From assembly GCA_018389105.1 (NCBI GenBank), contig JACATO010000311.1, positions 367,501-431,500 of the forward strand: a stretch of DNA of 64,000 nt, in the 5' to 3' direction. Below are positions 1 to 64,000 of the stretch, piece after piece (position 1 is the first letter of the stretch; each line of letters begins with the position of its first letter). This DNA is from Nautilus pompilius. Lineage: Eukaryota > Mollusca > Cephalopoda > Nautilida > Nautilidae. The position numbers and the translations under genes are program-made. The notes below the pieces were generated by a model. The model saw only the letters and a list, made by a program, of their open reading frames with translations. It ran no database searches and was not told the DNA's origin.

Positions 1-1052
1 TTACTTTTGCTCTTGTTGGCGCTCATTAATAGAGTTTTGGGGAAGAGGGCTATTTGGTGTTTCTACTGCTGTTCTGTTTACTGACTGAAGGATTTGAGCT
101 GTTGGAAATAAGTCTGCTAATCTGGGAAATCTGTGCACGCTTTAATTCTTACGACGTGATACCGTCATTCAGGAACCGTCTGCGTATGAAATGTCACCTT
201 AACTCTTTCCTTTCCCCCAAAACCTGCTGCCGCTCAGCTCATTACTGATCCTCTATCGACAGCAACATATTTTCAGACTGTTAGTGTAACCACAGTTGAC
301 ATTCAGGATTAGATTATATGAGCGCCAGTACCTCTCCTCTTCCAGCCGGTCACGGATGCAGCTTCCGTATTTGCGTTGGTTCGGACGTCTATCAGTCCAA
401 ATAAATGATGGGTGCCCCTGCTCAACGTGAAACTCAGTGATTTAGAAATGGAAAACAACGGACCCCCCCCCCTGTCCCCTTGGTAAGGCCGTAGTTAGAC
501 ACGTCTGGAGCATGCGGTGTCCATTCGTCAGCTTTATTAGGCTCCACGAAAGCAAAAGGGGTCATTTAGTCGCGGACTCTTTAAGAATTCTGGCAAACGG
601 AAGCATTTTAATTCCGTAATAAGAAGAGTGAATGCGTGGCCCCTCCCCCCCCCCAGTCTTCCTGGCTTCGTCTGGGCGGCAGACGACAGAAGACGTCTTC
701 GTTCAGCCCCGGCCGAGAATTGTGCCGGGAGTATCGGAGCTCAGCACAAATGGCTGCTGTGGAAGGGGCCCTAACCCTGACTCTACCTACCCAGGCTGCA
801 AGGGCAGTCGAGTTATCTTCTCATAATAATAATAATAATAATAAATAAGTTCAAATAAGAATGAAGAAAGACATTGACAGCTGTATCGTTCGTCATCGGG
901 GTTAGGGACAGCAAGACAAACGGAGCGAAGGAATTTTCTCGATTATTTAATTCTCATCGTGCCAGCCGAAATAGTCGGCCACAGGCTCTTGCATAGCGAG
1001 AACCAACGCGACGGGACCGACAGATTATCTCCCTTCGATTATAAGACTAGAT
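1..1052. other. Non-coding, intron or upstream DNA
   Basis: No convincing exon or RNA gene was found. There is a run of C at 464-474 and at 644-653, and a (TAA/AAT)n microsatellite at about 825-846. The short open frames here lack splice signals or family features. CpG dinucleotides are frequent, as in the rest of the first 12 kb. Confidence 0.5.
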
Positions 1053-1600
1053 CAGCGATTCTCAACCAGGGGTAAATTTACTCCCTTGGGGTAAAATTCA
1101 CATGACAGGGGGTAAATATATCATACCTGCAAATTAAGTATTAATTCTGTAATACACTATACCTGGTCAGCCTGTATTAGAAAAATTATGGCTGGCATGG
1201 GTGTAGATCCTTGGGGGATGCATTCCCCTTTGATGTAGGATGTACTATCTACCCTAACCCCCATAAAATTCCTTTGTTTTTGATAATAAAATCATATGTA
1301 TTCATTCACAATTTATGAATCATAAAAACAAAACTGTTCATATATATTTTATCCCACAAAAATCTGTTCTGAAAAATTTCCTTTTATCGTTTTGTTTATT
1401 TTGTTGTCTTTTGATTGTAAATAGATTTCCTCTTCTTCTTCTTCTTCTTCTTAGTAATAAAGTTGTTCCATCATCTTTTTTTCTCCGCCTTTATGCCGGC
1501 TGTACAGTTTCTTTGCAGGGGAGTAAGAGGGTAAATGGCGAAATACATCAAGCCAAGGGGGTAAGTGACAGAGGAAGGGTTGAGAATCACTGGACTAGAT
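1045..1600. mobile_element. hAT-type non-autonomous element (MITE) with 8 bp target duplication
   Basis: The element runs from 1053 to 1592 (540 bp). It starts CAGCGATTCTCAACC and the reverse complement of its end starts CAGTGATTCTCAACC, one mismatch in the first 15. The octamer GACTAGAT lies directly before it (1045-1052) and directly after it (1593-1600). An exact 8 bp duplication plus a CAGTG-type terminal inverted repeat is the signature of the hAT superfamily. The inside carries GGGGGTAA-type repeats near both ends, a (CTT)n run at about 1431-1451, and no transposase. A 104-residue open frame inside (1315-1629) is not coding and runs past the element end. Its source transposase would have to be elsewhere. 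Confidence 0.88.
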
Positions 1601-2088
1601 TGTGTACGCATGTGATTACGGATGATTAACAGTCAGTAAGGGGGTGGGGGATAAAGAGAAATCTATCTTCATTTTTCAAAAAATCTTTACTTTACTCTAG
1701 TCAAAATTAAAAAAGAGTTGGTAACTATTTGCCATCCTATCAGCCACTCTTCGCGCTGTTCTAAATATCAGAGTGAACTAAATAACGACTCGGGCACACA
1801 GCAGTAGTGATGGATGAGGACCACCATTCATGGAGAAAGGTGCAAATCAAGGAGCGAACAGATAGTCAGGGAGGTGAGACACCTTTAGAATTTACACGTG
1901 GGTCTCTTTCAACTCACCTACCTGGCTCTAATGACGTGAAGCAGTTTTTTAATGACCTGGTGTTAGTTAAATAATTATATTTTATTTACAATAATAATAA
2001 TAATAAATAATAATAATAATAATAATAATAATAATTAAAACTGAGCACTGAAAATGTTCCTTTGAGTTTCATTGACTTATTCCGGCAG
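1601..2088. other. Intron sequence with (TAA)n microsatellite
   Basis: Non-coding between the MITE and the first exon. A long imperfect (AAT/TAA)n array lies at about 1989-2034. The acceptor of the next exon, TTCCGGCAG at about 2080-2088, has a poor pyrimidine tract. Confidence 0.5.
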
Positions 2089-2251
2089 CTGCAGAAGTTC
2101 ACAGCTTCACAGAAGACGCAGACGATGCGGCTGCTGAACGAATCAGCTCACTTGTTCCGATGTGCGCCTACCAACGAGAAGTACCAGGAGTTCCTGAGGC
2201 AAATAACAGGGGTTCGCAAAGCGCTGAGCCAGGCTGCAGCCGTCAGCTCGG
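2089..2251 (+). CDS. Exon 1 of window (unrecognised segment, probably of the spectraplakin)
   Basis: This 163 nt exon lies between acceptor CGGCAG and donor G/GTAAGT and encodes 54 codons plus one base (phase 1 out). The peptide starts LQKFTASQKTQTM and ends ALSQAAAVSSG. It looks helical and rich in Gln, Ala and Leu, but I do not recognise a family. A second AG (2089-2094, CTGCAG) could move the start two codons in frame. It is assigned to the spectraplakin only because its outgoing phase fits the next exon and no other gene structure competes. It could belong to a different upstream gene or an isoform-specific leader. Confidence 0.5.
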
Positions 2252-3496
2252 GTAAGTAAGAAACCGGAAAACATCCATACATAAGAAGTATCCTTGATGT
2301 CCGCCCTTATTTGGTTCGACTCCTCGTCAATGCGATTAAATCTGTTTGCCAAGATAACTACGACAGTCTTTAGAAACCAGCCCCACGCATTCCGCCCTTC
2401 ACAACTCCTGGTTTGTGTGTGTTTCTCGCGGTCTGAGCTGCCCATCGCTTCCATTTCCGACGCCGACGCGCAACTCTTTAAAAAACCCAAAGAATCGGAA
2501 ACGGGCCAGGTTGCTTACATTCGTCACTGACACGTGACGACGTTCTGTATCCCTCCTACAAACCAGATTTCTGCTTCGACTGGCCGCGTGTCGCTCTCCA
2601 AGCCGAACTAACCCCCACAACTCCTCTTCGTCTCAAACCTTTTGTTAATTTTTCTTTTCTTTTTATCTTTGTCCGCATCCTCACGGGATCCGGCCAGACG
2701 GCCAATAGACCTCTTCTTACGCCGTCGCGTTGTCTTGGTAGCTGAGCCAAATGCAGCTCTCTCTCTTACACCGTTAACCGCTCCCAACTTCAACGGCGAA
2801 AGCTTGGCTTCGACTCTCGGTAATTACTTCGCTCACCCGCGCGGCCCCCTGCCTCCACGGTCGTCCTCTTCAGGCACTTGACACTCACAAGTTCGTCCTT
2901 ACAACAAACACGTTTCCTGACTGAGAAGGGGTTTGTTTTCGGTCTGTATCATGTGCAAAGCAGAAGTTTCCTGTCGGACATTCGTTTCGTTGACTGGGCA
3001 TGTGTTTCCTATAGCTGCAGCGGTGTGTGGCGGCTGGCGTGGGTGGGGGGTTAAAAAAAATATATATAGAGAGAGAAAGAAGTCGTTCGGACCGAATGAA
3101 GCTGCAGAAGCTGAACGAGAAGTGACATCTTTCTATTTAAGAAAACGGCGCGGGTTAGAGGGCGTGGCCGCTTAGTCGCGTCGCCTTGGTGACGGCTTTC
3201 ATGAATCACTTCGCGGCCCATCCTGTATGAACTACCGCCGAAGGCTGGCTTACCTACCAACGAGGAAGCGCGGGGAAGATGCGGAGATTCTTCGGCTGGT
3301 TGGAAAGGGGAAAAGGAGGTTTTTCGGGGTCGCGGTTCGAATAGAACTTGGGGGGAGGACGGAATCGCGAATGGTTAAGTCATACGATAAATCATCGGAA
3401 GAGGGGGGTTAACCCTTAGGGGCATCCGCACGTGACGTGAGAAAAGATCAACCCACCCCCACCCTACCTCTCCCACTTGCCCCCGGATTCTGTCAG
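2252..3496 (+). other. Intron, CpG-rich
   Basis: This 1.2 kb intron is unusually rich in CpG, particularly at 2440-2880 and 3140-3400. No TATA box or other firm promoter signal can be shown, although an internal isoform promoter in such CpG-rich DNA is possible. The open frames on both strands are a side effect of high GC. Confidence 0.5.
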
Positions 3497-3781
3497 TGCG
3501 CCTGGTGTCGCGATGGCGGGTGGAGAAATCGAGCAGTTTCCCTGAACGCCTTCAGCACCAGGGTCTGGACCGAGTCTCCCCGGGGCCACGAACGCGGAAT
3601 CCGCTCGAACCCATCCCGGACTTTTATCGGGCCAGCAGGACCGTCCGGCCGGAGTCGGACAGCGCCTCCGTCACGTCGTACTTCGGCGAGCACAGGAAAC
3701 AAACTGCGACAAACCGAGCGAAAAAAGGGGGAAGTCTGCACCTTAAGATTAAAACTTCGCCCGTACGAGCGACGATGGAAG
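3497..3781 (+). CDS. Exon 2 of window (basic, Ser/Arg-rich linker; probably spectraplakin)
   Basis: Acceptor TCTGTCAG ends at 3496 and donor G/GTTAGT begins at 3782. The exon is 285 nt, phase 1 in and phase 1 out. The product is a low-complexity basic stretch (RVEKSSSFPERLQHQ, then PDFYRASRTVRPESD and SVTSYFGEHRKQ), probably disordered. No domain is recognised. Its borders are supported by phase agreement on both sides: the last G joins GT of the next exon to make Gly. Codons are CpG-rich like the neighbouring exons. It may be an isoform-specific insert before the plakin repeats. Confidence 0.55.
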
Positions 3782-5724
3782 GTTAGTTGATCATATTTCA
3801 TCAAAGAACTATGCATTTTCCTTTGTCCCCCCCACACTCCCCTCTCTCTCTCTCTCTACTTATTCTGCTTCCTCCTTCGGCTTTTCTTTTCTTTGTGATT
3901 TTATTTTATTTTAATTTACTTCGGAAAAAAAAAACAAAAAAAACAGAAAGAAATAATAAGGAAATTCGATTCTAAAAGAGCTGTACTCTTTTACCCGGTC
4001 TTTTCCATGACACTCTCTTGTTTAGGAGGAAAGATCTCTCAGACACGGCCACACGTTCCTTATGTACTACGATCTTGTTTTGCCTAATAACTTGCAGTCT
4101 CACTAAATATGATTATTAGGTAGTAAATATGCGTCGTCAGATGTCATACGGGATCTGCCACCAACATCGTTATGGGTATCCCGTCTATACCCAGATATGT
4201 TGTTAAGAATTACTTGTCCTTCAAAGCGAGTTAGAGAGCCAGCCAATCGGACCCCGTATCGTGTGTACGGCTGTAGACTGGAGAGAAGCCGCCCATTTAA
4301 TCTAGATAATACATTTTTCAATGAACTTTTTTGTATAATTAATTAAGCACGAAAGATATAATATTTGGAATAAATTTCTTGTAGTTAATACGGCATAGTA
4401 TGTGAAGCATAGATTGCAGTGTAGTTGTAAAATATTAAAACTGTGTACAAGACGTTCAAATACTTCTGGCGGGGAATTTAAAATGTATTATTTGGAAAAG
4501 TCATCTTTCTCTAGCGGCAACATTTGCCTGCATCATGGACACAGACGGTTCAGCTTTTAGCCTGACAACCAAAAGACCCGATACAATTCAAAAGGTCAAG
4601 GTTGGCTTTGTTTTAAAAGAATCCTTTCCTTCACTTTTCACCAAACTTGGGATATGTTATTGAGTATTTCCTGTGGATCATACGGGATCTGTTCGATTGA
4701 CCAGGAAGTCCCGTGTTTACTGTTAAGGAGAATCGATGCGGTTTTCCGCCTGGGCTGCAGGGGAAGAAAGTCCAGACGCTGATATAACAGACACACACAC
4801 ACACGCACCGACTGTGACATTTCTAGCAGGTCGCTTCTGTCAGTTCTCGAACAGCGCGGTGATCTCGATGAAATGGCATATTTCCGGTATTCTCTTCCCA
4901 GACCCTACTTTCTTTCGTCCAGATCGCTGATGGAGCATTAAAAAAAGCACTTTGACCCTTGGCCGTCTGAAGGCAGCCACGTGACCAAGGCCGTGGCGGG
5001 GAGAGCGAGCGCCTATCAATGAGCTGGGCGCGCCCTCCCCCTTGTAACCCTGACTCACTCTCCTACCTGTGTAAGCTGGCTAACAGACAAACGTGTAAAA
5101 GGATGCGGCCTTCGACTGAGATGAATTCGGGTAAATTGTATTCCGCTTTGTTTCCTGTTTGGTTCTCGTCCCTGCTGGTCCAGATAACAAAAGACGGGAG
5201 TTTGGCAAACGAAGACTCGCCGTAGACACAACGACAAGCCAGCTGAAAACGTCCTCGGGACATCGTCCGTGATACAGAAGAAAAAAGACGACAACCCGCG
5301 ATGATAGACAGCAAGTCGTGGACTCACTGTAGCCCCATCCCACAGGTTAAATTGCAGTATTTTTAAGGTTAATTCCCCCCTCCTCCTAAATATTTTCCCC
5401 GAGCGTTCATTATTGTGGCAGTTGGTGTCGTTGATGTCGTCGCGACCCAAGGAGCGACCAGGTGACGCCGCTGTAAAATACAGGTAAAATGTCAGCAACA
5501 CCAACGACACGCTGGTGTTCGTACAGGTTCACTAAAATCCTTTCTACAAGTCTCAGGTCAAAAGATGACATAATACACAACTTTATGCCGTTTTAGGTTG
5601 GTTTCTTTGTTTTAGAGGGGTCCGTATTAATCCCTTTATTTGATCCTTAATTCCACGTTGTGGATATTTAACTATGAGTTACGTTACTAACGCTTCGCAA
5701 TTCCTCGGCGGATTTGTTCCACAG
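3782..5724 (+). other. Intron with no recognised element
   Basis: About 1.9 kb. It starts with a long CT-rich stretch (3825-3900) and an A-rich stretch (3925-3960). A weak imperfect palindrome lies at about 4163-4203, and an (AC)n run at 4790-4805. No exon, RNA gene or transposon could be supported. Confidence 0.5.
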
Positions 5725-5795
5725 GTAAAGGTGAACCAGAGTCGGAAGCGAGTCAAACCTGGTACAAGGCGGAGAAAGTAATCAGGTGTTACAAA
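5725..5795 (+). CDS. MACF1/DST: Spectraplakin exon 3 of window (short linker)
   Basis: A 71 nt exon with acceptor TTCCACAG and donor AAA/GTAAGT, phase 1 in and phase 0 out. It encodes GKGEPESEASQTWYKAEKV and a few more residues. It is too short for a domain call. Support comes from strong splice sites and from phase fit to exons on both sides. It lies only 148 bp before the next exon. Confidence 0.65.
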
Positions 5796-5943
5796 GTAAG
5801 TACACATAACTTTCAGTTTATTCGTAGCTTACACTTCGGGTTAAACATCATTTCTTACGTGTGAACCTCATAACCTCTAAGCTTTGTGAACTGTTACAAT
5901 GGCAACTTTAAAAAATCTATCAGTGGATCTGTCGTTCTTCCAG

Positions 5944-6065
5944 GATCTCCTCGCCTACTCTCGGCTCTACACCGACGCCAGCTCGTTGACCACGGAAACG
6001 GAGAATTTACTGATACTGGAAAGCGATGTGCCGCTTGTGTATACATCAAAGGCATACTTTGAAAG
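5944..6065 (+). CDS. MACF1/DST: Spectraplakin exon 4 of window (leads into plakin repeats)
   Basis: A 122 nt exon with acceptor TTCTTCCAG and donor AG/GTGGGC, phase 0 in and phase 2 out. It begins DLLAYSRLYTDASS and ends SKAYFE plus two bases of an Arg codon that the plakin-repeat exon completes. No family feature is visible in 40 residues. The frame closes correctly into the large exon at 6663, which is the main reason to accept it. Confidence 0.7.
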
Positions 6066-6662
6066 GTGGGCAACTTGTCACAGGTAACTGTGAACTTTCA
6101 TTGGGCGGATCTTTCCGCGTCGCTGTCCTTGACAGTCAAATATGCATGATACTTTCATTGGGTGTTGTGTAGGACTACGCGAAAGGATGCCAAAGTGGTG
6201 GATTTTCCCGTCGTTTTTTGTGATCTTCTCGATCAGCCAGTGCGAGTTCTGGGTGAGTAATTCAGCAGCAGTCGCAGGAAGGCGGAAAGATCTTCCCATG
6301 TGTGTGTGTGGGGGGGGGGGGGGACGTGTGGCCATGTATCCCTCCGCACAGTAGCTGCGTTCTGGCGGGTGACAGGTGGGGAGATGTGCGGAAATACCAC
6401 CACCACCACGACCTGGTACAGCTCGGTGACCTAATGGATCGAACCCGTGAACCTGTTTAAGATAGCGAATGGTCAAAAGCAGCAGGGCGCTGTTGTGACC
6501 CCCCCTACCTCCCTCCCGGGCTCTCCAAGTCCCTAGATGTTGAAAGTAGTGCATTTATTATCATAGCAAGATTCTCGCCGCCTCTTCCAGTTTTGTCTAT
6601 AGGCTGGCGTTAAACGACAGTATTAGCCGTAATCGATGAACTCCTTTCTGATTGTACTTCAG
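6066..6662 (+). other. Intron with G-run and one exon-like decoy
   Basis: A 597 bp intron. It holds a (TG)n/G13 run at 6300-6323 and an exon-like open stretch at 6173-6252 whose phases do not fit (see findings). No other feature is seen. Confidence 0.5.
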
Positions 6663-9111
6663 GGCGATGCCGGTGGAGATCGACGAGAAGACCAAGGAAA
6701 CAACCACTCACAGCGTAACGGCTGAAATCTACATCCACGAGCGATTTCACGGCGGTGACCGGGCGCGCGCGTCGAAGCAGAAATCGCAGCTGAGGGCGAT
6801 GGCCCTGGCTGGAAACGGGGTCGGGTCAGGTGGTGTAGCGAGTGGTCAGCAGCGAACCAAGGCGGTGGTGCTTACCGGTGTGCTGGATCCGCGGACCGGA
6901 CAGAGGATTAGCGTGCTCAAGGCGTTATCCACGGGTGTGGTCAATCAGGTGCGAGGCACCTACAACAACCCCGACGACGCGTCGAGAAGTATATCCATCC
7001 CCGAGGCGATATGCCAGGGTCTCGTGGCCGTGGACCACTTCGGGAATCTTTCCGACGGGGCAGCTGCCAGTTCCCAGAACCAGATAACGAACGGCGGATG
7101 GGATCACGACGAACACGTTCCACGAGCCAGCAGAATCGACACGACTATTTCTCCGGTGGCTGGGGTACTCGACCCGCACAGCGGCAACATCGTCGGGATA
7201 ACAGAAGCCATCAACGGTGGCATTATTAAGCTCAAGACAGGAAAATATATCAACCCGATTACGGGTGAAGAGATGTCCATTCTCGAGGGGATTCAGAACG
7301 GTTACATCGTTGTGGATCCTGATGTTATAGAAAACTCGAAGAGAGAAAGCGTTCGCACCTGGCTAGAACTGGAGGATGCGCGATACGTAGTTTCTACGGT
7401 GACCGATCCCTCAACAGGGGCGGAAATTTCGCTGAAACTATCGATTAGCGATGGAATCATTGACACCGCGAATGGAATGTACAGGAATCCGCTGACCGGG
7501 CACACAATGATCATCTCGGAAGCTATAAGGCAAGGCCTGGTGTTGGGGAGACCCTATGATCCGCTGATGGACAAAGAAAGCCGGGACGTGTTGACCATTA
7601 AGGAACTTCAAGTGAAGCAAGAAAAGTACGTGCCATCGGACTCCGAGACGACATCTCCGAACGGGGATATCATGGACGGACTAAAACTGGACACCAACCT
7701 TGTCATGTATGACAAGATAAGTCAGAAGTTGGACACTAGCTTGAGGGGCATCAAGGAACCGACTACTGCGGCTGACTTGACCATTCTGGATGCCTTCCAG
7801 AAAGGTATCCTCCATTTTGACACGGCTGAATACGACCACCTGGACGGAGAAATCTCCCCTCTCCCCGTAGCCTCGGTGAAGGGTCTTGTGCAGCCGAACG
7901 TCCTCAAGGAAATTCTGACCGTTTATAACGAGTCTAGTGTAGGGGAACTGATCGACAGAGGCGTGTTCGACTCTGATACTGGGCTCATTACAGACCTCAA
8001 GAACGATCAGACATTATCGCTGCACGCCGCCGTGTCTCGGGAAATCGTTAATCCGGAAACTACGTTCTTCTACGAAGTGCCCACCCACAAAATAATGAGT
8101 CTGTCCAGCGCTATCGAAAATGGGCGATATGACGTTGACACCGGGAGGTACGTGAAAACGGACAACCAGGAGGAACTTTCGTTCACTGAAGCTGAGAGAA
8201 ACGGACTCATAAAGACTCACATCAACCCCGAGAAAATCTCGGAACAATCGGAAACACTGTCACATTTGCGTGGTCTGGTCAGTGTTGATGTTAAAGGCGT
8301 CAAGGTACCGCAAACCGGACAAGTAATCAGCATCGGCGACGCCATTAGATCTGGGGTTCTTAACATTCCACAAGCCGCTTATGTAGATGAAAAAGAGCAT
8401 ATACACCAGTCTTTGATAAGCGCGGTAAAAACGAAAAAGATCAACTCCGAGGCGGCCATGGAATTGTTTTGTGCGATGGATAAGTTGTCTCTCCAGGCAA
8501 CAATGGTGGCGAAACAAATAAACCCCAACACCGGAAAGTTGACAACGGCAGCCGGATCGAAGCCTATAACAATCAAGGATGCAGCAGATAAAAGCATAAT
8601 TAATCCCGATTATATATTTTTTGTAGATCACGAGTCGGGAGATATTAGCACGTTGGGATCGCATGCGGCCAAAGGCATATTTGATCCAAGAACGGGAACA
8701 TTCCAACATCCAAAATCTGGAAAACCGTTGTCTATTGCAGCAGCTATTGAAGAAGGTTTGATTAACCCTCGAATTAGCCCGGAAAGGTACGTGGAGGTAA
8801 GCTCCACTCTAAAAGAGCTGATCGACGACAAAAAGGTGAACCCCAGAAACACTACCTTTATGATCCCTAATGGGCAGAGTATGTCGCTCCGTGAAGCTAT
8901 GGCCAATGGCTTTTTGACAATGAACTCCAAAGTAAAAGTGGACCCGAATACGGGTAACGTGCACCTGGCTTCGGATGAGGAGGTAGTCAAAGTGTTGGTA
9001 CAGGTGAAAGAGAAGGCGGACTGGCTGGCCGAAGTGGAAAAACTGTTAGTAACTCAACAGAAACCAAGCGAGAAGCTAGACTCTTTGAAGGACCAACAAC
9101 GGGACCATACG
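6663..9111 (+). CDS. MACF1/DST: Spectraplakin exon 5 of window: plakin-repeat block
   Basis: This single 2449 nt exon encodes about 816 residues, phase 2 in and phase 0 out. Donor ACG/GTAAGT is at 9112; the open frame runs on to 9300, but that tail is intron. After a short leader (about 65 residues) come many plakin-type repeats of about 38 residues: GVLDPRTGQRISVLKAL near 6880-6930, GVLDPHSGNIVGITEAI near 7165, INPITGEEMSILEGI near 7251, NPLTGHTMIISEAI near 7488, VPQTGQVISIGDAIRSG near 8310, FDPRTGTFQHPKSGKPL near 8683. Such repeats usually bind intermediate filaments in plakins; in invertebrate spectraplakins they occur in junctional isoforms. The last about 45 residues (KADWLAEVEKLL) start the first spectrin repeat of the rod. 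The exon may be alternatively used, as in MACF1 and Shot. Confidence 0.92.
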
Positions 9112-11330
9112 GTAAGTGGCGTTAACTGGTCCGAAACAGGATGGCATGGACCACATGATGTAGAGAAAGGTAGCACCTTTGTTTGTTCTAGAGGCTCCAG
9201 AATTGATTACATTTTATACTACTGGTGGTTAGGTCCCCTGACTATTCGACCAGTCGCAATGTTTGATAGATGGTTTCCCTTAACGCAGACATTTAAATGA
9301 ATGCTGATTGTCTGTAACAAGAACTATCGCGAACGAGTGATTTACTAGCCAATGAGCTAACAATAAGAACCCGGGTATTGTGAACAATAGGTAATGGCCA
9401 CTTTGAAGGACGAGACTGTAGCCGAGTTTACACCGTTCATTTCGTTTCTATTCTATTCCATTCCCTCGGGTAACATCTACGAGGGTACTAGAGCTTACCC
9501 GTCGCGGTAGTTCGGATGAGCCCCTCGCAGACTTGAGAGGAGGTTAAAATCACCAGAAACGCGCTAATCGGGTCGCGCGTTCAGGCGGATGGTAGGTAAC
9601 CCAGGGTAAGACTTCGATCGATCCGTACAATTTGAAATCTGAAACCCCCCCATCTTTCATGATCCAACACACGTCAATTATCTGGAAATAGCTGGAATGT
9701 CTAAGGGACACTGGTGATAAAATAAACGAAATGCCAACGTACATTAGCAATATATAATGACCTTTGGAACAAAGCAGATAAATAGGCCCTATCTTGCTCA
9801 GTCCGACCCCCTCCAGACATTGTATATTTTCCTTTGGATAATTCTTGCCGTTCAGAATGGGATTATTATTAACTCCTACAGAGTGCGGCGGGATAACGCA
9901 GTTTAGAAGAACGGGACACGGTCTGACCAGGAGATAATTACCAGTCATCACGGGCTATTTGGAAGATAAAAAAAATATAGGAGCTGCCCGGGCAAGGGTG
10001 CGATGAATTTGCTCGGTGCTTGTTTTCGAACCAGGGTGCGTTAATTATTCTATCATATTAGCGCTCGAACTTTAAATAAATAAATCTATTATTATTATTA
10101 TTATTAGTATATCAACTTCATAAGTGGTGGGCGAACTGATGTGCTAACTTGAATCCCTGCTCATTGACTCTTCGTTCTTCACTGTTCTTCTCAATTTAAA
10201 ACTTAACCGACGGCAGCCATCCTAAGTGTAATGAAGAAGCCCGTCGTCAGCTGTGACATGGACGGAGACAAAAGGAGATGCAACCTAACAACGTTCTACC
10301 TCCAAAGATGGTGATGCGTTAACCCTCTCGTGGGCGGAAGAACGCGGCACCGGAAAAAAAAAAAAGCAAAATCCTGAGAATTCCGAGACATCTCCGCCAG
10401 TGAAATGCTGCACATTTTCCTCGCACAGCTATTAGGAACAGTGACCGGGTAATTATTAGCCGTTAGGTCCTCTCTATCTCTCCCCCTTATCAAAAGAGAA
10501 ATTCCAAAGTCTAATCAGGAATGTACTATTATGGTATACAATTCTTTACGTGACCTTATGAATTATTTTTTTACACCTAAAAGCCCGGGTTAACCGCACA
10601 CAAGCACTGTGCCGGTATTGGTGACCCACTCCGCGTTTTGTCAGGCCCAGCCGCTCAAGACAATAGACGGGCTCCGACTAACGTCTTGCCGACAGATGGC
10701 AGCAAAGTCAGGACTGTTCCACTGCATCAGAATGTCGTCGCATGGCTGTAAGTTAAAAAACAAACAACAAACAAAAGTTTGTTTTTTTTTCCTTTTTCCC
10801 CAACTCGGTTCCCAAGAGCGAATGTTATACTTGGTTTGGCTCATAAGTAAATAAATGGAGCGCGATACCGAAAACAGTGATTAAGTAAATACGAATTACT
10901 GCCACGCCAATGATGAAGGAAATGTCGACTTTTTCTTCCTAATGTCTCGATTCGTTCCTTGTTCCGGTAGAATTTTTTATAAATACCCGTCGATTGACAA
11001 ACGACAGAAATACAAACTCTCCAGTTGGTGAAATATTAGTTTCCCGACACCGAAGTTAGTTGCGCTGCAGAACACTAGTAACTGTTTTGAGGTTTTTGGT
11101 TCTCTAATTTTTTTTTTTTTTTTTAGTTTTGGACGAGTAAAAGAAGCATCGGTACAAATTCGTAGGTAGCTAAGAACGGGATGAAGGGGGAGGGGCACTT
11201 CGAAGGGAGATAATCACTGTCCTCGAACCATTCCGTATGCTCTCCTGAAACTCGCACTATCCTGTTGGAAAATAAAAAATAAAATATAACGCACACGCAT
11301 CTGTACTTTACTTATCTTTCTTTTTTTCAG
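9112..11330 (+). other. Intron, CpG-rich, no recognised element
   Basis: About 2.2 kb. An (ATT)n microsatellite lies at about 10088-10107, with A and T runs at 10353-10365 and 11108-11124. An exon-like stretch at 10645-10747 has good borders but the wrong length (see rejected). Nothing else is supported. Confidence 0.5.
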
Positions 11331-11495
11331 AAAATCCACAAGGATATTCAGGGCCAACAGCCGGTTGTCCGGTCAACAATCGCTCATGCCCAAGAGATTC
11401 TGGAGACGGAGAAGAAAGCGAAAAAATTTGATGGTAACCCGCAGTACCAGAAACTCCGATACAACACCTCCGATCTGAAGGTCCGCTTCGACGCT
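11331..11495 (+). CDS. MACF1/DST: Spectraplakin exon 6 of window: spectrin repeat
   Basis: A 165 nt exon, phase 0/0, acceptor CTTTTTTTCAG and donor GCT/GTACGT. It encodes KIHKDIQGQQPVVRS through DLKVRFDA. It carries helix B and the start of helix C of the repeat begun in exon 5 (KADWLAEVEKLL), joined as DQQRDHT/KIHKDIQ, which is a typical spectraplakin rod pattern (HKxxHxDI). Codons are CpG-rich. Confidence 0.88.
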
Positions 11496-11858
11496 GTACG
11501 TACACAAACTTTCCCCACCCACCCAGATTTTTTCGGACTGGTTTTGAGGTAATAACAATACCTCCCACCCCCCACCTAGAAACAGAAATAATTTTCTAAA
11601 AAATGTATATAAAAATGTTGTTAAAGTCGAGCAGCTCCATCTTAGCAGAACTTACTCTGGATTTCCTCCCCAATCCCAGTTCATCTTGGGGGGGTGTGTG
11701 TGTGAAAACAACCGAGGATCGTCTCCGAGTCAGCATCCTCCTCTTTAATCTGTACGCAGCATCCGCTTCGGTGAGAACTGAGACCTATCGCTGCTGGTAG
11801 TTCACGTCGACGGCTAGAGCTTTGGGAAGCCTTAAATGGTCGTTCTGTCACTTTGCAG
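11496..11858 (+). other. Short intron
   Basis: A 363 bp intron with C- and G-runs (11512-11578, 11690-11700) and no recognised element. Confidence 0.5.
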
Positions 11859-12032
11859 GCTAGCAACGAGGCGGAGACGAGAACGAGGAGGTTCGACGAC
11901 CTGTACGAAGACCTCGAGAACTTCTACAGCACCGTGGACGGTCTCGACCGATGGATGGACTCCGCCATCGAGAAGGCGCATGAGATCCAGCGATCCCGGG
12001 ACGACCCAGAAGTTCAGTACAAACTGTTTAAG
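11859..12032 (+). CDS. MACF1/DST: Spectraplakin exon 7 of window: spectrin repeat
   Basis: A 174 nt exon, phase 0/0, acceptor CTTTGCAG and donor AAG/GTGAGT. It begins ASNEAETRTRRFDDLY, finishing helix C of one repeat, and continues with the next repeat (YSTVDGLDRWMDSAIEKA) up to QYKLFK. The conserved Trp is in RWMDSA. This is the last exon of the CpG-rich part; the next one is in AT-rich DNA. Confidence 0.88.
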
Positions 12033-12923
12033 GTGAGTTGGGGGCGGGTTTTTGAGGGGGAGATAACTCGATTGAAGAAACTCTCTCTCCTTTTCTACCT
12101 TTGTCGCATCGTTCGTTTATTTACATATTATGAATATTCTATTTTTCTAAGTGAAATATATGTAGATTTTTTTGGTGTTCACGTGGTTGTGTATCTAATG
12201 TGGTGGACCTTCTCTCCATCCTATCTTCCCATTCTTTTGGTCAGATGCTGACACCTTGCGATGTTAGCTAACGCTGATCCCAGGGATATGTTGCTATTTA
12301 AAGTAAATCCCCTTTTAATAATAATAATAATAATTATTATTATTAAACGTCGTTCTAATTTAATCGAACTCGAAAATGAAAACTTAGGGCAGGGAGAGAG
12401 AGAGAGAAGCGATCGCCTTTCCGACAGGTCGTTATTCACAAAGGTAACCCTGACCGCTCAAAAACGCACGCGAAGCGGTAATTTAAAGATGAAGACTTTA
12501 GAAATTTTTGGAAGCTTTGAAATCAGGAATTTCCATATTTAATCTCCCACGTTTTCCATCCAGATAGTATCCAAGCCCTCCTCCAAGTGAAAGCGAGGCT
12601 TGATTATCAAAACCCTGTGAACCAGAATTCCGTCTGTCTGCCTGTCCACGCACTCGCGAGACTTATCTAAATTCCTGGAGATGTTTAGTGTGTCCGGCCC
12701 TATTATTTAAGTTTTGTTATTCAGGCCCCCTATCTATGGAGACGATTAATACACACACGAAGATGTGTGCGTTCTCTAAAACCATCTCTCTTCTCAGGAA
12801 CCATAGAGACGGACATGAAGTTAACTCTTAAATTTGGTACCTGCTCAGAACACTGGTTAACCCTTTGGACGGTGTGCACTTCTCTTTAGCTTGCTAATAT
12901 TCCCCCCTCCTTTATATCCCCAG
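12033..12923 (+). other. Intron spanning the change from CpG-rich to AT-rich DNA
   Basis: An 891 bp intron. It contains an (AAT)n/(ATT)n palindromic microsatellite at about 12318-12347. Base composition changes through this intron and the next from CpG-rich to AT-rich. No gene or transposon is seen. Confidence 0.5.
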
Positions 12924-13007
12924 GAATTTCTTGAAGACTTCAAGACAAAAGAGGAGAAGATTTGTCAACTTGTTGAGCTGGGAGATAAGTTTCGAGATGA
13001 TACCCAG
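12924..13007 (+). CDS. MACF1/DST: Spectraplakin exon 8 of window: spectrin repeat piece
   Basis: An 84 nt exon, phase 0/0, acceptor TATCCCCAG and donor CAG/GTACAT. It encodes 28 residues, EFLEDFKTKEEKICQLVELG and RFRDDTQ-like end. It starts with EF, the same helix-B start at which many later exons begin. It continues the repeat opened in exon 7 (LFK/EFLEDF). Confidence 0.85.
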
Positions 13008-13586
13008 GTACATATAATGTTTTTGTGCTTGCTTTGTTATGGCACCCACAACCCTAAGTCTACAATCCATGAAAATCAGTTGCCTTTTTATTGCTAATTT
13101 AAATTTAGAAAAATTAAATTGACTTGGTAATGAGTTGGATATTTTCTAAATATAATAAACGTTTTTTTTTTTGATTTTTAGTTTATACATACTTTTTATC
13201 TTTTTAATAAACCTTCATGCACAGCAAATGTAAATGTAATTGTCATTGAATGTAAATAGTGATCATCTTTTTTAATCTGTTTCTCATTAATTCAAATATA
13301 TGTAAACTGATTGTCTTCTGTGTAGTAACGGAGATAATACATGTTTCTGTTTTTTTTCACAATGGCAGATTTAATGTGTACAATAGTATTTGTTGTGGCT
13401 GTTCGATGATATTACAAACTGTGCTTAATTACATTCTTTTTCTTGAGCTATTTTAACTTAAACTCTGTTGATTTGATATGCAAATATGCAAATTACACCC
13501 AATGTTGTTGTGCACAAGGATATTATTTTTAGGGTTGTCTTTATTTCAATTAACAAAGTAATCGGCTTTCCTCTTTTTTTGTTAAG
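13008..13586 (+). other. Intron, AT-rich
   Basis: A 579 bp AT-rich intron with T runs and no recognised element. Confidence 0.5.
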
Positions 13587-14708
13587 GAATTTATGAATGG
13601 TGTAGAAAAGTATAGAAGACATGTGCACATCATGCCAACTATCAAAGAGGAAACTGAAGAGTCGGCTATGATAGATGAAGAACTTGAATCATTGGAAGCA
13701 AAATACAAGGATATATCACGAGAATGCGTGAAGTATATGGAACAACTGACATCACTAGTAAAACAAAAGAAAGATTTCACAGACCTTAATAACAAGCTTA
13801 TCGCCGTTTATCCTGGTCTGGAAAGCAAGCTGAAGAGTGTGGATGTCGAATCTGTGACCAAGAATCCTGAAGAGGTTACCAGTTGCCTAAACAGTATGAA
13901 GCATCTAAAAGCAGATTTGATTGGTCAGGGGAAACGACTCCGGGACTTGCACCAAGTTGGTGAAAAACTTGTGCAAGGTTTGACTCACATGAATATGAAA
14001 GAAGATGCTAACAAAATACTGAACACCATTCTGGATCGGGAGAATACCAATGTGGCATTGCACAAGAATATTGATGACATTGAGGAAGTCCTCACTGCAG
14101 CTTTGTCAGCATCCAAAAGCATCATCAACAGATTAGAAAACATGCTGTCCTGGGTTGAGGATGCTGATGAAAGCGTGAGCAAGAATGAACCAATCAGCTT
14201 GATGAAAGACAAGCTGGAAAGCCAACTGGTGAGCCAGCGACAGTTAAATGCAGAGATTAGCAGCAACAAGTCGATGGTGGAGAAACTGGCACAGGAATGC
14301 ACTGAAGTGGCTGGAGCAGAGGCAAAGCTGGCCGAAGTGGATGACAAGATTGATGAATTGGAAAAGAAATCATATTCTCGGACACAGAAACTTGAAGACA
14401 CAGTTGCTAAGATTTCCAGTTTTGAGGACCATGTTGGGGAGATTAGCTCTTGGCTCAATGACTCTATTGTCACATTGAAATCTAGACCAAATAGCGTTAT
14501 GCCTCATGTGTTCAAGGCTCGAGTTGACAGTCTGTACAATGAAAAGAAAGACAAAGAAGCAAATATGGAAGACATTCGGCAGCTGGTGAAAGAGATCATG
14601 AGAAACAACAAAATTTGTGATGATTACACTTTGAAAGGAAGCCTGGCAGATGTTCAAGATAGATGGCATGAGCTGACAGAACTGTTGGTTCAAGAAATTT
14701 CCCTTGAG
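13587..14708 (+). CDS. MACF1/DST: Spectraplakin exon 9 of window: large exon with several spectrin repeats
   Basis: A 1122 nt exon, phase 0/0, acceptor TTTTTTTGTTAAG and donor GAG/GTTTGT (a weak donor). It encodes 374 residues with no intron, about three and a half spectrin repeats. Helix-A tryptophans are seen in MLSWVEDADES near 14140 and ISSWLNDSIVT near 14440. The first part (IKEETEESAMIDEELESLEA) is strongly acidic. The protein is rod-forming coiled helix without catalytic role. The size is odd beside neighbouring exons of 80-330 nt. CpG is clearly rarer than in exons 5-7. Confidence 0.92.
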
Positions 14709-17700
14709 GTTTGTAAATATATGTACTTTAATACAACTATTTCTTAGTATTTTACCCTATGTAGAGCTTACCACATTATCCAAAGTTTTCTTAATTTCAT
14801 TGTTTACACATTTTAAAATTATCTCAAACAGTGAAAATCTTAAAAACTTTTCCCAATTTTTATATGGTTTCTTGAAGATGTGAAGAGACAGAATTAAATG
14901 ATAAACAAATATTCATAAAAGCGAAGGAAGTTTGTTTTTCTCCACTTACTTTATATAAAATGTTTGTGATAATTTGCTTGCTTAAATACTGGGATATACT
15001 GGAGTTTTAATAATAATTATTTTCTCTCTGTGAACTGTATAATTTTAAACATACAGGGAAGGAAAGAAAATCATAAATGTTTCCAGTGTTAATATATTTT
15101 TTTCTATTTGATTATTTGTTAAAACTTCTACAGGTTTTTCTGTTGGTGAGCATGCAGTTTAGACAGACAGTGGACATTTTCTAATTTATTAAATAATAAA
15201 ATGAAATAGTTTTGTTTGTTTCCAAATGGACAGTACAAAAACTATTGTTTATTTACGACTGATGTCTACAGGAACTGTGCAAATTCACAACTTCAGTCAA
15301 CAGACTTTCAAAATCTTTAAGTGGTAATGTAATTTTAAAAAGAGTTTTTTGTAAATATTTCGCTTCATATTTTCACATTTTTATTATTGTTGTTTTAAAT
15401 TTTAAAAAAAAAAATCACTTTAAACAACCCTAAAGAGAAATCTTAGTAATTTCTGCTTAAATCAGTTTTTTAAATTTTTCTCTCATTAATATTTTGAATA
15501 TTAGGGGTAAACTAGTCTGTCCTAGGACTGAATATCAGTGATAAGTTCTGCAAATTTACAAAAAATTTACTTTTTTTTAAAATGGAGCACTCTTTAAACT
15601 TTAAAGTTAAAAAAAGTAAACCTGCAATTATTGTAGTAGTCTGCTGTTGTCTCGTTAACAGGTGCAACCCTCACAGTGTACTTAGATATACTAAGCAAAA
15701 TGGGCAGGAAGCTTTGTAAAGTGACCAGGCCTCTTCCCAGTTTATCACTGGGAGCATTAAGTGGAGTGGGCATCAGTCTGTCTGTTATTACTTCATTCTC
15801 TTGTCAGGCATTTAGCCTAATGACCCTGACTCTTCTATGTTTGTCCAAGTTTTAATTCCTGCTCAATGCTGTATATCACATGTAGTTGCTTTCTCCATGT
15901 CTCATCCAGCAGCAACTAGCCTAGGATTCCATCTGTGGGATGGCTCCTGTTTAAAAAAGAAGAGTCTTTATGATTTTGTTAGTCAAGTCATCTTTATTTT
16001 TCTTTTGTTTGTTTTCATTTTTTTTTTTAGGAAGAATAGTGTTAGTACAAATTACTTCCTTTTCCCAGGAGTCTTGAATAAGCCATCATGGTTTTCTGTT
16101 GCCTTGTACCAATTAAACTAAATTGATGCAGTAAAATAAGTAAATGTAGTTAACTTTTCTTTTTTTTCTCTTTCCATTTGTAGCACAAATTACAGCTGTT
16201 CATGTTCATAAAGCTAAGAATTTGCTTTTTCAAATTACAAAAAAAAATGTAACTAATAGTTTTAAATTTAAAGACAATTGCTAATGCTTGAGGTTTTCTC
16301 ATATTCCAATATTTAAAATTTGTGAAGCAACAGCAATTTAATTTAACTTAATTTTTTTATGAAATATAATACAAATATTTTAGATTCATACTCTGGAATG
16401 ATTCTTGAAAACTTTATTATTGAAGCTTCTCATTCCATCCTGGTGAAAGAATATTTGAGGAAAGTCCGTCTTCTCTTTAAATGCACACTGCATTTTTCTA
16501 GACTTAAATAAGAATTTAAAAATCTAAAAAAATCTCTTATTTGGTTTTGTTCAGTATATGGGTTTGTGTTCACCCCCCCCAAATTTCTTGGCAATGCCAG
16601 AAACATTCTGGAGCTAGTCAGTGCAAAGCTATGCCATGAATTTAAAATGTCATATACCAGCTGCAACAGAAATCAACCCTTTGAGCAGCGGACCTCTACA
16701 TCTTAGCAGTATGTTAGCCAGGTCTCAGCATAGTAACCTCTCTTGGCTCTATTTGAAATCAAAGGAATGTTCTAACCCTAACTATCATTAGTAAGACTCG
16801 ACTGTGGTAAACAAATTAAATAAAATCTAACTTTGTGCCCTGTTGCAGTTGAAACTACTTGCCAAGCTGGTATAAAGAAGATATTCTGATTACTAAAATA
16901 TAAAATTATAATTTAAAATTATTTTCAGGCTTGATTAAATAAAATCTAACTTCTACTGTGTCAAAGTAGAAATGAAATGCTAAGGAAAGGTCTGTGTGCT
17001 AGAATATGAAATTTTATTTTTTAACAATTACAGAGGAAACATTACACATAAGTAGCACATAAACAGACCATAATAAAGTTGACAATTGCACTAGCTGGCT
17101 TCTCTTAAGGTTAAATTAATAATAGTTATATATTTTTAATTATGAGTTGTTCTTTTTTTTTTTTTCCAGTGTCAAACTCAGTTTATTTTCTGGATTAAAA
17201 AAAACAAGTTACGGTGTAATTTTTAAGTAATATTCAGAAATGTATTTTTTTTACACCAAGTCAGATGTTAAAAGCAAATTTGATAAATTAGTGAGTCAGG
17301 AGGATTGACAGATTGTTTGATGAAAGAGCCTTAGTAGTTGTATAAATTAATATCTCCAATAAGGGATGGATTAATATTTAAAGATAAGTAAAATGATATA
17401 TTATGATAAAATTAATTAATTAAATATGGGTTTTGCTACACATTTTAATTTTTCAAAAGAATGGCATTTCTATCAACAAATTAAATATTCAAATTGCTAA
17501 AAATTGTGTTATTCGTATTTATTTTATCCATATCTCCTTCAGTAAGAATTATGTCTCTTAGTACACAAATTAGTAAAATTTTCTATATAATTACATAAAA
17601 TGTGCATTTATAAGAAAAAAAAAAGTTTTAACATGCAGCCCATAGCTGAAGTTCTGAGGCAGCAAGTATTACAGTAAGGAACGGTGGTGAAGATCAAGCA

Positions 17701-18431
17701 CAGTTTTGTCTGGACACAAATGTGATGTGTATGATAGATAATGGACTTCTTAAGTCAGTTCACCAAACAATTTACTTAGCTAAAGGAAGAAAAGAAAGAT
17801 TCCTGTAAAATGTTATTAGTATGGCAGACTGTGTTAACTTTGGAGAATTAAAGATGTAATGTGTGAACCTTTACGTTAATGCAGAAAGGTAAATCTTTAT
17901 CATCTTTCCTTATATGTGCAACCAGGTAGAGCAAGGAATTGATTTTTTGGAGTTTCTTCAAATGTTTTGAACTTTACCTTTCTTTTTTGTTTTCTTTCTC
18001 TCTCTCTAATCTCTTTTCTCATTAACAGATGGGAAAAAAAAATTTTTAGACAAGAAAAAATGTTTGATTAAGGGCAATTCTTTGTTCTGTCATCCTGTTG
18101 TTTGAGTCTGAGGATGCTGTGATGGTGTTAAATAGGCATTCAGAAGTATTGTCTGCTTTTCCCACTTGGATATTCAAAATTGCAAATATTAGTAAAATTG
18201 CTACATTAAAAGATAGCCAAGCCAGACCTGAAGACACCAGGGCAGAAAGTTACTGTGACTTTGAAAAAGTAATTTTGAAGTAATTCATATGCTACCTTTA
18301 TTCAATTGAATACAAGGACCATAAAAATATTATTTTGATCTAAACCTCTTGTTACAAAAATAAAAACTTCCATTCTTTGAAAGCATGCTTAAGATGTTTG
18401 GTTTAGCATCATTTTGTTACCTTTTGTACAG
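14709..18431 (+). other. Long AT-rich intron
   Basis: A 3.7 kb AT-rich intron. A short duplicated word (TAAATAAAATCTAACTT) occurs near 16816 and 16935. Many A and T runs occur. I find no exon, RNA gene or recognisable transposon. Confidence 0.5.
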
Positions 18432-18551
18432 GCTTTGACTGAGATAGATGGACTGCTGAAATACCTTGACAAAGCAGAGAATGACATCAACACCGCAGAG
18501 CCGATCAGTATTGACCAGGAGATTGTACAGGTGCAACTACGGGAGCATAAT
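18432..18551 (+). CDS. MACF1/DST: Spectraplakin exon 10 of window: spectrin repeat piece
   Basis: A 120 nt exon, phase 0/0, acceptor TTTTGTACAG and donor AAT/GTAAGC. It encodes ALTEIDGLLKYLDKAEND and on to VQVQLREHN, helix A and the start of helix B of a repeat. A Leu-Lys-Tyr takes the usual Trp place (LLKYLDKAE). It joins the next exon as REHN/EFHDDL. Confidence 0.87.
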
Positions 18552-19610
18552 GTAAGCATACGTCTCATCTGATGCATGCAGGAGTGTCAGAATGTTTGTG
18601 TATGTATGAGGTTATTGGGGAAACTAGGAATTCTAAACAAAAACAAATATCTAACCAACTAGTAATTATAAAAAATCTTTTCTCTCCTGAATGTTAATAA
18701 TTGTTGTCTGTAATAGCTACAAAAATAAACTGCAGTGAGACTATCTTACTTAGAGAAAAGTGCAGTTTTCAAGTTTGAAATACTGAATGATATCAATATA
18801 CTCTTGTGTTCTTCATAAAGAGTGAGGCTTTTCAGAAAACGACTTAGCACTCTATTAGTTTTGGTCTCTGGTGCTGGATAATTGGATTGCATTGTGTGTT
18901 TTAGAGCATGTCGTTTGTGAAGCCACACATTTACAAACAATAAATAAAATATAAAAATGGACTGAATGCATCTTGTTTCATGCACTTTATGTAACTTCAC
19001 TAAATTTGTATTCTTTGTTAAACACTAGGTGAGATTTTAAAATAAAAATCAATCATCTTTTTTAATGAAATACAAAATTAGAAGAAGAAAAGTGAATTAT
19101 CTGTAACCTTATCGAAAATATTTCAATTATTTTTATATGAAATCTGCAGAGGTGTCTCCAGATTTTATAACGGAAAATCTTTGGTTCATTGTAATTGTCA
19201 TCTTTGTACTCCTGTTCTTGTAACAGCTTATGACTGTATCGAAGTGACAGTGTTTATACTAAGAAGCTCTAAAATGTTGTGATGAAATCAAATTTGTTAA
19301 AAGCAAATTTTAAAATTGAACAGCAAGCACCCTGGTATGCCAAAAGATGGTGTTTAATCCATGTTTTCCTTTAGCTTTAAAAATTTTCTTTTTAAATCTG
19401 AATTGGTAAACAGTTTTTGGCTACATGTTCTGATGGATCCCTTTTAGTTAAAGAAAGAAAGAAAGAAAGTTAAAAACAAAGTGATCAGGCAGAATTATAT
19501 GTTGCAGCTGTCAAATTTACAGCACAATTATCAGTTTAGTTCAGGTGTGACTCAGATTGCTTTCATCCTCAAACGTGAGTATCAAGTCTCAGTTAAATCT
19601 CTGTTTTCAG
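18552..19610 (+). other. Intron, AT-rich
   Basis: A 1.06 kb intron with a (GAAA)n stretch at about 19451-19469 and no recognised element. Confidence 0.5.
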
Positions 19611-19937
19611 GAATTCCATGATGACCTGAACCAGAAGAAGAACTCTGTCAAAGATGTCATCAGCAAGTGCAACAGGATGCTGCGGGAGACCACAAACAGT
19701 CAGACCGAGGCAATCAAAAGCCGGCTGGATAGTATTCGAACCCAGGCCGACATTGTTTGTCAGCTCAGTGCTGATCGGCTACATCAGCTCGAGGCAGCCT
19801 TACCCCTGGCTGCCCACTTCAGTGAGAACCAGGTGGAGATCCAGGCGTGGCTGGATGAGATTGAGGCAGAACTGAAGGCTCAGCAGTTAACTGGCGACAA
19901 CCTTGACCAGGTGAAAAAACACCAGGACAGTCTCAAG
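19611..19937 (+). CDS. MACF1/DST: Spectraplakin exon 11 of window: spectrin repeats
   Basis: A 327 nt exon, phase 0/0, acceptor CTGTTTTCAG and donor AAG/GTGAAC. Its 109 residues equal one spectrin repeat length, shifted by half a repeat: helix B/C of one (EFHDDLNQKKNSVKD) and helix A of the next (EIQAWLDEIEAELKAQQ), ending HQDSLK. The conserved Trp is in AWLDEIE. The exon is a clean example of an exon matching the repeat period. Confidence 0.92.
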
Positions 19938-21210
19938 GTGAACATCCTTTTTCAATATTCTGATTAATTAGAAAAATCTTGTTGTTATCTTTTAAATTAT
20001 TTAATTAATAGATTTTGGAATGTGTTCATAGGGGCTAAAGGTTTAAATAACAAGGAGTAAGTCATATAAAAAAAAAAAATGTTAATTAATCATGTTTGGT
20101 CAGTTTGAAGAAAATGAAATACTGCTGCAATTTATAATTTGTTCATTTTCTTCTTTTAAATGTTGTTAATTAAACAGCTTATGTTCGTGGTTGTGTAAAA
20201 CTTTCAGCAAAAAACAACATAACTGTACCAAATACATAGGTAAGAATATGACAACTTCTTGCAGATGGTGTGTAAATGCTTTAAAAAGATAACCAAGATG
20301 ATTTCAGCAAAACTGGACTTTCTAAGATCTGTAATGTTCATATAATTAGTTTAGGGTGTATTTAGTTGAAGCAGTAGTTCCTGACTCCAGTGGGTCATAG
20401 GGGTGAAGTACTGGTTCTGGAATTGGCTAGCACCACCTGGCTTAGTTAGAACACATTTTCCAGCATTATAGTGAAAGAGCATCTATTGTGACTCTGAACA
20501 AACCTCCTTTACAGCAATGGCTCAAAAGTATTCCTGTCTCAGTGTTTCTAATCTTAGTGTAATTGAATGGAGCTCAGTAACCTCATAAATGCTCAGTTTT
20601 CTAATTTATTCTGTTTTATTTATGTATTATATTAAACAAATGGTAATAGAAACATTTGGTTGAGATTTATAATATCTGTGGTTGGCAGGGCATCATTGGG
20701 AAGCTAATGACTTAAAAAAATTTATTTTTTACAAAGTGTAATAATGGGTAGGTTGAGTTTTGGAGACGTTACTTTAGTTCACTGATGCCATTTTTTTGTT
20801 AGGTTAAAATAAACAATGACTTTGTCTACTTGTTAAGTAGTATTCAGTTTGAAGCTAGATATCAATTGCTTGCTTATAACCAGTTTATTTTCACTTTTAG
20901 TCAGATTTTCTCTGAAACCTGTTTGATGAATAAACATATTGTAGAATAGATACATATGTGGTTCTTAGAATGGTTGTGTCAAGGCAACACGTGCACAGAA
21001 GCACAGTTTAATATGGCATCAATTTGTTTAATTCTATTTCCATAAAATACAGAGATTATGAAAAATCAGAGTCAAGTACTTGGTCACAAAGCCGTCTTCC
21101 TGCCAGTCGTCATTGATTGTTCTGGTTGACCAGATAACCATCGATTGTTATCTTACCAAATTACTTGTTCAGGTTCCAACTTTCCGTGAATTATTATTAT
21201 TATTATTAAG
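19938..21210 (+). other. Intron, AT-rich
   Basis: A 1.27 kb intron. Its 3' end is a (TTA/ATT)n microsatellite (about 21190-21208) that takes the place of the pyrimidine tract of the next exon. No other feature is seen. Confidence 0.5.
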
Positions 21211-21420
21211 GTGACTCAACAAATAATCGAAGACCATAAACCATTTGTGGAAGATTTGAAAGCCACTGGCATGGAGCTGATGGATTTGTGTGGAGACAAT
21301 GATGCTACCGATCTTCACAACTGCCTCTACAAAATCAACTCTCGCTATGATGCACTGAGGTCTGATGCTCGTGAGAAGGTGCAGAAACTGAATGACACCA
21401 GAAACATGATGACTCAAGAG
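21211..21420 (+). CDS. MACF1/DST: Spectraplakin exon 12 of window: spectrin repeat
   Basis: A 210 nt exon, phase 0/0, acceptor ATTATTATTAAG and donor GAG/GTGATC. It encodes VTQQIIEDHKPFVEDLKA through RNMMTQE, helices B and C of the repeat begun in exon 11. Both borders are weak: the acceptor sits in a microsatellite and the donor lacks the usual AAGT. The protein continuity across both sides still makes it convincing. Confidence 0.88.
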
Positions 21421-22742
21421 GTGATCTGCCCCCCCTTTTTTTACTTCTTGATTTTTTCTAAAATAAAAAATAAAGAAACAATTACTTTCCGCTTACCTTT
21501 TGTAAATCCATACATTTGTAAGTGCAAATTTTTTAATTGTATGCATAATTCTTTACAAAGGAGCAGGATGATTTTCGTTCTTTAAATGAATGCATCTACT
21601 CAATGCTCTTTATAAATGCATTCACCCATTCTAAACCACTTCTGGACTTCCAGCCCTTTCTGATGCTCATCAAGTTTTGTTACGACCTCTTAACCTGAAA
21701 TAACAACAACAAAAAAAGATTTATTTATTTGTTCTTTTTCTTTTAAAATGTCTTGTTATCTGTACGGGTGAGTGCTGCAATGATCCATTGGTAGACCACT
21801 GGACTGCCAAGGTTGAGGGTTTCATTCAGACCCCTGTTTGGACCAGTTCAGTTTGGTGTCCCTCCTTAGCACGATTTCTTTTTGCTCTTCTTTATCAGTC
21901 AGCCTTGTGTGTTTTATCTGGGCACCCTAACTTATTCCCACATATGAAAAATAAAAATTCTAATAGGGATACTGTGGGACAGGTCCTGTGGTTAACTGTT
22001 GACTGGCTTGCACCTTGACCACTGCTCAAGAGGATCGAATCATACCCAGGTAACTTGCTTGGTCACCAAGGCAGACACTCCACACTTTCCCCTCCTAGCT
22101 TATTGCTGTGAAATGTCCTTAGACCTTGAATGGCAAGACACAAAGCAAGCAAGCATGTATATGCAAGACCAGGAGTTGTATTTTCCAACTAATTTTTAAA
22201 AATAGCTAAGATATATCCTTCCCCAAATCATTCTGTTAAGCACCTTTGCATCCATTTTTATCAGACATCCCTAACAAGATAAAGCATACTCTAGATGAGG
22301 AACCAAATTATAAAAGAACAATGTCCTATTCTTACCATTCCAGAAAAAATAATTCACTTGTCCTTAGAAAATAGTCTCTCTCTCTCTCATGTATGTAGCC
22401 AAATTTTATTTTTATCTAAAACTCTGAAATATTTAAGAAGAAAAAAAAAAGGAATTTCAGCTTTCTTAGTTAAAACGGAATCCAATGGCTATTATGGCTA
22501 TTGTGTGAAACTTTTCCTTTTAAATTAGTAATGCAGTAATTTTATTTCAATTGGTCTAGAAAATATTGGTAAAAAGCCTGTATCTACTCTTTGGCTAATT
22601 TTTGTTTGGACAAAGGAATCTGTAGCATAAAACGTGTGGAAAATATTTAAACAAAAATTTCAATATTCATAGTGTCCCAGTGTACCTCAGTATTGAGGCA
22701 CTTTGGGACACCTTATAGGGTAGAGTGGGAAAATGTCATATA
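21421..22742 (+). other. 5' part of the 11.4 kb intron
   Basis: Intron DNA between exon 12 and the Tigger-like element. It contains a SINE-like copy (see 21770-22190). The rest is AT-rich and shows nothing further. Confidence 0.5.
21770..22190 (+). repeat. SINE-like repeat copy (possible tRNA-derived family)
   Basis: The head resembles tRNA promoter boxes: TGGTAGACCACTGG (A-box-like) about 21790, then GGTTGAGGGTTTCATTC (B-box-like). A core TTTTTGCTCTTCTTTATCAG followed by a TCTAATAGGGATA word recurs in diverged form near 39700-39850 and 61090-61175. Three dispersed, alignable copies support a repeat family. The tRNA origin is an inference. Confidence 0.45.
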
Positions 22743-25700
22743 CAGTCATACCTCCTGCATTCGCATTTCTGGATTCGCGAAATTTTCATTGGAACCTAAC
22801 TAATTTGCATCTGCGATTATTTTTTTTTTTCTCACAGGTCTGCGAAATTTGCGAAATCCTCGAAAAACCCTGTAAAAGTGTTTATGTTTAATTTTTGAAG
22901 TAACTTATAAGTTTTCATGCTTTTAAGTGTAAAATCAGTAAGAAAAATTTTTTTAATGAAAATTCTACTGTTTCTTTGGGGAAAGTTAAAGACGTACAAG
23001 AAATCAGTTAAGAAATTCCTTCGAAAAAGCTTTGCTTTCCTATGGAAACGTTCCTTTTTATGTAAAGTACTGTACTGCACCTTTACAAGATGTGATACCC
23101 ATTCGCTAAGTTTATTCCCTTTGGAAACCTAATGGTTACATAATTATTAGAAAATACTGTAGTTAATTTACTATTGTATAATAGTAAATAAATGTTAACA
23201 AAAATTCAACACAAAAATTATAAATTTTCTGCTAGTGTTCATAGCAAATGCATAATGTATCGGGTTCGCGTGATGATGTAGGCTCCATGACGACAAGCTA
23301 TTGGCTGGAAGGGTTGGAAGTAGCCAATCACACAGCAGGGTACCAGCTTTCCTCGTTGCTGATTGGCTTGTAGCTCGGATGCTATGTGTACGTACTGTCA
23401 CTAGTGTATGAGTGAAGCCGCGGTTCATCTTCCCGCATCTCAGTTCAACACGCGCATATTCCGTACAAGTGTGATAAGTGTTTTCAGTGCTTTTTTCGTT
23501 GGTTTTTACTTAATTCTAAAAACCCTCAAGATGCCTAAACGTTCCGCACATTCTAAGGCTCCTAGCAGTGTTCCTAAGCATCAGAAGAAGGTGATGACAC
23601 TAGAGGAAAAAGTAAAGGTTTTAGATTTGTTGAAATCTGGCGAGACTGCTACAAGCGTAGGACGCCAATATGGCATGAATGAAAGCACCGTACGCTCTAT
23701 AAAGAGTAAAGAGGCCGAAATTAGAAAATTGGTCTCCAAGAGCTACCTGCATGAAGCAAAGCAGGTTTTGACCAAAAGAGACCCGTACATTGTTAAGATG
23801 GAATCTGCCCTTTCATTATGGATTGAAGACTGCCGTAAAAAGGACATCCCCTTGCAGGGCAACGTGATTTGGGAGAAGGCTTTAAATCTTTATAAGAAGC
23901 TTGTTGAAGAGGATACACAAGACCCGTAGCCAGGAACATCGACACCACCACACCCTGGAAGTTTTCAGGCCAGCAGGGGGTGGTTTTAAAAGTTTTCAAA
24001 CCGTTATAATCTAAGGAGTGTGAGATTGCATTGAGAGACTGCATCTGCTGACGTAGAAGCTGTAGAGAGGTATCCGGAGACCTTCAAACAAATCATCCAG
24101 GGGAAGGGATACAGGCCTGAACAGGTCTTCAACATGGATGAGACTGGATTATTCTGGAATAAAATGCCATCGAGAACATACCTGATGAAGGAAGAGGCCA
24201 AAGCTCCTGGATTTAAGGCACAAAAGGACAGAATCATGCTCATTGTGTGTAGGAATGCTGCTGGCCACTTGCTCAAACCAGGCCTGATTTATAAGTCTGC
24301 AAACCCCAGGACCCTCAAGAACAAGAATAAGAATGCCCTGCCTGTCTACTGGATGCATAACCCAAAGGCCTGGATAACCAAAGTCATAGCATCTGACTGG
24401 TTCCACCGGTGTTTCATCCCTGAAGTGGAGAAATACCTTCTCAACCTAGGCCTTGAATTTAAGGTGTTGATACTCATGGACAATGCCGGAGGGCAGCCCC
24501 TAGATCTGTCATATCATGGTGTGCAGATCGAATTCCTCCTTTCCAACACCACCTCCCTCATACAACCTATGGACCAAGGCGTGATCCATGCATTTAAGGC
24601 CCTCTACACGCGCAACTCTCTGCAACACCTGGTCTATGCAATTATGCAATGGATACGATGGAGGTCTTGACCTTAAAAGAATACTGGAAGAAATTCACCA
24701 TAGCATCGTGCCTTACAATAATTCAGTCTGCCCTCAAAGAAATGAAAAGTGAAACACTCAATGCATGCTGGAAAAAACTGTGGCCAGATGCAGTCCACAA
24801 CTACAAGGGATTCTTGCCGGAGGAGATTCACAATGAGGCTGTCAACAAGGCTGTGAGACTGGCAAAATTGCTTGGGGGTGAAGGATTTGATGATTGCACC
24901 AAAGAAGAAGTCAACACACTCATTAATGCCCACTCTGACCCCCTGACGGATGATGACTTGCTTGAGCTGACCAAATCAGCAAATGAAGAGGAAGAGGAAT
25001 CAGCTCAAGAACAACAAGAGGAGGATGAGGGTCTTTCAATTGAACGTCTTTGAATAATCATGAGGACTCAACAGCAGTTGCAATCCTACATAGAAGAGTG
25101 GGATCCCTATTTTGAACGTGCTCTGAAAACGATAAATGGCTTAAATTCATTCATGGAGACATACAGAACCCTCTACACCACTATGAAAAAACAGCAGCAG
25201 CAGAGCAAAATAACTTGGTTCTTCGATCGGAAACCCAAACCCCCGCACGAACTCCCACCCAAAGAAGCCCCAGGAGAAGTGGTCCTGGCAGAAGAGTCTC
25301 CTCTACTTGAAGAGGGGGACTCTGAGGAGGTGTAACTCCTCAAGTATGCTGTGCAGTCATTTTCATTATTTTCACCGTACTGCACAGATAATTCATCATC
25401 ATCATTATCTTCCATCAATATTCTACGTACAGTACGTACACGTTTTCTTTATTTTATTGAATTGTACCTTCGTTATATGACTTGTGACATATGAAGTTTA
25501 CCTAGTTTACCTTCCTGACAATGACAAAGAAAACGTCAGTCATTAGGTTTACAGTCCGATTCATTACTTGGTTTTACCTTACTGTGAGTGCAAAAGAAAA
25601 TGGCTGCCAATGAATTAGTATAGGGGTAACATTAGTATACCGTACTAGTGTGGCAAATACCCATTAGGCGATACTGAACTCTATTTTTATGTCAACCATT

Positions 25701-25909
25701 TATTTCTTTTTTTAAGGGTAATGTATTAAGCTAACTTTTAAATGAAATTAAAGTGCTTTGGGAGCATGATTTGGGTCATATTTTGGGTTTAAACTCTAGA
25801 AATAAGCATTTATTAGCATTTTTAGTGACTCGTGCCAAACATTCGCGATTCCTCCTGATTCCGCGACAGGTTCTGGAACCTAACCTTGCGAATGTTCGAG
25901 GTATTACTG
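22743..25909 (+). mobile_element. Tigger1-like (pogo group, Tc1/mariner superfamily) DNA transposon
   Basis: The element is 3167 bp, flanked by TA on both sides (22741-22742, 25910-25911). The terminal inverted repeats begin CAGTCATACCTC and, from the other end, CAGTAATACCTC, and agree at 19 of the first 23 positions. It carries a decayed transposase on the plus strand (23531-25338). TA target duplication, CAGT ends and a CENP-B/DDE transposase are the standard Tigger features. It sits sense to the host gene inside an intron and is not part of the mRNA. Confidence 0.93.
23531..25338 (+). pseudogene. Tigger1-like transposase, broken
   Basis: The frame starts MPKRSAHSKAPSS and has a CENP-B/psq-type helix-turn-helix (EEKVKVLDLLKSGETATSV), a second DNA-binding region, then the DDE core: first Asp in FNMDETGLFWNK near 24128, second in LMDNAGGQP near 24477, third in QPMDQGVIHAFK near 24568. 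It is one frame from 23531 to about 24650 but interrupted by TAG 23927, TAA 23987 and TGA 24032. A frameshift near 24650 follows, then a TGA at 25051, after which the C-terminal part reads to 25338. The closest known relative by pattern is TIGD1. All three catalytic Asp remain, so decay is recent or slow, but no full protein can be made. Confidence 0.9.
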
Positions 25910-25911
25910 TA

Positions 25912-26179
25912 CAAACATTTTATTTCTTATAACAGTGGTTTCACAGTGCATCAAAGATGCACAATTCAGCATAAAACTGTTCACACACATATATATATGA
26001 TGTACTGGTACTACTTAATGCCTATTGGACTGTTCGTGTTTAGTGTTAGCTAAATCAACCTCAAAACACAAAGCACTTTTATGAGTTTACAGTCCATGCT
26101 GATGAGAATTTTGTGAATGGAGGTTATTCAAATTACTTAAAATGAAAACCCTGCAAATCTGGCAAAGTCAGGGTTAAAT
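25912..26179 (+). other. Intron DNA between two transposons
   Basis: A 268 bp AT-rich spacer with (TA)n at about 25989-25998. It may include the 3' end of the minus-strand pogo-like element, but no terminal inverted repeat could be matched. Confidence 0.45.
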
Positions 26180-27069
26180 TTCTACTGTTTTGATTTCCAT
26201 CTTGTGCTTCTCTCCTGTGGACATGGGAAGGGCATCTTTGCTAAGATGGCTTGAAATTCCATTTTGTTAAAATCGTCAATGTCTGGAAAGATAAAAAGCA
26301 GCTGAACAGATTTTTTTTTTTTTTTTGCCACACATTTTAACTTATTTGCCAGTACCATCCACCATTTCATTTATTCTTCTTACATAATGCTTGGCAATGG
26401 ATTTTGTGAGATACTGGATCATTAAATCATCTCTCTCTCATTGTCAGAACCCAGAGGTTCAAAATCATCTTCAGAATAATTTAATGAAGTACAACATTGT
26501 GAAAATTTGATCCATTATCAGAAACTGAGTGCTGATTTTACTTTTATTGATTTAAGTCCCATTTTCAGAGATTTGATTTTATTTACCTATCTTTTTTTTT
26601 CATGCTTTCTTTCTTTTATCGGTGCTTGCCTTTTCTTCAGTCAGTTTCTTTACAGAGTTATCAGTGAGTATTAAGGTTTTACTGTTTTTTCTTTGATTTG
26701 TTGAGTGATTTTCCTCTCAGGTGTTTTTGGGTATGGCTGTACTTGCTCCAGAGACAAGTAAGTTGGTAAGGTTAGGGAAGCATCATCATGTGAATCTTGG
26801 ATGATAGTTGATGGAACCTGAACAGCAGCAGGTGGATTTTGGGAAGTAACAGGCTTTTCATACTGAACAGGACACTCTTGATTTGTGACATAGGAAGGCT
26901 AAGAATTCATTTCATCTTCCTTGAACATGGTCATCAAAAGGATAAATGCCAGCTACTTTGAAACCCAAGATAATATTTTTTTTTGAGACTCTGAGGGTAT
27001 GCAGTGCCTAGGTTGGATATAACCTCATAGGTATATAATCTCACAGAGTGATTTGTCTGCTGGACATCT
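26180..27069 (-). pseudogene. Pogo-like transposase, C-terminal part (downstream of the LINE break)
   Basis: Read on the minus strand from 27069 downward, the sequence gives TYEVISNLGTAYPQSL, then KNIILGFKVAGIYPFDD near 26984-26935, the conserved C-terminal GFxxxGIYPF motif of pogo/Tigger-type transposases. It goes on with CPVQYEKPVTSQNPPAA, an acidic YSEDDFEPLGSDNE near 26490-26430, then a C-terminal module FIFPDIDDFNKMEFQAIL near 26290 and a stop at about 26183. Several frameshifts and stops interrupt it. The N-terminal part lies at 31581-32560 on the other side of the LINE. Confidence 0.8.
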
Positions 27070-27150
27070 GGAACCTTCTCGTGGTGTCCTGCGTCGGGCT
27101 GTCCTCGATGTACGAATCCAGCCCATTCCACCCGAGCTGCACAGTGGGAG

Positions 27151-27780
27151 ATGAGCTCCCCCCCCTTTTTGGCAACCGGAGATGTTAGCCCCATCCTGCA
27201 TCTCTGGTCTCTTCTGCTACGGGCAGGCGATGTCGAGGTGAACCCTGGGCCTTTCTGCTCAGGGTGCACTGAGACAATTCGTCAAGATTTCTCCCCCATC
27301 ATCTGCTCTACATGCAGTGAACATTTCCACAGAAGCTGTGCCGGCCTGTCTCGATACCAAAAGGAGACACAAGGCTTCGTCTGCAGCCAGTGTTCAGGAA
27401 ATAATGTCACCAATCCAGCCAAGCAGACTGTACTGTTGGGGGAAAAATCGGATGTGCTTCGTCTGCAAAATGAAGTTTCGTCTAATGTGCCATCCAATTA
27501 AATGCCAAACCTGCACAAATGTCTGTCACAGGGAATGCACAAAGCTACCAAGATATGAAAGGAATGTGATCTGGCACTGTGACACCTGCTCAGACACACC
27601 TCCGCAGTTGCAACCAATTACACCACCAGCACCTCTGCCAAACAAGCTCTGCCCAGCATGCCGATGCAGACTCGTTGCATCAAGAACCCCGTTAATCTGC
27701 AAACACTGCAAAAGGGGTTTCCACCTTAAATGCACACGAGAAACGCGCACTGTCCTTGAAAGGCTTTGATCACTGAACAA
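27151..27780 (+). pseudogene. LINE N-terminal region: 2A-like peptide and three PHD-like zinc fingers
   Basis: From ATG 27151 a 26-residue hydrophobic leader ends in LLLRAGDVEVNPGP; the DVEVNPGP octet is at 27229-27252. This matches the D-x-E-x-NPGP consensus of ribosome-skipping 2A peptides, with the break expected between Gly and Pro. Then follow Cys/His fingers: CSGCTETIRQ..CSTCSEHFH near 27258-27400, NRMCFVCKMKFRL..CQTCTNVCH near 27445-27590 (another frame) and KLCPACRCRLV..CKHCKRGFH near 27645-27740. At least one frameshift lies near 27430, and a TGA ends this part near 27768. Fingers of this kind are found in ORF1 regions of related LINEs and probably bind nucleic acid. Confidence 0.82.
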
Positions 27781-27869
27781 TTGGGCTTGTCAAACATGCC
27801 AGGATTTCCTTGGCAGCCAGCAAAATCTACCAGCTCCCTGCTTGCAAATAACCCCCCAAAACATCCTCA

Positions 27870-28600
27870 ACACTCTGACCATTCTCCAATGGAACTGTGA
27901 CTACCTGGCGTAAAAAATCTCAGAATTGGGTTGTGCTGTCAGAAAATGACATTGACATTGTGGCCATTCAAGAAACAAAGCTTGGTCTCGAGGACCCAAC
28001 ACCGGTGCTCAACGGCTATGACGCCCTGCATAAAGACAGGAGTGGTAGTGGCACCAAATACCATAGAGGCGGGGGTCTCCTGATGTTCATTCGGAAGGGC
28101 CTCCAGTACTCTGTCACCACTACCAATCCAGTCGCTCCAGTGGGGACTCAAAAAATCTTCCTCCCGATCTCAAGTAGACGTCAAATTGCCATCTCAAACA
28201 TCTACTATCCACCACAGAGATCAGACTCCACGGCCAGAGTGTCAAACCCATCACAATGGCTCAACAGTCTACCAACCGACCTAGGTCTCATCTGTGGGGA
28301 TTTCAACGCTCATCTGCTCTGGGATGAATATGCCCATGCTAATAACCGCGATGCAGCCCTCCACCAATGGTGTGAAGAGAACTCAAAGCTCATCCTCAAT
28401 GACGGAACCCAATGAGAGCTTCATGCTGTCATCAAGGATCCGGTCTGAGCGCCCCAGATATCACCATCATCGACGCACATTCTGCGGAACGATTCTACTG
28501 GGAGCCACTCAATGAGCTTAATTCTGATCACCCACCAATAATCATCAGGTGGAACCAGTCCATCCGGTACGAACACCTGAAACCCCAACTGCGTCCTAAC
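27870..28600 (+). pseudogene. LINE apurinic-type endonuclease domain, broken
   Basis: This is the target-nicking nuclease of the LINE. Motifs in order: LTILQWNC near 27878, IVAIQETKLGL with the catalytic Glu near 27955-27990, ISNIYYPPQR near 28193, LICGDFNAHLLWDE near 28289-28330 (Asp and Asn of the active site), APDITIIDAH near 28455 and NSDHPPIII near 28522 (Asp-His pair). All core residues are readable, but stops (for example TAA near 27911 and TGA at 28413) and frame changes separate them. Confidence 0.85.
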
Positions 28601-30580
28601 TTTCGTAAAGCCAACTGGTCCCAATACCAGCAGCTTCTCACAGACGCCCTGCTGTCAATTGCAGATGAAAAGGCTCCCTCAAAGAAACTCAATGCCTTCA
28701 TCCGTTCTTTAAAGAACGCAGCCACTATTACCATCCCACTGCGAGTCTATAGGCAGAAAGAGACACCTTTGATGAACAATGAACTAAAGTCACTCATCAA
28801 GGAGCGTAACCGGTTATGGCGGGACCTGACAAACAACAGAATGGCCTGGATAGAAAAATGCAAGCAGATCGCCGAAAAAACAGATGAGGCCAAAAGGTCG
28901 GTCTGGAGAACCCATCTGACCAAAATCGGCTCCAAAAAAGACACAGCACGGGTATGGCTGACAGTCAGGGCTCTCAAAGACAAGAAACCACAACCCTCTG
29001 GCAAAGCAATCAAGTACCGTGAGAAGGAATGTTTCAGTGACCGTGTGAAAGCGAACGTCTTTATCCATGCGTATGCATCTGTCAGCGGTCAAAAAAGTGA
29101 CCAAACATCCAGATAGGCAGTAAAAAAGGCGAGGAAAGGGCTAAGAAACCTCAACACGTGTCCGAGGCAGCCCATCGAGCAGGCATTCAATCACGAGGAG
29201 CTGGAAGTTGCACTTGTACAACTAAAAGCCGGGAAAGCTGCAGGCCCTGATGACATCATGCCAGACCTTCTCAAACATCTACCTACCGCTGTATCGGCAG
29301 AAATGCTGAAAATCCTAAACCACAGCTGGCTAGAAGGATGGTACCCACAGTTGTGGAGAACCGCTGTTATCGTCCCATTTCTGAAGAAAGGGAAAGATCC
29401 ACAAGCAATAGAAAGCTATTGCCCCATCGCACTCACATCTACCATCGGGAAAGTGCTAGAGCGGATGATTGTAAACTGTCTCTCATGGTGGCTAGAAGAG
29501 CATTCGTTGCTGAGCCCGTAGCAAGCTGGCTTCCGTAAGGAGTGCAGCACTGCCGACCAATGTCTCCGGTTGTCACAACACATTGCTGACGACTTTCAAT
29601 CGTCACAGAAACTCCAGACCGGGATCACCGTCTTCGATTTCAGCAAAGCTTACGACTGTGTTTGGAGAATGGGGCTACTGCGTAAGATGATGCGGTTGGG
29701 TGTACCGCAGTGCTTCCTGAGATGGGTGTCCGAGTGGCTGACGAATTGCATTGCCAGAGTTCACATAACCTTTGAGAGCAGACCGCGCAACTTCAAAGAA
29801 GGTCTACCACAGGGATCGGTACTATCACCTCTCCTATTTGTCATCTACATAAACGACCTCTTAAGTCACTTCAAGGAATTGACCCTTGTCAGCGCATATG
29901 CTGACGACTTGGCGATAGCGTGCAGTGCCCAGAACAAGGGAGATGTCAATCACAAACTGCAGACAGAAGTGGATAAAGTGGTTTCCTGGAGTAATGAAGC
30001 GCGCCTCACCCTCAACACATCAAAATGTGAGGTGTCATTCTTCAGTCTTGCATCCCAATGAGGCACGTTGGCAGCCGAACATCACCATTAAAGGCTCACG
30101 CCTCAATCATAATCCGGCTCCAACCTTTCTTGGCGTGCACTACGATAGACAGTTGTCCTTCAATGAACATGTCAAGACGACCTGCCAAGCAATATCAAGT
30201 AGAACAAACCATCTCCACGCCCTCAGGGGCACAACTTGGGGATGGCGGCAAGTGAATCTATGCACGGTGTACATTGCTACCCAGCGCAGTCTCGCCGAAT
30301 ACACTGCGCAAGCTTGGGCACCTTGGATTTCCAAAATCAACTTGAACAAGCTAGAGGGTGTGCAAATAAACGTCGCACACGCCATCACTGGCCACCTCCG
30401 ATCAACCCCGGCAGAGTTTGTCCTACAAGAAGCCAACCTCCCTCCCCTAGGCACTCGTTTTAGGACCCTGTCCCTTCTGAAAGCTGACTCTTGGTTTCAC
30501 CTCGCCATGACAGACCCAAGGAGATGGATGGCAATGCTCGACGTCAAGCGCAGACTGGCAAGGAGCGACTGGCGAAGTTA
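28600..30580 (+). pseudogene. LINE reverse transcriptase and thumb, broken
   Basis: Motifs of non-LTR reverse transcriptase appear in order: AAGPDDIMPDLLK near 29241, QAGFRKECSTADQ near 29521, VFDFSKAYDCVWRM near 29631, LPQGSVLSPLLFVIYINDL near 29809, SAYADDLAIACS near 29891 with the YADD active site at 29897-29908. The thumb-like region TFLGVHYDRQLSFNEHV follows near 30124. An in-frame TAG lies at 29519-29521 between SLLSP and QAGFRK; TAG at 29114 and TGA near 30059 add further breaks. It would copy the element RNA at the nicked target if intact. Confidence 0.9.
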
Positions 30581-30581
30581 A

Positions 30582-31400
30582 GTGTATCCTGGCCTGACGG
30601 AACTCAACCTCCTGCAAGACTTCATTGTCACGCTACCTCCTCCCCCACCATGGGGTCGCCCACCTCCAGCGCCCATTTTGCTGACACCGGCTGACAAATT
30701 GATGCCAACCTCCATACAGCTTGCAAGAGCTGTCCAGACCATCAAAGATGCCAGCGAAATTGACATTCAACTCTACACTGATGGATCTACTATGGAAGGT
30801 GTCAGGAACGGCGGAGCTGGCTTAGTGGTCCTACAGGGGATGGACCTCATCCGCCAATGGCGTGCCCCAACAGCTGCGCACAGCAGTTCATACCTGTCCG
30901 AAAAGGTGGCACTACAAACCGCCCTCAAATGGTTAGAGAACCAAGATGACTGGCATTCTGCGACTATCATCTATGATTGCAAATCATTAGTCGAAGCCAT
31001 TGGCAATCTGCGACAACCAGATTCTTCTGTGCTGGCGCTGTAATCGACCATCTCCCAACTACTAACAACCAAGGAGGTACACACAGTCTGGGTACCCGGT
31101 CATTGCAACCTGATGGGGAACGACATGGCAGATAAACAGGCAAGGTTGGGCTCAGTCGCAACACAAGTCAAAAAGGCTGTAGATGTGTCCACATGCCAGG
31201 CTATCATCCGCCGACTGGATCGACGCCAGCCAACACAACACGCCAGACTGCAATCACTGCAGACAAGCACGCCGAGCGAGGAGAGTCTATTGGAGAAATC
31301 AGAACTGATGGACCTCATCAGGTTTCGGTCCGGGAATCATCCAAAACTTTGACGCTGGCTATGCTTCAAAGGCAAAGCCAAGACCAACATCATCTGGTTC
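30582..31400 (+). pseudogene. LINE RNase H domain and C-terminal tail, broken
   Basis: RNase H motifs are seen in order: LYTDGSTMEG near 30772 (first Asp), SSYLSEKVALQTAL near 30887 (Glu), TIIYDCKSLVEAI near 30964 (second Asp), then VWVPGHCNLMGNDMADKQA near 31087-31140 (His and last Asp). A TAA at about 31041 lies between the third and fourth motifs. The domain marks the I/Ingi/R1-type LINEs that carry their own RNase H. The C-terminal tail is frame-broken, and the element ends in (CAA)n. Confidence 0.87.
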
Positions 31401-31563
31401 TGTGCGGAAGAGGAAGAGTCATCTGAACACCTTTGGATGCACTGCCCTGCCTTCCTGGTGGACCGTCATCACCATCAGCTGGGTCTCTCCTACGACGAAC
31501 TCTCTCGACTTCCACGTGCAGCCACAGCGATACTGAGGACTATCCTCAAGCGCCTGAGGTGAT

Positions 31564-31580
31564 GCAACAACAACAACAAC
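31564..31580 (+). repeat. (CAA)n tail of the LINE
   Basis: Five CAA units close the element instead of poly(A). Short microsatellite-like 3' tails are usual for I/Ingi-type LINEs. It marks the 3' boundary used for the target duplication. Confidence 0.75.
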
Positions 31581-32560
31581 GGCATCTTAGTACTCCTTTA
31601 CTGGCCCATAAACTGGCTTATCCAGGGGTTGCATTTTATGGCAATTAGCAGCTTTCTGTTTTTTTTCATTTAGCCATGCCAATGGGTGATAAATGATCCA
31701 TCCACACCTGAAAGTTTTCTGCTGTTATCCATCTACTTGGGTGGGGGCCCAGCATCAGCTGTCATAAAGTCTTTGAAGTGGACTCTTGGAAACAAAAAAA
31801 AACCTTAGTGGCATTGAATTCCATGTGGCAGTAACTGCACTGGCCATTGTTACCAGGGCACCTCTCTCGGAAGATGCTGCCTGATCCACTTGTTTTATGC
31901 TTTTTTTCACAAACAAATTTTGGAGGTTTTCTAAGTAGTTGTCGTTGGTCCATTTTCATCACTATACACATTTTTCTGGTTTAAATTTGTATCGATGGTA
32001 GATTGACCGAAGATTGTTGAAAAAATCATTTACATTAATTTCACCGAAGCTTGTTACTCTTGCAAGACTAATCGTCTCTGGTTTTTTACCGATTGACAGA
32101 TTTGGATGTCATTTTACAAAATGGTAAACCAATCTTCTCCTGCTCTTCCCTTCAGATCCCAGTTTTCTGAATCATCATCATTGTTGTTGTTATTTTTTTA
32201 AAAGCCATTACGCAGTAGTTTGCTAAATATTCCTTTTTCAACATGTATAGTTTGGGGCCAACTGAACTGCATCCCAGATTCTCTGCAGTTTTGGTTTTTT
32301 TTCAAATTAGTAGACTTAGGAAAGAATCCCGAACCTGCACCTTTTTTTTTTCCTTTCCATTTTCTAGCAGAATCTTGTACTGTGCGTTTAATGACATCTG
32401 CAGGAATATTTCTCCAATTTTTTTTATCTGCACTTTCTTATGGAGCATAAGCGATGATAATTTTATGTCAACGTGGTTCTCGCTATTCATCAGTGTTCAC
32501 TTACTCCCAATGGCTAGAGGAAAAAATTGGCCTCGGTATAAACTGGTTTCCAGTACTGTA
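31581..32560 (-). pseudogene. Pogo-like transposase, N-terminal and DDE part (upstream of the LINE break)
   Basis: Read on the minus strand, weak N-terminal sequence near 32540-32300 is followed by RAGEDWF near 32140 and SLARVTSFGEINVNDFFNN near 32085-32030, then the diverged DExG site (VYSDENGP) near 31975. Next come RGALVTMASAVTA-type residues in other frames near 31860, VHFKDFMTADAGPPPK near 31785-31740, MTAENFQVWMDHF-type residues near 31710-31690, and KMQPLDKPVYGPVKEY near 31630-31590. This order is that of a pogo/Tigger-type DDE transposase. Many frameshifts and stops show great age. The next residues in the series continue across the LINE at 27069. Confidence 0.78.
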
Positions 32561-32821
32561 ATTTTCTAAAAATTGACAAAAACCTCAACATGTTAGTCCC
32601 TGGGCTCCCTGGCAGGATATTTTGAACATACTTAGAATTTAGTTCAGTGCCATTTGTGTGTCAGTTTTTAATTTAGACGTCATCACTCACTTTTAGCATG
32701 GACAGTTCGCCACAAGCTTGCCAGCTTCTGCATGCTTGCTCCTAGCCTTCTTTCGTGCAACAATAAATGGAAAACATCACCTGTATCTCCCCTGCCATAG
32801 TTTTTGGCTTTGTTTCCTCAG

Positions 32822-32941
32822 GTATCAGATACACTGGAAAATCTTTTGGAGGATCTGTCGGAGCTGAAAAGGAACGTTTTGAACTGTGACCCTGTTTCTG
32901 CCAGTTTGGAAAAACTGCAAAATGAAGTTGATGAGAACAGA
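32822..32941 (+). CDS. MACF1/DST: Spectraplakin exon 13 of window: spectrin repeat piece
   Basis: A 120 nt exon, phase 0/0, acceptor GTTTCCTCAG and donor AGA/GTAAGT. It encodes VSDTLENLLEDLSELKRN through EVDENR, helix A and start of helix B of a repeat that follows exon 12. It lies about 260 bp beyond the end of the pogo-like element, so the 11.4 kb of transposon-rich intron separates it from exon 12. Confidence 0.86.
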
Positions 32942-34798
32942 GTAAGTTTTCATAACTATTACAGTTTGTTGTCAGTGATGATTTTTGTAGTTAAATAAGC
33001 AGCTCATCCAATATCCAATACTAACCATCAGAAATATTTATACCTTCATCTGTTATTTTAGCATACAAGATTTTTTTGCTTTCTTTTCTTTCCTTCAGAA
33101 ACTGCTAATATATGTCCAACATTTTACCAGTAGAATCTGCTAGTTTAGTTTGGTCATTACAAATCACGAGAAGAAGCCATCGTGGATTATACAGTTTCTC
33201 ACATTTCACATCACTTTATCATATTTATTCATAAACCTGTTACTAATTTTTTTTTCTGACATGCGGAAACTTTAGCCAATTTATAATTATGACCTTTAAT
33301 ATTGCTAACAGGAGATAGGTTATGTAATGCCATTCATTCAAAAACCTTTTAACACAAATCTCAGTTTGGATTTAGACATTTGAGTAACTGTAATAATCTT
33401 AAGCTGTGCCACACTTCAAGTAATTAAAAATATAAAAACATTCTTGAGAAGCAAAGCTGAACTTATTTGAATATTTGTTTTTTTTTTTTTTCTTAAATAT
33501 GGGCTCTACACCTGTACAGCATCCTCAGAGTGTGGACAAAGTATTATAATGGGACAGATTCCTTTGTGGCAGGTTTTGGGTTGACGTTTTAAAAGATTTT
33601 CCCCAGAATTATTTGATGGGTGTAGTGATAGGCTCGAAATAAAATGCTTCAGGGGCCAAAAAAAAAAATCTTAGTTTAAAGGAAGGTATGTTTACTAATT
33701 AAACAGGCTTTGCATATTGTTTGATTAGAAAATGAAAAATTTTTCATTAAAAATTTAAGTATTTTTCATCTAATGCAATAATCTCTTTACCAAATTCTTC
33801 AGAGAGTTATCAAAAGATTTCACCTTAAATGAGTATTGTATGTTGCTTATTCTTTTCTTGGTTTTCTTTATTCATTGGACAAGAATAGTCAGTTTTACCA
33901 AGTTGGGTAACACCTTAATTTACTTTTGATAGGAGTTATGGCAGTAACCAGATAAAAAAGGAAAGTGTGAGCACATGTTTTTTAAAACAAAGTCACAAAG
34001 ATAACAGTTAAAAATACTGTTATTATGTATAAACTAGCTAAAGTTTCAGCATGGATTGATATTTAAGAATTTACTAGTGATAACTGTTAATAGTTGATAG
34101 TTAACCAGTCTAAAAGTCTAGTTTTGTGAGGGCTATAAGCCACAATGGCTTACTACACCAGTAAATAAGCTACATTAAAATAAAGTAAATGAGATTAAGC
34201 AAATTGATGAGTGTTTCAGGGGTAACCCATGAAATCCAATTAATGGAAATAGCCACAGATAGCTAATGAAATCAGGTAATGGCAAAGATCAGCGTGATAA
34301 GCAATGAAATCAATTATTGGAAGAGGTGACATATCTGATGAAATCGGGTAATGGCAGAGATCAGCGTGATAAGCAATGAAATCAATTATTGGAAGAGGTG
34401 ACATACCTGATGAAATCGGGTAATGGCAGAGATCAGCGTGATAAGCAATGAAATCAAGTAATGGTAATGAGTATAAACCAATTAAAGAAAGACAAAGAGT
34501 AATGATGGAGAGCAGGCTTTTGTTGAGTGAAAAGTTACTGAAGGCTATATTGTAAATTTGGTTGCCATGTTCTAGGGAGCACATGCAAATTTTGGAAATA
34601 TCATGGGTTTGGTGGTATTCCTTCATCTTGTGGTTTGCATTGAAACATTTTAGTCAATTACCTTACAAGCATTTTATTTCTTCAGGTAGGTAGGTATTCA
34701 AATCCATGCATCTAAATTGATAGCATAAAGTATGAAGGTTTTCTATGTATTTAAATTGAAACTTGTGCTGCTGCTGATAGGCAATGTTGCTTTTTTAG
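32942..34798 (+). other. Intron with a 72 bp tandem repeat
   Basis: A 1.86 kb AT-rich intron. The only structured part is the tandem repeat at 34263-34460 (listed separately). Confidence 0.5.
34263..34460. repeat. 72 bp tandem repeat, about 2.7 copies
   Basis: Units of 72 bp begin GATGAAATCGGGTAATGGC at about 34338 and 34410, with an earlier diverged copy starting at about 34266. Copies differ by only a few bases. As 72 is a multiple of three, one minus-strand frame stays open (34626-34240) and gives a 24-residue repeat containing FIAYHADLCHY. No start context, splice site or homology supports a protein. Confidence 0.85.
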
Positions 34799-34898
34799 GT
34801 TATCAAGGAAGATCTGGAGAAGCATAAGCCCCAAATTGAGAAAGCCAAGGAGTCTGTACAAAATTTCTCTGGCCAGGAATTGGAAGATCAAGCAGATG
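34799..34898 (+). CDS. MACF1/DST: Spectraplakin exon 14 of window: spectrin repeat piece
   Basis: A 100 nt exon, phase 0 in and phase 1 out, acceptor GCTTTTTTAG and donor G/GTAAAA. It encodes VIKEDLEKHKPQIEKAKE through LEDQAD, a helix-B segment with the rod-typical HKPQIEKA. It is one of the few exons in the rod with a non-zero phase border; the next exon supplies the last two bases of the codon. Confidence 0.86.
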
Positions 34899-36467
34899 GT
34901 AAAAGAGTGTCATAGTTCTTATCTCAATATTAGCATTGCCGTAACTTCTATCCATTTACTTGAATCAATTTGCCTGAAAAATGATTTTGTACAAACTGTA
35001 CTCCTAACAGTTGGGTAAGAACCATCTTTTACAAACAGAATAAATTACAAAAAAAAAAAGAGGAGTGGTGGACTGCATACATCTATTTCTGACGGTTTAC
35101 TAGCTTTTAATACATTGCTTGAGATGAAAAAGGTATTATCACGTAGAAATCATGTAATCCATCAATTGAACTTTTAAATTATTTTTAATGTTTACATTGT
35201 CAAATTGTTTGTAATAAAGGAAACTACAAATTGTGCTCTCATAACAACAAAGGGATTTACTGTATATATTAACATTGACTAGGGATATCTAATAAATGGC
35301 ATTTGCTTATGCTAATATGTTATACTCATTTGTTTATGTATGAAACTTTGAATACATTTACATTGGGCATTCCTTGTCCATATTCATGTGCATGATAATT
35401 CCCTCCTCACTAGCTAACAAACATTGCAATCAAAATTATATCTCTTATCCCAAACACTATTTAAGTATACTATTCAAAATGTAGCATTGTTTTGATGATA
35501 ATTTTTGACTTAGAGAAATTATTTTCAGTATCAGAATTAGTCTCTTTATTTTTTGTTTGTTGAATTAATTTTTGCTTCAGTACAGTTAAATGCATTTTTA
35601 ATATTTTATCGTAATTCTTTTTTAATGGCTCATCAGGATTGTTCCTGAAACTTGATTACAATATATGTTAACTGATGATAAAAGTAGTTTGTTACAACTT
35701 TAAAATTTAAGAGAGCAAGGCAGATAATTTTCTGTTACTATTAATTTGTACGGAAAGGAAACAGAAGCTAAAAACAGGCATGCATATCTTATTAATGGTA
35801 TTGTTGTTTTTACTATTTATATTTTAAAAGGTCTTTTTCTACTTTCCAAAATGCATTTTTCTATATGCATAACTCATTCACCAAAATTTTCTTCATTGGC
35901 AATTTTAATGGATGAAAAATACTGATAATTTGTTTCTTTGCTTTGTTGCAACAGTTTACTGTAGTCTGTCTGTGCTAATCGCATAGCTCACCATCAGCCA
36001 TCAGGGACACAAGAGACATGAAGCTCTCAGTGTTTATTGTAGTCTCTGTCTGCAAGTCACGTAGCCAGCCATCAGTCGTCATGGGCAAGGAAGTGACACA
36101 GTGGTCTCAGCATCTGCTGCAATACCACTTTGCTTAACTGTCCATAAATTGGCTTGGAGCTTCTATGGAAGTTTCATGATGACATCTTTTGGTGAATGTT
36201 CTTACTTAATGTTTGTTAACTTTTAGCCCACTTTGTACACTTTCCACTCTGTCTTATATACATCTGGATTGACACTCATTTTGCATGCAGTAACTAATCT
36301 AAATATAATATTTAAACTAAGACATTAAATTCCCGTGATTTAGCTTTCTTTTCCGGCTGCATTTGATTCATCTTGCCTCTTTATCATTCATTCCCATAAT
36401 ACACTAAAACTGCTGTTGAAAATGAAGCATTTTTCTAATTTCCATTTCTCTGCATTTTGTTTCTCAG
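34899..36467 (+). other. Intron with a diverged 78 bp duplication
   Basis: A 1.57 kb AT-rich intron. At 35955-36112 a unit of about 78 bp beginning TTTACTGTAGTCT is repeated once in diverged form (TTTATTGTAGTCT at 36033). Nothing else is seen. Confidence 0.5.
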
Positions 36468-36700
36468 CAGAAGACATGGCAAACAAAGTAGTGGAGATTG
36501 GAGCACTGTTTGAGTTCATCAGCGCTGGTGTTGAAAAGCGAGATAAGACTTTGAACCAGGCACTGCAGATCTCTAACAAGTTCTACGATCTCTGTGCTGA
36601 CGTCATGGCATCAATGAAGGACATCAAGGACAACATTTTTTCGCAAGAACCTCCGGGAATCGATGAAGCCACCATCAAGGAGCAACAAAAGGAGCTTGGG
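36468..36700 (+). CDS. MACF1/DST: Spectraplakin exon 15 of window: spectrin repeat, with NAGNAG acceptor
   Basis: A 233 nt exon, phase 1 in and phase 0 out, donor GGG/GTAAGT. The acceptor is CTCAGCAG: use of the first AG gives AEDMANKVVEIG, use of the second (exon start 36471) gives EDMANKVVEIG, one Ala less. Both keep frame. The exon ends EATIKEQQKELG. It holds helix C of one repeat and helix A of the next, with Phe in place of the usual Trp (ALFEFISAGVE). Confidence 0.87.
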
Positions 36701-37370
36701 GTAAGTTGTTTTTTGTTTGTTTTTTTTTTGGTGATTTTTTTCAGGCCAGTACTAAGTGTTTTCAAATAAACTCTTTCAATAAATGCAGAAAATAAAAGAT
36801 TTATCACGATATGCGTGCTCGACACTCATTTGAAGGCAGTTGCCTGGTACACGTGCTGTTTCGATCAGTGGCTTGGTCAGCTCCTGGAGGCAGACTGCAG
36901 TGTTTCTGTAGTTCTGTCATATGGGCAGTCGGGTCTAAATACTACAAACATGGAAGAATGTAGCCTCTGTTGAAAGGCTGTTTCCAGTGCAAAGAACATC
37001 AAAATGTGTGTGTGCTACAATGGCTGCGATACAGTCATCTTGTTGCCCTCCACACACACAAGGGCAGAACTGGTAAACTAGATTTGTATTCAGTTCAAAA
37101 GAATTTGTACAAAGTGTCCCAGTCATATATATATATATATTTGGAAAGTTTTAAGCTCCAGTGTAAGTTGAAAAGTTTGTTTTAATGTTAAAATAAATAC
37201 ACATTCCTTCAGATTCTCATTTTTGATTAGCATTAAAATTCCTTATGGGGTCTGGGCCACCCATGGGCACCAGGGTGTGGAAGAGAAGTAAGGTTTGGGA
37301 ATCTGTCTGTTTTGGTACCTTTACTGCGGTGGCTCGATGTCCACTGCGTTAATCTTATTCCTCTTTTCAG
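36701..37370 (+). other. Intron
   Basis: A 670 bp intron with an (AT)n run at about 37125-37141 and an (AC)n run at 37053-37061. No element is recognised. Confidence 0.5.
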
Positions 37371-37595
37371 GATATGAACGAACAGCTGAAAAATGCCAGG
37401 AACTCACTAGAGGAATGCAGAAAGATTGGGGATCAGCTCGGGGCAATATGTGGGGACACGGGAAAGATTGAGATTCAAAAACAATTGGAAGATCTTGACA
37501 CCATGGCTGAGGATGTATGCGATGCAGCTAGTGAGCGACAGGAGGAGCTCAACTATACGTTGGACCATGCCATCAAGTTCCACAATATCCTGACT
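37371..37595 (+). CDS. MACF1/DST: Spectraplakin exon 16 of window: spectrin repeat
   Basis: A 225 nt exon, phase 0/0, acceptor CTCTTTTCAG and donor ACT/GTGAGT. It encodes DMNEQLKNARNSLEECRK through DHAIKFHNILT, helices B and C of one repeat. The linker between helices reads GDTGKIEIQKQLEDLD, a normal spectrin-rod pattern. Confidence 0.9.
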
Positions 37596-38746
37596 GTGAG
37601 TGTACGAGTGGTAATTAGAACCCTCATGATAGGAACACCATTGGGCACCACTGCATCTAATGGGAATAGTTATAATTATAAAAGAAGTCAGTACTAATAT
37701 AGCTCTGATCATTCATATGAACAAAGAAGGAAAATGTTTTAAAATCTGTATAACTTAAGTTCTAGAGAAAGAGAATAATAGCCAAACCACACTTTTATTT
37801 TATCCTTTACCATTCAGATTATACCATTATACCCACAGTTTATTAAATCTTCTATTCTCTAATACAGTTTGATTAACAAAACATTTATCTATTTAATTTG
37901 TTTTTGTTTTTTTTTTAAGTTTTACATGGATGTCTAGGTTAACTTTTATCTTTTTTTTCCAGCTAAATTTTCAATTAATTTTTTTTTATATCTATTTAAT
38001 AGTTAAAGCAGAGAAGATTTAATGTATAACATTTTGTGGTACAACTTTTATTCCAGTACTTTAATGCTTAGATAATTTATTTAGGATTCATATAAGACAT
38101 CATTTTATTTGAAGAAAAATACTTTGACTGATATTGGGAGATGTAAACACTTTCTTTATTGACATTAACATTAGGGCACATCACTTAATAAACTTGTACT
38201 TAGATTTCTTCATGGATAGCTAAAATGTTTTAAGAATAAAAGATGATTAAGAATAAATGCAAAATTTCTCTTATCTTGAAGGAGATTGATTTTGTTGTTA
38301 GAACATCTGGTGGTAGGTAATTCAGTCATTAAATATCATCTTTTACACAGTAAGCAGCCTCTCTTATATATATATATATGTAAGTCATCCGTCTAAACAA
38401 ATCCCTGAATTAGTAGCCACGCAACAAAGAATGTATATTTTTTGGTTCACTCTGAAGTATTTGATTCTATTAAATGTCTTAAGATAGAAACAAATGGAGG
38501 GTTAGTTCTGGACTGACAAAACTTAGCAACCAACAAGTTGCAGGTTTGAGATGAGCTCAAGGCATGGAATTACTAATAAAAAATATACGTTATTGGAAAG
38601 CTCCAAACCAACCATGTAACTTCTGTGCATAACCCATCTCTAATATCTTTGTTTTATGTTAATTTGAAGCTCTTTCAAAATTTGTTTTCTGTGTTGTTGT
38701 ATTACTTAAGTACACTGGCCAAGCTTTGTTTTTTTTTTTTTTGCAG
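37596..38746 (+). other. Intron, AT-rich
   Basis: A 1.15 kb AT-rich intron with (TA)n at about 38366-38380. Nothing else is recognised. Confidence 0.5.
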
Positions 38747-38848
38747 TCAATTCTAACCTGGCTTCCAATGTCCAAACAGAAGCTGGATACCATGAGGGCA
38801 CCATCCAGTGACTCTGCAATTCTGAAGAAACAGATAGAAGCTTTGAAG
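38747..38848 (+). CDS. MACF1/DST: Spectraplakin exon 17 of window: spectrin repeat piece
   Basis: A 102 nt exon, phase 0/0, acceptor T-run/GCAG and donor AAG/GTAAAT. It encodes SILTWLPMSKQKLDTM through QIEALK, helix A with the conserved Trp, and closes at the K/helix-B border seen in other exons (EALK/LFKMQ). Confidence 0.9.
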
Positions 38849-39032
38849 GTAAATAGTTAAAAGTGTGAATCATTGTATAAGGTAGAACTTAGAGTAACGA
38901 TTTGTGTTGTTGATGTTTTTAATAAATATACAATTTTTAAAGTTTATAGACACTGTTTGTTGTCTGTTTTAAGACACACACGCACAAAATTAGGCAGTTT
39001 ATTAAAGATACCTTTTCTTAATCATTTTTCAG

Positions 39033-39200
39033 TTGTTTAAAATGCAGACATATCCGCAAGTGACTCACATCGATATGCTGAATCAGGAACTGGCTTCTTT
39101 AACTGAAATGTCACCAGTGGGCGCTGAACGTTTGGTCAAGTCCGTGAATGAGATCAATGACCAATGGAACCATCTTATTCAAGGAATCACAAACCAAGAG
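39033..39200 (+). CDS. MACF1/DST: Spectraplakin exon 18 of window: spectrin repeat piece
   Basis: A 168 nt exon, phase 0/0, acceptor ATTTTTCAG and donor GAG/GTCAGT. It encodes LFKMQTYPQVTHIDMLNQ through IQGITNQE, helices B and C, with a second repeat Trp in INDQWNHLIQG, the usual helix-C Trp position of spectrin repeats. Confidence 0.9.
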
Positions 39201-39423
39201 GTCAGTTACTAGAGTGGCAGTGGTCACGGGGAATTAATTGTTTATATTTTTAAAAATCATTACCGCTTCAAATTTCCAAAAACATTACTGTAAAATTTTA
39301 AAATTGTAAAGAAAACAAAAATATTTGTGAAAGATGTATTTATTTTTTTCCTTTTATTTAAGCAAACCTGCAAAATGCAGGCAAAAATTTTGAAAATCCT
39401 CTTTTTTTTTTTTTTAATAACAG

Positions 39424-39579
39424 TCCCAGCTGACCAATACACAAGTCAAAGTTGGTGAGTTGGACCATGCCATGAATGATGTTATTGATGCCTTGCACCA
39501 TACTGAGAAAGAGCTTTATGGCTTGGACAATGTGATTGGTGATCCAAAGTGCATAGAGACACAGATGAAGAAATTGCTG
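39424..39579 (+). CDS. MACF1/DST: Spectraplakin exon 19 of window: spectrin repeat piece
   Basis: A 156 nt exon, phase 0/0, acceptor TTTAATAACAG and donor CTG/GTTGGT (weak donor). It encodes SQLTNTQVKVGELDHAMN through ETQMKKLL, finishing one repeat and forming helix A of the next. The reading continues in exon 20 as KKLL/LIKDD. Confidence 0.88.
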
Positions 39580-39684
39580 GTTGGTACCCGAAACTGTTTC
39601 ATTGTTTCTAAGTAAATCTGTTGTAGAATTTATTGTTAATTTCCTAGCTGAACAGACATTGTATAGTCACTTGTTCATTATAGC

Positions 39685-39870
39685 TGATTGCTTGAGTTTG
39701 ACTTCTGCTTGGGGCTGACTTGGCTTGGCAAGCCTCCCTTATCATGGTTTCTTTTTGTTCTTCTCTACCAATCTGTCAACATGGGTTTCCTTCCACATCT
39801 GAACAGACTGGTTGGTCCTAGTAGGGACTTTCCATTCCTGCTGTGACAACATAAGGGCCAGCCAGGCCCC
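39685..39870 (+). repeat. SINE-like repeat, second copy
   Basis: The core TTTCTTTTTGTTCTTCTCTA at about 39748 and the following CCTAGTAGGGAC at 39818 align with the copies near 21770 and 61090. The head is too diverged to show tRNA boxes clearly. Confidence 0.4.
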
Positions 39871-41329
39871 ATAGGCACTGGAATGGCAATGCTTGTTAGT
39901 AGTAACCATGGCAACCTCATACAGTTGTAGGCAGTGATCACAGAGGATGATGAAAAGCTAAATTATATATCAGAGGGGAGTATGTAATCTAGCACTTTCC
40001 ATAATTCCAATAAAAAGAAAGAAAGCGTTGTCAAGGCAGCAGTGTATAGAATATCTGAAATGAGTTGCCAGTTGATGATAATTAGGGAAATATTTTTGCA
40101 GTGCATTGCTGTGAAAGTCAACAAACTACTTAACACCAGTAAGATGTTCAGTAGGAAGAAAACCCACAAAAAACCTACTTTTGTACCTTTTATCCTAGAT
40201 GCCTGCAATTCCAAAGGCATAAAAGCAGAAATTGAAATGAATGCTTTTTATGGAGGTCAGCTTCTGCAATGTTGCATTGTGGGAATTAAAAAAAAAAATA
40301 TTGGCAGATAGAAACTTATTTAAAATTCCAGTCTCACTTAAAATCTGACATTAAATTGCAGAGAATAAAATTTTCAAAAGTTATTTTGATAACTCATTTG
40401 ATTTGTGTGAAACTGCAGCCATTGTTTTTGAATAAAGTTTTCTACCTAAGCAAATTTAGATGTGCTAGGAAAAAAGTGGAGGAATCTCATTCGTTTAGTT
40501 CTCAGTTTAGAAAAAGAGAAATGACTGGATAAATCAGTTGTTGTATCACTACACAAAGGCAGCACATGAGGTAGGTGTCATAATTTAAGGATAATTAAGG
40601 TAAAACAACTGCAGTAACATGGGAATGTAAATCTTAAAGCAATAGAAGCTAGTAAAAAAAAAATGACATGGTTTCAATTGTATTCATTTAAACCTTCTGT
40701 TTATTAAATAACAGGAAATAAGAACTTATTTGAGAGAAGAATTGTTGTTGACTACTATTACTGATTTAGTATGCATAAAAATACTTTAGTCCTAACATCT
40801 GTACATTAATAATTGTTGTGTTTTTTTTTTTAAATATAGGTATTGTATGTAGCCAGAACTACAACTGTCAGAATAATATTTTAAGTCAAATTAACTTACA
40901 TTTTTTCTAATGAAGCCTTTAAACCTAAACAGTCCATTGCCATTTAGCTTAAAAGGAAAATTCTTTTTCAAGGTAAATAGTAAAAGATAGGATGGTTCTT
41001 GAAAGTAATAACTTATTAATCTGAAGAAATTACTCATGTCAAGACCAGTTGTATATTCAGTTTAATAACTATAAATCAGATATACAAAGACACTTTCCAT
41101 GAAATGTGATTTATACTATGATCTGATAAAATTATATATTTGCTGTTAATTTTGTTAACAGCATTTTACACAAATTAAATGATTTAATAACACCATCAAA
41201 TAGATGGAGAAGCTATATGCTGATTTTTCTTTTGTTTGTTCATGTTTTCATTTTGAAATATTTCTCGTGAAACAACAATAGATTTCTGCTTGTTGGGAGA
41301 GTGAATTATTGCTTATGAGAAGAATGTTT

Positions 41330-42250
41330 CAAAACTTTGTAAAGTGTCAATATGCTACATCTGGAGCAAGCTGATAGAGAGCTTGCCACCTTACATATGC
41401 TCGTCGAGGTCTTTCTGAAAGACAGGTCACAGCTCAGTTGCATGTGTATGCAACTTCCATAAGATACTTGTATCTCACCACAGAGAGCACCAGAGATAGG
41501 CCTAGGACTAGTTAACAATACAATGTAGCATCAAGAGCAATAGATACACTCCACAGATGACAGCTATATCAATGACTGTAGGAGCAGTTATGCTGGTGCA
41601 ACTCACCATTATCAGGAGGATTAGATTGAATACCATATTGTTGTAAGTCATGCAATGAGATATTCCTGACAAAATAACGTTGTTGCATGTCAGTAGTTTA
41701 CACAGGTGGTGATGCTTAAGACTAGGTATAAAACTCGATGAGTCAGTGTAATTTTTTTATTTGGTGATGGCATGATCCAGTTGTCACAGAGCTCAGCAAA
41801 TTTGACAATGACATTGTTATGGCATGGGATGCTGTGAACAACTAATCTTTGCAGTCAGCCATGCTTCTTGCCCATTGGTATGTGGACAATACTATACTCA
41901 TATATGCAGTCTCCTTTCCTTTTGTACAGTGATATAGGTGCACCTATATTCCAGCAGGACACTGCAAACATTCTCAAGGCAGAACAACAACAACATCATT
42001 GACTGACCACTTGGATCTGATATCAACCCTGTTTAGAATGTTTGTGATGAACTTTGCATAATCTTTCTTTATCAGGGTAATGTTGTACCACAGCATCCCT
42101 GCATTAGTATATGACACATGCTGTAGTCCTTGATTCATAGACTTTAAGCATTTTCTGTCGCAAAAGGTTGCTTGAACCTTGGTTTAAAGTGACAATGCAT
42201 CATCCAGTGTCAAATTATTGATTGCACTGTCATAGCTGCTAGTGATTATT
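41330..42250 (+). pseudogene. Decayed Tc1-like transposase
   Basis: Several Tc1 motifs survive in different frames: LATLHMLVEVFLKDR-type residues near 41390 (matching the ..PYVG..LTDRHR.. region), DES near 41737, FDNDIVMAWDAVNN near 41800 (for the usual SVMVWGAI), YVDNTILIY near 41880, IFQQDTAN near 41950 and DINPV..NVCDELC near 42020-42055 (for DLNPIENVWDEL). Frameshifts and stops are everywhere. No terminal repeats were found. It is much older than the Tc1 at 43456. Confidence 0.72.
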
Positions 42251-42364
42251 TCATAGTCAACATAAATACACAGGTGGCTCCTTTTTGTTAGTGCATAAGT
42301 TATATTTCAGTTAAAGCTGTAGCAGCATCTTAATAAATTCACAATTTTTTCTTTTTTATGTTAG

Positions 42365-42559
42365 CTCATCAAAGATGACATTAAAAGCCAGGAGAACACC
42401 TGTAAAAAACTGAACAAAACTGTGGATGATGTGGTGGTTCGGACAGGTGATAATGACTCTTCTCTTAGCAGCAAAATGACTGCCATGAACGAGCTTCTCC
42501 GTGATGTGCAAGTCAGCACACGGGACAAAGAGAACAAATTGCAGGACACACTGAGGGAG
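42365..42559 (+). CDS. MACF1/DST: Spectraplakin exon 20 of window: spectrin repeat
   Basis: A 195 nt exon, phase 0/0, acceptor TTTATGTTAG and donor GAG/GTAAGC. It encodes LIKDDIKSQENTCKKLNK through LQDTLRE, helices B and C of a repeat. Confidence 0.89.
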
Positions 42560-42677
42560 GTAAGCTGCATGGACAGATTTGTTTCTGAAATTTTTCTGTT
42601 AATACTTTAACATAAATGTAGTGCTGGCTTTTCTTTTCTATTCCATGCTTTAATTAGTTTCACTAATATGCTTTCAG

Positions 42678-42806
42678 GTGAAGAAGTTTATAGGTGAGGT
42701 GGATGACACGCTGCACTGGATTGGTGAACTAAGGATGGAACTGAAATCCAAGTCTCCTTTTGGAGCTCTTCCAGAGACAGCTTGTTCCCAGTTGGAAACT
42801 TTCATT
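42678..42806 (+). CDS. MACF1/DST: Spectraplakin exon 21 of window: spectrin repeat piece
   Basis: A 129 nt exon, phase 0/0, acceptor GCTTTCAG and donor ATT/GTAAGT, after a short 118 bp intron. It encodes VKKFIGEVDDTLHWIGEL through QLETFI, helix A with the conserved Trp (LHWIGELRMEL). Confidence 0.9.
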
Positions 42807-42993
42807 GTAAGTGCCCAGGAAAAGAACCTCCAAAACTGGGACAAAATTTTCTGAACTCTTACTATTTTTCTTAAAATTTTGCGACTGAGTTGCACATCAG
42901 AATATTAATCTTAAATAGATGATGGCATCTGGCTATTATGCTCGATCCCTCGGTAAATCTGTGATTAAGTCAAAGCCCTCTTTACTTTTGTAG

Positions 42994-43164
42994 AAACGTT
43001 GTGATGCAGTGGAAACTAAAGAAGTCACTGTCAAGTCACTACTACTCAATGGGCAGGATATGGTTGACCGGTGCAAGCCTGAAGATGTCCTTCAGCTTAC
43101 TGAGAAACTTCGTAAACTTAAGGAACGATGGTATGAAACTAAGAATCGGGCACTCCGTAGAAGA
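42994..43164 (+). CDS. MACF1/DST: Spectraplakin exon 22 of window: spectrin repeat
   Basis: A 171 nt exon, phase 0/0, acceptor CTTTTGTAG and donor AGA/GTAAGT. It encodes KRCDAVETKEVTVKSLLL through RALRRR, helices B and C, with the helix-C Trp in LKERWYETKNRA. Confidence 0.9.
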
Positions 43165-43455
43165 GTAAGTAATTTAAAAAAAATATTTTTAGCCTGACTT
43201 TAGTGACTTAGTAATTGTTACAAGAGTTTATATTTGCCTTGAAAGTTTCTACTATTGTCTTTTAACCTCAAAGCTATACAAAAAATAATTAAGTTTAAGC
43301 ATCATTACTAAATTTAAACAAAAATGCAATATTATGTTGTTTTTTCATTTTTGTTTCTATACTTTTTATAAATGATTTTAAAATTTGTAGACAGTAAAAA
43401 AAAGATTATAAAATGTTTACAACCTTTAATAATTTAAATTTGTTTTTACTGATTA

Positions 43456-45003
43456 CAGGTGCATCTCAAAAAATTAGAATATCGTGGAAGAGTTCAATAT
43501 TTTTTGTCAGTTATTTCAGAAAGTGAAAACTGTATATATTCTAGACTCATTATGTGTAAACTTAAATGTTTCAAGCATTTTTTAATTTTAATTTTGATAA
43601 TTACGGCCTACAACTAAAAAAAAGAAAAAACGTATCTCAAAATATTAGAATATTCCATTTCGAGTTTGAGTAAATCACTATTTATGCAGTATAAATACCA
43701 CAAATCTCAGTCTGGTTCAGTACACACAACCACAATCATGGGGAAGACTACTAACTTGACAGTTGTCCAGAAGACACTCATTGACCACAAGGAGGGTAAG
43801 CCACAGAAGGTGATTGCTGAAAGGGCTGGCTGTTCGCAGAGTGCTGTATCAAAGCATATTCATGGAAAGTTGACTGGAAGGGAAAAGTGTGGTAGGAAAA
43901 GGTGCACAAGCAAGAGAGATGACTGCAGCGTTGAGAGGATTGTCATGCAAAGCCAATTCAAGAACTTGGGGGAGCTTACAAGGAGTTGACTGAGGCTGGA
44001 GTCAGTGCATCAAGAGCCACCATGCACAGACGTGTCCAGAAAATGGGCTACAAGTGTCGAGCCACTCCTGAACCAGAGACAATGTCAGAAGCATTCTTAC
44101 CTGGGCTAAGGAGAAAAAGAACTGGACCGTTGCTCAGTGGTCCAAAGTCCTCTTTTCAGATGAAAGTAAATTTTGCATTTCATTTGGAAATCAAGGTCCC
44201 ACAGTCTGGAGGAAGAGTGGAGAGGCACAGAATCCAGGTTGCTTGAAGTCCAGTGTGAAGTTTCCACAGTCAGTGATGATTTGGGGTGCTATGTCATCTG
44301 CTGCTGTTGGTCCACTGTGTTTTATCAAGTCCAAAGTCATTGCAACCATCTACCAGGAGATTTTAGAGCACTTCATGCTTCCGTCTGCTGACAAACTTTA
44401 TGGAGATGCTGATTTCCTTTTCCAGCAGGACTTGGCACCTGTCCACAGTGCCAAAACTACTAGTAACTGGTTTGCTGACCATGGTATTACTGTGCTTGAT
44501 TGGCCAGCCAACTCGCCTGACCTGAACCCCATAGAGAATCTATTGGGTATTGTCAAGAGGAAGATGAGAGACACCAGACCCAACAATACAGACGAGCTGA
44601 AGGCTACTATCAAAGAAACCTGGACTTCCATAACACCTCAGCAGTGCCACAGGTTCATCGCCACCATGTCACACCACATTGATGCAGTGATTTGTGCAAA
44701 AGGAGCCCCGACCAAGTATTGAGTGCATAAATGAACATACTTTTCAGAAGTTCGACATTTCTATATTATAAAACCTTTTTTTTTTTTAAATTGATCTTAT
44801 GAAATATTCTAATATTTTGAGATAGTGGATTTTTGATTTTCATGAGCTGTCAGCCATAATCATCAAAATTAAAACAAAAAAAGGCTTTAAATATTTCACT
44901 TTATGTGTAATGGATCTAGAATATATGAAAGTTTCACTGTTTGAATTAGATTACGGAAAAAATGAATTCTTCCACGATATTCTAATTTTTTGAGATGCAC
45001 CTG
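43456..45003 (+). mobile_element. Tc1-like DNA transposon, near-complete, vertebrate-type
   Basis: The element is 1548 bp, flanked by TA (43454-43455, 45004-45005). Its terminal inverted repeats are identical over the first 36 bp, starting CAGGTGCATCTCAAAAAATT. A second, related inverted pair with TATCTCAAAATATTAGAATA lies inside at 43633-43654 and about 44803-44824, an IR/DR-like layout. It encodes a DD34E transposase (43738-44722) broken only by small frameshifts. From memory, the TIR and the coding region closely resemble a Tc1 family abundant in teleost fish and other vertebrates. It is inserted sense to the host gene between exons 22 and 23. Confidence 0.95.
43738..44722 (+). pseudogene. 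Tc1 transposase (DD34E), frameshifted
   Basis: Start MGKTTNLTVVQKTLIDHK, then paired-type helix-turn-helix (IAERAGCSQSAVSKHIHG) and a second HTH part (ASRATMHRRVQKMGYKC). The catalytic triad is intact: Asp in FSDESKFCISFG at 44159, Asp in FQQDLAPVHSAK at 44429, Glu in DLNPIENLLG at 44534, with 34 residues between the last two. The reading frame shifts near 43980 (a lost base in the ELHKEW-type region, giving a stop at 43987), near 44058 and near 44097, then stays open to TGA 44720. Usual length is about 340 residues. ENLLG replaces the more common ENLWG. The copy cannot make a full protein, but the decay is slight. Confidence 0.93.
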
Positions 45004-45005
45004 TA

Positions 45006-45723
45006 TATTACTAAACATTTAAAAGGATACTGCTTCATTAGTAAAAACTTATATTTCTAATAACTTAAATAAATTCCCTTAAAATTAATAATATGGGTAA
45101 ATTTGACTTTTAATATGTATTGGCAATATCATAACTCTTCTGTCAAGAAAACCATTAAGAAATCTTTGTGTCATAGTTGTGCATCATATCACTACTATTT
45201 CTAAAAACAAAATGTCAGCTTCCAAGTCACATTATCTCGTTTGTTTCTTATATGCATTAATAATTTCTGATTGGTAACAGTAGCATTGACACCAGAATCA
45301 TAATTACTAGCAAACTGTGTGGACTTAGTTGTTCTTTTAATAAGATGCAGAATTACTGGGCAGGAAGTCCTAAGATATACACCTAGATGCCCACATATCT
45401 TCAAAATAATAGTATTTTTCAAATATTTACCATTTCTGTTTGAAATTTACTGCACCAATTTTAATGGGAAAATTCTTACATATATTTGCAATGTGGCTGG
45501 TAAAAAGTACTTTTGTGCATATAACATACTCCATATTTACAAACTTTAAAAGCATGTCTTCATGTCTTATATATTATATCAAAATTGACAAATGCTGGGA
45601 TAGTCTCTTTATCTTCGAGAATTTTGAACGTTTCTCTTGAGATGATGGTGCAGCCTTGTACTAAATGAGTCAAAAAGCTTTGTTGTTTCATATTGAGTTA
45701 TTGTTCTGGTTTGTCATCTGCAG
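45006..45723 (+). other. Intron remainder after the Tc1
   Basis: About 720 bp of AT-rich intron. No further element is seen. Confidence 0.5.
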
Positions 45724-45879
45724 GACAAAATGAAGGAACATCTTAAGAATGTTGAAGACTTCCACAGCACCCTGAAAGACTTCACTGATTGGCTAAACAC
45801 TACAGAGACAAGCATGCGTGGGTTCAAGTATCCAAGCAAAATTGTTGAGAAAGTGGAAATTCAAATACAACATCACAAA
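45724..45879 (+). CDS. MACF1/DST: Spectraplakin exon 23 of window: spectrin repeat piece
   Basis: A 156 nt exon, phase 0/0, acceptor TCATCTGCAG and donor AAA/GTAGGT. It encodes DKMKEHLKNVEDFHSTLK through IQIQHHK, ending one repeat and giving helix A of the next with the conserved Trp (DFTDWLNTTET). The exon ends at the K/EF border (QHHK/EFSQ). Confidence 0.91.
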
Positions 45880-46007
45880 GTAGGTAGATTGAGTTTTCAC
45901 AATAAGAATGTTATATAAGAGTGGTTTTTGTAATTTCTGTGTAGTCTTTAAAACAATTTGGCATGATGTGTCTTTAAATGGTGATTTTTAAAGATATTTT
46001 GGGGACA

Positions 46008-46069
46008 TTCAAATGTAACCTGGCTGGAATAGCAGTATCATAATGGTATCCAGCCAGGTTTTATTTGAA
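46008..46069. other. Short intronic hairpin (pre-miRNA-sized inverted repeat)
   Basis: The left arm 46008-46028 (TTCAAATGTAACCTGGCTGGA minus its last base shown as 20) pairs with the right arm 46049-46069, 19 of 21 positions matching, with a 20 nt loop. The hairpin sits in the 289 bp intron between exons 23 and 24. It has no TA duplication or CAG-type ends I can show. It could be a tiny MITE remnant, a splicing structure or a small-RNA precursor. Confidence 0.5.
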
Positions 46070-46168
46070 CATTCTTAGTAAATTCATAAAATAATAGTAT
46101 AAAATACAATTATCTTTAAAAATGTTTGTTTTGATTTATTTTTAATAAGAAAGGATGCTTGTTTTCAG

Positions 46169-46375
46169 GAGTTCAGTCAAAATGTTGAGGCTCATGCTGA
46201 GAAAATGCAGAAACTAGACAGGACAGGAACATACTTGAAATACTTTGGACGCAAACAGGACACCATCTACATTAAAAACCTGCTGGTAGGTATTGGACTT
46301 CGCTGGAAAAAACTGCTGCGCCGGACAGATGAACGAGGACGGTTACTTCAACAAGCATATTGTGAGGATACTAGG
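46169..46375 (+). CDS. MACF1/DST: Spectraplakin exon 24 of window: spectrin repeat
   Basis: A 207 nt exon, phase 0/0, acceptor CTTGTTTTCAG and donor AGG/GTAGGT. It encodes EFSQNVEAHAEKMQKLDR through YCEDTR, helices B and C. The helix-C Trp is in LRWKKLLRRTDERGR. A GTAGGT inside the exon at 46286 looks like a donor, but the frame and the protein continue through it to YCEDTR; use of it would remove about 30 residues in frame. Confidence 0.9.
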
Positions 46376-46925
46376 GTAGGTGTATCTTTCTTTTATACAC
46401 ACACACTCTCTCTCACACTCACTCACTCTCACACTCACATGAACTGCTAATGAGTATAGGTACAGTGGCTTTTGTTTCTGAACACAAAACAAAGACAGAA
46501 CTTCATACATAAATAGCACAAACATAAAACTTTATAGCCTTAGACTGTCACCATGAAAACTGTTGGTGAACTGAATTCTGGGTATATTGCAGACTCAATG
46601 TTAGGAGACTGGTTACATTTTTAAGGAGCAGAGAAAATATCTATTAGTTTAGTTTTTTTGAAAATTATTATATTATTCATTTTTTCTAGTATTATGACTT
46701 CCCCGGAGCCAAGAATTTATCTCCATGGTAAAATTGGGAGTTTCGACTGAAAACTTTCCAAAACAAAAACATTAAGTTATTTTGACAATGCAGAATTTAT
46801 TTAAAAATTTAATTCTTGAGTTTCAGAAGTTCTCATTTGTTGCTAGTTTTTTAAAATTATTATTATTGACACAAACAGCCTTTCCTTTGGTCAATGTCAA
46901 TAATTCTCTTAAATTAAAATTTTAG
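46376..46925 (+). other. Intron
   Basis: A 550 bp intron that starts with an (AC/TC)n stretch at 46395-46440. Nothing else is recognised. Confidence 0.5.
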
Positions 46926-47054
46926 TTCTACACTGCATGGCTCAGCCTTTGCAGCTGGCTGGAGGACAGTGAGAAGCTGTTGAATTCCTTTATGCATCCA
47001 CCTCAACAACAGGCTCAAACGGCAAAGATGAAGCAGGAGATGGAAGACCTTAAG
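46926..47054 (+). CDS. MACF1/DST: Spectraplakin exon 25 of window: spectrin repeat piece
   Basis: A 129 nt exon, phase 0/0, acceptor AATTTTAG and donor AAG/GTAACT. It encodes FYTAWLSLCSWLEDSEKL through KQEMEDLK, helix A with two Trp (FYTAWLSLCSWLED), as in the equivalent vertebrate repeat. Confidence 0.9.
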
Positions 47055-47820
47055 GTAACTTCTCTCCCACTTCTTACATATTTTTATTGCCTTACTGCTG
47101 GTACAGACTTGATTTTTATATGCTGAAAAATGTCACTTCAGTCAGTTCTTTTTTTTTTCTGCTATACATAGCAACCATAAATGAGGTGGTATCAAACAAA
47201 CATTAAATGCAAAATTTTACTATTGTTTGTTGTTTATCTAACCCGATTCAAGAAAAATCATATGGAATATGCTGGATTTGCCATTTAACTATTCATGATT
47301 TTCCCATCTCAACTGTTTTGAATTGAAATGAATCTTCTAACTTGTAGAGATGTGTTAATTCAAGACATGTTAAACAACACTATGATATCTTTAAATTGTT
47401 CTTGTTATTCTAGCATTTTATTTGGGAAATTATTTTTGCATCAAACAAGTTGACAATAGCTGAGATTACTTTGTTTACTTGAGGGAGGGAATGATTTCTT
47501 TCATGTGTGTGCTGCTTCAGTCTGAAATTGAGGCTAGATTTTACAGGTTAAGAACTGAATGAACATCATACCATAAGAAAACAAAGAATTCATCATAGTT
47601 TACCCAGTTTTATTGCTTGTATGCATCACAGCATTGTAAATATAATCTTTGTTGTTTTTTTTTACTTAATGTGCCATTTTCATGTAAACTTTTATTTATC
47701 TATGTTAATAAATGGTTCATTTTACAAAAAAAATATTGTTTTCTGTATATATACATATGTTTTTTTTCAGTTAATCACGCCTCATTCATAAATTCTTTCA
47801 TTTATCTTTTCACTGCTTAG
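47055..47820 (+). other. Intron, AT-rich
   Basis: A 766 bp AT-rich intron before the possible 57 nt exon. No element is recognised. Confidence 0.45.
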
Positions 47821-47877
47821 ACGAAGAATTGCTCTCAGGACATGGAGGCCCGTATCAACCAATTACTAAGGGTTAAG
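47821..47877 (+). CDS. MACF1/DST: Possible 57 nt cassette exon 26 of window
   Basis: The stretch lies between acceptor CACTGCTTAG and donor AAG/GTACTG, phase 0/0, and encodes 19 residues, TKNCSQDMEARINQLLRVK. Inclusion would put these residues between EDLK (exon 25) and LFQHQ (exon 27), the point where other repeats join directly (K/EF). Homologous repeats have no insert there, so it is either an alternative micro-exon or a chance open stretch. Frame is kept with or without it. Confidence 0.4.
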
Positions 47878-50800
47878 GTACTGCCACCAACTTTCGGGCA
47901 TGCAAATCATCCGCCTCTTATTTTAATTTATCTCTCTTCCCCCTGCCATTTGTTTTAAATCTTTTTCCTTTACAAATGAACTCAAACTGCTGTGACAGGT
48001 TGCAGAACCCGTATGGAATGGTTCCCTTATTTATCTAATAATTAAGCATGTTTCCAAAACCAAACTTTATTACTTTTTTTTTTGTTCATGATCATTATTG
48101 TCATCATTTGTTTGCTTTTTTCTTTTTAATGTTCAGACCCCCTCTTTCAATAAACTTTGCATGTTGGGATGATGGTAACTTAGTATGGAATGATAGCTGC
48201 ATTATAAGCAGTTCTTGGCCTTCTTTCATCAGGTGTCTTTCTAAGCTACTTTTGCAGTAGAACTGGCTGGAAGTAGCCAACCTTATTACATAAACTTTCT
48301 ACCTTTTTCCAGATATCCAGTCAGAGGTATTTGTTAGCTTTATAATTAGTCCAGTTTATTTCAGTGGCTGAGTGTTGGTGCAGATTCAGTCATTGAACAT
48401 GCTCACCTGTTTACAAATTTTGAAGAAAAAGTTCAGCAGGTGGCCCATTTATTGTTTAAGCAAGCTTTACCTTCCAACACCATGATTTTCTTTTTTAAAT
48501 TTCAATCATTGTAGCACCACATTTAGATACACAAGAATACAACCATCAGTATTATGCTGTTCATTACTTATGGAAGAGTTGGTTGATCTTTATCTCTAAG
48601 ATCATTTAAGAGCAGTGTTTGTTCTGGTCAGAATTTCATCACAAACAGGAGTTCTGCATATTGAATCTCCTCAAGAAAATTTGCTGTTGTGTGGGTGACT
48701 GATTATTGTAACAGTGTTAGGGATGCTAAAGTGCACACACCTTGTCAGAACTATCTTCAGTTTGCATCAGCAACATAATGCAAATATCGTTCTGGTATGA
48801 GACAGATAGCAGCACACCTAGATAGATGACTTCAGGATGGTCATCTCAATATATTAACCATCTAAGTACTGGCACAGTACCCCCCCTCCCCATATCATTA
48901 GTGTCTACAAAGAGAAATCTAAGCACCATCATGGTGGAGTATGACTGTTTGGCCATAGTGTATGTTGATTTTATAGTGAAACCAACTATTATAGAAGATT
49001 AGTGGAATGTGCATTAACAGCATGAGACATTGGCATGAGTCTGTATCAGCAACCATGGTAACTATATACATCCCATTGTTAGATAGTGGCACTGAGACTG
49101 ATCATGTTTTGAGACCATCTGGAGTTTTATCACTATAAATGAACCTGGTCAAAACATCTGCAAATTAGTATGACATCTTTAAATTGTAAAAATCTCTTCA
49201 AGTATCTGGAAATGCCATATTAGTTCTTGTTGAAACATAATACACACACAACCCTTGTGTTGTCAATTGACTCAGACAAATATGACTAATGCTAACTTTT
49301 ATCAAATGTCATGAAATGACTCACATTTTAAAAATACAATTAAATTAATTACTTTAATACTTCTCTTCTCTTCTCTTTGGGGGCCTTATACAGATGTGAT
49401 GGGTTCTCGCTTTTCCTTTTAATTGTTAATCTAAAGTAAACAGTAGTGATCTTGGCATCTTGAGAAGTGTTTTTCTTTTTATTAAACATGAAGAAAAAAT
49501 TGTTAAAATTAAAGCAACATTTTTAAAATGAGCAAATAAGTTTTTTTCTTCTTTTTAAAAAAAAACAAACTTCATGAATAACAGATGCTTTGTAACTACA
49601 AAGTAAATTTTAGCAAAAAGACAAAAATAAAACAAAGTAATATCACACCAGTACATAGATCCTAAATATTGAAACGTTTTATGTAATTATTTTGAAGGAA
49701 AAAAAAACAGAAATAAGGAAATAATTGCAGAGATGGGACCACAATTAATTTTGTGTGAAGACTTCCGTAAGGCTTGTTTACTTGTTGGATGAGGTACTAA
49801 CAAGATGTAAAACTGCAACTGTTCTAACTCCAGTAACCATGTGCCTGGAATGAGTGAAGACACCTGACATTCAGTTCTCTCTTATAGGTAACAGATGAGT
49901 GTTTCAGCTCCAGTAGCCATGTTCCTGGAATGATTGAAGACACCTGACATTCAGTTCTCTCTCATGTTTAACAGCACAGTTATTCCTTTTCTACATTTAA
50001 ATCTCTCATGAGTTCAAACTGGTTTATGAAAAGTAGTAACTGCTGCATTGGAATTTTTGAAAATATTTTAACATATGTGAACATTGTTTTTGAAAAGATA
50101 TTTGCATGTTGCATTTTAACTTCTTAAATACTTATGATAGCAGATTTGTGACATTTAATGTTTGCTGATTTGTGTTTATACCATTTGCTCTATTTATGTG
50201 TGCTATCTTTATTTTTCAGTATTTCTGACTGATGACTATTATATATAAGCCTTGATCAGATAACTTTATGGGAAGGTTTAATTTTGTAACAGCAGGTACA
50301 AAAAAAAAAGATACTGCAGTTAGTTTACTTTAGTTTAAAACTTTCATTATTGGGAAATTTCCCTAAAATTTACATTTAGTTATAAATTTAAAATATATAT
50401 ATATATATATTTATTTTAAATGTAAGGTGAGAGAAAATTCTTATTTAAAAATATTCACATTATTATGCAAGTGTTTTAAGTTCCTTTAAAAAAATGTTGT
50501 GACTAATATGAGTTAAAAGATTTTGCTGTAGTATACTAGTGTGTGACGTTTTCCTATGTAGTGTGCTCGGCTTGAGTTCATGTCATGTCTTGTCATCACT
50601 GGGGTGCAGGGATGCTCTGCTACATGCAGTGGATTGCAGCAGTCAAGAAAACTTGACTTTAAGGAGCCTGTGCTGAATATTAGACCTGAAATCATTGTTC
50701 CATATCAGTATAAACCAAAATGGAACAATTGAGGGAAAATTCCATATTGGTAGAAATTTAAAGCCTGCCAAGGATAAACTGGCTTATTTTATTTAAATTT

Positions 50801-51402
50801 TTCTAAATACCTGTACTCTTGTGATAAACTGAATTAATTAATTAATTAAGTTAATGTGTATTTTATCAAGTTGTCTCTCAGGGCAAAAACTTAATTTTTT
50901 TAAAATATTAACTCCAAAAATCAAAGTACACAAGAGCATGTGCTTAATTATGGAAACCTTTTGAAATTAGAACAGTAAGAGATACTAGAGCTAGTTGTTA
51001 AAGCACTAGTAATTCTTAATTAAAGGTGTATATGCTTTGATCCCTCATTCTAAAGGTTGAAGCCATGATGTTGATTATAGCTCATTTATGTATTTAAGAT
51101 GTTATAGCACCAGTAATTTCTATTACTGACCCTCAGTTTCTAGATGATTCATTTCCAGATTCACATAGTTGAATTTAGTCCAGACCACTGAGGTCATATT
51201 CTACTATTCAAGAGATTCATTAAGAAAGCTGATGTGCTTTCACAATTGCTCTTGGAGACAGGTGATTGGAGAACTGTTGATTCTAAAATTTATGATAATA
51301 TTACTTCCTCATTATTTATTATTTTCAAAATGAAGAGTAGAGTTTGTCTTTTTATGTAGCTGAATGGGTTTTGTTTACATATCAACTAATTATTTGATGA
51401 AC

Positions 51403-51439
<37 letters not shown>

Positions 51440-52271
51440 GAAACCACAAATATATGAATTACTGATGATGATGTTTTTGAGATAAGCTCATTTACAACCC
51501 TCCCCCAAACCGGATACAATTTGCATGTGACCTTTAACTTCTTTCATTATATCGAGCAGAATTTAAATGTGATCTACTTTCCTTTCTGAAACTGATCTAA
51601 GGATAGTGATATAAAATAACCTTTTCTAAAACCATGCTTAGTAATAATAGGTAACTATGTAGGGTATTGGCCTTAATTATTGCTCACCCAAAATCTGATT
51701 TTTTTAAAAATATGATTAATGCAGCGTTTGTTTGTTTTACATTTATCTTTAAAAATGTATTTTGTTTTTGTTAAAATACTATCCTTTTGTCAAAACAGCA
51801 TTTCAGAGTGTGCGCGTATTAACATTTACTTGTTCTGTTACTCTGTTGTTGGACCTTTCTTCTGAAATTACCTCATCAAGGGGGTGCTTGGTACAGAGAC
51901 CCTGTGAATAGCAAAACAATGCTTAATCAGCTTTATTGTGTTAAAAATATTCAAAAACAAAACGCTGTGTGTGGTTACAATAAATGCTCAATATATCGTT
52001 CATAAACAAGATGATACGCTGGTTTGGGCCAATACTGTATTTTCAAAATAATTCTCCCATATTAGTAGAATATATTTCTTTTTTAAAATCGTTTAGTACA
52101 ATCTGTTAGTTCTATCCTTGATATATTAATGATCTTGATGATAACTCAATATATTTTTAGCTAACTTATGAGAAAATATTGATTTTATGCTCCAACAATT
52201 GGGTTAAATATTCACAAATATTCAGAAGCTTAACAAACAAAGCATGAACTGATGTGAGATTTACTCACAAT

Positions 52272-52304
<33 letters not shown>
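47878..52304 (+). other. 5' part of the 9 kb intron
   Basis: 4.4 kb of AT-rich DNA. It holds a tandem duplication near 49829-49966 (listed separately), (AT)n at about 50394-50411 and (TTA)n at about 51403-51439. A (TAA)n array at about 52276-52303 adjoins the next transposon. The stretch 48700-48850 vaguely recalls a transposase N-terminus, but I could not support it. Confidence 0.45.
49829..49966. repeat. 79 bp tandem duplication
   Basis: A unit beginning CTCCAGTAACCATGTGCCTG at 49829 recurs as CTCCAGTAGCCATGTTCCTG at 49908, a spacing of 79 bp, with a few differences through GACATTCAGTTCTCTCT. It is a simple two-copy duplication without coding potential. Confidence 0.8.
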
Positions 52305-52305
<1 letters not shown>

Positions 52306-53480
52306 AGTGTTACCCTGCATACACTTGCATGCACGTGTAGCTTCAATTTACCAAAGTGTACAAAAATAAACGCAGCAGTTAAACATGGAAGGTGCAAAAA
52401 GGTAATTGTAAGTAAGATAAAGCAAAACAAAAAATGATTGCATTCTATTTTGTTTTTATGTATAAATGAGTGCATAAGGTTATTCAGGTTACTAAATCTA
52501 AATTACTCAATGTCATCTAGTAAATCGTCATTGCCCCCTTCTTCACTGTCGTCGTGAGAGAGATCGTTGTCTTCGCCCTCATAGTCGCTTTGATCCGACT
52601 GCTCATCATCGTTGATCTCCCTCATTTTTCAAAGATACTCATCAACTTCTTTAATAATGTCATCTGGTACACAGCAGCTTTTAATAGTTTCATCATGCAA
52701 ATGCGAGTGTAAACTTTCAAGTTCATCCGTGTACTTGATATGTCCATTCTATTTGAATCTGCGCGCTATCATCTCGTCAGTTGTGACTTCCTTCCATGCT
52801 GAATCAGCCCCATTGAGTCACTGTCTCATAGGAAGCTCGTTTTCTCTTTCCTGTGCGAGTAAACTCTTTTACCCCCATCATTGAGCCAGTGATCCTGCAT
52901 TGCATTCTTGAACAGTTTGTTGATGTGTGTGTTGAGGAATTGCAGCAAAGGTGTCATTCCTGATGGAATTAACTTGGTATTGACATGATGTTTCTTTATG
53001 GTGGCATCCAGCACATCGCTTTTGTGAGACGTAGCAAAATCCATTATGAGCAATGAAGACTGTGTTGAAAAATTCCCCTGGCCATCTTGATACAAATTTT
53101 GGTACACATGTGTTATACATTAACTAGTTTGTCATTGACCCTTCTTTAGAACTAAGGACCATGACCCCTATAGGATATTTTCCTTTTGGAGCATTCTTTA
53201 GATTCTTAAATATAAGTATTGGAGGCAATCAAAATGCTTTCCATCTGTTTCCAATCCACTGCACACCTGCAGTCAGTATTGCTGTATAATGTAACTTTTC
53301 GTACCTGGTAGATATCTGATGCACTGATTTCACACCTTTGAAGTCGTATGTACGGGAGGTTGGCAGATCAAAATAACTTGGGGTTTTGTCCAAGTTCATA
53401 TAAATCCCATAATTTAAACTTTTCATGTCATCAAGAAACTGCTCACAAAGCTCAGAGGCACTGTCAGGTACTTTTTGTCT
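52305..53480 (-). mobile_element. Pogo/POGK-like DNA transposon remnant, 5'-truncated
   Basis: The minus-strand transposase reads SLNYGIYMNLDKTPSYFD with the first catalytic Asp (near 53425-53360), GVKSVHQISTRYEKLHYTAI near 53335, LPPILIFKNLKNAPKGKYP near 53220, SLLIMDFATSHKSDVLDA with the second Asp near 53055, then KLIPSGMTPLLQFLNTHIN near 52985-52930, where Asn stands in place of the third catalytic Asp. An acidic tail (DDEQSDQSDYEGEDNDL) ends at a stop near 52508. TA/CAGTGTTACCC at 52303-52315 is the likely terminal repeat on this side. The matching end is missing, so the 5' part is lost. It is an inactive fossil. Confidence 0.82.
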
Positions 53481-54390
53481 ACTGCTGTTAGCACAACACT
53501 TAACAAGTTAGAGACCACCTTAGGTAACCTTGGGAGGCAACAAATTGTCAACCTTGCTGTCCAGGGTACAGCTTTGCAAATAGAGTGTGTGCTTTTCTAT
53601 GAATCAATTTTCCACTCACATTTTTGTCCTTTTCTCTCTTCTCTCATATATATCTAACGAGTTCTGTGTCAAGAAGCAGGTATGTGGCAGCTCTATTACA
53701 CATTCTGATTCGAACTCGGGAGTTGCTATCCTTTTGGTTGATGGCACATCTGATTATATCTTGTTTACACTGCTGAAAATTCTGGCAAGTGATCTAGGAA
53801 ACAGAGCAAAAGGAATATGAACCAATTTCTAGAAGTAGAAGAACTTGTGTTGATGTATGTACGTGTGAATGTATGTTTGGGGAAGTTCATACGTGCCTTC
53901 ATTTTATGTACAGATGTTTGCTTTTAATTTCCTAGTTTATATTTTCTTTTATGTTTTAAAATTATTTTATTGCAGATTTTATAGTTGGTTTTAATTAGCT
54001 ATATATGCACAAATACATAGTTTTTAAAGAACGTTAAATAAAGAAATAACAATAATAATATAATACACAAGTTTACATACATTGAATTCTTTCACTGTTT
54101 TGCTGATATTCTCATCATTTTATTTAAGAAGATTGAGTGTTTCTCCCTTAAAATAGAGGGAAAACTGTCTTTGTGTATTATCCATCCTTTCACTGGTTTC
54201 AACTTCAGAAGCTTGGATTTGCTCAGTATTTTTTCAACAAACACAGTTCAAATATCCAATCATTGGATTAGAGCAGAAATTCATTGATTTAGGAAGGAAA
54301 AACATTTATCCAATCGCTTGATAGACAATCACAAAAACATGCAAACCAGTTTTAAGGTAAATACCTTTCCCTCTAAAAACATTACGAAAA
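53481..54390 (+). other. Intron between pogo relic and HIRAN fragment
   Basis: About 900 bp of AT-rich DNA with (AATAAT) runs at about 54048-54060. No further feature is recognised. Confidence 0.45.
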
Positions 54391-54775
54391 ATGGCACAGT
54401 GCCAAGATTGTCTCCCCTATTCATTTCATTTTGATAGTTTTGTTACCGGTCACTGTATCTGCCAACGTTCTTGGAATCCAATCATTGGTGAAACACTAAC
54501 AACCCTAAGAGAACCTGAAAATCCTCATGACAAATATGCAGGATGTGTTTTGAGGAACGATCAATCAAATCATCGGCCACATTCCTAGAAACACATCTAA
54601 AACATGTTTGCATATTCTTTGCATGAGCAGAACTTTGAATGCGAAAGTTATGGGAAGAAGGGGGAATACACGGCATAGGGGGCTAGAAGTTTCAATCGCA
54701 TGTTATGTGAAAGGACCCAGAAAGCCAGTGGAAAATGCTCAAATGTTAATAAATGAATATTTTCAAAGATGTAAA
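54391..54775 (+). pseudogene. HIRAN-like domain fragment, one frameshift
   Basis: The plus strand reads SFVTGHCICQRSWNPIIGE, LTTLREPENPHDKYAGCVL and, after a one-base frameshift near 54575, IIGHIPRNTSKTCLHILC, LNAKVMGRRGNTRHRGLEVS and EYFQR. The pattern (REPENPHDKYA.. then GHIPR) is that of HIRAN domains, which bind DNA ends in repair helicases but also occur in uncharacterised and element-linked proteins of invertebrates. There is no splice context linking it to the host gene. It is probably a decayed retrocopy or part of a mobile element. Confidence 0.65.
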
Positions 54776-56857
54776 TGGAAATAAAATCAAATCAAATAAA
54801 TTGAAGTCTTCTCATTTTCTAAAAAAACTGATCCAGATATACCTGCATTCAAGTATGAACTGGGGGGCATGCAGGTGTATGTTGGATAACACAGTAATGA
54901 TAATGAGGGGTAATTCTAAAAGAATAGTTTTCCTCAGTGTATTTGTGCTGCTCTGTGATGCTGTGTGGCTAGAAGCAATTATCTACAGAAGCTTTTATAT
55001 GTTAATTATTCTTTCCACAGACTAACAGTTTCAGTGTAAGAAAAATGGGCTGATTAACGCTTGGTTGGTAAAAGGTAAAATAGTTATTACTGAAAAGATG
55101 GGAAAATGTTTTCAAGAAGAATCAGGGATAGTTATTGTTATATGGGAGATGGGTTACTGTTATGGGAGGGATAAAAAGTAATGCTTTTCAGCTGCTAAAA
55201 AAAGCTAATAGAATTTAAGAATATTTACCACAATCTCAAAAAACACATTTATTTACATTATATAAAAGTTCTTTCTCATCTACAGCTTGAACTCACTGGA
55301 GACTAATGCTGATTTGTTATTTACTACTTGGCTAAGACTTTGGCAATGCATAGATTTAGAACAGTAGAATTTGTAAATTAATGGAATAAACCAAACAATG
55401 GGGCGACTTAATTTTAAAATACTTGTTGATAAATTAATTTTCTTCTCTTGGGGTTTTGCATAAGCCATGTTTGCTTTCTCCCTCCCTTCAAACCACTCAG
55501 AGTTAATTACCAGCCAACCTCATGGGTGAGAGACTTTCTGCTGGTCCATTGTTTATTGAGAATTTTTTTCTTTCTTTCTTTTTTTTTTTTGTTTCACACA
55601 ACAAAAGAATTAGACTAGTCAAGGGAGTTAGTCAAGCAGTGCAGTGAAATGCTCTGTGTTGACTGACATGAGGGCTGTTGCTTTTCCCTGAAGGGTATTT
55701 TTATTAAATCTGTGTCTTTTAGTATCCGAGGATGTGTCTGTCTAGATGTTATGACTTGGGGGTTTTGAGCTACAGCGGATCATTTATGAGGGGAAATGTA
55801 TGCAAGTGTTTCATATCTAAATACAAATCTTGCAAGCAAAGGAAAATATTAGTTCATACCAAATATTAAAAAAAAAAACCTAAGTATCTGTTGTCAGGAA
55901 TTTTGGTTATAATTAAATCACTTTATTGAATATAAATATCCCTGTAGTTGTACAGCATTAAGTTTTGCTTATGTCTTATTGTTTGTTATTGACAATTATT
56001 ACTGGCAGGTAGTGTTTAGGGTGATATTCTTAATCAGCTCCCACTTGAATATTCTTAAGAATAATTTAAAGGATCCCTTTGTTCCTATTTTTAAAATAAA
56101 AAAAAAAACACATTTACAAAAAAAGTTAAAAAGTTCTCTTTAGTCAGAGTGTTTGTGATCTCACTCACTTACTGGCTTAGTTGTCTCCTCCAGTATTTCA
56201 GAGTATTGGGTGTCACCAAAAGACTTATAGTTAGGATTGGTTGTTCAGACGGGTTACCAGGGGGTGTGGGTGATGCCCCACTCCTAGAGCACCATGTGCT
56301 ATTCCCGGAGAGTTGGCAGGGAGACACTTAGACCTACCTTTATGGGACCCTGTCCTTATCACCAGTGGCAGGTGAGAGGACAGTCATGTCAGCAAATAAA
56401 ACATTGAACATTGTTGTGAAAGTAGAAAAAAAAAACCAGCATGACCTTATTACTAGCTGGGAAAACATTGTCTTCAATACATTAACTCTCAGTGCTAGGG
56501 GTTAATGAGTCGAAGAATGGACAGAAATGAACAAATATGCATTCTTAAGGTAAACTTGCACTGAAGAGGCCGCACAGAAAAATCAAAAACAAAAAAAAAA
56601 AATGCTGCACAACTAATCCTATATATATTTTTATTGGCATTTTGTTATTTCTTGTACCTTACCATCAATATTATGTTTTAAATGGTCCTATAATTTAATG
56701 TTGTATTCTCTACATACTATATGGATGGTTCCATATCCACAATATATCAGAACTTTATGCGAACAGTATTCTGTTTATTTTGCCAACAATGATTATGAAT
56801 TGCTCACATACTTTGTACCTTTTTCCTATGCACACCTTTGTTTTGGTTTTTCCTCAG
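54776..56857 (+). other. 3' part of the 9 kb intron
   Basis: About 2.1 kb of AT-rich DNA with TTTC runs at 55569-55590. No exon or recognised repeat family could be supported. Confidence 0.45.
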
Positions 56858-57030
56858 TTGTTCCAGCATCAGTTGGCAGCCAAACACCCATCTTACTATT
56901 CCACCACCAGGTTGGGACGTAACCTGAAAGATCGCTGTACTAAAGTAGACGAAGATCGCGATATCCTTCAGAACATGCTGGACGACCTAAAGAACAAGTG
57001 GAACCTGGTGCGCTCTATTATCTCCAAAAG
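56858..57030 (+). CDS. MACF1/DST: Spectraplakin exon 27 of window: spectrin repeat
   Basis: A 173 nt exon, phase 0 in and phase 2 out, acceptor TTTTTCCTCAG and donor AG/GTGTGT. It encodes LFQHQLAAKHPSYYSTTR through VRSIISK. The segment matches vertebrate MACF1/dystonin rod repeats with a K-P-Y-T-T-R-GR-LK pattern. The helix-C Trp is in KNKWNLVRSII. The next exon completes the last codon as Ser. Confidence 0.93.
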
Positions 57031-59942
57031 GTGTGTAGCTGGGGGATCTGCATCTGGGAGTTTTTTTTGGTGCTCTGGTATCAGACCTCACCAAAAAATG
57101 GCTATTTATTATGTATGCAATGCTCACAACTTGTCAGATGCTGAACCCTGTTTAGTTTCCCTTAAAGTAAATCATCTACTAAGTCAATGGATCTATAATT
57201 CTTCTCAATTTCACAGAAATGCTGAATGGGTGACTGCTTTTACAATGACTCTTTCAATTATGGTTTATTCTAGTTATCATCTTTTTTTTTTTTTTTTGTG
57301 GTGCCTTAACAAAAGGTTAATTTAGGTAATTAAGAAACTCAATGAATATTCATCAAGTTGTTTTTTTTTTTTTCAAAATTGAATTTATTAATTTACAAAA
57401 TCTTAACATCAGTTTATCTATTTTATAAAAAAAGATTAAATTTCCATATTTATTGAGTTTTTAAAAAAAAACTATACCAACACATTCATGGGCTTTAGAT
57501 GGTGGCTTCCAGATGGGTAACGTAATGGTATAGCTCCTCTACTTTCTGTTCACTTCCTCATAGTTAGAAATCTCATGATTATTCTCTGTCTAGATGTGTT
57601 CATCCACCACCAAGTCTCATGCCAGCAGAAGATCTTATTCATTACAAGCGTAGTTCAGCTCTGTTAATCAACCAACGTGGATTTTGCAGTTTTGCCTTTG
57701 TAGTAATTTACTTGAATTATCTCCCCCTTTTTTCTAAAAAATCAAAACACCAGTGATACCAAATTTTTCCTTTTGAATCATCTATTGTATTATAGTTTTA
57801 AATAACTAAATTTTCCTGTTCTGTAAGTCAGATGTTTTAAAAGACATTCTTCCAGGCAGTGTGAAAGAGACAGTTTTTTTCTTTCTTAAATGTAAAGCAT
57901 AATTTTTTTTACAATATTAAGTTGGAAAGTTGTATAGAAATATTGGATTTTATAAACAGAATTTTGCAGAGAAGTAAAAAAAAAAATGCTGTTGTCAAAA
58001 ATCCATATTAAGGGTCACGTTTTTAAAAGAAAGGCAAGATAGAGAAGTGTTCTTATGATAATAATAATAACAACAATAATATCATAAAGTCCTTGCATTT
58101 TAAAATGTTCGAGAAAAGAGATGAATTATGGAATTTGAGCTGGTAAATTTTGGAAGGAAACTCATGTATGACCAGTAAAAAAAAAAAAAAAACAAAATCA
58201 TGTCAAACTATCCATTAGTTTACTTTTTCATCTGAAGCAAAATCAATATTTATTATTTTTTTTGATTTTTGACATTTTGAGATGGTCCCTGTTTGTTTAA
58301 TTTAGATTCAGCCAGCAGCTGGCACAAATATACATTACCTAGCTGGCAGGTAAGTTATGTGACTAAAACTGATAGGCTTCTAGACCTTCAAACATCCCAC
58401 CCCAAAATCCCAGCACTCTAGAATCAAATCAAACAAGGTTGTAAGAGGGCAAAAAAAGAAAAAAAAATCACTGCTGGGGGAGTGGCTGTCATTGCCAAAT
58501 AAGGCAAACGTGCGAGTGAAGCAGGTATTTTTTTACCTTCTAGAGATGTGGTCAAGGAATCTACCTGGGCTTTAATTATACCCACCTTGTTGCATTCACC
58601 TAGGGATTCATAAGGGCACAGGATGACTTGTAATGTCAGCATATGTCACTGGAGCTGGGGCGACCCAATTTATCATGCTGTACTAATCTAAAATACCTGA
58701 ATTCTCAGGTTGATTGAACAATGACACTTCTGTCCTATTTCAGTGTCTCTTAATAAGTATATCTAGCATTTAGTTTTGACATTATGGATGATGGTGATGA
58801 TAGATTTGGTAAATACCAGTCCCTTGCTTGGCCATCACTAAATGCCTACAGGTAAGATTCTCCATGTCACATATTTTTTTTAAAATTTTTTCTACCCCCT
58901 CATCTGGTCAGAATAATAAAATGGCCGCTAGATTTGTATTACCGGTGCTGTTCAGTGGCTATTTAATTGTTGTGCTTCATAGAAAGATAATCAGTCTATT
59001 GAGCAGTTTAATTTACCTGTACTTTGGCATGACCTACCTGTGACATATCTCATTTTTATCTGTGCTTTCAGTGGAAGTATTTAATTTAGATGATACTGAA
59101 TCAGTTGTACAAGTAAATCATACTTTTAAATGACTGGCTACTAGCTGTGGCTGCATAATATAGTACAGTGAATGAGACCAGTAGTTAAAATATATTCTTA
59201 AACTATTTACTAATGAAGCCAGTTGTAATTAATGTCAGATATTTATGGTATGATCAAAGGAGTTTGTGCTGCAATATATTATTTATTAATGAATTAAGAA
59301 GAAAAGTGGACAGATTAAAGATCATGACTTTCCAACTGAAAACTGAAGGTGTTGTGTTCTTTTTTCCTTTATCTCTGTTCCACAGAAAGGTGTTACAGTT
59401 CATCCATATTAGATGACTTTACAATATACTTAAATTCTTGAAAGTGACAGCACTCTTTTCACAAAATGTAAAATAATGCCAGTTAATTACACACACTTTT
59501 CAGGTGTGTTAACAGTGCTTGGATGTGTTCAGTAATGTTTGATAACATTGGATATGCAGAAAGAAAGACACGCAAATATTTTTTTTTTGTCCTGTTTTAG
59601 TGTTTAGCGCAACACAGGCATCGGTTCCCAAGAGCAGCTGCATAAAAGTGAGAGTGGGAGGGTGGCCTTTACTGAAGTTGGGCTGCAACTGAGCTGAGTA
59701 TTTTGATAATTAGGTGACTAGCTGCTGCTAATGTAACCACTGTTGTTCTGTAATATTTCCCCGATTGTAATACTGTAACCCCCCCTCCCACTCTTCCTGC
59801 CAGGTGTGCTGACTTAGCAGGCAGGTAATTTCTTTATCTAACACTGGTTCAGGTGAAGCTTGCTGTTTTGACCGTCTCAGTCTCTCTGCGCGGCCGGTGT
59901 GATTCCAAACCGATGTCTGTACCACTGGTTGTTTACTTGCAG
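57031..59942 (+). other. Intron, AT-rich
   Basis: A 2.9 kb AT-rich intron with many A and T runs (57284-57298, 57361-57372, 58178-58193). No transposon or gene could be supported. Confidence 0.5.
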
Positions 59943-60102
59943 CCAAAATAAACTTGATGAAGCACTGTTGACATCAGGACGAGTGTCCGATGCTCTGAAC
60001 TCACTCCAGGAATGGCTGAGCAAAGCTGAGGCGGCGCTTTCTGAGGATCTCCCCGTTCTTGGAGACTTTGACACTGTGAATCTCTTGACGGAGCAGCATA
60101 AG
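59943..60102 (+). CDS. MACF1/DST: Spectraplakin exon 28 of window: spectrin repeat
   Basis: A 160 nt exon, phase 2 in and phase 0 out, acceptor TTTACTTGCAG and donor AAG/GTGAGT. It encodes SQNKLDEALLTSGRVSDAL, SLQEWLSKAEAALSEDLPV and FDTVNLLTEQHK. Helix A with conserved Trp, and the EDxPVxGD loop, match the well-conserved MACF1 rod repeat that ends with DAHK. The best single match to vertebrate spectraplakins in the window. Confidence 0.94.
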
Positions 60103-61024
60103 GTGAGTGTTTGGAATAGAGGTGTGGTCACCTTCACCTATCACACATGGAGCAGGCAGGTGGTGTTGGAATGGGGAAAAAAAAAAAAAAAATTTTATTT
60201 TTCTTTAAAATTGTCTTTACAAAATAAAATTAACATTAAGTGAATTTGCTTTTTAAGTTTGATTTTAATTTCGCAAAAGAGTAAATAACTTCAGTTATTT
60301 CCGTTACACAGGACTGAAAAAAAATACATATTGAAAAGTTACTTAAATTGCATTTAAAATATCTATACTTGGGTGACATTTCATGAGGCAGCCACTCCAC
60401 TTAAAAGCGGTAAAAACAATTAAATTAAGAGCTGAAAATCAGAACCACTCTGAACAGTTCTTACAGGAAGGTTATAAGGTATGCCATGGGAGCAGAAAGT
60501 TTACCTATTACTGAGAGTCCTTTGCTCACCCCTTCAAAAGGGAGTTTTAAAAAAAAAACAACAGAAGCTTAATGAATCTATAATAAGCTGGCTAAAAGTT
60601 TGCTTTCTAATAATTGACCGACTTTAAAGTTTAGTCCAAGATTGACCAGTTCAGCGATGTAGTTTACCTTTGTGTTTAACCTATCTGAATAATCTTTCAT
60701 AACCTAACAAGATTTTGCAGACTTTGGTCAAATCATCCTGAAAATGGCAACACACCAACAGCTGCTATGGTTTTAGATCAGCTTATTGTTTGCTAAGATG
60801 TGAAGCAGTAACTAGGGATTCCATAATATCTGTCATCCAGAAGACGGTGCAGCAGATTTTTAATACTGCTGTCTTTTAACAGAGAAATACTGTTAGCATT
60901 TTTGATAAAAGATTTAGAGAACTGGAATAGTTCTGGTCATGTGCTATTCTTCAGTTGTCGTCAGGACTAAATTCCCTGATGATGGTACAGGAAATAGTGC
61001 TGAAACATATTGCATTACTGCTAT

Positions 61025-61180
61025 TAATGGATGGCATGGTGGTCTGGTGGGACTTCTGTGGTTGAGGACCAGAGTTTGGTTTTGTGTACTTCCCTGACAT
61101 TTGTTCTTCTCTAACCAGTCACTCCAGTTTTCTCCTGCATCCAGAATGAAAAGAATTCTCATAGGGATTTTTGATTGAGC
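61025..61180 (+). repeat. SINE-like repeat, third copy
   Basis: CATTTGTTCTTCTCTAACCA at about 61098 followed by AATTCTCATAGGGAT at about 61152 aligns with the copies at 21770 and 39685. The upstream GGCATGGTGGTCTGGTGGGA may be a diverged tRNA-like head. Confidence 0.4.
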
Positions 61181-61257
61181 TTATTAGGTCAGTCTGGGTC
61201 AGCCCAGCAGGTGCTTTTGTGCTGGCTAGAGATTATGGTATAATACCCTTCCCCCAT

Positions 61258-62325
61258 ATGTCTGTCCTTGTCTGTCTGTCTCTCTCTCTGTCCGTCTGTC
61301 CTGTCCGTCTGTCTCTGTCTGTCTGTCCGTCCGTCCTTGTCCGTCTGTCTCTGTCTGTCTGTCCGTCCGTCCTTGTCCGTCTGTCTCTGTCTGTCTGTCC
61401 GTCCGTCCTTGTCCGTCTGTCTCTGTCTGTCTGTCTCTGTCTGTCTGTCCGTCCGTCCTTGTCCGTCTGTCTCTGTCTGTCCTTGTCCGTCTGTCTCTGT
61501 CTGTCCTTGTCCGTCTGTCTCTGTCTGTCTGTCCGTCTGTCCGTCCGTCCTTGTCCGTCTGTCCTTGTCTGTCTGTCTGTCCGTCCTTGTCCGTCTGTCT
61601 CTGTCTCTCTCTGTCTGTCCGTCCGTCCTTGTCCGTCTGTCTCTGTCTGTCTGTCCGTCCGTCCTTGTCCGTCTGTCCGTCCGTCCTTGTCCGTCTGTCT
61701 CTGTCCGTCTGTCCGCCTGTCTCTCTGTCCGTCCGTCCTTGTCCGTCTGTCTCTGTCTGTCCGTCCTTGTCCGCCTGTCTCTCTGTCCGTCCGTCCTTGT
61801 CCGCCTGTCTCTCTGTCCGTCCGTCCTTGTCCGCCTGTCTCTCTGTCCGTCCGTCCTTGTCCGCCTGTCTCTCTGTCCGTCCGTCCTTGTCCGCCTGTCT
61901 CTCTGTCCGTCCGTCCTTGTCCGCCTGTCTCTCTGTCTGTCCGTCCATCCTTGTCCGCCTGTCTCTCTGTCTGTCCGTCCATCCTTGTCCGCCTGTCTCT
62001 CTGTCTGTCCGTCCATCCTTGTCCGCCTGTCTCTCTGTCTGTCCGTCCGTCCTTGTCCGCCTGTCTCTCTGTCTGTCCGTCCTTGTCCGCCTGTCTCTCT
62101 GTCTGTCCGTCCTTGTCCGCCTGTCTCTCTGTCTGTCCGTCCATCCTTGTCCGCCTGTCTCTCTGTCTGTCCGTCCGTCCTTGTCCGCCTGTCTCTCTGT
62201 CTGTCCGTCCTTGTCCGCCTGTCTCTCTGTCTGTCCGTCCTTGTCCGCCTGTCTCTCTGTCTGTCCGTCCTTGTCCGCCTGTCTCTCTGTCTGTCCGTCC
62301 TCGTCCGCCTGTCTCTCTCACACAC
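61258..62325. repeat. CTGT/CCGT minisatellite, about 1.07 kb
   Basis: The array is built from CTGT, CCGT and CCTTGT words arranged in higher-order units of about 30-36 bp. The first part (to about 61720) uses CCGTCTGTCTCTGTCTGT, the second part uses CCGCCTGTCTCTCTGT. Some units carry CCATCC in place of CCGTCC. The plus strand has almost no A, so no stop can form and long open frames appear in several frames on both strands (for example 61171-62415 plus and 62325-61189 minus). These frames are artefacts. Confidence 0.95.
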
Positions 62326-62499
62326 TCAGGCTATTGTTCCCAAGCCCTGACCATAGTTTACAGTCAAGTGCAGTGGGGGGGGGGGGTTAGACACCAACAG
62401 CAGTATTACTACTAATTGAGGTGAAAGGAAATACCTGAGCTAATCCTTTAACTCCTGCAAAATTATTTTCAGCCATCAAAATAAAAGCTTAAAAGGGTT

Positions 62500-63480
62500 G
62501 CACAAATTTTGATTGGATCCTCTTTAGGATCCCCTCTCCTGTGACTTTAGTTTAGAAAAATGAAATAATTTTCAGTATTCTTAAGGATTAATAACATCCA
62601 CGACAAGGCATTTCATCACTTCACACCTCAAGTTCCTGAATAATAATGTTGTATCACACCAGAGTCAGTCAATAACTTGTATGGCTGCCTCTTGCAGTAG
62701 CACATACATAAAGTTTGGCTTGTGGAATTTCATATTCATCATACCCCTGGTTATTCTGCTTCATTGTAATGCTGCAAAAAGCTGCTGATATATATGTGGT
62801 GTAACATGCTGACAAAGGTAATGTTCTAGCCTATCCCAAGCATGCTCAATAGGGTTAAAATAAGATCTGGATGGGACCCCCGAAAGCATGTTGTTTTACC
62901 TTTAAGAAAAATGTGTCGTCTTTGCTCTCTGGAGACAAGTGCCTTACTAAAATGTTAAGCGTAGTTCAAATTGCTGTATAAGAGAAAGGACCCAGTCAGA
63001 GAACACGTATTGTCCACATACCACAGGAATCAGATTCTGATTTAGAAACCCTAGATGACTGCAAAAATTAGTGTTCACAGCAGCCCACACTATAATAGCT
63101 TCACCACATCAGTCTGCTAACTATTTGTTTTGATAAACCCAAAGCTTGCCAGCAGATTACACTATATCTTGTCTGTAAAAATGACACCTGAAGCATCTAG
63201 CTTATGCCATTGTTATTCAGCTTCCTGATGATGGTGAGCAGATGCAGTGGTACACTTTGTGCTTATGCAGTCATAGACACTGATTCTATCATGGGGTTGG
63301 TCTAACTTAAGTCTCTCTCTCGTGATGAGATACAAGGTAACTTATTCTGGACTGCCAGCTGAGCTATCAGCCATCTCTGGGAAAGGCTCTATCCACAACT
63401 CTTTGCTTAGCCTATTTGTTTCAAGCATTGGCATCTTGATATTTTATGAAAGAGCTTTGTAACATTTTAATCTCTTTTTA
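62500..63480 (-). pseudogene. Decayed Tc1-like transposase, minus strand
   Basis: On the minus strand FNPIEHAWDRLEHYL at about 62860-62818 is the classic third-motif region of Tc1 transposases (with the catalytic Glu). Upstream in the same direction lie AIIVWAAVNTNF near 63090 (for the SVMVWGGI block) and GVIFTDKI near 63190 (for the first catalytic Asp block). Frames shift repeatedly. No terminal repeats were identified. Its NPIEHAWDRL type differs from the Tc1 at 43456 (NPIENLLGIV), so it is another family. Confidence 0.75.
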
Positions 63481-63793
63481 TAGGCAATCATTTGCATACT
63501 CTGTGTGTGTGTGTGTGTAACATAGCTGTTTTCACTAAGAAATACTTGTGCTACACAAGTCATGAAAAAGAGAGATAAAACATGATAAATTTGCATATAT
63601 AATTTAAAAGGCATCATATCATATGTCATATTTTTTAGGGAAAGGTAGTTGCCTTTGTAAAGTGTTTAAGTATATGACATTAAAATAAACTTGGTAAAGA
63701 AAATGAAGAATAGTAATAAGGAAATGGTTTATTTTTTTGTTCTCTCTCTCTCTCTGCTAGATTCTCACCACATTTGTCAAATTTTATCTACAG

Positions 63794-63955
63794 GCTGTGC
63801 AGCAAGAACTGTTGGCCCGTGAACAAACCCTTGAGGCTGTGAAGACAGCTGGCAATGTACCAGCACAGCATGTGCAGGACATCACTGATCTCTGGACCAA
63901 AGTGAACATGCTTTATAATAGCAGAGAGAACCGTTTGAAGGAAGCCTTGCTTCTG
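63794..63955 (+). CDS. MACF1/DST: Spectraplakin exon 29 of window: spectrin repeat
   Basis: A 162 nt exon, phase 0/0, acceptor TTATCTACAG and donor CTG/GTAAGT. It encodes AVQQELLAREQTLEAVKT through NRLKEALLL, helices B and C following exon 28 (EQHK/AVQQE), with the helix-C Trp in ITDLWTKVNMLY. The gene continues beyond the window. Confidence 0.92.
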
Positions 63956-64000
63956 GTAAGTTACCTGAATATCAATTTTTCTACCATTATTACTGATCTT

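Follow-up and report, generated by a model that had tools for sequence, protein, structure and literature searches.

The window, a stretch of 64,000 nucleotides from the genome of Nautilus pompilius, contains a complete Tc1-type (DD34E) DNA transposon (43456-45003) on the plus strand, lying within an intron of a host gene and in the same orientation as that gene (Table 1). The three joined exons around the insertion encode spectrin repeats (PF00435, E 3.9e-17), and the plectin-repeat exon at 6652-9297 (PF00681), together with these spectrin repeats, indicates that the host gene is a spectraplakin. The spectraplakin intron named in the original prediction, which was made from the letters of this DNA before any database search, is the setting of the insertion. 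The host had also been taken to be an invertebrate, and mollusc-type haemocyanin (PF14830) is indeed encoded in the genome. Fourteen such domains were found, seven on contig C557 and seven on contig C1362, and none of the 14 control genomes was positive. The last haemocyanin unit on C557 reached 613.6 bits against 4yd9_C and 593.3 against 1js8_A, both single-unit chains (multi-unit chains score higher only through summed units), and 486.5 against 8tnv_A; we take the three to be squid, octopus and gastropod haemocyanin, respectively. By eye, the mitochondrial COI reading also gave a mollusc-like protein, an impression that is not counted as evidence. The nautilus genome searched here comprises 727,640,739 bases in 2,558 contigs; the published genome of N. 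pompilius is given as 730.58 Mb, with a contig N50 of 1.1 Mb, and no smaller one is said to have been reported for a cephalopod (PMC8257504).

Table 1. The transposon insertion and its host gene: positions in the window.
Feature	Position	Strand	Basis
Upstream host exon, spectrin-repeat region; AG before, GT after, phase 0	42365-42559	+	
Host intron GT...AG, phase 0, holding the transposon	42560-45723	+	
TA target-site duplication, left	43454-43455	.	read at insertion junction
Tc1-type (DD34E) transposon, complete but inactivated	43456-45003	+	ends, repeats, consensus alignment
Left inverted-repeat region, ~205 bp; direct-repeat motif outer 43463-43482, inner 43634-43653	43456-43658	+	
Transposase gene remnant (family frame 334 aa; second HTH, KPLL linker, D-D-E)	43738-44719	+	
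Indels in the transposase frame of the window copy	~43784, 43977, 44059, 44094	+	alignment to family consensus
Longest open piece left in transposase remnant, the DDE_3 domain	44072-44719	+	
Right inverted-repeat region; direct-repeat motif at inner and outer position	44799-45003	+	
TA target-site duplication, right	45004-45005	.	read at insertion junction
Downstream host exon, phase 0	45724-45879	+	
Following host exon, phase 0	46169-46375	+	

The boundaries of the element are sharp. It starts with CAGGTGCATCTC exactly at 43456 and stops with GAGATGCACCTG exactly at 45003. The outer 36 bp form perfect inverted repeats, as had been read from the sequence, and are nested in a 49-nt pair with 94% identity. 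The internal second repeat pair that had been described alongside them corresponds to 26 nt at 96% identity (43633-43658 and 44799-44824). The same 20-nt motif occurs twice in each arm, at spacings of 171 and 173 nt, which is the IR/DR layout, and copies elsewhere in the genome cross-match between element positions 1-203 and 1344-1548. The TA duplication expected at the junctions is present on both sides of the window copy. TA was likewise observed on both sides in 26 of 30 end-to-end copies drawn from the 40 best-scoring copies of the genome and in 22 of 25 drawn from 40 copies with exact terminal inverted repeats (TIRs).

The consensus of the family describes an element of ~1.57 kb with a single intronless transposase frame of 334 amino acids, which carries a D-D-E triad whose second D and E are separated by 34 residues. 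Both DDE_3 and HTH_Tnp_Tc3_2 (PF01498, the second HTH) scored above the Pfam cut-offs in all three of the better copies scanned, and the first HTH of the transposase scored no higher than below the cut-off; in the remnant of the window copy, the DDE_3 domain is above the cut-off. The catalytic domain of Sleeping Beauty was the only PDB match at E≤0.01 (E 1.2e-39). The coding blocks quoted in the original prediction are present in 43456-45003, and the Tc1 identity proposed from them is supported by the IR/DR ends, the DDE_3 domain, the 34-residue spacing and the TA target. The element is a member of DD34E/Tc1 with IR/DR ends.

Slight decay had been noted in the window copy. This description holds for substitutions (K2P 0.033 from the family consensus) but not for the eight indels, which proved fatal. 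Four of them lie inside the transposase frame and three of those four are not multiples of three, and the copy is therefore unable to make transposase. The four indels in the frame rule out a live copy in the window; the copy is dead.

To the count of copies in the source genome that the original prediction called for, the 40-bp end of the element gives an answer. In a search blind to copies with more than three mismatches or with indels in the end, this pattern occurred 451 times exactly, 2,055 times when two mismatches were allowed and 2,508 times when three were, and the reversed pattern, as a control, gave 0 occurrences in the genome. A single Poisson distribution with 0.0455 changes per site predicts 458, 1591 and 460 ends in the classes of 0, 1-2 and 3 mismatches, against 451, 1604 and 453 seen. 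Extrapolation from this fit yields ~2,824 ends and ~1,400 copies.

The divergence of the copies fits one narrow young burst. Two samples of 40 copies, both biased to well-kept copies, possibly overlapping and under-counting older or truncated ones, gave mean K2P distances to the consensus of 0.0336 (0.023-0.048) for the best-scoring copies and 0.0398 (0.030-0.057) for copies with exact TIRs, the latter being the first 42 listed places minus two that were second ends of copies already included. In 35 of the 40 exact-TIR copies, over 1,450 bp of the element is covered. Because the mean pairwise distance among the 40 best copies (0.063) is near twice their distance to the consensus, the family is star-like, and the smallest pairwise distance of 0.041 indicates that there are no recent duplicates among these 40. 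An older, eroded layer of copies may exist besides the young burst. Singletons numbered 169, 192 and 164 at the three codon positions, and variants common to at least four of 40 copies numbered 21, 19 and 16; since both are spread evenly over the codon positions, decay after insertion looks neutral. In a protein search, 28 of the best 120 copies (out of 9,973 candidates) had no stop inside the match. Two arrangements among the copies were seen in passing. On contig C78, two copies 24 kb apart (L071 and L072) both end at consensus position 1371 with near-equal divergence, which suggests a local duplication. On contig C2036, identical scores were obtained for the two members of each of two pairs (427389/1341492 and 438322/1352403), whose separations are 914,103 and 914,081 bases; either a long segment is duplicated there or the assembly has joined two haplotypes.

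These data also bear on whether vertebrate DNA has simply contaminated the assembly, an explanation that had been considered unlikely at the outset and that we regard as extremely improbable. The contig that carries the window copy is 2.72 Mb long, and the exons on either side of the copy belong to one gene and are in frame. The 40 best copies are spread over 39 contigs, which range in length from 94 kb to 5.75 Mb, and the TA duplications are intact. Position in an intron between in-frame exons, together with the many contigs, rules out contamination for practical purposes.

The nautilus genome paper provides a rate of 2.77e-9 per site per year and places the split between nautilus and coleoids near 420 Ma (PMC8257504). 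With the published rate, distances of 0.0336, 0.0398 and 0.0455 convert to ~12, 14 and 16 million years, and the wave would have started ~12-16 million years ago. The family is a young, lineage-specific invasion of nautilus. This age sits uneasily with the available text of the genome paper, which reports a single ancient burst of DNA transposons without any recent expansion (PMC8257504); possibly, it is that published ancient burst which is resolved here at a finer scale. The amplification was abrupt and much more recent than the host lineage itself, which is consistent with horizontal transfer but is not sufficient to establish it. An old resident transposon lineage can also burst.

The other Tc1 elements of the genome provide a measure of how isolated the family is. 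Eight loci were taken from the 150 best HTH_Tnp_Tc3_2 matches, seven of them with long transposase frames. These seven frames are Tc1-type transposases of a length similar to the present one and form two other families (L092-L094 and L097; L095, L096 and L098), which share 40-48% amino acid identity with each other, compared with 31-36% with the present family; the eighth locus (L099), a 160-amino acid frame without a match to the present family, was left out of this range. At the DNA level, the family consensus gave no blastn match to the eight loci at E≤1e-3. The present family stands equally close to Sleeping Beauty (37.5% in the catalytic domain) and to these other families of its genome. 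The low identity and the equal nearness to Sleeping Beauty favour an outside origin, though they do not prove it. Deeply divergent Tc1 families are commonly found side by side within one genome. One contig, C307 (1.62 Mb), holds 15 of the 150 best matches and is a possible hot spot of the other Tc1 families. Base composition differs between the family frame (49.7% GC) and its flanks (31.3%). Coding DNA is usually GC-richer, and for this reason the contrast is not taken as a sign of foreign origin.

An origin by descent would mean that an old molluscan or cephalopod Tc1 element persisted at low copy number and burst in the nautilus lineage during the Miocene; any likeness to elements of fish would then reflect shared ancestry and conserved Tc1 motifs. 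That two or more further Tc1 families reside in the nautilus genome agrees with such a history, as does the report, in the available text, of TcMar-Tc1 elements in many molluscs and in all cephalopods examined (PMC8967140). Cephalopod Dfam hits in that survey were mostly to aquatic vertebrates, yet vertical descent was judged equally likely (PMC8967140). The copies, however, constitute one age class, and the eight loci compared, a small and chosen sample, include no intermediate relative. On balance, we consider descent from a resident element unlikely. Arrival in the nautilus lineage by horizontal transfer appears likely.

Like the present family, the Sleeping Beauty (SB) and ZB groups measure ~1.6 kb, with a transposase near 340 amino acids, inverted repeats near 200 bp, a TA target, a KPLL linker and a DD34E triad, and they occur in ray-finned fish and, rarely, also in molluscs (PMC9777934, PMC7913693). 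ZB elements are reported from four arthropods and from the squid Euprymna scolopes, and SB elements from the snail Anentome helena (PMC9777934). Membership of either group is ruled out. The DDE domain is ~37% identical to SB100X (79/216, or 36.6%, in copy L007; 37.5% in the consensus of the family), whereas SB and ZB are 58%-61% identical to each other in this domain (PMC9777934); ZB is set apart via SB and by the junction, which reads TAcagcgggga in ZB (PMC7913693) and TACAGGTGCATC in the present element.

Analogous features are seen in the Group 1 elements (DTSsa1 type), which occur in teleosts and northern lampreys, are recognized by near-identity (92.5%-100%) to the Group 1 consensus and resemble the present family in their thousands of copies, narrow divergence peak after horizontal transfer, mostly broken state and neutral decay (PMC3516227). 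All six Group 1 primers nevertheless matched at chance level, no better than shuffled ones, with 7-10 mismatches in the family consensus and 6-8 at best among the 40 copies, and this group is rejected. The ends differ as well, DTSsa1 and the long-repeat salmon families terminating in CAGT (PMC2198921) and the present family in CAGG. Trout Glan (PMC1192797) and Tas1/Tas2 of Anisakis and salmonids, the latter claimed in invertebrates too (PMC12441823), are likewise Tc1 elements of fish; none of the three published Glan primers and none of the seven for Tas1/Tas2 matched better than shuffled, which excludes both. An exact-type fish counterpart, if one exists, is a family other than SB, ZB, Group 1, Glan and Tas1/Tas2. 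The DNA-level closeness to vertebrate copies put forward in the original prediction is putative, and the strong likeness in end and peptide that some fish elements would show serves as a lead only. A vertebrate donor is plausible but falls short of being probable.

Other sources of sequence yielded no relative. Patterns from the TIR and from the coding DNA had 0 matches each in viral contigs, and of two protein searches of these contigs one returned an irrelevant 32% match and the other none. Bacterial genome contigs, searched for stray animal DNA, gave 86 and 33 pattern stretches, among which there was no relative. Plasmids and phages had no match to the element, nor did Rfam up to E 5, and the TIR or peptide strings were not found in the full texts of papers.

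The donor could also have been another invertebrate, for example, a crustacean, a parasite or another mollusc, with fish acquiring the family independently. Published Tc1 transfers involve fish, fish parasites and arthropods alike (PMC3516227, PMC9777934); we judge this route unlikely. The reading that we prefer, and hold to be fairly likely, is that an active founder entered the nautilus lineage by horizontal transfer and spread to ~1,400 copies in one wave, with an aquatic vertebrate as the likeliest donor. An autonomous DD34E/Tc1 element of ~1.57 kb, encoding a transposase of 334 amino acids, would have come in as an active copy, by horizontal transfer and not by vertical descent. Its spread to ~1,400 copies through TA-targeted insertion in a narrow wave, and the decay that followed, are shown by the copies themselves. 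By analogy with Sleeping Beauty, its mobility would be of the cut-and-paste type, with the transposase binding the outer and the inner repeats. The copy in the spectraplakin intron would be spliced out and harmless. A fish or other aquatic vertebrate would be the most likely single source. Nautilus feeds on fish remains. The narrowest form of the scenario, that a fish-type Tc1 element crossed from an aquatic vertebrate into nautilus during the Miocene and immediately expanded to ~1,400 copies, is put forward tentatively, its chances being a little under even.

Tc1 elements are known to cross between fish, lampreys and parasites (PMC3516227). A full-text literature search for horizontal transfer of transposons in nautilus found only one paper, whose available text contains no such report (PMC8967140). 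If the transfer is true, nautilus would join the few molluscs with documented vertebrate-type Tc1 elements, the dated burst could be related to what the animal eats and where it lives, and the published statement of no recent transposon expansion in nautilus would need correcting. If the aquatic-vertebrate source is true, the transfer would have crossed phyla and entered a genome well known for its slow evolution. The narrowness of the burst also makes every copy a dated insertion, which can serve to trace the relationships of Nautilus and Allonautilus.

Other mobile sequences were observed in the window. Frames of a pogo/Tigger-type transposase lie on the minus strand at 52829-53507, with a DDE_1 match (PF03184, E 1.1e-5) for 52829-53119. 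An expansion of 18 CENPB-domain genes is reported for the nautilus lineage (PMC8257504), and it might include pogo/Tigger-type elements. A frame at 31044-31349 on the plus strand resembles, by eye, the RNase H end of a retrotransposon, and a repetitive segment of ~1.2 kb at 61165-62412 has long open frames (359-416 amino acids) on both strands. Elsewhere in the genome, COX1 (PF00115) gave at least 117 matches, spread over many contigs and often interrupted by TAA or TAG stops, as would be expected of numerous nuclear mitochondrial copies.
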